Assembly (NCBI GenBank): GCA_020720405.1
Contig: DYOS01000021.1
Location: 1-37,634, forward strand
DNA: 37,634 nt
Source of the DNA: Caldithrix sp.
GTDB lineage: Bacteria > Calditrichota > Calditrichia > Calditrichales > Calditrichaceae
Reading direction: 5' to 3'
Shown here: piece by piece, positions 1-37,634 of the stretch
Position numbering within the stretch: the first letter of the stretch is position 1
How the letters are laid out: each line of letters begins with the position of its first letter
Position numbers and translations under genes: made by a program
Notes under the pieces: model-generated
Database searches by the model: none
The model's input: the letters and a program-made list of their open reading frames with translations, nothing else
What the model was told of the DNA's origin: nothing

Positions 1-3
1 TTT

Positions 4-50
4 AATAGCCATAGATAAAATCTATGGGAAAAGATGAAATCTGTGGATAG
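4..50. repeat. Dispersed intergenic repeat, diverged copy
   Basis: This stretch aligns by eye over its whole length, with one gap, to 34011-34057. Both read as a pattern of AATA-CC, then GAAA-CT-TGGGAAA, then TGAAA-CTGTGGA. The copy here has A/T at many places where the other has G/C. It lies upstream of the aminotransferase gene. The pattern resembles non-coding repeats scattered through many FCB-group genomes; that family assignment is from memory. Nothing else is recognised in the remaining bases up to the first gene. Confidence 0.5.
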
Positions 51-207
51 ATGAATTCTTTTGTAAAAGAAACTGACCTACGATAACCCCGGCAGTCCGT
101 ACCGGGCCGGGTAAACTGCCTTTATATCTTTCAATGGCATTTTTATGTTGGCAACGTTAAGTTTATATTTGATCAGAGCTTACCATCATTTTCCCAGAGG
201 TTGATCT

Positions 208-1338
208 ATGGATATCACCGAAATCCGCAAACTGTTTCCGATTACTGCCCAAAAAGTCTATCTCAATCACGCCGCTATTTCCCCGCTCTCCAGCCGGGTC
301 ACCGAAAAATTGGAGTGGTACATCGATGAACGTATGTTTGGGGTGGTTGATACACATGAATCCGCGGTGGGCATTCGCCATGACCTGCGCAAATCCGTCG
401 CCCGGCTGATCAACACCCAGCCGGAAAATATAGGTTTTGTCACCAATACTTCCGAGGGTTTTAACTGGCTGGTTCACGGTTTGAAGTGGCAGAAAGGTGA
501 TCAGGTTATCCTGTTCGATTATGAATTCCCGAGTAATATTTACCCTTTTCTGCAGCTCGAAAAACAGGGTGTGGAAATGGTCTGGGTTAAAAACCGGGAC
601 GGTGCCATTGATATTGATGATATTGAAGCGGCGATTACATCAAAAACCCGCCTGCTCTCGATCAGCTTTGTGGAATACGTCAATGGTTATCGCAACAATC
701 TGAAAGCCATCGGCGCACTGTGTAAGGCGCATCAGATTATTTTCTCGGTGGACGGCATACAGGGTAACGGCGCCCTGCATATGGATGTCTCCGAATTTCA
801 AATCGATTTTATGTCCAATGGTGCCGCCAAATGGCTGATGGGCACGATGGGCGTGGCTTTTGTTTACATCCGGCCGCAGCTGCTGCAAAGGCTCGAACCG
901 GCATTTGCCGGATGGTTGGGCGTAGAAAACGCCTGGGATTTTTCCAGCCATAAACTGGATTATCTGCCGGATGCCCGGCGTCTGGAAATTGCCACGGCCA
1001 ATTTTATGGGTATCACTGCCCTTTACGAATCGCTGGCCCTGCTGCTGGAAACGGGCCTGCCTCAGATTGAGGCACATCTGCTCCGGCTTGGCGATCAACT
1101 GATTAACGGTATGCGCAGGAACGGTCTTCAATTTATGGGCAGTGAAAATCCGGCCCGGCGCTCGGGCATAAGTTCTTTTTCCGGGAAGGATATCCCCGGT
1201 TTGGCTGACTTTCTGATGGCACGGAATATCATCTGCTCGGTACGCAACGGTTGGCTGCGCGTCTCACCGCATTTTTACAATTCCGAAGAAGAGATTCAGC
1301 GCATTATTGATGAAACTGCTTTATTTTATAATTCCTGA
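208..1338 (+). CDS. Class V aminotransferase (cysteine desulfurase/selenocysteine lyase-like), PLP-dependent
   Basis: A 376-residue fold-type I PLP enzyme of the class V aminotransferase family. The start matches the family N-terminus (YLNHAAISPLS). The segment FSVDGIQGNGALHMDV carries the aspartate expected to contact the PLP pyridine nitrogen, and the following SNGAAKWLMG supplies the candidate Schiff-base lysine. The C-terminal part (GISSFSGKDIPGLADFLMARNI) fits the small domain. Known members act as cysteine desulfurases, isopenicillin-N epimerase-like enzymes or kynureninase-like enzymes. No cysteine-bearing active-site loop of the IscS/SufS kind is obvious, so the substrate cannot be named. 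The cyclase gene starts 23 bp downstream on the same strand, which suggests co-transcription. The family is secure; the exact reaction is not. Confidence 0.85.
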   Translation: MDITEIRKLFPITAQKVYLNHAAISPLSSRVTEKLEWYIDERMFGVVDTHESAVGIRHDLRKSVARLINTQPENIGFVTNTSEGFNWLVHGLKWQKGDQVILFDYEFPSNIYPFLQLEKQGVEMVWVKNRDGAIDIDDIEAAITSKTRLLSISFVEYVNGYRNNLKAIGALCKAHQIIFSVDGIQGNGALHMDVSEFQIDFMSNGAAKWLMGTMGVAFVYIRPQLLQRLEPAFAGWLGVENAWDFSSHKLDYLPDARRLEIATANFMGITALYESLALLLETGLPQIEAHLLRLGDQLINGMRRNGLQFMGSENPARRSGISSFSGKDIPGLADFLMARNIICSVRNGWLRVSPHFYNSEEEIQRIIDETALFYNS

Positions 1339-1361
1339 ATTTGAAAAAGGAAGGATTAGCC

Positions 1362-3509
1362 ATGCAGCGTAAAAACCTGACCCGAGCCTTGTTCGGCTCC
1401 CTTTTAGGATTATTATCCGCCCTGCTTATCTGGGCTTTTGCCCGCTTTATCGCCCCGGAGCTGATGTACAGTTTTGAAGCAAAAACCTACGACTGGCGGG
1501 TCACCCAGCGGGTAGCCGGGGTTGAAGAACAGAGCATCGACCAGATTATTATCGTCGATATAGACGGGAGAAGTGTAAGCAAACTGGGCCGTTATGCCCA
1601 ATGGGACCGTATTTATTACCCGCGCCTGCTCGAATACCTGGAACAGGGTGGCGCTGCAGCAATTGGTTTTGATATTATCTTTGACCAGGATAAGTGGAAT
1701 CCCGGTCAGGACAGTGTATTTATCGCGGTCACCGATAGTTTGGATAATATTTACAACGCCCTGTACTTCGGACAATCGGACTCGATGAACTGGCGCTACC
1801 GCATGATGCAGGAGCCGGAGGGTTTAGAATATGAGCGGTTCCGTTACCGCCTGTTGGATAATGCCCTTTTGCTGCGCCAGGAAGAACGCATGGAAAATGA
1901 ATTTATCGGACTGCTGAACGCCAGCACCGGTTTGGGTCATGTCAATTTCGATGCTGATCAGGACGGCGTAGTGCGCAGCATCCACCTCTTTACCAGCTTT
2001 AACCAGAATCTGTATCCAACCCTGACCTTGAAAATGTTTATGGATCAAACCGGGACGGATCAGATCCGCCTGGCCGGGGACAGTCACCTTGAGTTGCTGC
2101 GGCAGGACAGCGTTCAGTTCCGCATCCCGGTCAATGCATACGGCGAAATGCTGATCAATTATTTTGGCGGTTTCAAAACATTCCGTTACATCTCCTTTTA
2201 TGATGTTCTGGAACATCGGATTCCGGCTGAATTTTTCAGCGGTAAATATATACTGGTCGGCACCAGCCTGGCCGGTCTGTTCGATCTCCGTTCTGTACCT
2301 TTTCTGCAAGCCTTCCCCGGCGTGGAAATTCACGCCAACATACTCAATACACTAATCGAGCAGAAATTTGTGCACCGTGTTTCCGGCACAACTTCTCTGA
2401 TCATCCTGGCCATTTTCGGCACCATTCTTGGTCTGATGATCGGGCTCTTCCCGCCGCTGATCAGCATCCTGATTTCCCTGCTCGTGGCCATCGGACACAT
2501 CTTTATTTCTACGGTACTGCTTATTCAGACCAACACCTGGATTGAGATGCTTAATCCATTGCTGACCATCGTCGTCGCTTTTGCCGCCATTTATACTTAC
2601 CGCTTTATGACCGAAGAACGGAATAAACGTTTTATCCGCAATACATTCTCGCATTTTGTTACCCGTTCCGTGGTGGATGAACTGCTGGCCAATCCCGATA
2701 AAATCAAGCTGGGCGGGGAGAAGAAAAACTGCACCGTGTTCTTCAGCGATGTAGCCGGATTCACCACTATTTCCGAACAGCTACAGCCTGAAGAATTGGT
2801 TGCGCTGCTGAATGAATATCTGACAGCGATGACCAATATTGTTTTTAAATATGAAGGTATGCTTGATAAATATGAAGGTGATGCCATCATGGCTGTATTT
2901 GGCGCACCAATCGCCCGCGGCAATCATGCCTATCAGGCCTGTGCCGCAGCGCTGGAGATGCAGCATAAACTGGTTGAAATGCGCCATAAATGGGAGAAGG
3001 AAGGCAAGCCGCCATTGCATGCCCGGTGCGGAATCAATACCGGGTGGATGGTTGTCGGTAATATGGGTTCGGAAACAAGGTTTGATTACACTGTAATGGG
3101 TGATTCGGTCAATCTCGGTGCCAGGCTCGAACCGGCCAACAAAGAATATGACACGCTGATTATGATTGGTGACCAAACCTATCAGCAGACCAAGGACCTG
3201 ATTATTACCCGTCCGTTGGATCTGCTGCAGGTTAAGGGTAAAACTGAACCGGTTAAGGTTTATGAACTGGTGGCAACCCGGGAGACGGGCATCAGTGATG
3301 AGAAGAAGCGGGTTCTCGATCTGTTCCAGAAAGGGTTTGACAATTATCTGAAGCAGAACTGGGACTGGGCAATTAATTATTTTCAGCAGGCGCTGGCCGT
3401 CCAAAAGGATGACGGACCGTCAAGACGTTATTTGCAGCGGGCCAGTATGTTTAAAGAAAATCCCCCCGGCGCTGACTGGGACGGAAGCTTCCGGATGACC
3501 ACGAAGTAA
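1362..3509 (+). CDS. CHASE2-domain class III adenylate cyclase, membrane-bound
   Basis: This makes cAMP from ATP behind an extracytoplasmic sensor. The order is: N-terminal membrane segment (about 10-30), periplasmic CHASE2 domain (about 40-330, with IIIVDIDGRSV and GAAAIGFDIIFD), three membrane segments (about 340-430), cytoplasmic cyclase domain (about 455-640), and a TPR-like tail (ending near 695). The catalytic set is complete: metal aspartates D463 (FFSDVAGFT) and D507 (YEGDAIMA), base-selecting K503 and T577, and transition-state N584 and R588 (VNLGARLE). The K/T pair marks class IIIb adenylate cyclases, many of which respond to bicarbonate. A longer reading frame opens at TTG 1341. 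ATG 1362 is preferred because AAGGAAGG sits about 7 bp upstream of it. The ligand of the CHASE2 domain is unknown. Confidence 0.9.
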   Translation: MQRKNLTRALFGSLLGLLSALLIWAFARFIAPELMYSFEAKTYDWRVTQRVAGVEEQSIDQIIIVDIDGRSVSKLGRYAQWDRIYYPRLLEYLEQGGAAAIGFDIIFDQDKWNPGQDSVFIAVTDSLDNIYNALYFGQSDSMNWRYRMMQEPEGLEYERFRYRLLDNALLLRQEERMENEFIGLLNASTGLGHVNFDADQDGVVRSIHLFTSFNQNLYPTLTLKMFMDQTGTDQIRLAGDSHLELLRQDSVQFRIPVNAYGEMLINYFGGFKTFRYISFYDVLEHRIPAEFFSGKYILVGTSLAGLFDLRSVPFLQAFPGVEIHANILNTLIEQKFVHRVSGTTSLIILAIFGTILGLMIGLFPPLISILISLLVAIGHIFISTVLLIQTNTWIEMLNPLLTIVVAFAAIYTYRFMTEERNKRFIRNTFSHFVTRSVVDELLANPDKIKLGGEKKNCTVFFSDVAGFTTISEQLQPEELVALLNEYLTAMTNIVFKYEGMLDKYEGDAIMAVFGAPIARGNHAYQACAAALEMQHKLVEMRHKWEKEGKPPLHARCGINTGWMVVGNMGSETRFDYTVMGDSVNLGARLEPANKEYDTLIMIGDQTYQQTKDLIITRPLDLLQVKGKTEPVKVYELVATRETGISDEKKRVLDLFQKGFDNYLKQNWDWAINYFQQALAVQKDDGPSRRYLQRASMFKENPPGADWDGSFRMTTK

Positions 3510-3963
3510 GAAGTAAGAAGGAAGAATAAATAGACAAAATGGGATGGATGATCATAGAACAAATCAGGGGTCGGTCGAAGAACCTGGGCAAAAATACACC
3601 CGTGACCTTCGGGAAAGACTATTTCGTCGGTGCTGAAAAAGATAATTTCTCAATATCCAGATGAAAAAGTCGAAGCGGTTTGTCCCACAAAAATTATAGA
3701 TATCTTTTAACCTAAAATATTCTTAAACAAGTTTTAATGGACTAAAGTCCATAAGAATCAAGGGTTTCTATAGCCCCATCCCGCACCTGCGGGACAGGGG
3801 CTATAGAGAAACCAATACTCCCGGGCTTTAGCCCAAATTTATGAATTGATCAGGCTAAAAAATCCATTCCTGAAAATGGATAAACAGACGTCTTATTAAC
3901 TAACTTAAGTATTTAATTATACAGCGATTAAATACTTTTTCAGCGGCAACTACTTCTTCTTTC
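3510..3963. other. Intergenic region between convergent genes
   Basis: No coding region with gene-like character is seen in these 454 bases. The stretch begins with short purine-rich direct repeats (AAGTAAGAAGTAAGAAGGAAG) and holds the compound palindromic element described at 3738-3834. No clear T-tracted terminator for the cyclase gene was found. Confidence 0.6.
3738..3834. repeat. REP-like compound palindrome
   Basis: Three nested or adjacent hairpins are visible. A 14-base near-palindrome TGGACTAAAGTCCA (3738-3751) opens the element and GGGCTTTAGCCC (3823-3834) closes it; the two are near copies of each other. Between them, GGTTTCTATAGCCCC (3763-3777) pairs with GGGGCTATAGAGAAACC (3796-3812, two extra bases), and its loop contains a further hairpin TCCCGC/GCGGGA. 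The layout is that of repetitive extragenic palindromes or a miniature mobile element. Copy number in the genome cannot be judged from one window. Confidence 0.6.
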
Positions 3964-4932
3964 TTAATTCTTCTGCAGGTATTTGTTATACAGCTCTTCG
4001 ATGGTGTAAATGGATTCTTTGATTTCATCGAAAGATTTGCCGGTGGTCCAGTCCTCCATCAGGTAGTGGTCGGGATGCTGCAGGGCCAGGTGGATGATGT
4101 TGGAAATCGGGATCATATAATAATGGTACAACTGCTCAATTTTGGCACATTGCACATCAAAATTTATAGTCGATTCATTCTGCAGATTAGTATCCACCAC
4201 CAGATCATTTTCCAGCCGGCCCTTGTGGCGAATAACCTGAATGGCCGTATGCAGATTGCCGATCCAGCTACCGACGCGGTCAAAATTGAGCTGAGCATTG
4301 GCGGCGCGGCTGGTAATCGATAAACCGGACTGAAAATCGGGTTTGTGCTGCAGCACCTTCAGATCGGAAAGCAGGTAGATATACAGGTTTTCCAGGTCCT
4401 CCATGGCCCAGCGGTTGATCGGGTATTTATTGGCATCAAGACTGCGCCGCCTCCGGCGGGGATAAGTAATCACCTTTTCATCGGGATCGGCGTTGCTGTT
4501 GTGGTAATCGAGGGAACGGCGGATTTCCGACCAGGACATCTGAAAATCGGAATCGCTGACCGCCAGATGGCGGGCCTGCATCCGGTTGGCCACATGAACC
4601 AAAAATTCCAGCGGATAGGTCAGACCTAAAGGTCCGGTGTGGTAATGTACCAATTGCACACGCTCGGGTTTGAAGTAACTGCGCTGGTAAACCTCGGCCA
4701 CGCGCTGGGCGGATTCTTCCCAGGGGGCAAAATCATAAAAAGCGACCTGATCCAGCAACCCGTTCTGCTCGAGGAATTCCCGGGGGTGATCGCCGCACAG
4801 GGCGATCATCACGCGGAAGCCATCCCCTGCCGGCACGTATTCCCGGGCACCGACGATAATTTCCCGGAGATCATGCCAGGATTTTTCGGAATGCAGGTAT
4901 TGGCGAAAACCAAGTAAAATAGTCTGATCCAT
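3964..4932 (-). CDS. Uncharacterised protein, possible GT-A glycosyltransferase-like fold
   Basis: A 322-residue soluble protein with no signal peptide; I do not recognise the family with certainty. The first 150 residues look like a nucleotide-sugar-binding alpha/beta fold: alternating hydrophobic strands (FRVMIALCGD, VQLVHYHTGPLGLTYPLEF) lead to RHLAVSDSDFQMSW, whose D-S-D could be the metal-binding DxD of GT-A enzymes. An Arg-rich stretch (RRRRRSLD) follows, then a helical C-terminal half. Its ATG overlaps the stop codon of the upstream Wzi-like gene (TAATG), so the two are translationally coupled, which supports a link to surface polysaccharide. It could equally be a sugar-independent enzyme; the function is an inference. 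Confidence 0.6.
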   Translation of the reverse strand: MDQTILLGFRQYLHSEKSWHDLREIIVGAREYVPAGDGFRVMIALCGDHPREFLEQNGLLDQVAFYDFAPWEESAQRVAEVYQRSYFKPERVQLVHYHTGPLGLTYPLEFLVHVANRMQARHLAVSDSDFQMSWSEIRRSLDYHNSNADPDEKVITYPRRRRRSLDANKYPINRWAMEDLENLYIYLLSDLKVLQHKPDFQSGLSITSRAANAQLNFDRVGSWIGNLHTAIQVIRHKGRLENDLVVDTNLQNESTINFDVQCAKIEQLYHYYMIPISNIIHLALQHPDHYLMEDWTTGKSFDEIKESIYTIEELYNKYLQKN

Positions 4933-6287
4933 TAGTATTGTACTCCCAGTGAAAAGCGGGCATTATAATCAGCGGGCAAAATCTGATTTTGGGGCCAGGC
5001 CGAAAATTCCGCACCGAGCAACAGCCACGACCATGGCTGATAAAAGCCGCGGAATAACAGACCGGTTCCGCTGTGGATGGCACCAAAGGGAAAGGATTCT
5101 TCATAACCCTGTTCCACAGTATAATTCAAAAAATCCTTGTTGAAAGCGCTGTACAGAGCCTCGGCCCCATGTTCGAGATGGAGCACGGTGAGTTCTGCGG
5201 TTAAAGCAGCATGGGGTTGAAAAGTCAGTATGCCCCGGGCTTCCCAGAAATTATTGCCCAGCACATGGCTGACCGGCAGGTTTTTGTAGATATATTTCTC
5301 ATGGACATGATCGGGGGCGTTGAAGGTACGGTTGGCGACGCGGGTATAATTCAGCCGGGTATGCCAGCCGGGAAAAATATTCTTCCGGCCAAGACTAAGT
5401 TGAAACGCATATTCAGTAGGTTCAAGATCGACCGGTTCTTTCTCATCCACCTGAAAATCGTCAAGCACAAATTCACCGGCGGCAAACCATTCCCGCCAGG
5501 GCAGATAAAAATCCACAGACATAACCGTATTAGATTCGAACCCGACCTGGTTGTGCTGGTAAGGAAAAAAAGCGATAAATGGATTGAACAGAGCTGATTC
5601 AACCGGTCTGTTCACACCACCGTAAATTACCACATCACTGAAACCCAGGTAACCGCCGGCCAGGTCAATTTCCAGGCGGTGGGTATTAAGATGGCGGCGA
5701 ACCATTCCATCGGCGGTACCCTGATCATTTAAATGAAGATAATTGCTGGAAAGGCGGACATGGTGGTTGTGCAGGGTTATTCCGAACTGATCATAGGGAT
5801 AACCATAGCGGGAGAAAAGCAGGTTTTCGCCAAAGGGCGGACCGGGAATAAAGTAATCGCGGCCAAAACTAACATCAATCCAGGCACTGCGATACTCCAG
5901 AATGCCAATTTCCAGATCACCGCGGTAACTACCGTATGTATCGGACCAGTAAGGCCGTGTGGGATAAAGAGTTTTATGCTGATCGCGCTCGATTAAACCG
6001 CGCAGCCGGAGACGAAGCACAGGGCTGACCTGCCAGACCAGCCAGGGCTGAACAGCGGCCGAGGTCTGATCACGCCAGTTTTGATAAGGAGAAAGAACAT
6101 CGTTCTGCCAGCCAAAGGTGGCCTGCAGACCAAAATCGAAGTCTTTATTGGTTTGAGGAAAGATATGCGCGGCGGTATCGTAAGCAGCGCGGTTTTGGTT
6201 GTATTCGGAGAATAGGCTTGTGGCGATCTGGGCAGACGATTGGTGCACAAACCAGAGGATAAAGCCGTGTAAAAGGAATTTTCGCAT
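4932..6287 (-). CDS. Outer-membrane beta-barrel, Wzi-like capsule assembly family
   Basis: A 451-residue exported protein with an N-terminal signal sequence (LLHGFILWFVHQSSAQ). The body is rich in alternating aromatic strands and ends in an aromatic residue typical of barrel proteins (FSLGVQY). The order of motifs resembles the Wzi capsule-assembly family: VSFGRDYFIPGPPFGENLLF, then a strand pair ending RLSSNYLHLN, then GFSDVVIYGG, NPFIAFFPYQHN and the conserved-looking AAGEFVLDDFQ. Wzi proteins hold capsular or exopolysaccharide at the outer membrane. The frame can open at TTG 6296; ATG 6287 is chosen because a GAAAG purine tract precedes it by about 9 bases. No other capsule genes are in the window, so the polymer is unknown. 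Confidence 0.6.
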   Translation of the reverse strand: MRKFLLHGFILWFVHQSSAQIATSLFSEYNQNRAAYDTAAHIFPQTNKDFDFGLQATFGWQNDVLSPYQNWRDQTSAAVQPWLVWQVSPVLRLRLRGLIERDQHKTLYPTRPYWSDTYGSYRGDLEIGILEYRSAWIDVSFGRDYFIPGPPFGENLLFSRYGYPYDQFGITLHNHHVRLSSNYLHLNDQGTADGMVRRHLNTHRLEIDLAGGYLGFSDVVIYGGVNRPVESALFNPFIAFFPYQHNQVGFESNTVMSVDFYLPWREWFAAGEFVLDDFQVDEKEPVDLEPTEYAFQLSLGRKNIFPGWHTRLNYTRVANRTFNAPDHVHEKYIYKNLPVSHVLGNNFWEARGILTFQPHAALTAELTVLHLEHGAEALYSAFNKDFLNYTVEQGYEESFPFGAIHSGTGLLFRGFYQPWSWLLLGAEFSAWPQNQILPADYNARFSLGVQY

Positions 6288-6487
6288 CAGTGGCAACTTT
6301 CGTTTTTATGAAAAGTTACGCGGGTGAGTCCATGAGGGCAAATAGCCGAAAAGAGAATGCGCAATTAAAAAGCCACCGAAAACTCTAAAAATTAACCATA
6401 GAAAACACAGAAAAGAATTGGGAATTGAAAAACCCACTAGTCGTGCTTTCAGTAGATGTTAAGTAATTCCGGGACTGTTTTTATGTA

Positions 6488-6573
6488 TGTCATCGCGAAC
6501 CCGGTACGAGCGTGGCGATCTCTCATTCAGAGATTGCATCGTCTCCCGCCTGGGCGGTCGACTCGCACTGACA
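6488..6573. repeat. Dispersed palindromic repeat (TGTCAT...TGACA type)
   Basis: The ends are imperfect inverted copies: TGTCATCGCGA on the left and TCGCACTGACA on the right. The centre holds a second inverted pair, GATCTCT and AGAGATT, around CATTC. The element resembles the well-known non-coding repeat of the form GTCATTGCGA...GGCGATCTC...GAGATTGC...TCGCAATGAC seen between genes of many bacteria; that link is from memory. It could fold into one long hairpin in RNA. Confidence 0.6.
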
Positions 6574-6591
6574 ATCAGGGAATATTTTTAT

Positions 6592-6652
6592 CCTGATCAT
6601 CCTGTTCCCGCCCGAGCGGGACAAAGTATCCTGTCAAAAAACTTGTCCATGG
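6592..6652. repeat. Short intergenic repeat with hairpin
   Basis: The sequence TCCTGATCATCCTG is followed by the hairpin TCCCGCCCGAGCGGGA and then TATCCTGTCAAAAAA. Phrases of the form ATCCTGATCATCCTGTCAAA are frequent in intergenic DNA of FCB-group genomes (recalled, not searched). It sits directly beside the larger palindromic repeat. Confidence 0.4.
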
Positions 6653-6701
6653 ATGGATGAATACAGATTAATTGGTATTGATATTTTAAGCCTCGCTGCT
6701 A

Positions 6702-7439
6702 TCAGTATCGGGCTGAGGTGCTTTGGTGACTGATTTGCTCAAAATTAAAGGTATATATTTTCTTTTCAATACAGATATGGAATTGCAGCGGAAGATGAGA
6801 TGATCTTAATTTAACCGGGAAAAACACCAATCCCGAAACCGATGTGCCGGGAGGCAGTGTGGTTCGGCGCAGGGCTTTCTGTTCCCAAAAGGTCAGCCCA
6901 TTCATGTATTGGGTTTGATTCTGATTTAATTCCAGTTCGTTTTCCAGGTCGGCATTCTCAACTTTCAGATTGTTTATCTCAGTCTGAAGTTCTTCCTCCT
7001 CTGTTTGTTCTTCACCGATGGTGGCGACAAGCGCTACAACATTGAACAGAGCCAGTAAGGAGTTATTTCCTGAATTGGTTTGATAAGAGGCATAATCTCT
7101 GGAATATTTTTTTTCCAGTTCCAGAATCTCTGACTCCGGATCCGTCGCCGGTACCCTCACAGTTTCCGATGATTTGTAGGTGTAATAAAAATTCTCCGGC
7201 GAGATGAGCACCGTTTGCCGGTCATGATTAGCAATTTCAACCTGGAACCGGTACTGATCCGAATCAACCTTTTCATACATCAGGGCTATGGAAAAGGAAC
7301 TGTCAGCGGCATGCAGAATTTGTCTCCCCGCATTCCAGATAACCTCCTGCCCTGCTTCGAGCCGGATTACCGGACGTGGTGGGTAGTAACAATTCTGAAG
7401 ATAAAAACCAATTGTGATAAGTAAAAAAATCTGGCGCAT
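6702..7439 (-). CDS. Uncharacterised lipoprotein with a coiled-coil segment
   Basis: A 245-residue protein of unknown function. The N-terminus MRQIFLLITIGFYLQNC is a lipoprotein signal, with Cys17 as the likely lipidated residue and a Pro-rich linker after it. The middle forms beta-rich segments (YRFQVEIANHDRQTVLISPENFYYTY) like a small DUF4352-type or immunoglobulin-like fold; this is only a resemblance. A strongly charged heptad-like stretch (EEQTEEEELQTEINNLKVEN) predicts a coiled coil near residues 145-185. The frame is open upstream to 7688, but ATG 7439 has AGAGG 7 bases before it and the lipobox right after, so the longer form is rejected. Confidence 0.75.
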   Translation of the reverse strand: MRQIFLLITIGFYLQNCYYPPRPVIRLEAGQEVIWNAGRQILHAADSSFSIALMYEKVDSDQYRFQVEIANHDRQTVLISPENFYYTYKSSETVRVPATDPESEILELEKKYSRDYASYQTNSGNNSLLALFNVVALVATIGEEQTEEEELQTEINNLKVENADLENELELNQNQTQYMNGLTFWEQKALRRTTLPPGTSVSGLVFFPVKLRSSHLPLQFHICIEKKIYTFNFEQISHQSTSARY

Positions 7440-7573
7440 ATGCTTACCTCTGCTGGTGGAAAAGAGCAGTTCAACAATTTTTCTTTGATGTTGTTTCAGT
7501 TTTTTTTGGCGAAGAAAATGATTTCTGCTTATGTTGGCAGCCTCAGTTATATACCCAACCGGTCGGAGGTACA

Positions 7574-7933
7574 ATGGAAGGTCAGCTCGATCTAAAACAG
7601 TTGATTCAGATGATTGTGGAGAATAAAGGACTGCAGGCAAATCTGATTCTTGATGAAGGGTGCCGGCTGCAAACCACGGAAACCACACCGCTGGTAAAAA
7701 TTATCAATTATTTTATCAATTTCCTGCAGCAGTACAGCTCAGCCCCGTTGGAAATTTCACTTGATCTTTTGGAAGGGAAATACCTGCTCAGTTTCGTGGC
7801 TTTCAGTGACCGGATGGAAATTGATGCACCGAGCGCCCAACTGGACGAAGCTTTAAACGGATACCAGGCTGCATATAAACTGATCCATGAAAAAGGCCGC
7901 TACATCCAGGTCAAAATTCAGTTTAACCATTAA
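7574..7933 (+). CDS. Small hypothetical protein, possible degenerate HATPase fold
   Basis: A 119-residue soluble protein with a good ribosome site (CGGAGGTACA before ATG). No family is recognised. The segment LVKIINYFINFLQQYSSAPL followed by a strand (EISLDLLEGKYLLSFVAF) resembles the N-box helix and following strands of histidine-kinase ATPase domains, but the G1/G2 glycine boxes are absent, so ATP binding is doubtful. It lies 4 bp before the secreted protein gene at 7938 and shares its transcript. A REC-DHp protein without an ATPase domain is encoded 1 kb away, which makes the resemblance worth noting. Confidence 0.6.
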   Translation: MEGQLDLKQLIQMIVENKGLQANLILDEGCRLQTTETTPLVKIINYFINFLQQYSSAPLEISLDLLEGKYLLSFVAFSDRMEIDAPSAQLDEALNGYQAAYKLIHEKGRYIQVKIQFNH

Positions 7934-7937
7934 GCCT

Positions 7938-8921
7938 ATGCGATTTATTTTTTTTTGCCTTCTGTTCTTTATCTCTACCCTATCCGCCCAGGAAGCAGCA
8001 GTTGAGACCTTGCTGCCGGAATTTCCAGTACAGTACCTTAATCTGAGCGGCGAAATCAACCAGTCCGAAAGTGAAATTTCCGGATTGTGCTGGAAGGGCG
8101 ATTCGCTGATTCTGGTTTTACAGTATCCGCATCGTTTCGGCCAGGCCCTGTTTTATCTGACCCGGTCGGATCTGGAATTGGCCATTAATGGTGATTTCGT
8201 GCTTGAACCACAACCGTTGTGGCTGACCAGCGGCCATAAATTATCGGCTTTACCCGGTTATCAGGGACTCGAAGCTATGGCCATAAAAGGCAACCGGGTA
8301 TTTATGCTGGTTGAAGCCGAGCAAAACCGGGTCATGTCCGGCTACCTGCTGAGCGGGAAGATAAAGGGTGACAGTATGGAGATTGATACGGATCATTATG
8401 CTGAAATTCCGCCCCAGACCAGCCTGCGGAATTATGCCGAAGAAGCTCTGTTGCTCGATGGCGAGCGGGTTATCACGTTTTATGAAGCCAATGGAAAAAA
8501 TATAAATCCGAACCCGGTTGCCCATGTTTTTAACACTAATCTTGAACCGGCTGGTACTTTGATTATGCCCAATATTGAATATCGTCTGACTGATGTGACT
8601 CAGCCCGATTCCGGCGGCTATTTTTATGGAATCAATTATTTATATCCCGGTGATGAGCGCAAACTAAAACTTGCTCCGGATGAAATCAGCCGGCGCTGGG
8701 GAAATGGTTTATCTCACCGTGGCAATAAGACGGTGGAGCGGATTATCCGCTTCCGCCTGCGGGAAGGGCGGATTGAACTGGCAGAAACTGCTCCGATTCT
8801 ACTGAAATTGAATGGCGAGTCGCGAAATTGGGAAGGGATTGCCCGCTGGAGTGATCAGGCTTTTCTGATGGTGACCGATACGCATCCTGCTACTATTCTG
8901 GGCCTGGTCAGGCTGCGCTAA
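7938..8921 (+). CDS. Secreted phytase/esterase-like propeller protein, function unknown
   Basis: A 327-residue protein with a clear signal peptide (MRFIFFCLLFFISTLSAQ). Repeated short blocks such as SGLCWKGDSLILVL, QGLEAMAIKGNRVFMLVEAE, YAEEALLLDGERVITFYEA and NWEGIARWSDQAFLMVTD look like blades of a beta-propeller and resemble the 'esterase-like activity of phytase' (phytase-like) family. No catalytic residues can be assigned. The reading frame opens earlier at 7887 inside the preceding gene; ATG 7938 is chosen because the signal peptide begins there. It lies 4 bp after the small upstream gene, so coupled translation is likely. Confidence 0.65.
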   Translation: MRFIFFCLLFFISTLSAQEAAVETLLPEFPVQYLNLSGEINQSESEISGLCWKGDSLILVLQYPHRFGQALFYLTRSDLELAINGDFVLEPQPLWLTSGHKLSALPGYQGLEAMAIKGNRVFMLVEAEQNRVMSGYLLSGKIKGDSMEIDTDHYAEIPPQTSLRNYAEEALLLDGERVITFYEANGKNINPNPVAHVFNTNLEPAGTLIMPNIEYRLTDVTQPDSGGYFYGINYLYPGDERKLKLAPDEISRRWGNGLSHRGNKTVERIIRFRLREGRIELAETAPILLKLNGESRNWEGIARWSDQAFLMVTDTHPATILGLVRLR

Positions 8922-8924
8922 GCA

Positions 8925-9611
8925 TTATTCATCTTCAAAAATTACCATCTTCGAATTACCGGCATAGTTTTCAAAACGGATGGACATGGCATTGCGGTAT
9001 TTTACAAGGATTGATTCCATCTTTTTGGCCGAAGCATTAATTTTATCCAGATAGTTGCGTTGTTTCTCATTTAGAATAATCCCGGCTTCACGGAAGGATT
9101 CGGTGAGCAGAAAGATATTTCCATTCAGAACAGCCAAAGGCTGATTCAACTCGTGATTGGTGGTAACCACCATGGCCAAAACCGAATTTTTTCGTTCCAG
9201 ATCGAGCAGCCGGCGTTGGCTGCGGCGCAGTGTGATATGTGTTTTAACCCGGGCAATCAATTCGCTGCCATTGAAGGGCTTGGTCAGGTAGTCAACCGCA
9301 CCGATGGCAAATCCGTGGGTGATACTTTGGGCTTCCGCCTTGGCGGTAAGAAAAATTACAGGTATATCAATGGTCCGCTGATCATGCTTTAACTGGGCAC
9401 AAACCTCAAAACCATCCATCACCGGCATCATGATATCCAGCAGAATCAGGTCGGGTTGATGTTCGCGGGCTAAGTCCAGACCTTTTCGCCCATCACTGGC
9501 GGTCAGTAGTTTAAAATCTTCCTTCTGCAGAATCAGTTGCAGCATTTGTATGTTGACTGGTGTGTCATCGACAATCAGGATGACGGCCTGGGTGTTTAAA
9601 TCCGTTTGCAT
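8925..9611 (-). CDS. Response regulator receiver fused to a histidine-kinase DHp domain, no ATPase domain
   Basis: A 228-residue cytoplasmic signalling protein. Residues 10-125 form a receiver domain with acidic pocket D15/D16, phospho-acceptor D59 (LILLDIMMP), T89 and K111 (YLTKPF). A coiled linker (about 126-145) leads to a HisKA-like segment with H153 in NHELNQPLAVLNGN and a second helix ending near 208. The protein then stops: there is no N, G1 or G2 box. It may be a phosphotransfer protein fed by another kinase, or a kinase relic. The stop codon is normal and no ATPase domain continues downstream; the convergent neighbour ends 3 bp away. An AAGGA ribosome site lies 8 bases before ATG 9611. 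Confidence 0.85.
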   Translation of the reverse strand: MQTDLNTQAVILIVDDTPVNIQMLQLILQKEDFKLLTASDGRKGLDLAREHQPDLILLDIMMPVMDGFEVCAQLKHDQRTIDIPVIFLTAKAEAQSITHGFAIGAVDYLTKPFNGSELIARVKTHITLRRSQRRLLDLERKNSVLAMVVTTNHELNQPLAVLNGNIFLLTESFREAGIILNEKQRNYLDKINASAKKMESILVKYRNAMSIRFENYAGNSKMVIFEDE

Positions 9612-9824
9612 TCCACATTCCTTGATTAAATAAGTGTCAGAGAATTGCCAGGTTCTATCTGCCCGCTAATTATAATCAAACTCTTTCGGCAGTGAAACCA
9701 TTTTTATTAAGTCTAAAAAACAGGCCAGTGCGTACCGTCATAATGAATTTGTCGATCTGCATCGGAGAGCATAGATTACTGCATTTAAGATTAAAAGGAT
9801 AAATAACTAAGCAGGATAGTTTTT

Positions 9825-10805
9825 ATGTTCCGATATGTAGTTATTATTTTTTTTCTGAGTGGCCGGCTACTCCCGGCGCAAACCTGCGACGGTCAACCGC
9901 TTACCCATACCTTTTCAATTGTTGCAATCGATACAGCGTCAAGGGAAATGGGTGTAGCCGTGCAGTCGCACTGGTTTTCAGTTGGGTCGCTTGTTTCCTG
10001 GGCCAGGTCGGGCGCCGGTGTTGTTGCCACTCAGTCATTGGTAAATCCGGCCTTCGGGCCGCAAGGTCTTAATTTGATGGCCCAGGGTAGGTCTGCAGCA
10101 GAGGCTCTGGCCGAACTCCTTTCTGTAGATCCGGGTCAGGTTTTCCGGCAGGTTGCCTTTATTGATTCCAGGGGTGGTGTAGCGGTGCATACCGGATCAA
10201 AATGTATCGCGGAGGCTGGTCATTACCAGGGTAAAACTTTTTCTGTTCAGGCTAACATGATGATGAATGATCAGGTTGTGCCGGCCATGGCCCGGGCCTT
10301 TGAAAACAGCCAGGGTGCTCTTGCCGAAAGGATGCTTACCGCTTTGCTGGCAGCTCAACAGGCTGGAGGTGATATTCGGGGCCAACAATCAGCGGCAATT
10401 CTTGTTGTCCGGCAAAATTCATCTGGATTGGAATGGCAGGACCGGGTAATCGACTTACGGGTGGAAGATCATCCCCGGGCGGTTGAGGAAATATCACGGT
10501 TGCTATCTGTTTTCCGGGCCTATGAGCATATGAATAATGGCGATTTGGCCATGGAAAAGAATAATGTTGACCAAGCTCTGCTCGAATATGGCACGGCCCG
10601 GGAGATGTATCCGGACAATATTGAAATCCAATTCTGGCAGGCTGTATCACTGGCCAACAGTGACCGACTGGCTGAGGCACTCCCACTCTTCCTGGATATC
10701 TTCCGGGCAAATGAAAATTACCGCCACCTGACGAGCAGGATCGCCCAGAATAAATTGCTGGATGTACCGGAAAGCAGCCTTCAGGTAATTCTGAATTTGC
10801 AGTAA
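9825..10805 (+). CDS. Secreted DUF1028 (Ntn-hydrolase-like) protein with TPR-like tail
   Basis: A 326-residue protein with a signal peptide (VVIIFFLSGRLLPAQ). The DUF1028 signature is strong: HTFSIVAIDTASREMGVAV, QSHWFSVGSLVSWARSGAG, VVATQSLVNPAFGPQGL, VQANMMMNDQVVPAMA and GGDIRGQQSAAILVV. DUF1028 proteins share the Ntn-hydrolase fold; their substrate is not established. Residues from about 220 (DHPRAVEEISRLLSVFRAYE) form a helical TPR-like domain, common in this family. A ribosome site (AGCAGGA) precedes ATG 9825. It seems to be a single gene or the first of a pair with the downstream phosphoesterase (129-bp gap). Confidence 0.85.
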   Translation: MFRYVVIIFFLSGRLLPAQTCDGQPLTHTFSIVAIDTASREMGVAVQSHWFSVGSLVSWARSGAGVVATQSLVNPAFGPQGLNLMAQGRSAAEALAELLSVDPGQVFRQVAFIDSRGGVAVHTGSKCIAEAGHYQGKTFSVQANMMMNDQVVPAMARAFENSQGALAERMLTALLAAQQAGGDIRGQQSAAILVVRQNSSGLEWQDRVIDLRVEDHPRAVEEISRLLSVFRAYEHMNNGDLAMEKNNVDQALLEYGTAREMYPDNIEIQFWQAVSLANSDRLAEALPLFLDIFRANENYRHLTSRIAQNKLLDVPESSLQVILNLQ

Positions 10806-10934
10806 CACCCGGTCAATAAACCGGTATTGCTTCTTTGCTTTTACACAGCCGGTCTAATCAAATGTGAACACTCCTGGATTAGGTTTGCACGTTTGTCTTT
10901 GTTTGGCTGTCTGTCAATTTCTCATGGAGGTAAA

Positions 10935-13379
10935 ATGAAAAGTTTATCAGTTCTGGCAATATTTTCTGCACTACTTCTTGCATCTTCCTGCCACCAGGTA
11001 GCAGAAATCCCAAAACCTGGTCAATACCAGAACTTTACCCTTCTGCCCAATGGCTGGAAACTGACACCGGTGGGTAAACAGGTCGGTATTGGTGAACTGC
11101 CACTGAATATGTTGGTGCTAAATGATTATTTACTGGTCACATCCAATAGTGGAGTCGGTGAGCACTCGCTTTCTCTGGTCAATTTCCGAACCGAAAAAGA
11201 AGTACAGCGGATTCATCTTGCCAAAACCTGGCGCGGGCTGGCCTGGGACAAAACCGGGCAAAAACTTTTTGTTTCCGGCGGCAATGATAATTTTGTTTAC
11301 GGTTACCATCTGCAGGCTGATACCCTTCACTTCGATTCAAAAATCGAATTACCGCCATCTGGTGAATTTGAACACTCAGTAAGCGGTTTGGCCTGGTGGC
11401 CGGAGGGAAAACGCCTCCTGGTTGTCACTAAAACAAGTAAAAAGTTTTTTGCTATTGATCCGGTAACTGCCAGCACCATCCATATGCATGATCTTAAAGG
11501 CAAGGCTTTCGATATCATCGTTCTGCCAAAGCAAAATCTGGCAGCGCTATCAGACTGGGAAAATGGTACAATTGAGCTGGTCGATCTTCTTGACTGGAAG
11601 CCGGCTGGTTCGGTCCGGGTTGGCCAACACCCCTGTGAGATGATTGTCAGCAATGATGAAAAATTTCTTTATGTAGCTAATGCAAATCAGAACACAGTGT
11701 CGGTTGTTAACCTGGAGATGCGCCAGGTAATTGAAACCCTGAACAGCGCACTGCGGCCAGATCTTCCACCCGGCAGCACACCAAACAGCCTGGCCTTCGG
11801 AATTGATGAAAAAAACCTTTATATCGCCAATGCCGACAATAACAGTCTCTCCGTTTTTAATATTGAAACACCGGGTAAATCGCACAGTCTTGGATTTATC
11901 CCGACCGGCTGGTACCCGACTGCAGTCCGTTTTGTGAAAAAATCGGGCATTCTGCTGGTGGCCAATGGTAAAGGTCTTGGTTCGCGTCCAAATCCTGCCG
12001 GACCGCGGCCGGGAGAAATTCCGGCCCGGCCAAAAGAACTGGAAGAATATATCGGGCGCTTGTTTAAGGGTGCGATTTCAGTGATTCAGCCATCCGACCT
12101 TGCTGATCCAAGCCGGCTATCGGTTATGGCTATGGCCAATAACCCACTTACAAAAAAAAATGATAAAGAATCAGCTGCCAGTGTGATTCCGGCCTTCCAT
12201 GACGGGACATTAAGCACACAAATCAGGCATGTTTTTTATATCATCAAGGAAAACCGTACCTACGACCAGGTTTTCGGCGATTTGAAACAGGGTCTGGGTG
12301 ACCCGGATTTGTGTCTTTTCCCGGATTCGGTGACGCCGAATATGCACCGTCTGGCACAGGATTATGTGCTGTTTGATAATTTTTACGTGGATGCCGAAGT
12401 CAGCGCCGACGGTCATAACTGGTCTACAGCCGCCTATGCCACTGATTACACGGAGAAAACCTGGCCGACTTTGTATGGCGGACGCGGCGGTCAATATGAG
12501 TATGAAGGCGGCGTAGCCATCGCCCGGCCTGAGAATGGTTATATCTGGGATAGTATTCTGAAAAAAGGATTGAGCTACCGCAGTTATGGCGAATTTGTCC
12601 AGCCGGAAGAATCCAGACCGGGGAAGTTTAAAGCCAATGACGAATATCTTGAATCTAATATCTGTACAACTTTTCCCGGTTATAACCTGAGTGTACCCGA
12701 TACGCTCCGTTTCCAGCGTTGGCGGACTGATTTCGACAGCCTTGTTTCGATTGGAAATGTACCAGCGCTGAGCATCATCCGCCTGCCTAATGACCATACC
12801 GCAGGGACACGTAAGGGGTTTCCGACGGTTACGTCCATGGTTGCTGAAAACGATTATGCCCTGGGTTTGCTGGTTGAACACCTGTCTCATTCACCGGTCT
12901 GGCCGAATTCGGTTATGTTTGTTTTAGAAGATGATGCCCAGAATGGTTCTGACCATATTGATGCTCACCGTTCGCCACTGCTGGTTATTGGTCCCCATGT
13001 ACGACGCGGAGTGGTTGACCACCGTATGTATTCAACCAGTTCGGTATTGAAGACCATTGCCCTGATTCATGGTCTGCCGCCGCTTTCGCAATACGATCTG
13101 GCAGCCAATTCTTTAATTCCGGCCTTTCAGGATAAACCCGACCCTAAAACGTATCAGGCCATTCCTCTGCAGATTGCCTTTCGGATGAATCACCCGGAGA
13201 TGTATGGTGCAGCCCGTTGTGAAGAATTCAACCTAAGTGTGGAAGATGCCATCCCCGATGTGGAATTTAATGAGGTCATCTGGAAGGCGGTGCGCGGTGC
13301 AGAATCTGCCATGCCGGCCCCGGTGCGCAGCGCCTGGATTCGCTACAGTACCAATGACGAAGACGTTCTTACAGATTGA
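10935..13379 (+). CDS. Lipoprotein with YncE-type propeller and phosphoesterase domain
   Basis: An 814-residue exported protein. The N-terminus MKSLSVLAIFSALLLASSC is a lipoprotein signal (lipobox ASSC). Residues about 40-360 form a seven-bladed YVTN/YncE-like propeller (YLLVTSNSG, KLFVSGGND, FLYVANANQNTVSVVNLE, NLYIANADNNSLSVFNIE). From about 430 on there is a phosphoesterase/phospholipase C-like alkaline phosphatase fold: VFYIIKENRTYDQVFGDL, FDNFYVDAEVSADGHNW, FVLEDDAQNGSDHIDAHRSP and STSSVLKTIALIHGLPPLS. These acidic and histidine residues match the family's metal site. This propeller-phosphoesterase architecture is recurrent in bacteria; the substrate is unknown. The frame is open from 10827, but GGAGG sits 5 bases before ATG 10935. 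Confidence 0.85.
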   Translation: MKSLSVLAIFSALLLASSCHQVAEIPKPGQYQNFTLLPNGWKLTPVGKQVGIGELPLNMLVLNDYLLVTSNSGVGEHSLSLVNFRTEKEVQRIHLAKTWRGLAWDKTGQKLFVSGGNDNFVYGYHLQADTLHFDSKIELPPSGEFEHSVSGLAWWPEGKRLLVVTKTSKKFFAIDPVTASTIHMHDLKGKAFDIIVLPKQNLAALSDWENGTIELVDLLDWKPAGSVRVGQHPCEMIVSNDEKFLYVANANQNTVSVVNLEMRQVIETLNSALRPDLPPGSTPNSLAFGIDEKNLYIANADNNSLSVFNIETPGKSHSLGFIPTGWYPTAVRFVKKSGILLVANGKGLGSRPNPAGPRPGEIPARPKELEEYIGRLFKGAISVIQPSDLADPSRLSVMAMANNPLTKKNDKESAASVIPAFHDGTLSTQIRHVFYIIKENRTYDQVFGDLKQGLGDPDLCLFPDSVTPNMHRLAQDYVLFDNFYVDAEVSADGHNWSTAAYATDYTEKTWPTLYGGRGGQYEYEGGVAIARPENGYIWDSILKKGLSYRSYGEFVQPEESRPGKFKANDEYLESNICTTFPGYNLSVPDTLRFQRWRTDFDSLVSIGNVPALSIIRLPNDHTAGTRKGFPTVTSMVAENDYALGLLVEHLSHSPVWPNSVMFVLEDDAQNGSDHIDAHRSPLLVIGPHVRRGVVDHRMYSTSSVLKTIALIHGLPPLSQYDLAANSLIPAFQDKPDPKTYQAIPLQIAFRMNHPEMYGAARCEEFNLSVEDAIPDVEFNEVIWKAVRGAESAMPAPVRSAWIRYSTNDEDVLTD

Positions 13380-13443
13380 TCACGGTTTAAACAGATGAGC
13401 GTATTATAGTTCACGGATTTAACTCAGCCGGATTTTTTTCTGT

Positions 13444-14412
13444 TTATTCAATCCTGAACCGCCAGCTCATACCGGCCAGAAGTTCGAGATAATTCTGCTG
13501 CTCCGGCCAGCCGGTGACTTTTTGCCGGCTCAGCCCGGTCTGCCCGTAAACCTCCCAATCCGGACCGATATCATAACTAAGCCGCAGATAGATCTGGTTT
13601 TCGGTTTCGAGCGGTTCCGGCGACAAAAAGAACGGAACAGGTTCCCCTCCGGCAAAGAATTTCCGACCCTGAAGATAAGCCAGCATAGTTGTTTTGCGGT
13701 TCAGCGGCCAGGTCAGAAGCAGGTAACCTTCCAGGCTGAACTGATGGCTGGCGAACGTGCTGCTGTAAAACCACCGGCCATGCAAATTAGATTGAAGTAT
13801 AAACTCATGCTGCCATTGCCAGTGGCCTTCGACCTGCATCAGATATCCCGAATTTTTACCTGAATCCGGCAGGTTTATCTCAAATTGCCCCGGTCCGGCC
13901 AGAAAGCTCCCTCCGGTCTGACCTCGCTGCCAGGAGAAAAAATAGCCGCCTTCCAATTGCTGATAACCGCGGAATGGCCGGCTTTGCGCATTTTGCAGAT
14001 ACAAGCGGACAAAATAGCGCGGCGCTCCGTTCCAGTTAAAAAAATGCGACATCAGCCAGTACTCATAGCGCAGATGAAGGTCTGTGGTTGTGTAAAACTG
14101 GCGGTGGCCCTCAATTACAGTTTGATGGCGGTAACCGGCAGTGGATTGTATCTGCAGGCGCAGTTTATAGCGATGCTGCGTCCAGGGTTTATTAAAACCG
14201 AGATATTGCGGATTAAGTTCTGTACTCAGGTTAAACTGCTGACCGGCGAAGGGTGTCTGATAAGTAAACCGGCCCAGACCCTGCCAAAGGTAACCGGGTT
14301 CGGAAGTGATAAATATTCCGCCGCCGGTGCGCAGCAGAAGCCGGGCTTCCTGACCATAGGCCACCGGGATTGAAAAAATTAACAAACAGAAGATGAGCAG
14401 GTTGAACATCAT
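13444..14412 (-). CDS. Outer-membrane beta-barrel protein, uncharacterised
   Basis: A 322-residue protein with a signal peptide (MMFNLLIFCLLIFSIPVAYG, likely cut before QEARL). The mature part is a regular series of amphipathic, aromatic strands (FTYQTPFAGQQFNLSTELNP, DLHLRYEYWLMSHF, WQWQHEFILQSNLHGRWF, YLRLSYDIGPDWEVYGQTG) ending in MSWRFRIE, which predicts a barrel of about 14-16 strands. No family is recognised. It is convergent with the phosphoesterase gene (64 bp apart, no clear terminator) and divergent from trpE. Confidence 0.7.
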   Translation of the reverse strand: MMFNLLIFCLLIFSIPVAYGQEARLLLRTGGGIFITSEPGYLWQGLGRFTYQTPFAGQQFNLSTELNPQYLGFNKPWTQHRYKLRLQIQSTAGYRHQTVIEGHRQFYTTTDLHLRYEYWLMSHFFNWNGAPRYFVRLYLQNAQSRPFRGYQQLEGGYFFSWQRGQTGGSFLAGPGQFEINLPDSGKNSGYLMQVEGHWQWQHEFILQSNLHGRWFYSSTFASHQFSLEGYLLLTWPLNRKTTMLAYLQGRKFFAGGEPVPFFLSPEPLETENQIYLRLSYDIGPDWEVYGQTGLSRQKVTGWPEQQNYLELLAGMSWRFRIE

Positions 14413-14771
14413 GAGCAGCAGTCCGCTATTGGCCAGTTTTTCGAAAATTAACTGCCCGGTGAGGCGGATGCAAAACGGATGATCCGTATTTCAGTGCGCC
14501 CGGAAGTTGCCATCCTGGTTTTGTAAACCGAATCGGGCCAACCTGCTGTTTGCGCAGAGACACACATTTCAGCGCAAAAATCTGGAATTCATAAAAGTTA
14601 GAATTTTCAATTGGTCAACCTTGTTTCTGTGTATAGAAACACATAAACTTGCCGGACTCAAAAAGTACCGCTCTTCAAACGATAAGAGGTCGGTCCTGAG
14701 CGGACAGCCCGGTTTATCCCGAACCGGAACCGTAACTGCCGGATTCACCGTATTAAAATTTAATCGGATTT
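14413..14771 (+). promoter_or_regulatory. trp operon upstream/leader region
   Basis: These 359 bases separate the barrel gene from trpE and must carry the trp promoter. A 6-bp-arm inverted repeat GTTTCT/AGAAAC (14623-14640) overlaps the sequence TATAGA, which could be a -10 box with TTGGTC (14611) as a poor -35 at 15 bp. Downstream are two small hairpins: CTCTT/AAGAG (about 14672-14689) and CCGGTT/AACCGG (14709-14727). There is no short peptide with tandem Trp codons, no T-box signature and no T-tract after either hairpin. Classical ribosome-mediated attenuation is therefore not supported. A 107-codon open frame that overlaps trpE has no gene-like features. Confidence 0.35.
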
Positions 14772-16253
14772 ATGGAATACACAGAATTTCTGGAATTAGC
14801 CAAAACCTGCGACATCGTTCCGGTTTATGAATCCATCGCTGCTGATCTGCTGACCCCGGTTCTGGCTTACGCCCGTTTGCGACGGCCGGGACAATTCAGC
14901 TTCCTCCTCGAATCGGTTGAAGGTATTGGCCGTTTTGCCCGCTACTCCTTTTTAGGTCTGCAGCCGGATAAAATTATTCAGGCCACCGGAAAGACCCTGC
15001 ACATTTCCGAACATGGATCAAAACGTGAGGCAACAGGGAGTTTGTTCGAATACCTGCGCCGTGAAATGGCCGGTTTTCAAACGCCCCGGCTGGAAAATCT
15101 GCCGGCCTTTACCGGCGGTATTGTCGGTTATCTGGGCTACGAAACAGTTGCTCTGATCGAGGATGTTTTGTCTTTCAAAAATGAACACGAACTACAAACA
15201 CCTGATGCTATCTTTGGTCTTTTTCATACCATTCTGGCCTTCGATCATTACAACCACCAACTGATTCTGATTCACAACCTGCGGATCGACCGGCAGACTG
15301 ATCTGCGCGAGCAGTATGATCAGGCCCGTTTAAAACTGACCCGCCTGCGTCGGGAACTGGCCGGAGCGACCCATTTTGAACGGCGTTTTTCTGCGGAAAC
15401 TGAAGCGCCGGTTGATGATCGGGCTGAGGCTTTTTACAAAAAAGTACGGTCAGCCAAACAAAATATTCTCGATGGTGATATTTTTCAGATAGTGCTTTCC
15501 AGACGATTCAGCGCCGGGTACAGCGGTGATCTGCTCAACGTTTACCGCGCCCTGCGCATGATCAATCCCTCACCCTACATGTATTTCATGGAATTTGATT
15601 CCGGTTTCACCGTGATCGGTACGTCACCCGAAGACCTGCTTCGGGTGCGCGGCCGGACCGCAACCATTCTGCCCATCGCCGGCACCCGCAAACGGGGGCA
15701 ATCCGCGCAGCGGGATAAAGAGCTGGAGCTTGATCTGCTGAACGATCCCAAGGAAATTGCCGAACATATCATGCTGGTTGATCTGGCCCGTAACGATCTG
15801 GGCCGGGTCAGTAAAACCGGAACGGTGCAGGTGGTGGCCAATATGGAAGTGCATCGTTATTCACATGTTATGCATCTGGTTTCGCGGGTAGAAGGTGAAC
15901 TGGCCGCGGATAAAGACTGCATTGATGCGCTGATGGCGGCATTTCCGGCCGGGACTTTGACCGGCGCTCCGAAAATAAGAGCCATGGAACTGATTGAAGA
16001 ATCCGAGACGGTGCGCCGCAACGTTTATGGCGGGGCAGTTGGCTACATCGATTTTAGCGGAAACCTGGATATGTGCATTGCCATCCGCACCCTGTTTGCC
16101 AAAGATGGCAAAATTCACTGGCAGGCCGGGGCCGGTATTGTGGCCGACAGTCAGCCTGAAGCGGAGTACAAAGAAATCAATAACAAGGCGGCGGTTCTGC
16201 AGCAGGCGCTGGAATACGCCGGGGTGATCAATGAAGATTTTAGTGATCGATAA
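14772..16253 (+). CDS. trpE: Anthranilate synthase component I
   Basis: A 493-residue TrpE, first gene of the operon; with TrpG it converts chorismate and glutamine to anthranilate. The N-terminus carries the tryptophan feedback site motif LLESVEG. The chorismate-binding domain is complete: GTSPEDLLRVRG, LPIAGTRKRG, HIMLVDLARNDLGRV, FPAGTLTGAPKIRAMELIEE, YGGAVGYIDFSGNLDMCIAI and QAGAGIVADSQPEAEY. Length and motif order are normal. The ribosome site is weak (CGGA five bases before ATG). The 3' end overlaps trpG by 23 bp, which suggests coupled translation and 1:1 subunit output. Retention of the LLES motif implies feedback inhibition by tryptophan. Confidence 0.97.
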   Translation: MEYTEFLELAKTCDIVPVYESIAADLLTPVLAYARLRRPGQFSFLLESVEGIGRFARYSFLGLQPDKIIQATGKTLHISEHGSKREATGSLFEYLRREMAGFQTPRLENLPAFTGGIVGYLGYETVALIEDVLSFKNEHELQTPDAIFGLFHTILAFDHYNHQLILIHNLRIDRQTDLREQYDQARLKLTRLRRELAGATHFERRFSAETEAPVDDRAEAFYKKVRSAKQNILDGDIFQIVLSRRFSAGYSGDLLNVYRALRMINPSPYMYFMEFDSGFTVIGTSPEDLLRVRGRTATILPIAGTRKRGQSAQRDKELELDLLNDPKEIAEHIMLVDLARNDLGRVSKTGTVQVVANMEVHRYSHVMHLVSRVEGELAADKDCIDALMAAFPAGTLTGAPKIRAMELIEESETVRRNVYGGAVGYIDFSGNLDMCIAIRTLFAKDGKIHWQAGAGIVADSQPEAEYKEINNKAAVLQQALEYAGVINEDFSDR

Positions 16254-16800
16254 TTACGACTCGTTTACCTATAACCTGGTCCAATTGGCCGGACAGTTTG
16301 CCGCTGAAATGCTGGTTTACCGCAATGACCGGGTGACCATTGAAGAAATCCGCCAAATGCAGCCGGATAAAATCATTATTTCTCCGGGACCGGGCCGGCC
16401 GGAGGACTCCCATATTTCACTGACCGTAGTGCGCGAGCTGGGCTCAAAAATTCCAGTGCTCGGCGTCTGCCTTGGTCATCAGGGCATCGGTATTACTTTT
16501 GGGGCGCAGGTTATCCATGCGCCGTACCTGATGCACGGCAAGGCCTCCGCCATCCATCACGATGGTAAAACCATCTTCCGCGGTGTGGAGCAGAATTTTG
16601 CCGGCGGGCGTTATCATTCACTGATTATCGATCCGGCTACGCTGCCCGAAGAGCTGGAAGTATCGGCTCAAACCGCCGATGGGCTGATTATGGCTGTCCG
16701 CCACCGTCATTTCCCGATCGAAGGTATCCAATTTCATCCCGAGTCCATTCTGACCGGGCAGGGCGAAAACATTATCAAAAACTGGGTGGAATTATCATGA
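16231..16800 (+). CDS. trpG: Anthranilate synthase component II (glutamine amidotransferase)
   Basis: A 189-residue class I glutamine amidotransferase that supplies ammonia to TrpE. The triad is visible: nucleophile Cys80 in VLGVCLGHQ, His169 and Glu171 in GIQFHPES. Other family marks are VIDNYDSFTYNLVQ, IISPGPGRPEDS and GGRYHSLIID. It is a free-standing subunit, not fused to TrpD or TrpE. Its start lies inside trpE (23-bp overlap) and its stop overlaps trpD by ATGA. A shared role with folate synthesis (PabA) is possible since no separate pabA is visible here. Confidence 0.96.
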   Translation: MKILVIDNYDSFTYNLVQLAGQFAAEMLVYRNDRVTIEEIRQMQPDKIIISPGPGRPEDSHISLTVVRELGSKIPVLGVCLGHQGIGITFGAQVIHAPYLMHGKASAIHHDGKTIFRGVEQNFAGGRYHSLIIDPATLPEELEVSAQTADGLIMAVRHRHFPIEGIQFHPESILTGQGENIIKNWVELS

Positions 16801-17816
16801 AAGAAATGATTGAACATATCGCCGCCGGGCATGACCTGACCTTGGAGCAGGCTTACCAGGCTATGGATAAACTGATGAGCGGAGAAGTGAATGCCGTGCA
16901 GACCGCAGCATTTCTGACTGCATTGAAATGCAAGGGTGAGGCCGTGCCGGAAATAGCCGGTTTTGCCAAAGCCATGCGCGACAAAAGCATCAAAGTTCCG
17001 CTCAACGGTCTGAGAGCTGTTGATGTCTGCGGTACCGGCGGGGATCATTCGGGAACATTCAACATATCCACAGCGGCTGCCTTTGTGGTGGCCGGGGCCG
17101 GAGTGCCGGTGGCCAAGCATGGTAACCGTTCGGTTTCCAGCAGCAGCGGCAGCGCCGATGTGCTTATCGAAATGGGTGTGCCGGTCGAGCTGACACCCGA
17201 ACAAAGCGCAGCCGCACTGCATGAAGTGGGCATCACGTTTTTATTTGCCCCGCTGTACCACCCGGCCATGAAGCATGTGGCTCCGGTGCGCCGCGATCTC
17301 GGGCTGAAAACTGTATTCAATATTCTCGGACCGCTGACCAATCCGGCCGGAACCAGGCGGCAGATGATTGGCACATACAGCGCTGCCAGCGCTCAGAAAA
17401 TGGCCGCAGCAGCGGAAATGCTGGATATGGAAAAAGTTTGTTTTGTCTGTAATGGCGACCGTTTTGATGAGATTTTGCTCCATCAGCCGACCCGGGTTTT
17501 TGAATATTCACAGAAAAGCGGTTTGGCAGAGTATTCTGTTAGCGCGGCCGATTTCGGTTTTCCGCAGGTTGACCTGTCCGAGGTGCAGGGCGGTTCGCCG
17601 CAGAAAAACGCCGCAATACTGGAACAGATTTTAAGCGGTCAGGTGCTGAACGGTGCGGCTTATACCGTGCTGGCCAATGCCGCCATGGGATTATACGCTG
17701 CCGGATTATCTACCTCGCTAAAGGACTGTGCATCCGCGGCCACGGATGCCCTGAAGTCGGGTCGGGCCAGGCAAAAACTCCGTTCACTCCGGGAATTCGG
17801 GGCAGATAGGGCATGA
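16797..17816 (+). CDS. trpD: Anthranilate phosphoribosyltransferase
   Basis: A 339-residue enzyme that joins anthranilate to PRPP. The glycine-rich PRPP loop VCGTGGDHSGTFNIST and the block VAKHGNRSVSSSSGSADVL are intact, and HPAMKHVAPVRRDLG plus VFNILGPLTNPA complete the anthranilate and metal sites. Length is normal. It overlaps trpG by 4 bp (ATGA) and trpC by 4 bp (ATGA), so the operon is read by re-initiating ribosomes. Confidence 0.97.
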   Translation: MKEMIEHIAAGHDLTLEQAYQAMDKLMSGEVNAVQTAAFLTALKCKGEAVPEIAGFAKAMRDKSIKVPLNGLRAVDVCGTGGDHSGTFNISTAAAFVVAGAGVPVAKHGNRSVSSSSGSADVLIEMGVPVELTPEQSAAALHEVGITFLFAPLYHPAMKHVAPVRRDLGLKTVFNILGPLTNPAGTRRQMIGTYSAASAQKMAAAAEMLDMEKVCFVCNGDRFDEILLHQPTRVFEYSQKSGLAEYSVSAADFGFPQVDLSEVQGGSPQKNAAILEQILSGQVLNGAAYTVLANAAMGLYAAGLSTSLKDCASAATDALKSGRARQKLRSLREFGADRA

Positions 17817-18610
17817 GTATTCTGGCCGAAATTCTTGAGGTAAAAAAGGAAGAGGTGAAAGCCCTGCGCCGGCGCTACAGTCATGCCAGCTTTAATGATT
17901 TTGACCTGTTTCACCAACCGCGGCAGTCTTTTGATGCGGCTCTGCGCCGGGACGAGCGCCTGGCCATTATCACCGAAGTGAAAAAAGCCAGTCCCTCGGC
18001 CGGTCTCATCCGCCCCGACTTTGATGCCCTGGAAATTGCTGAAACCTATGCCCTGTTTGGTGCAGATGCGATTTCAGTTCTGACCGATGAACGGTTTTTC
18101 CAGGGTCATATTCGCTTTCTTGATCAGATTGCCCGGCAGAAAAAAAAGCCGCTGTTACGCAAGGATTTTATTATCGATGCATATCAGGTGCTCGAGGCCC
18201 GCGCTCACGGTGCCGATGCCGTTCTGCTGATCTGTGAAGCGCTCTCTGCTCCGCAAATCAGTGATCTATCCGCCGCAGCGGCCGAAAACGGATTGGATGT
18301 GCTGCTCGAATTACATGACCCGGGGCAGATCGAAAAGATCGATTTTAGGCGCAACCGGATTATCGGCATCAACAACCGTAATCTGGAAACCTTTGAAACC
18401 CGGCTGGAAACCACATTGCAGGTGGCGCGGCAGATTCCCACCGGATGTCTGCTGGTTTCAGAAAGCGGCATTACCGGGCCGGAAGCGCTGACAATTCTAA
18501 AAAATATGCGGCGGGTCAATGCCGTATTGGTTGGTGAACATCTGATGCGGGCCAGGGAAACCGGACCGGCTCTGGCCGAACTAAAAAAATGGTGTTTTTA
18601 TGAGAGTTAA
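17813..18610 (+). CDS. trpC: Indole-3-glycerol phosphate synthase
   Basis: A 265-residue TIM-barrel enzyme that closes the indole ring. Visible signature residues are Glu55, Lys57 and Ser60 in ITEVKKASPSAG, the strand LLRKDFIIDAYQVLEA with the catalytic lysine, IIGINNRNLETF and LLVSESGI. It is a separate gene, not fused to trpF as in enterobacteria. The trpF start lies within its last codons (11-bp overlap). Confidence 0.97.
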   Translation: MSILAEILEVKKEEVKALRRRYSHASFNDFDLFHQPRQSFDAALRRDERLAIITEVKKASPSAGLIRPDFDALEIAETYALFGADAISVLTDERFFQGHIRFLDQIARQKKKPLLRKDFIIDAYQVLEARAHGADAVLLICEALSAPQISDLSAAAAENGLDVLLELHDPGQIEKIDFRRNRIIGINNRNLETFETRLETTLQVARQIPTGCLLVSESGITGPEALTILKNMRRVNAVLVGEHLMRARETGPALAELKKWCFYES

Positions 18611-19244
18611 AATCTGCGGCATCACCAATGACAGCGATGCCCTGCTTTGCCAGCAAAACGGCGCCGATGCGATCGGCTTTATTTTTTACAAAAAAAGCCC
18701 GCGTTATATCACCCCGCAACAAGCCGCCGAAATAACGGCCCGGCTCTCGCCCTTTATGACCCGGGTCGGTGTTTTTGTGGATGAGCCGCTTGAACAGCTG
18801 CTGGAAACGGTGGCCCGGGCCGGTCTTCATGCTGTGCAATTACACGGGCAGGAATCACCGGAATATGTACAGCATATCCCGCTGCCGGTGATCAAATCCT
18901 TTCGCGTCACCACCGGTTTCGATTTCAGTCAGCTTGACCAATACCCCGGTTGTCATTTCCTGCTGGACAGCTACAGCAATAAGGTGTACGGCGGCAGTGG
19001 TCTGCGTTTCGACTGGAACCTGATTCCGGCGGAGTTACGAAGCCGGATTATCCTGGCCGGGGGGATCAACGCTGAAAATATTGTCCAGGTATTTCAGACT
19101 ATTCAGCCGGCAGCGGTGGATTTGTCCTCCGCCCTGGAACTGGAACCCGGGAAAAAAGATAGTTTAAAGGTTGAAGAATTTATGCGTGTGGTGCAGCAGT
19201 GGCGCAGCCGGCTGGCCAACCGTAAGGGAAAGGTTTCAGAATAA
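18600..19244 (+). CDS. trpF: Phosphoribosylanthranilate isomerase
   Basis: A 214-residue TIM-barrel isomerase (Amadori rearrangement). The general base Cys6 (VKICGIT) and general acid Asp123 (FLLDSY) are present, as are [21 protein letters not shown] and GGSGLRFDW. The late phosphate-loop motif reads [15 protein letters not shown], with Ala where most family members have Gly (SSGVE). This is a mild deviation that probably keeps function. It overlaps trpC by 11 bp and trpB by 1 bp (TAATG). Confidence 0.96.
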
Positions 19245-20455
19245 TGCCGGAAAATATAAGCTATAACTGGCCGGATGCCGCCGGCCGATACGGAGAATAC
19301 GGCGGAAAATTTGTCCCCGAAACACTGATCGGCGCCCTGCAGGATCTGGAAAAACTGTACCGCGAGAAGCGCAGCGATCCGCAATTTCTGGCCGAACTGG
19401 AAAGGCTGCAAAGTGATTATAACGGACGCCCGACCCCGCTGACTTTTGCTGAGCGACTTACCAAACATTACGGTCGGGCAAAAATTTATCTCAAGCGCGA
19501 AGATTTATGCCACACCGGGGCCCATAAACTGAATAATACCCTGGGTCAGATTCTGTTGGCCAAAGCCAGCGGCAAAACCCGCATTATCGCCGAGACCGGG
19601 GCCGGACAGCATGGTGTGGCTACGGCAACGGTTTGCGCCCGTTTTGGCCTGGATTGTGTGGTTTATATGGGCACCGTGGATATTGAACGGCAGAAACTCA
19701 ATGTCTTTCGCATGCAGATGCTCGGCGCCGAAGTCCGGCCTGTGGAATCAGGGTTGAAGACTTTAAAGGATGCCACCAACGAAGCCATCCGCGACTGGGT
19801 GACCAATGTGGCGGACACCCATTATATTATCGGTTCGGTGGTCGGGCCGCATCCCTATCCGCTGATTGTCCGCGATTTTCAGTCCGTTATCGGCCGGGAA
19901 ACACGCAGTCAGGTGCTGGCCAAAGAAGGCCGTCTGCCGGATTATCTGCTGGCCTGTGTCGGTGGCGGATCGAATGCTATCGGAATGTTTTATCCCTTTA
20001 TTGAAGACCGGTCGGTGCAATTGATTGGAGTGGAAGCGGCCGGACAGGGTATTGCTTCCGGGAAACATTGCGCTACTTTAACTTTGGGCCAGGCTGGTAT
20101 TTTTCAGGGCATGAAAACCTACCTGCTGCAAACCGCCGACGGACAGATTTCTGAAGTGCATTCCATCTCTGCCGGGCTGGATTATCCCGGTGTTGGTCCC
20201 GAGCATTCCTGGCTGAAGGATTTGCAACGTGCCCGGTATGCTGCGGTTACGGATGAGGAAGCCCTGCAGGCTGTAATTCGCTTGTCACGGCTGGAGGGCA
20301 TTTTACCAGCCCTGGAAACCGCCCATGCTGTAGCCTGGCTCGAAACCCTGATGCCGCAGACCAAAGCCGGAGAAATAGTGGTTGTAAACATCAGCGGACG
20401 CGGCGACAAAGATTTGAACACCATCATCCATGAATTAGGGAAACAGCCGCAATGA
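19244..20455 (+). CDS. trpB: Tryptophan synthase beta subunit
   Basis: A 403-residue PLP enzyme that condenses indole with serine. The PLP lysine is Lys95 in HTGAHKLNN. Other marks are [10 protein letters not shown], the phosphate-binding [10 protein letters not shown], the loop [18 protein letters not shown] and the C-terminal [10 protein letters not shown]. The length and the [13 protein letters not shown] motif indicate the TrpB1 type, which pairs with TrpA. Start and stop overlap trpF (1 bp) and trpA (4 bp). Confidence 0.98.
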
Positions 20456-21240
20456 GTAAAATTGCCGCGGCCATAGCTGCCGCCAATGCTGAGAACAGAA
20501 AAGCACTCTCCGTATTTTTAACCGCCGGATTTCCACAGGTGGCTGGTTTTGTCGATCTGGCTTTGCAGGTTTATGAAGCCGGTGCCGATCTGATCGAGCT
20601 GGGCATTCCGTTCAGTGATCCGCTGGCCGACGGACCGATCATTCAGAAATCATCGCAGAGTGCCCTGGAAAATGGGGTGGACCTGAAACTTGTGCTCAGC
20701 ATAGCTGCTGAGATAAGAAGGCAGTCCGGGAAACCGTTGATTTTGATGGGTTATGCCAACCCGATTCTGCGTTTCGGCTGCACGGCTTTTATTGAAAGAG
20801 CTTCTGCCGCCGGGGTGGATGGCCTGATCATTCCCGATTTGCCGCTCGAAGAGAGCCGGAGATTCTGGGCCGAAACCGATTTAAACGGGCTGGATAATAT
20901 CCTGCTGACCACACCGGTTTCGGGCGATGAGCGCATCCGGGCTATTGATCAGGCCAGCAGCGGCTTTGTGTATTGCGTCAGTGTTACCGGCACCACTGGT
21001 GAACGCATGGATTTTGACAGACAGGTCATCGAAAACCTGCAGCGGACTTACCAATTATTGCAGAAAAACAAAATGCTGATTGGTTTTGGAATTTCTGGTC
21101 CGGCAGCGATTGAGCAGCTCAAACCCTGGTCTGACGGGTTTATTGTCGGCAGTGCCGTTGTTAAACGGCTGGGGCAGGGCAGCCGGGCAGAGATTCAGTC
21201 TGCATTGGAATTTATTCGGGAACTAAAGGCAGTGTGCTGA
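20452..21240 (+). CDS. trpA: Tryptophan synthase alpha subunit, 3' end probably replaced
   Basis: A 262-residue TIM-barrel subunit that cleaves indole-3-glycerol phosphate. Catalytic Glu49 ([10 protein letters not shown]) and Asp60 (PLADGP) are present, with [36 protein letters not shown] and [11 protein letters not shown]. It is intact and last in the operon. Its final 123 bases (21118-21240) are the beginning of an 893-bp unit that repeats downstream. Two more copies of this 3' end follow at 22011 and 22904, the last with a diverged sequence that still encodes a proper C-terminus. The present tail may therefore have arrived with the toxin-antitoxin cassette, while the copy at 22904 may be the former native tail. 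Confidence 0.97.
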
Positions 21241-21370
21241 CCATCCTAAAGGCGAGCTTTTAAAGGTTAAAATAAGTGCCTAAATTCGGCATCGGTCCGG
21301 GTTGGATTCATTTCCAATTATACTGATCTTCTGAACGCTTCTCCCTTCAGGAACCCTTTACCGCTTTACA

Positions 21371-21664
21371 TTATTTTAGTAGCCGGATGGATTTGAGAAA
21401 TGTTTTTTCATCGACCAGCTTATCGGTCGCATATTTATGTAAGATGCTCGAAATAAAAGTCTGATATGGTATTCCTTCTTCCAGTGCTTTTTGCTTGATC
21501 AATTCAATAGTCTGATTATTCAAGCGCAGAGTTATCCTGTTTTTCTCATTCGCTTTTGAAATGATATTTTTTACTCTGCGCCGGGATTTTTCTGATGCTT
21601 CAACAAATTGTTCAGCGCTGTTTTCTATCTCTTTTTCAAAAGCATCAAGTTTTATATTCTTCAT
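21371..21664 (-). CDS. CopG/RHH-type antitoxin, copy 1
   Basis: A 97-residue antitoxin of a type II pair. The central part RITLRLNNQTIELIKQKALE is a ribbon-helix-helix DNA-binding fold (strand then two helices through SSILHKYATDKL). The charged N-terminal region (about 1-40) is a helical extension that probably contacts the toxin. It would bind the palindromic operator at 21947-21968 and repress its own operon. It lies after the toxin gene, the reverse of the usual antitoxin-first order but normal for BrnT/BrnA-like pairs, and overlaps the toxin stop by 4 bp (ATGA). An identical copy is at 22264-22557. Confidence 0.85.
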   Translation of the reverse strand: MKNIKLDAFEKEIENSAEQFVEASEKSRRRVKNIISKANEKNRITLRLNNQTIELIKQKALEEGIPYQTFISSILHKYATDKLVDEKTFLKSIRLLK

Positions 21665-21924
21665 AATTTCTCACTATACATTTTGTTAAACTTCCTGCTG
21701 GGGAACGCTGTTTTTAAAAAAATACTTTCATTTTGATCAATTATAAAGGGAACAACATAGATATAACTCTTTATTCGTACGATGAAAATAAGTTGACCAT
21801 CTCTTGCCGGATTCTCAAGAATATCAAGATATTCATTCCTTAGAATTATTTCTGCAATTTCCTCGAATGAAATATCCCTTTCGGTAAGCAGTTTTTTATT
21901 TTTTTCTTCATCCCAGTAAATCAT
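21661..21924 (-). CDS. BrnT-like toxin, copy 1
   Basis: An 87-residue small toxin candidate. The opening MIYWDEEKNKKLLTERDISF matches the BrnT pattern of W-D-x-x-K-N near the start followed by I-S-F-E-E. BrnT proteins are RelE-fold ribonucleases; here the later strands (LIFIVRIKSYIYVVPFIID) and the ending TAFPSRKFNKMY fit the same plan, where the ISAR-type motif is replaced by FPSRKF. Identity as a member of a BrnT-related family is likely; mRNA cleavage is inferred. Its ATG is only 6 bases past the predicted -10 box, so the message may be leaderless. An identical copy is at 22554-22817. Confidence 0.8.
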   Translation of the reverse strand: MIYWDEEKNKKLLTERDISFEEIAEIILRNEYLDILENPARDGQLIFIVRIKSYIYVVPFIIDQNESIFLKTAFPSRKFNKMYSEKL

Positions 21925-21930
21925 GGCAAA

Positions 21931-21968
21931 ATGTTAAACTTGTAAACATACCTTGTCAACAAGGTATG
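21931..21968 (-). promoter_or_regulatory. Toxin-antitoxin promoter and palindromic operator, copy 1
   Basis: A perfect inverted repeat with 10-bp arms CATACCTTGT and ACAAGGTATG around CA lies at 21947-21968. On the minus strand it contains the -35 box TTGACA (21954-21959), followed after exactly 17 bp by TAACAT (21931-21936) as -10. The toxin ATG (21924) follows 6 bases later. The RHH antitoxin is the natural repressor for this site. On the plus strand the same palindrome offers TTGTCA, 17 bp, TAACAG, so divergent transcription is possible. Confidence 0.75.
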
Positions 21969-22010
21969 TATTTTTTAACAGGAGTTTTATATGATGCAAA
22001 CCAGGTTCTA

Positions 22011-22133
22011 CTCAAACCCTGGGCTGATGGGTTTATCATTGGCAGTGCCGTTGTTAAACGGCTGGGCCAGGGCAGCCGGGCAGAGATTCAGTCTGCATTG
22101 GAATTTATTCGGGAACTAAAGGCAGTGTGCTGA
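22011..22133 (+). pseudogene. trpA 3'-end fragment, chimeric copy
   Basis: This is a copy of the last 41 codons of trpA including the stop, without the rest of the gene. Bases 1-85 are identical to the copy at 22904, and bases 86-123 are identical to the tail of the intact trpA. It is therefore the expected junction product of a crossover between the two other copies. It is not expressed as TrpA. Confidence 0.9.
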
Positions 22134-22263
22134 CCATCCTAAAGGCGAGCTTTTAAAGGTTAAAATAAGTGCCTAAATTCGGCATCGGTCCGGGTTGGAT
22201 TCATTTCCAATTATACTGATCTTCTGAACGCTTCTCCCTTCAGGAACCCTTTACCGCTTTACA

Positions 22264-22557
22264 TTATTTTAGTAGCCGGATGGATTTGAGAAATGTTTTT
22301 TCATCGACCAGCTTATCGGTCGCATATTTATGTAAGATGCTCGAAATAAAAGTCTGATATGGTATTCCTTCTTCCAGTGCTTTTTGCTTGATCAATTCAA
22401 TAGTCTGATTATTCAAGCGCAGAGTTATCCTGTTTTTCTCATTCGCTTTTGAAATGATATTTTTTACTCTGCGCCGGGATTTTTCTGATGCTTCAACAAA
22501 TTGTTCAGCGCTGTTTTCTATCTCTTTTTCAAAAGCATCAAGTTTTATATTCTTCAT
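22264..22557 (-). CDS. CopG/RHH-type antitoxin, copy 2
   Basis: The 97-residue product is identical to that of 21371-21664, and the flanking bases also match. It carries the same ribbon-helix-helix segment and overlaps its toxin by ATGA. A duplicated toxin-antitoxin pair raises dosage of both proteins and leaves both under the same operator; the absence of any substitution suggests a recent duplication. Confidence 0.85.
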   Translation of the reverse strand: MKNIKLDAFEKEIENSAEQFVEASEKSRRRVKNIISKANEKNRITLRLNNQTIELIKQKALEEGIPYQTFISSILHKYATDKLVDEKTFLKSIRLLK

Positions 22558-22817
22558 AATTTCTCACTATACATTTTGTTAAACTTCCTGCTGGGGAACG
22601 CTGTTTTTAAAAAAATACTTTCATTTTGATCAATTATAAAGGGAACAACATAGATATAACTCTTTATTCGTACGATGAAAATAAGTTGACCATCTCTTGC
22701 CGGATTCTCAAGAATATCAAGATATTCATTCCTTAGAATTATTTCTGCAATTTCCTCGAATGAAATATCCCTTTCGGTAAGCAGTTTTTTATTTTTTTCT
22801 TCATCCCAGTAAATCAT
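22554..22817 (-). CDS. BrnT-like toxin, copy 2
   Basis: The 87-residue product is identical to that of 21661-21924, with the same W-D-E-E-K-N start and FPSRKF ending. Promoter and operator are duplicated with it. It has no frameshift or stop, so both toxins may be functional. Confidence 0.8.
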   Translation of the reverse strand: MIYWDEEKNKKLLTERDISFEEIAEIILRNEYLDILENPARDGQLIFIVRIKSYIYVVPFIIDQNESIFLKTAFPSRKFNKMYSEKL

Positions 22818-22823
22818 GGCAAA

Positions 22824-22861
22824 ATGTTAAACTTGTAAACATACCTTGTCAACAAGGTATG
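22824..22861 (-). promoter_or_regulatory. Toxin-antitoxin promoter and operator, copy 2
   Basis: Exact duplicate of the copy 1 site: the palindrome lies at 22840-22861, -35 TTGACA at 22847-22852 and -10 TAACAT at 22824-22829 on the minus strand. Confidence 0.75.
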
Positions 22862-22903
22862 TATTTTTTAACAGGAGTTTTATATGATGCAAACCAGGTT
22901 CTA

Positions 22904-23026
22904 CTCAAACCCTGGGCTGATGGGTTTATCATTGGCAGTGCCGTTGTTAAACGGCTGGGCCAGGGCAGCCGGGCAGAGATTCAGTCTGTTTTGGAATTTG
23001 TGCGCGGGTTGAAGGCCGCCTGTTAA
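22904..23026 (+). pseudogene. Diverged trpA 3'-end fragment, probably the displaced native tail
   Basis: A headless trpA tail of 41 codons including TAA. Translated in the trpA frame it gives [20 protein letters not shown], then continues to GLKAAC and a stop, the same length as the tail of intact trpA. By hand alignment it differs from that tail at about 20 of 123 bases (6 in the first 57, 14 in the last 38), with only six residue changes. Such a pattern indicates a tail that evolved in a working gene. Unrelated sequence follows immediately after the stop. Confidence 0.85.
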
Positions 23027-23095
23027 AAATGAACCGGCGCTTTATCCGATGACCATATTTGAATTTTGATTGATCGTATGGAAATTGAATACGGT

Positions 23096-23114
23096 TGTAT
23101 CAAAATTTGATACA
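23096..23114. promoter_or_regulatory. Perfect palindrome, likely operator of the decayed nucleotidyltransferase gene
   Basis: The sequence TGTATCAAA-A-TTTGATACA has perfect 9-bp arms around one base. It ends 3 bases before ATG 23118, the position expected for an autoregulatory operator of an HTH-containing gene. The remnant gene behind it begins with an HTH-type N-terminus. Confidence 0.5.
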
Positions 23115-23117
23115 ATA

Positions 23118-23386
23118 ATGTTGAAAAATTTGCTTATTTCCGAAGTACGGATTCGACTTTATTTATGGTTCCAGGGCAAGTGATACATATTATAGCAGAG
23201 AGCGACCTCGGTTTACTCATTATTGGTAGCATAAAGAGCAGAGAATTCTTGCCGGCTATAATTCAGGTCGGTGTGCAGTTACAGAGAGAAATTAATTTCA
23301 CGGTCATGGACAAAGATGAATATGCCTCAAGATTAATTAACTACGGTTATATCATATACAGCATTCATGGTGACACGAAAACATGA
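23118..23386 (+). pseudogene. Decayed HTH-nucleotidyltransferase (MNT-type) gene
   Basis: Two parts of one former protein lie in different frames. From ATG 23118, MLKNLLISEVRIRLYLWFQG resembles the N-terminus of HTH-nucleotidyltransferase proteins (pattern L-x-S-x-V-R-x-x-L-L-x-L-F), then stops. From about 23200 another frame reads DLGLLIIGSIKSREFLPAII and QREINFTVMDKDEYASRLIN, matching the distal part of the nucleotidyltransferase domain (D-L-L-x-I-G ... R-E-L ... R-E-I-N). The middle, including the GSxARGxxxxxSD catalytic motif, is gone. Families of this kind regulate genes or act in toxin-antitoxin-like systems. This is a deletion relic. Confidence 0.6.
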
Positions 23387-23463
23387 TTCACTGGTGATGT
23401 TGATGGGGTCGGTCAGGTATCAAATCTGAAAGCAAATGAATTGCTTGAACCCGCAGGTGAACA

Positions 23464-23870
23464 TCAAAAAAATTATCAGCTGGGCTAGGTTAAGCTTCCC
23501 TGAATATCAATAAAATCCCATCCTCAAAATGAACTGCAGGCGGCCACGAATCCTGTCTCCCGGTAAAATATAATTGGAAAAACGTAATCACCGTTGCAAA
23601 AATAAAAAAAGGCAGTCACAGGGACTGCCTTTTAGCTGTACAATAAGAATAAAAGTTTATTGATCAAACCAGGGTGTGCCAACTGGTTCGGGATAGCCTT
23701 CAAGATACACGATTTCGGCACCGGTACTCTGATGAATGGATTTTACGATGTCATTAAATACTTTTTCTGTCCAGGCTTCCGGCGATCCTGCAATAGCACT
23801 GGTCAGATTGCGTCCGATCTGTTCCACACCCCCTTCTTTCTTCTCAAAGGTCGCATAGAAATCAATGTGA
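23464..23870. repeat. Partial duplication, copy A (end of lipoprotein gene and terminator)
   Basis: Bases 23489-23865 are identical to the block 1140 bp downstream (24629-25005). A less perfect shoulder with a one-base shift reaches back to about 23464. The block covers the terminator and the last 70 or so codons of the lipoprotein gene. Confidence 0.9.
23604..23634 (-). terminator. Rho-independent terminator of the lipoprotein gene
   Basis: The hairpin GGCAGTC/GACTGCC (23611-23629, 5-base loop) is followed on the minus strand by a run of T. It sits 23 bp past the lipoprotein stop codon. The opposite strand also has a short T run, so it may act both ways. Confidence 0.85.
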
Positions 23871-24295
23871 AAGCCATCTTTGTATTCAAACAAACAGGCA
23901 GTTAATCTCAAATCCGAGCTGCCTTTTACTGACCGGGTAGCATCCGCCGACCACACTGCACCTTCACAGGTGGCAATCTTAATACTGCTTGTTCCTCCCA
24001 TTGCAGCGAGTGCAGCCATGTTAGTCCCTTCGAATGGATTTACAAGTTTGAAGCGACCAGCTGTTTCAGGTGCTTCTGAAAAAGAAGGGATTGGTGATGC
24101 TTCCCGGGCTGAATTGACATTTTGGGCTAAACCGGCACTTGCGGCTTTAATCACATCCTGACGTTTAGCATCCGTTTTGATGTCAAATATCCTGTAGTAT
24201 TCTACACTGATTTTTTTTTGGGAAAGGCCGCGGTTGGTTGAAGCACAACTGCCGAGGATAGCCAGGGCGATTATCAAAGTAAACACGATTTTCAT
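23657..24295 (-). CDS. Uncharacterised lipoprotein
   Basis: A 212-residue protein of unknown function. MKIVFTLIIALAILGSC is a lipoprotein signal with Cys17 as the lipidated residue. The mature part holds a short alpha/beta pattern: YYRIFDIKTDAKRQDVIKAA, a Ser/Ala/Pro-rich linker, then strands (IATCEGAVWSADATR, LRLTACLFEYKDGFHIDFYA) and a helix (EAWTEKVFNDIVKSIHQS). Two mature cysteines might form a disulfide. ATG 24295 is preferred over 24313 because AGGAG lies 7 bases before it. The last third of the gene is duplicated 1140 bp away at 24797-25010 without the rest. Confidence 0.75.
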   Translation of the reverse strand: MKIVFTLIIALAILGSCASTNRGLSQKKISVEYYRIFDIKTDAKRQDVIKAASAGLAQNVNSAREASPIPSFSEAPETAGRFKLVNPFEGTNMAALAAMGGTSSIKIATCEGAVWSADATRSVKGSSDLRLTACLFEYKDGFHIDFYATFEKKEGGVEQIGRNLTSAIAGSPEAWTEKVFNDIVKSIHQSTGAEIVYLEGYPEPVGTPWFDQ

Positions 24296-24480
24296 ATAAT
24301 ATCTCCTGCTCAAAATTATTGGTAATAAATCTACATTGAATAATTTAAGATAGATTTAGAACGAAATTTAGGTGTTATGAGAATTTAATATAAAACTAAT
24401 AAACCAAATCCAATTACTACAAATCATGAAAGTGATGCAGATTTATTTTAAAACTCTGAAAGCAGGTGGTAATATTAAAC

Positions 24481-24594
24481 ATGTCTAAAATCATTCTACA
24501 TGTTGATATGGATGCCTTTTTTGCCGCGGTTGAACAACGCGAGCATCCCGGATTCAAAGGCCAACCGGTTATCGTCGGCTCCGATCCCCAGTAA
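24481..24594 (+). pseudogene. dinB: DNA polymerase IV gene fragment (N-terminal 37 codons)
   Basis: From ATG 24481 the frame reads [20 protein letters not shown], then [17 protein letters not shown] and a stop. This is the unmistakable start of the Y-family polymerase palm, with the first catalytic aspartates in HVDMDAFF. A working protein has about 350-400 residues, so over 90% is missing. The break comes right before the copy B duplication begins, and no further dinB sequence was found in the following bases. The start, an AGGTGG stretch upstream and codons are undamaged, so truncation looks recent. Confidence 0.85.
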
Positions 24595-24743
24595 GGTGAC
24601 CTTCAAAAAAATTATCAGTCTGGCTTACGTTAAGCTTCCCTGAATATCAATAAAATCCCATCCTCAAAATGAACTGCAGGCGGCCACGAATCCTGTCTCC
24701 CGGTAAAATATAATTGGAAAAACGTAATCACCGTTGCAAAAAT

Positions 24744-24774
24744 AAAAAAAGGCAGTCACAGGGACTGCCTTTTA
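24744..24774 (-). terminator. Duplicated rho-independent terminator
   Basis: Exact copy of the hairpin GGCAGTC/GACTGCC with flanking A/T runs (stem 24751-24769). It follows the truncated lipoprotein copy. Confidence 0.8.
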
Positions 24775-24796
24775 GCTGTACAATAAGAATAAAAGT

Positions 24797-25010
24797 TTAT
24801 TGATCAAACCAGGGTGTGCCAACTGGTTCGGGATAGCCTTCAAGATACACGATTTCGGCACCGGTACTCTGATGAATGGATTTTACGATGTCATTAAATA
24901 CTTTTTCTGTCCAGGCTTCCGGCGATCCTGCAATAGCACTGGTCAGATTGCGTCCGATCTGTTCCACACCCCCTTCTTTCTTCTCAAAGGTCGCATAGAA
25001 ATCAAGGTGA
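24797..25010 (-). pseudogene. Truncated duplicate of the lipoprotein gene (C-terminal part)
   Basis: The minus strand encodes the last 70 or so residues of the 23657-24295 protein (from HLDFYATFEKKEGGVEQIGR to GTPWFDQ). A single substitution changes HIDFY to HLDFY. The open frame runs back to 25066 into unrelated sequence and yields a chance 89-residue product with no signal peptide, so it is treated as non-functional. Confidence 0.85.
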
Positions 25011-25149
25011 AAACCAGGTTTGAGAAAAAAGGGATTAACTGGAAAATTCAGCAAGTCACTATGCAAACTGAACTAAATGGACACTTCGGTGAAAGTACCG
25101 CCAGTTAAGCCCTGAGCACAGATACACAATTTACCAGTTTATAAAGTGA

Positions 25150-25335
25150 GATTTTAGTGTCACCGGAACTGCAAAGATTAAATCGGTTTCCGGTTCAACA
25201 ATTTACCGGGAGTTAAAGCGTAATAGCAGGAAAAGAGGTTACTGTCCCGGACAAGCCCAAATCAGGTGCTTGGAACGCCGGCAGAAATTTTTTGTAATAA
25301 AACGAATCATTGATATTTTTGCACTTATGAGTTGA
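25150..25335 (+). pseudogene. IS30-family transposase remnant (HTH region)
   Basis: The plus-strand frame contains AKIKSVSGSTIYRELKRNS, then RKRGYCPGQAQIRCLERRQK before running into unrelated residues and a stop. The pattern S-T-I-x-R-E-L-x-R-N ... G-Y-x-P-x-x-A ... R-R is the N-terminal helix-turn-helix region of IS30-family transposases. A frame-shifted stretch just upstream (TQFTSL, about 25119) could be the preceding Y-T-Q-L-T motif. The catalytic DDE core is absent. No inverted repeats were found. It marks past IS activity beside the duplications. Confidence 0.6.
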
Positions 25336-25357
25336 ATCTGTGTAAAAAGGAGAGATA

Positions 25358-26062
25358 ATGAATAGGACGTTTTCCGTTTTTCTTTTTTGTCTGTTCTTGA
25401 TCAGTCCATTGTTTAGCCAGAATTTACCGGTTGCCGATCCCGACCCGGAAGTTTACCGCGAAGAGATGAACCGCTTCCGCTTCTGGGATGCAAAAAATAC
25501 ATTTCCCGAAAACAGTATCCTGTTTATCGGCAGTTCAAGTATTGTTCTGTGGCGGACCAATGAAGCTTTCCCGGACTACCCGGTGATCAACCGCGGCTTT
25601 GGCGGATCACATTATTCCGATCAGCTGGCTCATTATGATATTGCAGTGAAGCCCTACAATCCGCAATGGCTGGTTTTATACTGCGGGGATAATGATATTG
25701 CTGCCGGGAAAGAGGCCGAACGGGTATTTAAAAATTACCAGGAATTAATGCAGCGCATTCACACCGATTTTCCAAAGGCCAAACTGGTTTATGTACCCAT
25801 TAAACCCAGCCGCAGCCGCTGGTCTTTCTGGCCGGAGATGAGCCGCTTTAACAAAATGGTTGAGAATTACTGCAGCGGGCAGGACTGGTTGTACTATCTT
25901 GATTTCGCAACGCCTTTGCTTGGTGCCGATGGTCTGCCCGATACGGTAAATTTTGTTGGGGACCAGCTTCATCTTTCGGCGGAGGGTTATAAAAAGTGGA
26001 ATGCTATTCTGAGACCTTTTCTGAAAAAGCATTTTCAGCAACCGGTATCACCAGCCAGATAA
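25358..26062 (+). CDS. Secreted SGNH/GDSL-type hydrolase
   Basis: A 234-residue exported esterase-like enzyme. A signal peptide (FSVFLFCLFLISPLFSQ) precedes the SGNH blocks: block I ILFIGSSSIVLW (candidate nucleophile at Ser60), block II glycine in NRGFGGSHYSDQL, block III asparagine in VLYCGDNDIAAG and block V D-x-x-H in VGDQLHLSAEGY. All four are intact. Members remove acyl or acetyl groups from carbohydrates or lipids; the substrate here is unknown. A ribosome site AAAGGAGA precedes ATG 25358. It ends at a bidirectional terminator shared with the VWA gene. Confidence 0.9.
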   Translation: MNRTFSVFLFCLFLISPLFSQNLPVADPDPEVYREEMNRFRFWDAKNTFPENSILFIGSSSIVLWRTNEAFPDYPVINRGFGGSHYSDQLAHYDIAVKPYNPQWLVLYCGDNDIAAGKEAERVFKNYQELMQRIHTDFPKAKLVYVPIKPSRSRWSFWPEMSRFNKMVENYCSGQDWLYYLDFATPLLGADGLPDTVNFVGDQLHLSAEGYKKWNAILRPFLKKHFQQPVSPAR

Positions 26063-26086
26063 AGATCCGCTTAATTCCTGCCATGA

Positions 26087-26132
26087 GAAAATTGAACCTG
26101 CCGGGGAATAATACCCGGCAGGTTCAATTTGG
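26087..26132. terminator. Bidirectional terminator between convergent genes
   Basis: A 16-bp perfect stem, AATTGAACCTGCCGGG against CCCGGCAGGTTCAATT (26090-26105 and 26114-26129) with an 8-base AT-rich loop. It serves the SGNH hydrolase gene on one strand and the VWA gene on the other. Confidence 0.85.
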
Positions 26133-26143
26133 AAGAGCCTGGG

Positions 26144-27982
26144 TTAATCTTCCTGAGATGGTTTCATTAAAAGCGTCACCCGGTCGACAAGGGTTAAAAA
26201 CTCCGCCCGGTAACCAAAGGGATCAGTTCCCATGGCCGAGCCGGCCAATTCTTTTACCTGCTTCAGATTTGAGCTGCCCTTAAATTCGGAATCTCTCAGA
26301 ATCATGGCGAATTCGGCTACTGCGGCTGAAAAACGGAAATTTTCAGAACTCTGCCTGACAATTTTTGGTTGGCCGGATAAGACATCAGAAAATTCTTTGC
26401 TGCTCCCGCCCTCGGGTTCTTTGTAGCGGATTTTTACCGTCAGAATTTCATTATTGTTAACAGAACCGGGTTTAAGAACCCTGTCCTGATATTTAAGATC
26501 AGTTGTGTTATCCGTTGCAGCAGCCCCGGCCGGGATGATTTCGTACAAAGCGGTTACGGTATGACCGGCGCCGATCTCCCCGGCATCCTTTGTGTCATCT
26601 TTAAAATCTTTGTCTTCCAGCCGGCGGTTTTCATAGCCAATCAGCCGGTACGATTGCACTTGGGCCGGATTGAACTCGACCTGTATTTTTACATCCCTGG
26701 CAATGGTGTACAGGGTTGCCGTGATTTCGTTGACCAGTACTTTCCGTGCTTCCAGAATATTATCAATGTAAGCATGATGGCCATTGCCGCGGTCAGCCAG
26801 TTCCTGAAGCCGGTGATCCTTGTAATTACCCATTCCGAAGCCGAGGATGGTCAGGAAAATTCCCTCATCGCGCCGGGCTTCGATAAACCGGGTCAGCTCG
26901 GAGGTACTGGAAATGCCGACATTAAAATCGCCATCGGTGGCCAGAATAACCCGGTTGTTTCCCTTATTAATAAAATTATCCCGGGCCACCCGGTAAGCCA
27001 GCTGAATACCTTCACCTCCGGCTGTACTGCCCCCGGCCTGCAGCCGCTCAAGAGCATCAAGAATGACGGTTTTTGCTGAGCCCGGTGTAGCCGGTAAAAC
27101 CAGTCCGGCATTACCGGCATAAACAACAATAGACACCTTGTCCTGTGAACTTAACTGTTCGGTCAGCAACCGGAAGGCCTGTTTGAGCAGTGGCAGTTTT
27201 TTGGGATCGTCCATTGAACCGGAAACATCGAGCAGAAAAACCAGGTTGGAGGGTTTCTGATCCTGTTTCTTTAATAACTTGCTTTGCAGACCGATATGTA
27301 CCAGCCGGTGACCGCTGTTCCAGGGGCATTCGCCATATTCCAGGTTGATGGAGAGTGGCTGCCCGGCTTCGGGTTGCTGATAGTCATAATCAAAATAATT
27401 GATGAATTCTTCACTGCGCACGACATCTTTGTACGGCAGTTGATCCTGCAGGATAAAACGGCGGGCGTTGGCGTAAGAGGCGGCATCGACATCGGCGGCG
27501 AAGGTTGAAAGTGGTTTGTCCAGAACATCAAAATAGCCGCTCTCATTAATCTTTTCATATTCCTCGGTATTCCAGTCGATCGGAACTGGTTCAACAGGTA
27601 TCAACAATTCCCCGGCCCGGGCAACTTCCGCTGTGGTGGCCATCTTGTGAAATTTGGGCTGTTGCCCGGTGCTTACCGCAACCAGGCGTACGTCAACGGT
27701 GGTAACTGAATCTGCGATAACTAAAACATCCTTCAGTGTTTTATTTTGATAGCCCTTTTCAGAGAAGTGCAGGGTGTATCGCCCCGGGGCCAGATTTTTA
27801 AACAAGTACTTGCCATGTCTATCCGTTTTCTCCAAAACACCAATCTGATCAATCCTGATTTCTACCCCAGGCAATTCGTTGCCGGAAATCCAATCGGTGA
27901 TCCGGCCGCTGATCTGACCGTTTGTACCGGCGGATAAAGCCAGCACGGATGATAAAATAAAGGCAAATAAAATCTGTGGCAT
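26144..27982 (-). CDS. VWA-domain protein, YfbK-like, with carboxypeptidase-regulatory-like domain
   Basis: A 612-residue exported protein. After a signal peptide (FAFILSSVLALSAGTNG), residues about 25-105 form a CarboxypepD_reg-like beta-sandwich (ISGRITDWISGNELPGVEIR, YTLHFSEKGYQNKTL). The von Willebrand N-terminal domain follows (PLSTFAADVDAASYANARRF, RSEEFINYFDYDY). The VWA domain has a complete MIDAS start, FLLDVSGSMDD, and LATDGDFNVGISS. The C-terminal part matches DUF3520. YfbK-type proteins are envelope proteins of unclear role. The frame opens at 28042, but GGGAGG lies 6 bases before ATG 27982 and the signal peptide starts there. Confidence 0.88.
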   Translation of the reverse strand: MPQILFAFILSSVLALSAGTNGQISGRITDWISGNELPGVEIRIDQIGVLEKTDRHGKYLFKNLAPGRYTLHFSEKGYQNKTLKDVLVIADSVTTVDVRLVAVSTGQQPKFHKMATTAEVARAGELLIPVEPVPIDWNTEEYEKINESGYFDVLDKPLSTFAADVDAASYANARRFILQDQLPYKDVVRSEEFINYFDYDYQQPEAGQPLSINLEYGECPWNSGHRLVHIGLQSKLLKKQDQKPSNLVFLLDVSGSMDDPKKLPLLKQAFRLLTEQLSSQDKVSIVVYAGNAGLVLPATPGSAKTVILDALERLQAGGSTAGGEGIQLAYRVARDNFINKGNNRVILATDGDFNVGISSTSELTRFIEARRDEGIFLTILGFGMGNYKDHRLQELADRGNGHHAYIDNILEARKVLVNEITATLYTIARDVKIQVEFNPAQVQSYRLIGYENRRLEDKDFKDDTKDAGEIGAGHTVTALYEIIPAGAAATDNTTDLKYQDRVLKPGSVNNNEILTVKIRYKEPEGGSSKEFSDVLSGQPKIVRQSSENFRFSAAVAEFAMILRDSEFKGSSNLKQVKELAGSAMGTDPFGYRAEFLTLVDRVTLLMKPSQED

Positions 27983-28287
27983 GTTCAGCCTCCCTGAGTT
28001 GGTAGATGCTTTAGTAATGATGCGGAATGAAATGAGTTTCATCCCTTCTGTAATCGCATTCAGGATTGTCCATAATCAGCGGCGGATCAGGAATACTTCC
28101 CGGGAAGAGAAAGCAGTTTCTGCTCCGGGGCCAACAAGAAAGAGAAGATATTTTGCCCGGGAAGACCGGATAAACCCTCCGCGCCGGCTCCGGTTCAATC
28201 TGAAAACGGACGGCTGGTCTGGCGGATGATGCCATCAGCACCGGTCATACAGCAGGGATGTCGATTTCCATCTTCAGCCGGAGGTTC

Positions 28288-31200
28288 TTACTTTTTCTTC
28301 AGCAGTCTCATACTCTCCAGGCTGCAATTGAACTCCTCCAGAAAGTAAGACGGATTCTGTATTTCCTTGCTATTAACAAATTTTATATCCAGCAACCCGC
28401 CGGCTTTAAAACCAGTCCGCAGAAAATTCATTTCATCCAAAGCCAGGCTCCAGGCTTCCAGCCAGATTTGCAGTTCTTTGCGCACTGATTTACCAGCATC
28501 GCTGTGCAGCAGAATATCGATATCACTGCCAGCCTGGGCGTTTCTGGTCTGGGTGCTGCCATAGAGGTACAAAGCTTTAATATCGAACCGCTTCATATCC
28601 ATCTGATGGGCCATCCGTTCAACCATATCAATCCGCCAGGCACTATGGTCGATAACCAGACCGAAGGATGTCTGAAATCCATCTTCGCTATAGAAATTCT
28701 GGTCCAGCCCCTGTGGGGAAAGTAAAGCCACGGCCCGTTCTTCCTCGGCATTCATCAATATCTTCAGAATTTGCCCGTTGGCGCTTTGTGCTATTTCGAT
28801 CACCTTAACCACATTGCTCAGGAAACTGTATCCGGGCAGGAAGTCGAGCAGCTGATTGGGCGATTCCTTGAAAAAACGAGTATTAAAAACAACATCTTTT
28901 TCATCAGGATACAGAGGCAGATAACGAATGCCGGCTTCAACCAGATCCTGGAAAAAATGGGTGCCAAAGGAAAGATCCGGTACATAGCTTCCTTTTTGCC
29001 GGGCGATTTCAATTAGAACTGCTGTGTTGTTAATATCCGAATAAGTAATGCTGACACCCAATTTGATGTCGCCGCGGCTGCCCCAGCGGCCCGGCCCCAT
29101 CAGGATAAACTGGTGCCTCGGCAGCAGGTTGTTTAACTGACCGACGATACGCCCGACACTGCGCAGATCATCCAGATCGCTGAGCAGAGTGTATTCGTCC
29201 GGATCGACATAAACGATATAATGAATATCCGGGACATGACCGTTGGAAATAAAGCGGTTGGCTGAAAAGACCAGTTTTTCAGCGGGAATTTCCCTGGGAA
29301 TTTTGGCTGGTTTGACATACCGGCTAAAACTTTGCGGGCGGCACTGGAGCAGGTAAAAATCTTTTCCGTCACTGGCAAATTCAATATCCACCGGAGAAGC
29401 CAGGGCATTCTGCAGGGCGCGTAATATGGCTGAAATTTCCCGCACGAATGGTGTGTCGGTGATCAGTCCGTCGAAGTTTACAGCCAGTTCCTCACGGGTA
29501 AAATCCGTATTAAAAAGCATGGGTTTGCGCAGATTCTGGTGCTCAACAATGTTGACCAGTTTTTCAATCAGCGGATAATCGTTTCCATACCGGCTGAAAA
29601 GGTCTTTGATTTCCAGAGTTTCAAAGGAATTGGTTTTCAGATTGAGTACATCAATTTTATGCGGTGAGTAATGCACCACATCGCTGATACTGATATTGGC
29701 CCGCAGACCGGGCTGACCCGGGGCAATCAGCACCGGATAATCGTCACTGAGCCGGTCAACGGCACGGGTGCCGAGCCCGGGCACCAGCCGCACCAAACCG
29801 TCTTCCCGCCGGATGCGCGGCGACCAGCGGAATTCATTATTACTAAAGGCTACACCGGCATAAATTGGGAAATAGTAATCGCCGATCTGCTGCCCGACCA
29901 CAGACTGAATCATAATACCCATTTCCTCATGGAAATCGAGCAGACCGCGTTCGGCCCGGTATTCGATCGGGTCGGGACCGATGGTCGAGGCATACACCTC
30001 GGCGATGGCATCCATCAGTGCTTCGAGCCGTTCATGCTTGCTGCCCTGATTGGCCAGGAAAAGACTTTTATATTTACCACTGAAAGCCGAGCCGAGCCGG
30101 TCTTCCAGCAGCGATGAACTTCGCACAATCAGCGGTTGTGTGCCGAAATCATCGAGCGCCATGGAAATGCCCTGAATCAGGTCGGGCGGGAAGTGGGAGT
30201 TCTTGAAAAGCTGAACCACATGCGGGTATTCCTTGCGCACCTCATCGATGTTTTTGTATTTCTGCTCGGTGATCTCCTCGAGGTTATTGTAATTCATAAA
30301 ATGAATCAGACCATCGGAGGTGATGTACCAGGTTTTTGGGATTTTTATATGGGTCAGCATTTCCGTGTATTTCTCGGATTCCTGCAGAATACGGTTGGCC
30401 AGGAAGAGACCGGCGCTTTTACCGCCTAATTTACCATGGCTGCCGGTTGGGAAAATGGTGGTTTCCAGGATGGTTTTGAAATCGATGACACGGACAAAAT
30501 TCTTGGCAATATTGATAAACTCAACCTGGTCGGTAAAAAAACGCCGGATTAGCGCGGCCCGAACCCCGATGCGCACGGCCGGAGCCAGTTCGATCCCGGC
30601 CGGGTTGAGTTGGTAATAGCGGCGGATTGCCTCGCTGATATCGGTCAGAGAACTCTCGTTATTGGAAATGGCCTTGACCAGGAAACTGGTTTTATCCTGC
30701 TGCATCCATTTCTGGATATGGCTTAGAATCTGATGATCGTTTAAATATTTACTGGCGATTTTAAAAATTTTCTGATTGAAGTCGGATGATTTCTGGGCCG
30801 ACCGTTTGCGCAGGGGGACATTAGCCTCGCCAAATAAATCAACCTCTTCCGGTTTGGCATAGGGATTATATTGCTGCAGGAGATATTCGGCTTCTTGGAT
30901 GCCGTTCCAGACCAGGTGGTTCAGCATTTTCCGTGAAATGCGGCTGTAGGTGTCGGGATCGGTCCGGTCGAGCAGGTCGAGTATTACCTTCCATTCGCCG
31001 CCGGTAGTTTGGCCGGAAATGCTCTGCTTGGTCGTTTCCCAGCGGTTAAAGACCATTTTCAGCTTTTGGTACATAATATGATGACCGAGGCGCAGGGCAA
31101 TATCTGCTAAAAGCTGTACTTCATCCGGCAGGAAGGGTCCGGCTCCGGCTACCGGACGTTCTTCGGTATAATAAACTTTGATCCAGCCGACGACCTGTTC

Positions 31201-31473
31201 CTGTACGATCAGGTCATTATTCAGAAACCAGGTTGACTCCTGAAAATCGTTGGAGACAAACACCTGTTCCCGATAAATTATTTTCACCCGGCAGACATCC
31301 GGATATTGAAAACCGGCCGGAATAACCTTTACCGCATCGCGGAAGATATCGTCCAACGGACTGTTGCTGCGGTGCAGAATCTCTTCGATTTCATACATGC
31401 AGTTCATTTCTTTGACCCGCTCTTCCAGCGAGCCGATCAATTGATCCAATGATTTATTGCCTGGTGCCATCAT
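28288..31473 (-). CDS. PEP/pyruvate-binding (PPDK_N) protein with C-terminal nucleotidyltransferase domain
   Basis: A 1061-residue cytoplasmic multidomain protein. Residues about 1-150 look like a GAF-type sensor after a short helix. A helical region follows (150-340). From about 345 to 745 is a PPDK N-terminal ATP-grasp domain: GKLGGKSAGLFLANRIL, then IVRSSSLLEDRLGSAFSGKY and DIEFASDGKDFYLLQCRPQS. A conserved block LMGPGRWGSRGDIKLGV to LSFGTHFFQDLVEAGI lies at about 795-865. The end (about 960-1000) is a Pol-beta-type nucleotidyltransferase, LYLYGSTQTRNAQAGSDIDI, with G-S and D-x-D. The swivelling phosphohistidine domain (TSHxA) and the PEP barrel of true PPDK are missing. The reaction is unknown. 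A GGGGA precedes two adjacent ATGs (31473, 31470). Confidence 0.85.
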   Translation of the reverse strand: MMAPGNKSLDQLIGSLEERVKEMNCMYEIEEILHRSNSPLDDIFRDAVKVIPAGFQYPDVCRVKIIYREQVFVSNDFQESTWFLNNDLIVQEQVVGWIKVYYTEERPVAGAGPFLPDEVQLLADIALRLGHHIMYQKLKMVFNRWETTKQSISGQTTGGEWKVILDLLDRTDPDTYSRISRKMLNHLVWNGIQEAEYLLQQYNPYAKPEEVDLFGEANVPLRKRSAQKSSDFNQKIFKIASKYLNDHQILSHIQKWMQQDKTSFLVKAISNNESSLTDISEAIRRYYQLNPAGIELAPAVRIGVRAALIRRFFTDQVEFINIAKNFVRVIDFKTILETTIFPTGSHGKLGGKSAGLFLANRILQESEKYTEMLTHIKIPKTWYITSDGLIHFMNYNNLEEITEQKYKNIDEVRKEYPHVVQLFKNSHFPPDLIQGISMALDDFGTQPLIVRSSSLLEDRLGSAFSGKYKSLFLANQGSKHERLEALMDAIAEVYASTIGPDPIEYRAERGLLDFHEEMGIMIQSVVGQQIGDYYFPIYAGVAFSNNEFRWSPRIRREDGLVRLVPGLGTRAVDRLSDDYPVLIAPGQPGLRANISISDVVHYSPHKIDVLNLKTNSFETLEIKDLFSRYGNDYPLIEKLVNIVEHQNLRKPMLFNTDFTREELAVNFDGLITDTPFVREISAILRALQNALASPVDIEFASDGKDFYLLQCRPQSFSRYVKPAKIPREIPAEKLVFSANRFISNGHVPDIHYIVYVDPDEYTLLSDLDDLRSVGRIVGQLNNLLPRHQFILMGPGRWGSRGDIKLGVSITYSDINNTAVLIEIARQKGSYVPDLSFGTHFFQDLVEAGIRYLPLYPDEKDVVFNTRFFKESPNQLLDFLPGYSFLSNVVKVIEIAQSANGQILKILMNAEEERAVALLSPQGLDQNFYSEDGFQTSFGLVIDHSAWRIDMVERMAHQMDMKRFDIKALYLYGSTQTRNAQAGSDIDILLHSDAGKSVRKELQIWLEAWSLALDEMNFLRTGFKAGGLLDIKFVNSKEIQNPSYFLEEFNCSLESMRLLKKK

Positions 31474-31561
31474 ATTCCCCGTGTTAGTCCGGGCGAAAAT
31501 ACAAAATTCAGGCAGGAGAAGAAACGAACCTGTATTGTCGTGTTGAAGAGTCGACAGAATA

Positions 31562-31608
31562 ATATACTTGTTGATATACTTGACAGTTTGAATGATATGC
31601 TATATGTT
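31562..31608 (+). promoter_or_regulatory. vapBC promoter with direct repeats
   Basis: TTGACA (31580-31585) and TATGTT (31603-31608) are separated by 17 bp. The phrase ATATACTTG occurs twice, at 31562 and 31575, the second overlapping the -35 box. An ATAT-GCT-ATAT inverted repeat overlaps the -10. These are candidate VapB binding sites. AAGGGG lies 6 bases before the vapB ATG. Confidence 0.6.
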
Positions 31609-31628
31609 CGCCAGAAAAGGGGTGTTAA

Positions 31629-31859
31629 ATGCCACAGATTTCTCTTTATATAGACAGCACTACTTTACAGAAAATTGTAGCTGCCGCCAGAGCGAAAAAT
31701 CAATCCGTATCAAAATGGGTTGCCGAACAGTTGAGAACGAAAGTTGATCCGGTTTATCCGCACGGTTTCGATCAGCTTTTCGGTTCAATCCGCGATGAAA
31801 ACTTTGTTGAACCATCCGAATTGAAGTTGAGTGATGATTCTGAACGGGTGGATTTTTAA
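31629..31859 (+). CDS. vapB: VapB-type antitoxin
   Basis: A 76-residue antitoxin. The first half (ISLYIDSTTLQKIVAAARAK, QSVSKWVAEQL) is a ribbon-helix-helix fold; the C-terminal tail, acidic and with FDQLFGSIRDENFVEP, would wrap the PIN toxin. It is immediately followed by vapC with a 1-bp overlap (TAATG), so the pair is made from one message and coupled. As usual for such pairs it should repress its promoter as a complex with VapC. Confidence 0.88.
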   Translation: MPQISLYIDSTTLQKIVAAARAKNQSVSKWVAEQLRTKVDPVYPHGFDQLFGSIRDENFVEPSELKLSDDSERVDF

Positions 31860-32257
31860 TGTATTTTCTGGATACCAATACCTGTATTTTTTACCTGAAC
31901 GGTACATCGGAAGCAGTTCGGGACCGGATTCTGGCCTGTCCACCGGATCAGATAAAAATTCCATCTATCGTTAAGGCTGAATTAGTATTTGGTGTTTATA
32001 AAAACCAGAACCGTGGAAGTAATTTAAAAAAATTGGAAGCCTTCCTGTCATCGTTCGAAATGGTGCCATTTACCGATTTTATGACTTACATCTATGCTGA
32101 TATTCGCCAGAAGACTGAACAAACCGGCCAGATTATAGGACCAACTGATTTACTTATTGCCTCAATTACCCTGTATCATACGGCAGTCCTGGTTACCAAC
32201 AATACAACTGAATTCAGAAGGGTTGAAAATCTTTATCTGGAAGATTGGACCAAATAA
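31859..32257 (+). CDS. vapC: VapC-type PIN-domain ribonuclease toxin
   Basis: A 132-residue PIN-domain toxin. The acidic pocket is visible: Asp5 (YFLDTNTCIF), Glu41 (IVKAELVFGV) and Asp97 (IGPTDLLIAS). The ending LVTNNTTEFRRV ... LYLEDW is the hallmark of the VapC group that cleaves initiator tRNA; the fourth acidic position is Asn here, as in many members. The gene is intact, so the module may be active. Target specificity is inferred from motif likeness. Confidence 0.92.
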   Translation: MYFLDTNTCIFYLNGTSEAVRDRILACPPDQIKIPSIVKAELVFGVYKNQNRGSNLKKLEAFLSSFEMVPFTDFMTYIYADIRQKTEQTGQIIGPTDLLIASITLYHTAVLVTNNTTEFRRVENLYLEDWTK

Positions 32258-32340
32258 ATAAGTTCAGTATATCTTTCAAGCCTTCGATCTATATTTCACC
32301 CGGACACTGAGCAAAATTTAATTTCAGGATTTAAGGCAAT

Positions 32341-32375
32341 AAAAAAAGGCTGCCCGGAATGGACAGCCTTTTTAT
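32341..32375. terminator. Bidirectional terminator between vapC and gdhA
   Basis: A stem AAGGCTG/CAGCCTT (32346-32352 and 32364-32370) is flanked by seven A on the left and TTTTTAT on the right, so it has a T-tract on both strands. It serves gdhA (minus strand, ending 32392) and probably vapBC. Confidence 0.8.
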
Positions 32376-32391
32376 TCTCAGAATCTGTGAA

Positions 32392-33678
32392 TTAAACCCA
32401 GCCGCGGTCTTTTACTGCCTGGGCTACCCGGCCGATGGAGATAACATAAGCCGCATCCCGCATGTAAAGTTTCCGGCTGCGGGCCAGATCGCTCACCGCC
32501 CGGAAACCGGTGGTCATCTTGGTATCCAGCTTGGACAGCACTTCCTCTTTTTCCCAGAAATAATTCATATTCGACTGAACCTGCTCAAAATAGCTGCAGG
32601 TTACGCCGCCGGCATTAGCCAGAAAATCGGGAATAATAAAAATACCGCGCTTTGAAATCTCGGCATCAGCATCCGGTGTTGTCGGTCCATTGGCGCCTTC
32701 ACCAATAATTTTGACACTCTTTTTAATGCTGTTAACGGTTTCACCGGTAACCTGGTTTTCAATAGCTGCCGGCAGAAGAATATCAACTTCCTCTTCAATC
32801 CAGGCATTACCGGCCAGTTTTAGGTAACCGAGATCCTGTGCTTTTTTAGGATCGATACCGCCGAAACGGTCGGTAATACTGCGCAGTTCATTCAGGTCAA
32901 CACCGGTTCTCTTCTTATAGGTATAAGAGGTTTGGTCGTTCTGATCCCAGCAGGAAACAGCAGTGACCGTTCCGCCCAGCTGGGTGAATTTTTCAATGGC
33001 ATATTGGGCAACATTGCCAAAACCCTGAACGCTGGCCGTGGTATTTTTAGGATCGAGATTCATATCTTTCAGCGCTTCGCGGATGGTGTAGATCAAACCG
33101 TAACCGGTGGCTTCGGTCCGTCCCAGTGAACCACCCATGCCGACCGGTTTGCCGGTGATAAAGCCAGGGTAACGTCCGCCGTGGATCACTTCAAATTCGT
33201 CGAGCATCCATAACATGTGCTGACCGTTGGTCATAACATCCGGGGCCGGAACATCGGCCAGAGGGCCGACATTTTTAGCAACCTGACGTACCCAGCCGCG
33301 GCAAATCTGTTCCTGCTCACGCAGACTGAGATGATGCGGATCGCAGATAACGCCGCCTTTGCCGCCGCCCAGCGGAAGATCAACTACCGCGGTTTTCCAG
33401 GTCATCCACATGGCCAGGGCGCGCACGGTGTCTACGGTTTCCTGCGGATGGAAGCGGATACCGCCCTTAGCCGGACCGCGGGCGTCGCTGTGCTGAACCC
33501 GGAAGCCGCGGAAGACTTTTGTTGTGCCGTCATCCATTCTGACCGGAATCAGGAAATGAAATTCACGTACCGGTTCGCGCAAAAATGATTTGGCACCGGC
33601 ATCCAGACCAATCAGGTCGGAGACTTTATCAAATTGTGATTGAGCCATTGCAAAGGCATTGAATTCTTTACTTGCCAT
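32392..33678 (-). CDS. gdhA: Glutamate dehydrogenase
   Basis: A 428-residue hexameric-type glutamate dehydrogenase that interconverts glutamate and 2-oxoglutarate plus ammonia. The substrate domain carries RGFRVQHSDARGPAKGGIRF, the catalytic-lysine block LPLGGGKGGVICDP and LADVPAPDVMTNGQHMLW. The Rossmann domain shows SVQGFGNVAQYAIEKF, followed by a charged residue-poor strand end; cofactor preference cannot be decided. PAAIENQVTGETVNSI and IIGEGANGPTTPDAD complete it. An AAAGGA ribosome site is 8 bases before ATG. It is monocistronic and ends at a strong terminator. Confidence 0.96.
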   Translation of the reverse strand: MASKEFNAFAMAQSQFDKVSDLIGLDAGAKSFLREPVREFHFLIPVRMDDGTTKVFRGFRVQHSDARGPAKGGIRFHPQETVDTVRALAMWMTWKTAVVDLPLGGGKGGVICDPHHLSLREQEQICRGWVRQVAKNVGPLADVPAPDVMTNGQHMLWMLDEFEVIHGGRYPGFITGKPVGMGGSLGRTEATGYGLIYTIREALKDMNLDPKNTTASVQGFGNVAQYAIEKFTQLGGTVTAVSCWDQNDQTSYTYKKRTGVDLNELRSITDRFGGIDPKKAQDLGYLKLAGNAWIEEEVDILLPAAIENQVTGETVNSIKKSVKIIGEGANGPTTPDADAEISKRGIFIIPDFLANAGGVTCSYFEQVQSNMNYFWEKEEVLSKLDTKMTTGFRAVSDLARSRKLYMRDAAYVISIGRVAQAVKDRGWV

Positions 33679-34074
33679 AGCCTTGTTCCTTTACTTTAAA
33701 TAGGTTTGAACTTTTTATTGTCGTCCTGCCGGGCGCTTTTCTGAAGCGCTTTCAACGACGTATTAAAGTAAATATAACAAGGGTAAATCTAAAAAAAAAC
33801 TATCATTTTTTATTCATCCCGCCGGGCACTGTGAACCCGCTCTGCTCCAGCCAAATATAAAAAAAACAATAAGATGTCCGACCTGAACCGGCCGTTGATC
33901 AGAATATATAGATGGATTTTTACATAAACTTTCAAAAATAGCAAAATGGGCAGGGTTGAGAAAGATCAAAGATTAAAGATTAAAGATGAACCCCGCAGGG
34001 GTTGAATATGAATAACCGCAGGTGAAACCTGTGGGAAAGGTGAAACCTGTGGAAAAGGTGTAGCCCGTGGTGAA
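33679..34074. other. Intergenic region between gdhA and the sulfotransferase gene
   Basis: No gene-like frame is present in these 396 bases. The gdhA leader side has a hairpin GCGCTT/AAGCGC (33733-33749) about 55 bp before the gdhA start. The sulfotransferase side holds a repeat block at 33989-34071. A short tandem GATTAAA/GATCAAA run lies at about 33964-33987. The gdhA promoter was not located with confidence. Confidence 0.5.
33989..34071. repeat. Dispersed intergenic repeat with palindrome
   Basis: The block opens with the palindrome AACCCC-GCA-GGGGTT (33989-34003), then AATATGAATAACCGCAGG, then two near-identical phrases GGTGAAACCTGTGGGAAA and GGTGAAACCTGTGGAAAA. The 34011-34057 core matches 4-50. 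It lies just past the stop codon of the sulfotransferase gene and may act as a 3' structure. Resemblance to repeats of other FCB genomes is from memory. Confidence 0.55.
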
Positions 34075-35160
34075 CTATTGTTGCAACGGATAACCGAATG
34101 CGTTGAACGTAAAAGCCCATTCGGTATTTATCTGGCGGATACTTTCATCATTTAATTTTGGGTGTTCATTTTTCTTGTATGGTGCCTGATTTTCGAGCCA
34201 TTTCTGCAGCACCGGTTCATAAGCCGGCCAACCGTCAAGCTGTAAAGTCTCATAAATTTTTCTGATCTGACCCGCCTTGTCCTGCTCGAAATCTTCAAAG
34301 CGCAGCTCGCATAATTGTCCCGGACGAAGCAAGGCGCGGTCGGCCAGATAAGCTTCGTACATGACCTTGTATTGTTGAATAATCAGTTTGCGGTCTTTGG
34401 TTGAATCTCTGTGCTGCATGGAAAGATGGCTCACGGTGTGTTGGTAAAGCTGCTCTGTTGAACGGTAAACCTCATACGGATTGCGGATAAGATGAATAAA
34501 CCTGGCCTCGGGGAAGTGGCGGAGCAGCGTTTTTATTCTGGCCGTATGTTGTGGAGATTTGAGCAGAAGTGTTTTATTGTACTTCAGAGTCAGTTTTTTT
34601 AGAAAATAGACCATACTCGCCGCCCATTCGTCAGCTTCCTTTTCGGAAATGTTGAGCAGAGTCAGGTAACGCTCGTAGAATTCTTCCCGGGCCGGGAAAG
34701 CCCAGGCCAGAACCGGTGATTTGAGAGAGAGCAGACTCAGGCCAAATTCATCCTCAGCGGGATCAGAGAAACGGATCATCATATTATCCATCGGCCTTTT
34801 TGCAGCTTCGAGTTTATCCAGATAGCGGCGAATTTTGGGTTCAAGGCTCAAAAAGGTCCACGGATTATAGGTTTCGAGCATATTGGGATAGGCGAACTGT
34901 TCATCAAAAGCCAGAAGTTTGTGCAGCAGAGAAGTGCCGCTTCGCCAGTGGCCGAGGACAAAAACCGGCGCTTGCTTAATTTCCGTTGCCAGAATAGCCT
35001 GTTCAAAATGGCGCAATTCCTGTCTGGCTAGAACGCTGTTGCGCAGACTGAGGATAAGCAGCTTCAGGTAATCCGGCCAGTATTGACCATGACTTTTTCC
35101 AATATTATCAGTAAAAACCTGTTTAAACTGCCTAAATCTTAACCCGGTTAATGTTTCCAT
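34075..35160 (-). CDS. Sulfotransferase family protein
   Basis: A 361-residue PAPS-dependent sulfotransferase-like enzyme. The 5'-phosphosulfate loop is FVLGHWRSGTSLLHKLL near residues 67-83. The 3'-phosphate site is ARFIHLIRNPYEVYRST, in the middle of the protein, preceded by TLLLKSPQHTARIKTLL. A C-terminal helix region completes it. There is no signal peptide, so it should act in the cytoplasm on a lipid, glycan or small molecule. Relatives of this type (PF13469) are widespread; the acceptor is unknown. A weak AAGG lies 6 bases before ATG. It is divergent from ygiQ (185 bp between starts). Confidence 0.9.
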   Translation of the reverse strand: METLTGLRFRQFKQVFTDNIGKSHGQYWPDYLKLLILSLRNSVLARQELRHFEQAILATEIKQAPVFVLGHWRSGTSLLHKLLAFDEQFAYPNMLETYNPWTFLSLEPKIRRYLDKLEAAKRPMDNMMIRFSDPAEDEFGLSLLSLKSPVLAWAFPAREEFYERYLTLLNISEKEADEWAASMVYFLKKLTLKYNKTLLLKSPQHTARIKTLLRHFPEARFIHLIRNPYEVYRSTEQLYQHTVSHLSMQHRDSTKDRKLIIQQYKVMYEAYLADRALLRPGQLCELRFEDFEQDKAGQIRKIYETLQLDGWPAYEPVLQKWLENQAPYKKNEHPKLNDESIRQINTEWAFTFNAFGYPLQQ

Positions 35161-35345
35161 TAAAAACCTTTTTTAAATTCTGTAGTATCTGGGATGTGTA
35201 TTAAAAAACAGCAGTGAAAAACGAGTAGCGGAAAATAAAAATTTGCATCATATTAATCCACTAAAAATTTATTAAAACCAGCCCGGCAGGAATTAAGTTG
35301 GTTAAGCCTGTTGTTTTCCGGAAATAAATAAAACTGAAGTGATAC

Positions 35346-37235
35346 ATGATAAAAGATAAAACAGCCTGGCTGCCGATCACCAGAGAAGAAACGGAATTAC
35401 GCGGCTGGCATGATCTGGATGTGGTTTTGATTTCTGGTGATGCCTATATCGACCACCCGGCTTTCGGAACAGCGGTGATTGGCCGTATTCTGGAACAGGA
35501 AGGTTTGCGCATCGCTATTGTGGCGCAGCCCAACTGGCAGGACGACCTGCGTGATTTTAAAAAATTTGGTCAGCCGAAACTGTTTTTCGGTGTCACTGCC
35601 GGGGCCATGGATTCCATGGTCAACCATTACACCGCCCGGAAACGGCAGCGCTCGGATGATGCCTACACACCGGGTGGTCAACCCGGTTTCCGACCCGATT
35701 ATGCAACCACGGTTTACACCCAGATTCTGAAAAAATTATTTCCGGAAGTACCGGTAATTATCGGCGGCATTGAGGCTTCGCTGCGCCGGGTTACGCATTA
35801 CGATTACTGGTCTGACCAACTAAAACCAGGTATCCTTATCGAGAGCGGAGCTGATTTACTGGTCTATGGTATGGGCGAACAACCACTGCGCGAAATCATC
35901 CGTCTGCTGCGTCGTGGTGTACCTTTTTCTTCGCTGAAAACCATTCCTCAGACTGCATTTTTGCAAAGAAGCGATGAACCGCTGCCGAAGAATAAAAACT
36001 GGGCAGATTTCCGATTGAGTAGTCACAAAGAATGTCTGGAGTCGAAAAAAAAGTTTGCAGCAAATTTTAAACATATTGAACAGGAATCGAATAAGCAGTT
36101 TGCCCGCCGCCTGCTGCAGGACGTAAACCAGCAGCGTTTAGTAATTAATCCGCCTTACCGGACCATGACTACTGCAGAAATTGACGCCTCATTTGACCTG
36201 CCCTTCACCCGGATGCCGCATCCCAAATACAACAAACGCGGACCAATTCCGGCCTATGTTATGATCCGTCACTCGGTGAACACTCATCGTGGTTGTTTTG
36301 GTGGATGCAGCTTCTGTACTATTTCGGCCCACCAGGGAAAAATGATTGCCAGCCGGTCTGAAGAATCCATTCTGCGCGAAGTGCAACAAGTAACACAAAT
36401 GCCCGATTTTAAAGGCTTTATCAGTGATCTCGGCGGACCTTCAGCCAATATGTACAAGATGAAAGGGAAAGTGCAGGCAATCTGTGACCGCTGCGTCAGT
36501 CCCTCCTGTATCCACCCGACCATCTGTCACAATCTGGATATCAATCATCAGCCAATGATCGATCTCTACAGAAAGGCAGCGCAGATTGATGGTGTCAAAA
36601 AAGCCTTCGTCTCCAGCGGAATCCGTTATGATCTGCTGGTGGCTGCGGATGAAAAGCAGGACCGGGAGAATCATTTAACCGGCTATATGGAACAGATCAT
36701 CCGCCATAATATTCCGGGCCGGTTAAAGGTCGCACCCGAGCATACGTCCGGGGATACACTCAAGCTGATGCGCAAGCCTTCTTTTGGATTTTTTCACCGT
36801 TTTAAAAAGAAATATGAGGAAATCAACCACCGGGCCGGACTCGATCAACCGCTGATTCCCTATTTTATTTCAGGTCACCCCGGCTGCGGCATGGAAGATA
36901 TGGCCGAGCTGGCCGCCGAAACCAAAGAGATGGGTTTTCAACTGGAACAGGTGCAGGATTTTACCCCGACACCGATGACCCTGGCCACGGAAATCTATTA
37001 CTCCGGATATCATCCGTACACGATGAAGGAATTCCGAACAGCGCGTTCTGTGCAGGAGAAAAAAGAACAAAGCCTGTTTTTTTTCTGGTATAAAAAGGAA
37101 AATCAGGGCTGGATTGAAAAGGTGCTGACCAGTCTGGGCCGGCTGGATTTGCTGACCCGCCTGCTGCCCGGCCGGGGGAAGAAAAGTAAAAATAATTCCG
37201 GGAAACCGGCCGGCAGAATGCGGTTCCCCGGGTAA
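35346..37235 (+). CDS. ygiQ: YgiQ-family radical SAM protein
   Basis: A 629-residue radical SAM enzyme of the YgiQ (UPF0313) family. The N-terminal domain begins WLPITREETELRGWHDLDVV and LISGDAYIDHPAFGTAVIGR, the family hallmark, and has VIIGGIEASLRRVTHYDYW. The 4Fe-4S site is RGCFGGCSFCTISAHQG near residue 316. LDINHQPMIDLYRKAAQID, RLKVAPEHTSGDTLKLMRKP and the C-terminal QDFTPTPMTLATEIYYSGY complete the pattern. The biochemical role of YgiQ is not established. The basic C-terminal tail (RGKKSKNNSGKPAGRMR) is typical. Only a weak ribosome site precedes the start. Confidence 0.93.
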   Translation: MIKDKTAWLPITREETELRGWHDLDVVLISGDAYIDHPAFGTAVIGRILEQEGLRIAIVAQPNWQDDLRDFKKFGQPKLFFGVTAGAMDSMVNHYTARKRQRSDDAYTPGGQPGFRPDYATTVYTQILKKLFPEVPVIIGGIEASLRRVTHYDYWSDQLKPGILIESGADLLVYGMGEQPLREIIRLLRRGVPFSSLKTIPQTAFLQRSDEPLPKNKNWADFRLSSHKECLESKKKFAANFKHIEQESNKQFARRLLQDVNQQRLVINPPYRTMTTAEIDASFDLPFTRMPHPKYNKRGPIPAYVMIRHSVNTHRGCFGGCSFCTISAHQGKMIASRSEESILREVQQVTQMPDFKGFISDLGGPSANMYKMKGKVQAICDRCVSPSCIHPTICHNLDINHQPMIDLYRKAAQIDGVKKAFVSSGIRYDLLVAADEKQDRENHLTGYMEQIIRHNIPGRLKVAPEHTSGDTLKLMRKPSFGFFHRFKKKYEEINHRAGLDQPLIPYFISGHPGCGMEDMAELAAETKEMGFQLEQVQDFTPTPMTLATEIYYSGYHPYTMKEFRTARSVQEKKEQSLFFFWYKKENQGWIEKVLTSLGRLDLLTRLLPGRGKKSKNNSGKPAGRMRFPG

Positions 37236-37253
37236 ATTGTCATAAACACACGC

Positions 37254-37472
37254 TTAATGCCGGGCTAAAATCTGCTGGGCAAGTTCGATCATGTTCGGAT
37301 ACATGTCCGGAGGTACTGCCGGTTTGCCTAATTTGGTAAATACCATGTAGCGGGCGCATTTTGCCGGATCGCCCTGGCAGTATTTTTTCTTGTAAATCGC
37401 CCCGAGCCCGGAAGTATCCGGCATTTTATCGTTAAAAAAAGGACAACCTGCTAAACTCTTACAATCGGCCAT
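37254..37472 (-). CDS. Small four-cysteine protein, uncharacterised
   Basis: A 72-residue soluble protein with cysteines at 4, 10, 32 and 39 (C-x5-C-x21-C-x6-C) in the context CKSLAGCPFFND and KKYCQGDPAKCARYMVF. The spacing suggests a small metal-binding (Zn or Fe-S) domain. The ending PAVPPDMYPNMIELAQQIL is an ordinary helix. Small proteins of this pattern recur in many anaerobes (recalled, not searched), but no function is known to me. ATG 37472 is chosen over 37490 because GAGG lies 6 bases upstream. It converges on ygiQ with an 18-bp gap. Confidence 0.65.
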   Translation of the reverse strand: MADCKSLAGCPFFNDKMPDTSGLGAIYKKKYCQGDPAKCARYMVFTKLGKPAVPPDMYPNMIELAQQILARH

Positions 37473-37634
37473 TTCAAACCTCGCTTTCAATGTTAATTTT
37501 TGGGTTGAATAAAGTCTCGACCGATGTCATTAAATTATTATTTTAAAATTTACCCCGGAAATTATTGTGCATTAAACAAGAAAAGATTCTACTGTTTTTA
37601 CCCTGAACACCGGACTGGATATACGGATATTGGT

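Follow-up and report, generated by a model that had tools for sequence, protein, structure and literature searches.

Tails of trpA bracket a repeated BrnT/BrnA-like toxin-antitoxin module in Caldithrix sp., and the middle tail is a recombinant

Insertions with long target duplications have been described for restriction-modification systems, around which direct duplications of about 100 bp were found (Nobusato 2000 and Furuta 2010, as relayed in PMC3874152 and PMC3031569). According to these accounts, an addiction-type module that has no recombinase of its own lies between direct target duplications of about 100 bp, and relatives have the empty site. Direct duplications are likewise seen around a BrnT/BrnA-like toxin-antitoxin pair, again an addiction-type module without its own recombinase, at the 3' end of trpA in Caldithrix sp., where the direct duplication is 123 bp, and around related pairs at other genes, where it is roughly 50-150 bp; the empty site is found in relatives at the pyrC and peptidase M3 loci. 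Compared with the restriction-modification insertions as those accounts present them, there are also differences. The inserted pair here is a toxin-antitoxin system of type II, and the duplications are found at the 3' ends of genes, in a fixed orientation. The functional tail is probably foreign where this was tested, which would be tail exchange and not only duplication, and a second recombination appears to have followed at trpA. Comparable joins are known from the laboratory. When cut linear DNA enters E. coli, 56 of 60 recombinants carried a duplicated homologous end, and the duplications, 109-950 bp long in the 14 that were sequenced, were explained by circularisation and a single crossover (PMC3240628). 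Such circularisation and homology-facilitated illegitimate recombination (HFIR) both combine one homologous with one illegitimate join, as would the insertions here, although the former are laboratory events with selected markers whereas the latter are natural toxin-antitoxin insertions (PMC3240628). In Vibrio, homology-anchored displacement of type VI secretion (T6SS) effector-immunity genes was proposed for orphan immunity arrays; a conserved anchor and an illegitimate join add a toxin-immunity pair and strand the old 3' part downstream, much as we propose here, and repeated events build arrays (PMC5361080). The T6SS process replaces a secreted effector, whereas here a housekeeping gene would go on working with an exchanged tail, and what is inserted is a toxin-antitoxin pair (PMC5361080). 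Finally, the module resembles type II BrnT/BrnA systems in that the toxin gene comes first, overlaps the next gene by four bases and is followed by a CopG/BrnA-like antitoxin, with a palindrome at the promoter; it differs from them in that its toxin scores under the Pfam BrnT cut-off.

The window, that is, the whole stretch of 37,634 nucleotides analysed here (contig DYOS01000021.1 of assembly GCA_020720405.1), belongs to a draft genome of 3.33 Mb in 266 contigs. It contains three copies of the last 123 bases of trpA, and features are listed in Table 1. The protein encoded by the complete trpA is 57% identical to its best match, trpA of another genome in the class, which is the closest among the relatives compared. 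Two units of 893 bp each carry two minus-strand genes, a BrnT/BrnA-like toxin-antitoxin pair (BrnTA), convergent to trpA. A third cassette was not found elsewhere in the 3.33-Mb draft genome.

Table 1. The trpA tails and toxin-antitoxin units in the window, and genes of other genomes with tails around BrnTA
Feature	Position or locus	Strand	Basis or remark
Complete trpA; its functional tail is copy 1	20452..21240	+	262-aa ORF
trpA tail copy 1, in frame with trpA	21118..21240	+	base-by-base comparison
Antitoxin gene, BrnA/CopG-like, unit 1	21371..21664	-	Pfam matches
Toxin gene, BrnT-like, unit 1; 4-base overlap with antitoxin gene	21661..21924	-	Pfam match below cut-off
Promoter-like TTGACA-17-TAACAT and operator-like palindrome, unit 1	21931..21969	-	consensus match only
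trpA tail copy 2, chimera; switch inside 22068-22095	22011..22133	+	base-by-base comparison
Antitoxin gene, unit 2, identical to unit 1	22264..22557	-	ORF and unit comparison
Toxin gene, unit 2, identical to unit 1	22554..22817	-	ORF and unit comparison
Promoter-like sequence and operator-like palindrome, unit 2	22824..22862	-	
trpA tail copy 3, no gene attached; presumed native remnant	22904..23026	+	by analogy with pyrC and M3 loci
pyrC-like gene	L127; three genomes		tail duplicated around BrnTA
Peptidase M3 gene	L141		tail duplicated around BrnTA
DUF4175 gene	L030		tail duplicated around BrnTA
Response regulator gene	L239/L238		tail duplicated around BrnTA
Unnamed ORF, cut by contig end	L032		tail duplicated around BrnTA

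Base-by-base comparison revealed that tail copy 2 is a hybrid of the outer two. Copies 1 and 2 differ solely at tail positions 13, 18, 27, 28, 30 and 57, and copies 2 and 3 solely at positions 86, 87, 97, 99, 102, 104-106, 108, 114, 116, 117, 120 and 122; the sites at which copies 1 and 3 differ (20 of 123) are the union of these two sets. Copy 2 is identical to copy 3 from position 1 to 85 and to copy 1 from position 58 to 123, and the switch lies somewhere in the 28 bases of positions 58-85. With six informative sites on one side, 14 on the other and none out of order, this pattern is beyond chance. The longest exact run common to copies 1 and 3 is also 28 bases (the next longest is 26), and a switch by homologous recombination is thus expected there. 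An earlier note on this DNA had described copy 2 as copy 3 over its first 85 bases and copy 1 over its last 38, with the switch within 28 bases common to all three tails, and the three-tail alignment reproduced each of these numbers. The two units are identical across 921 bp (21175-22095 and 22068-22988), so that the toxin-antitoxin genes carry no independent substitutions; such substitutions were what the earlier note had named as evidence against its reading.

The simplest origin of copy 2 would be unequal homologous recombination between the outer tails. If copy 3 on one chromosome recombined with copy 1 on another at any point of the 28-base tract, the product would have exactly the observed arrangement. 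The unequal crossing-over proposed earlier holds in that the sequence of copy 2 and the position of the switch are just as expected, but it is not the only process to predict this sequence. If the cassette were excised through tails 1 and 3, the resulting circle with a hybrid tail could reintegrate beside an intact copy, and circularised fragments do integrate by a single crossover in E. coli (PMC3240628). This requires two events where one suffices, for an end product equal to that of unequal crossing-over, and we consider it unlikely. The amplification or loss of the module at appreciable frequency that the earlier note predicted would now depend on the 921-bp exact repeat and not on the 28-bp tract from which that repeat arose. 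An error of assembly has to be weighed as well, in which a single real cassette was traversed twice through the 28-base tract, creating copy 2 and the second unit. The contig comes from a draft in 266 pieces, the 921-bp repeat is longer than short reads, and the switch falls in the longest shared exact tract, at which an assembly graph would merge with any k up to 28. A k-mer of at least 31 bases across positions 57-86 separates the hybrid from both parents, however, and so an assembler with k above 30 needs real hybrid reads. Common assemblers finish with larger k. Tail bracketing is also present in independently assembled genomes, and an artefact is distinctly improbable. The real number of units behind this draft contig may be two or more, or one plus a circle.

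The antitoxin passed the cut-offs of two Pfam families, BrnA_antitoxin (PF14384; 28.0 bits, cut-off 26.1) and CopG_antitoxin (PF12441; 31.5 bits, cut-off 28), scored far under the NCBIfam equivalog cut-off, and had no match in PADLOC. The toxin matched BrnT_toxin (PF04365) with an E value of 1.5e-6 and 28.9 bits, missing the cut-off of 34.5, and is therefore named BrnT-like only; at the limits applied, it matched nothing in NCBIfam, in PADLOC or among solved structures. In the operon the toxin gene (21924-21661) precedes the antitoxin gene (21664-21371). A sigma-70-like promoter lies upstream of the toxin gene, and its first hexamer is inside an 11+11 palindrome, ACATACCTTGT-CA-ACAAGGTATGT. 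This palindrome is likely to be the operator of an autoregulated module, as such modules would be expected to have. The insert is about 770 bp long, has a G+C content of 34% against 48% for the window, contains no ORFs of at least 60 aa other than the two toxin-antitoxin ORFs, and has no Rfam match. Searches of viral contigs yielded just three distant relatives, and plasmid matches were all below 60% identity and mostly from Piscirickettsia; thus, there is no sign of a phage or plasmid vehicle.

The outer tails do not look like a fresh duplication, judging from how they have diverged. Copies 1 and 3 are 83.7% identical, with 12.5 synonymous and 6.5 nonsynonymous differences (dS 0.61, dN 0.076), and in both the frame is open to the stop codon, free of frameshifts and early stops. 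Were copy 3 drifting without function, one would expect nonsynonymous changes to be no rarer than synonymous ones, but the observed differences are mostly synonymous. Mismatches also show a step, with six in the first 85 bases and 14 in the last 38, and identity drops from 93% to 64% near position 85. These observations bear on the possibility of a plain insertion, in which a staggered break of about 120 bases at the end of trpA produced identical tails that diverged later, and unequal crossing-over then doubled the cassette. The duplications of about 100 bp around restriction-modification systems were described in this way (PMC3874152), and at pyrC and M3 the two copies of the duplication are near-identical in their first part. 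Against this, a functionless copy 3 should not show mostly synonymous differences, divergence jumps at a single point and is not even, the M3 tails end in different C-termini that each have their own relatives, and no enzyme is encoded. Copies of a long target duplication start out identical, which agrees neither with the trpA tails and their step nor with the M3 C-termini. A plain insertion is thus an improbable account. The history that had been read from this locus before, one insertion and then one duplication, is consistent with copy 2 as far as the duplication by unequal crossing-over is concerned; its single insertion is too simple, because the outer tails show coding-type divergence in two zones rather than a fresh duplication.

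Which of the two tails is foreign could be judged at pyrC and M3, where relatives without the cassette are available. Four genomes (G070, G071, G072 and G073) have pyrC without a cassette at the site, and the next gene begins a few bases after pyrC. In two carriers, G060 and G077, it is the remnant tail that keeps this close spacing (6 bases), and the cassette lies upstream of the remnant. Between the functional and remnant tails of pyrC in G060, identity is 93% in the first 54 bases and falls to 73% in the last 75. Over this last stretch the remnant is nearest to G073, G071, G069 and G068 (87-88%), in which no remnant was detected, whereas the tail nearest to the functional one is that of the other carrier, G077 (92%). 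The M3 locus lacks the cassette in G090, G085, G091, G087 and G088. Its two tails differ by one base over about the first 46. The remnant ends in KEIGAK*, resembling the cassette-free relatives (GVK*, GASK*, GATK*), and the functional tail ends in KEIGELGFLKP*, with a C-terminus and 3' flank as in a different relative, G097. The remnant resembles the tails of cassette-free relatives, and the functional tail is therefore likely to be the newcomer at both loci. The trpA tails share the step seen there, and we infer the same history for trpA: the cassette is likely to have come in together with a foreign trpA tail, and the last 38 bases of copy 1 would be foreign. The trpA DNA itself has no close homologue among 60 relatives, and comparison with relatives of at most 57% protein identity and with composition favoured neither copy as the native tail.

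Bracketing of BrnTA by host-gene tails was found at five further genes in three phyla (Table 1), which is the larger point and one beyond the earlier note. Relatives of the toxin were drawn from the phylum, from 80 genome-collection loci and from the class of one Anaerolineae genome. Strong flanking direct repeats (E<=1e-8), counting bracketing repeats of every kind including those that are not tails, were present at 9 of 82 BrnT loci and in 2 of 294 control windows taken elsewhere in the same loci (odds ratio 18, p=3e-5). With its spaced control windows, this comparison superseded an initial one (13/87 against 55/1125). A second scan checked every ORF of at least 120 aa for a displaced copy of its own tail downstream; it recovered, around BrnTA, trpA, the pyrC-like gene, peptidase M3, the response regulator and the DUF4175 gene, plus three matches elsewhere (L112, L101 and L087). 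All six BrnTA tail cases, trpA included, have the module convergent to the gene, compared with 35 of 94 over all loci, and the remnant tail is on the promoter side of the toxin gene in 6/6. The DUF4175 case shows no clear divergence step between its tails. At five other loci (L089, L070, L124, L131 and L134) the bracketing repeats were not recognised as gene tails. The flanking repeats of L027 were rejected as a gene tail; they are a dispersed repeat with another copy 4.5 kb away. L231, in which BrnTA lies between repeats of ~240 bp (about 2525-2823 and 3591-3890) with attC-like ends (GCCTAAC...GTTAGGC), was dropped as a tail case and is probably a chromosomal integron cassette. Members of the pyrC genus also have related BrnTA pairs before pyrC or after the next gene, with no comparable tail duplication (L192-L197 and L201), and this neighbourhood appears to have been hit several times by BrnTA modules.

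Other arrangements came to light in these loci. In L238 (1-2031) the order is response-regulator tail, BrnTA, second tail, PIN-toxin pair, third tail, and from this order two different toxin-antitoxin modules appear to be stacked at a single gene end. In L112 (1825-4800) a PIN-toxin pair has an intact glucokinase-like gene on one side and on the other a second, decayed copy (66-80% identical), which looks as though the module had come with a replacement of the gene. In L101 (934-2279) a pyrE-like tail is duplicated (95% in protein) around a rubrerythrin-like gene and one other gene. As this cargo holds no toxin-antitoxin pair, gene-tail duplication is not exclusive to such modules.

We favour, with a probability of about two in three, an origin in which a fragment with a foreign trpA tail and the module entered trpA, and later unequal recombination doubled the cassette. 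A BrnT/BrnA-like module would have come in on a DNA fragment that also carried the trpA tail of a related organism. On the trpA side, homologous recombination inside the tail would leave a full reading frame whose 3' end is foreign (copy 1). At the toxin end, an illegitimate join just upstream of the crossover, behind the toxin promoter, would strand the native tail (copy 3). A fragment composed of donor tail and module would account for tails that are near-identical at first and divergent towards the end, for a gene that still works and for the stranding of the native tail. Entry may have been by HFIR with a backward join, or by ligation of the fragment into a circle followed by one crossover in the tail. 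Homology-anchored entry of this kind would be expected to show 3-10 bp of microhomology where the illegitimate join was made. Classical HFIR yields deletions rather than duplications, which counts against the first route (PMC3240628). Under a pure circle model the first parts, too, should differ as donor and recipient do; that they are nearly identical fits better with an illegitimate join made backward or with conversion around the crossover. At a later time the cassette would have been doubled, and copy 2 produced, by unequal recombination of copy 1 with copy 3 at the 28-bp tract. Direct repeats should make the insert easy to lose, and addiction to the antitoxin probably eliminates cells that lose it; such removal of losers would explain why toxin-antitoxin modules are over-represented among tail-bracketed structures.

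A gene restored with a foreign 3' end would also fit an integrase-type element that replaced the 3' end of its target and has since lost its integrase, or an integron cassette. Phage 21 and e14, which integrate in icd, restore that gene by supplying a foreign 3' end. Repeats resembling attC occur in one relative, L231. As there is no recombinase gene in the 770-bp insert, no attC-like repeat in the window and no common core sequence to be seen among target genes that are unrelated, such an element is very unlikely. Returning to entry on a fragment with a donor tail, we suggest tentatively, and at less than even odds, a general form of it: toxin-antitoxin modules may be mobile units that need no recombinase and for which conserved gene tails serve as homology handles, the tail being exchanged, the gene kept working and addiction protecting against deletion.

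How chromosomal toxin-antitoxin modules arrive when they are not on a phage, plasmid or transposon is poorly understood. Gene-tail bracketing with a foreign tail suggests a concrete way in for which no recombinase is required, and since direct repeats are unstable, it would be understandable that it is addiction modules in particular that persist at such sites. The three-copy state at trpA captures the very recombination that would amplify or remove the module. The case points to an extension of insertion with long target duplication from restriction-modification to toxin-antitoxin systems, and to homology-anchored integration. If the modules are indeed such mobile units, a fragment with a gene 3' end and a toxin-antitoxin pair should insert at that gene in other strains, and different modules could stack at one gene, such as BrnTA and the PIN-toxin pair at the response-regulator tail of L238. 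In the open-access papers searched, bracketing of type II toxin-antitoxin pairs by gene tails was not reported, which is weak evidence of novelty.

The DNA that follows the trpA tails contains other structures. A second direct duplication, 377 bp and exact (23489-23865 and 24629-25005), begins 0.5 kb after the tails. It consists of the 3' part of a 218-aa gene (23657-24313, minus strand, with a lipoprotein-like start) and its downstream region, repeated upstream of the gene. Between the 377-bp repeats, at 24464-24596, lie the orphan first 37 codons of a dinB-like gene. Contig C154 of the same genome has at its end another dinB-like copy, to whose start these codons are 86% identical; the orphan piece is apparently a second bit of foreign orthologous DNA. 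Directly after tail copy 3 there is a 73-aa ORF (23165-23386) that matches PADLOC candidate defence models PDC-M05A with an E value of 2.3e-7.

Follow-up and report, generated by a model that had tools for sequence, protein, structure and literature searches.

Glutamate dehydrogenase (GDH) connects carbon and nitrogen metabolism, and to our knowledge no dedicated covalent control system like the one acting on glutamine synthetase has been established for it in bacteria. In the nitrogen phosphotransferase system, EI-Ntr (PtsP) contains a GAF sensor and a phosphohistidine relay tied to nitrogen status, and its phosphate is taken from PEP and handed to NPr. VadK (Rv1127c) of mycobacteria is a truncated PPDK-derived ATP-grasp/histidine protein without the PEP domain, which autophosphorylates and is proposed to regulate the enzymes of the methylcitrate cycle through binding (PMC13400623). 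In rifampin phosphotransferase (RPH), the residues Lys22, Arg117 and His825 were found to be essential or catalytic (PMC4844700), and in the two-component dikinase HpeHI, which phosphorylates phenolics, the ATP-grasp is split from the swivel and substrate parts (PMC12167813). The MNT proteins nucleotidylate protein partners (PMC7641770, PMC11586414).

The window (the whole stretch of 37,634 nucleotides that was analysed) was found to encode a 1061-aa protein that shares single parts with each of these systems. The likeness to VadK, drawn from its architecture as described, lies in the ATP-grasp and histidine domain, the absence of a PEP/pyruvate domain and the proposed control of a metabolic enzyme, and by this analogy VadK would be the closest functional precedent for a PPDK-derived regulatory kinase. 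However, VadK controls the methylcitrate cycle, whereas the 1061-aa protein contains GAF and nucleotidyltransferase (NTase) arms, a fixed GDH partner, a histidine domain too diverged for sequence recognition and, in many genomes, a short paralog. With RPH, PEP synthase and PPDK it shares the ATP-grasp fold, the ATP-site residues and, in the full-length alignments, a region (part of residues 724-930) superposing on their swivel domain, but the rifampin-binding domain, the PEP barrel and the TSHxA motif are not present. The GAF domain of PtsP (3trc) was among the fold matches of the N-terminal domain, whereas the 1061-aa protein uses an ATP-grasp instead of PEP. The stand-alone ATP-grasp component of HpeHI (9goj) was among the nearest solved structures, whereas in the GDH-linked module the short and the long protein each carry an ATP-grasp and a histidine domain. 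With the MNT antitoxins of HEPN-MNT systems (PMC7641770, PMC11586414) the protein shares the minimal fold of Pol-beta nucleotidyltransferases and the GS and D-x-D motifs, but this fold occurs here as the C-terminal domain of a large protein and no HEPN partner was seen.

Domain architecture of the 1061-aa protein

The protein was found to contain a GAF domain followed by a helical linker, an ATP-grasp, a swivel-like domain and a nucleotidyltransferase, encoded at the following positions.

28288..31473, minus strand: whole gene, 1061 aa; ORF with relatives 49-63% identical over the full length
31006..31449, minus strand: GAF-type sensor, residues 9-156; model and structure matches 3cit, 4g3k and 3trc
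29308..30552, minus strand: PPDK-type ATP-grasp, residues 308-722; Pfam PPDK_N, 5hv1 match and conservation
28684..29304, minus strand: probable diverged swivel-like domain, residues 724-930; model and full-length alignments to 2ols, 1dik and 5hv3
29071..29097, minus strand: GPGRWGSRG block, residues 793-801; G795, R796 and G798 invariant or nearly so (153 sequences)
28957..28959, minus strand: codon of H839, candidate phosphohistidine in S-x-G-[ST]-H-F-F; conservation and position at a helix start
28300..28647, minus strand: MNT-like nucleotidyltransferase, residues 943-1058; Pfam, Foldseek to MNT antitoxins and active-site conservation

An alignment of 46 sequences showed a mean column identity of 63%, and the ORF is far from chance. 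The full-length structure model (mf3748c5f69b8), likewise built from 46 aligned sequences, had a mean pLDDT of 82. Residue conservation was scored in 153 family sequences, in which the short, receiver-domain, NTase-less and fourth (703-aa) forms were included. The search of the plasmid collection for relatives returned distant matches only.

A GAF-like sensor had been claimed for the N-terminus in an earlier sequence-only reading of this DNA, and the GAF fold was confirmed at model residues 11-156, where the best solved match was 3cit (Z 12.9, rmsd 2.3, 123 residues), followed by many further GAF structures. The claim that the ATP-binding half of PPDK is retained was borne out by the presence of PPDK_N (PF01326) at residues 348-725 (E=4.7e-60, above the curated Pfam cut-off), and the ATP-grasp model matched 5hv1 with Z 26.2 and rmsd 2.9 over 297 residues. 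The nearest solved ATP-grasp folds were those of RPH, PEPS and HpeI, which are small-molecule kinases. The ATP-site residues K352, R451, E698, Q710 and R712 were found to be invariant or nearly so (about 152 sequences), and by motif context the ATP site would correspond to Lys22 and Arg117 of RPH. The TSHxA motif and the PEP barrel are absent, as had been stated; no Pfam barrel match was found, and the ATP-grasp is followed just by the 724-930 domain and the NTase, which leaves no room for a barrel.

The C-terminal Pol-beta-type nucleotidyltransferase, also foreseen, was found to contain Pfam Polbeta (2.2e-6, residues 961-1015) and NTP_transf_2 (2e-4), both above the cut-offs, and its fold was nearest to the MNT antitoxins 8xeh/8xeo (Foldseek E 3.5e-3, prob 1.0). 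Among 79 sequences the active site contained conserved GS (G972-S973, 77/79), D984 (75/79), D986 (72/79) and D1029 (75/79), and the ATP-grasp catalytic residues were conserved more strictly than these acids. The NTase scored 22.2 bits against the NCBIfam MntA antitoxin equivalog cut-off of 60. A stand-alone 284-aa GAF and NTase protein without the ATP-grasp was found at L121:714-1568 (minus strand), in a genome that also encodes the full-length protein.

The domain at residues 724-930 and the conserved histidine

Residues 724-930 were found to fold confidently, with a pLDDT of 90.6 when modelled alone for three subfamilies. The full-length model was aligned to PEP synthase 2ols over model residues 308..854, to PPDK 1dik over 311..930 and to rifampin phosphotransferase 5hv3 over 264..919 (chain -7..866), and these alignments extend through part or most of the 724-930 domain. 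Since the swivel domain of 5hv3 is at its far C-terminus, the superposition of this region is not a matter of mere sequence adjacency. The domain alone gave weak structure matches (best Z 5.4, rmsd 3.5, 106 residues), and its match list contained many RraA, chaperonin apical and PA-type domains with Z under 6. In SCOP, these three kinds of domain share the swivelling beta/beta/alpha fold with the phosphohistidine domains; given the low scores, the matches are only suggestive of a swivelling fold.

The sequence and fold searches of the domain returned little. Foldseek with the domain alone gave no match better than E 0.001 and listed no phosphohistidine domain; profile-profile comparison with the swivel domains of PPDK, RPH-like proteins and PTS enzyme I from the own phylum gave nothing significant, and its profile against the PDB sequences gave chance matches only. 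No match to PF00391 (PEP-utilizers) was found in 91 family members, and residues 724-930 matched no Pfam family.

The GPGRWGSRG block, reported as conserved in the earlier reading, was indeed near-invariant among the relatives, and G795, R796, E822, S835 and H839 of the domain were invariant or nearly so in the 153 family sequences. H839 was the sole universally conserved histidine (152 of the 152 sequences covering the position). In the model it opens the helix 838-847, placed between the strands 819-823 and 850-854, and in a comparison by eye this is where swivel domains would have their catalytic histidine; in RPH the counterpart would be His825. From its position, the full-length superposition and the invariant histidine, the region is probably a diverged phosphohistidine domain of the swivel type, which would supply the ATP-grasp with a candidate phosphate carrier. 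The sequence-only reading had described the protein as lacking the phosphohistidine domain; this is probably wrong, since a folded domain sits in the swivel place, superposes partly and carries H839, and the other members of its parts list (GAF-like N-terminus, PPDK-type ATP-grasp, GPGRWGSRG block and nucleotidyltransferase) were retained. The structure prediction of the C-terminal part, which it had suggested, gave the NTase fold as expected, together with a probable swivel domain so strongly diverged that it is undetectable by sequence.

Glutamate dehydrogenase and the wider family

The next same-strand gene upstream of the 1061-aa ORF, inside the same window and missed by the earlier reading, was found to encode a GDH. 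Two short ORFs lie between the partners and outside the module.

32392..33678, minus strand: glutamate dehydrogenase, 428 aa, conserved upstream partner; Pfam ELFV_dehydrog 1.5e-69, synteny and co-occurrence
31859..32257, plus strand: VapC-like PIN-domain toxin; Pfam PIN 1.6e-14
31629..31859, plus strand: VapB-like 76-aa ORF, directly preceding the PIN gene; assigned by position only

Of the 70 loci with room upstream, 66 contained a same-strand GDH in that position; among the remaining four, L025 contained a divergent GDH, and L023 and L068 lie near contig ends. The usual order in the relatives was GDH, followed mostly by a 580-600-aa ATP-grasp/histidine paralog and then by the GAF/NTase gene, with ends that often overlap. 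The gap between GDH and its partner is usually too short for a VapBC-like pair in the relatives, so that the pair appears to have been inserted into a conserved operon. The MAG labels of the relatives covered more than ten phyla, among others Calditrichota, Acidobacteriota, Zixibacteria, Ignavibacteria, Bacteroidales, Aminicenantes, Krumholzibacteria, Planctomycetota and Spirochaetes.

The GDH subtype was found in 23/23 genomes with the protein vs 1/76 without it in the Acidobacteria group (99 genomes from the phylum of one Acidobacteria-labelled locus; Fisher 1.3e-21), in 7/7 vs 0/63 in Bacteroidota (70 genomes from the phylum of one Bacteroidales locus; Fisher 8e-10) and in 30/31 vs 0/9 in the own phylum (4e-8), and the pattern repeats in these three phyla although the p-values are inflated by kinship among the genomes. 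In the single own-phylum exception (G037) a contig end truncates the gene. Genomes without the protein mostly keep GDHs, but of other subtypes only (below about 55% identity), and G008, G010, G019 and G023 were found to contain two copies of the GDH subtype and two copies of the partner. The link between the ATP-grasp/histidine protein and GDH is very well supported. Residues specific to the partnered GDH subtype were found (e.g. H115, M149, W244, Y285, W293 and Q366), none of which was singled out as a modification site.

Paralogs of about 1000 aa were found to contain receiver-like domains ahead of an ATP-grasp/histidine unit like that of the GAF/NTase protein. Some GDH, of other types, was present within 6 kb of 30 of the 43 receiver-type paralogs, the receiver domain having been checked in three of them and the others assigned by length and alignment. 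One stretch (G014) contained a GDH, an about 1000-aa paralog and a second GDH in succession, and in Parabacteroides distasonis a paralog named "PEP/pyruvate-binding domain-containing protein" was oriented divergently to one gdhA, and another gdhA lies close by. Versions without the NTase, and some without the GAF domain too, still adjoin GDH; hence the constant parts are the ATP-grasp, the histidine domain and GDH, and the GAF, receiver and NTase domains are interchangeable arms. As an optional module, the nucleotidyltransferase is missing from both the short and the receiver-domain paralog and from several GDH-adjoining versions, so that the pairing of ATP-grasp and nucleotidyltransferase, on which the sequence-only reading had based its interpretation, is not the core of the system.

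A fourth subfamily of about 700 aa, with GRTGS and YGTHF motifs, was found at L126:4265-6376 and in L127, and no GDH was found in the neighbourhood covered. Histidine-kinase-like proteins near the module (L047:2536-3747 and L001:8911-10365) were found to share a stretch related to its GAF domain.

Proposed role, alternative readings and the rest of the window

The preferred reading, at a probability of roughly 0.55, is that the protein transfers phosphate through a histidine under the control of its sensor, with the NTase as an optional arm, and serves as a dedicated regulator of the neighbouring GDH. The domain content, the invariant catalytic residues, the folds of the parts, the gene order and the linkage to a single GDH subtype are computed results. 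From the sequence we infer phosphotransfer by the ATP-grasp/histidine module; H839 may be the phosphate carrier, the role may be regulatory and not catalytic, GDH may be the target and the NTase a second layer. The GAF domain would sense a nitrogen or energy metabolite and thereby gate a PEPS/PPDK-type reaction, in which the ATP-grasp would move phosphate from ATP onto H839 of the diverged swivel-like domain. The phosphohistidine signal is assigned to GDH because no PEP/pyruvate or other small-molecule acceptor domain is present in the chain; it would reach GDH through phosphotransfer or phosphorylation-dependent binding, delivered by the protein alone or in complex with the short ATP-grasp/histidine paralog where present. 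The MNT-like NTase may act as this second layer, adding a nucleotide to, or taking one off, either GDH or the module. The presence of a GAF or REC sensor in the long forms speaks for regulation, and sensor-gated transfer from ATP to histidine, together with the lack of a small-molecule acceptor domain and the tie to GDH, is best read as GDH control. The sequence-only reading had proposed a regulated enzyme or signalling protein outside carbon metabolism, and its direction was right as to the missing PEP synthesis, the real NTase and the GAF sensor, with the swivel-type domain and GDH overlooked. A wider claim, an undescribed GDH control in more than ten phyla in which the ATP-grasp/phosphohistidine protein phosphorylates or binds GDH and the MNT-type domain nucleotidylates the same target, is offered tentatively and is doubtful as a whole.

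Gene order would be the same whichever partner acts on the other, and a GDH pathway would produce this pattern too. The main rival, which we hold to be unlikely, is a small-molecule dikinase or ligase in a GDH pathway, merely tuned by the GAF and NTase domains. The operon linkage is compatible with it, the nearest solved folds are small-molecule kinases, and HpeHI is a split two-component version that recalls the short/long pair (PMC12167813); however, the long, short and receiver forms are all without a recognisable acceptor-binding domain, two unrelated kinds of sensor domain and several different GDH types are associated, and the most populated ORF clusters near the loci contained no further conserved pathway genes. 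It is likewise unlikely that residues 724-930 form a new acceptor or ligase domain in which R796, E822 and H839 are a second active site, e.g. joining glutamate to something: the sequence link to swivel domains is missing, the structural scores of the domain alone are weak, and the invariance of R796, G798, E822, S835 and H839 together exceeds the needs of a plain phosphate carrier, but in the full-length alignments the region falls on the swivel domains of three families, among them RPH with its non-adjacent one, and its strand-helix order is swivel-like, with the histidine at the helix start by eye.

That the NTase is the business end, nucleotidylating GDH as GlnE does glutamine synthetase, with the ATP-grasp only as sensor or scaffold, is improbable; the domain keeps GS, D-x-D and the third acid and the stand-alone GAF-NTase protein occurs, but NTase-less versions remain by GDH, the short and receiver-domain paralogs have no NTase, and the stricter conservation is that of the ATP-grasp. 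The reading as a divergent but otherwise ordinary PPDK or PEP synthase was rejected and has almost no likelihood left: the PPDK_N domain and weak NCBIfam PEP synthase matches would suit it, but the best PEP-synthase equivalog score was 51.7 bits vs a cut-off of 598, no PEP barrel is present and the own genome encodes a separate full-length PPDK of 892 aa with TSHAA.

The GDH subtype and the large sensor/kinase-like/nucleotidyltransferase protein are almost never apart across widely separated phyla, and the related ATP-grasp protein by gdhA in gut Bacteroidota (Parabacteroides distasonis) makes the question testable in culturable organisms. If true, the preferred reading would give a GDH counterpart of the GlnD/GlnE control over glutamine synthetase, a second case after VadK of a PPDK engine serving as metabolic regulator, and a function for a domain without a family. 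No description of the architecture or of a PPDK-like/GDH operon was found in the open-access literature, with subscription papers mostly outside it, which is weak evidence of novelty. The interest given to the gene by the earlier reading was justified for another reason, namely the conserved link to GDH of a putative phosphotransfer module whose carrier domain is probably diverged and not missing.

Beyond GDH, the window was found to contain a sulfotransferase-family protein (34078-35160, minus strand) followed by a radical SAM protein with Radical_SAM_N and DUF3362 (35346-37232, plus strand). A tryptophan biosynthesis run was present at 14772-20452 (plus strand), containing anthranilate synthase component I, a glycosyltransferase-family-3 enzyme of the anthranilate phosphoribosyltransferase type and a PLP enzyme of the tryptophan synthase beta type.
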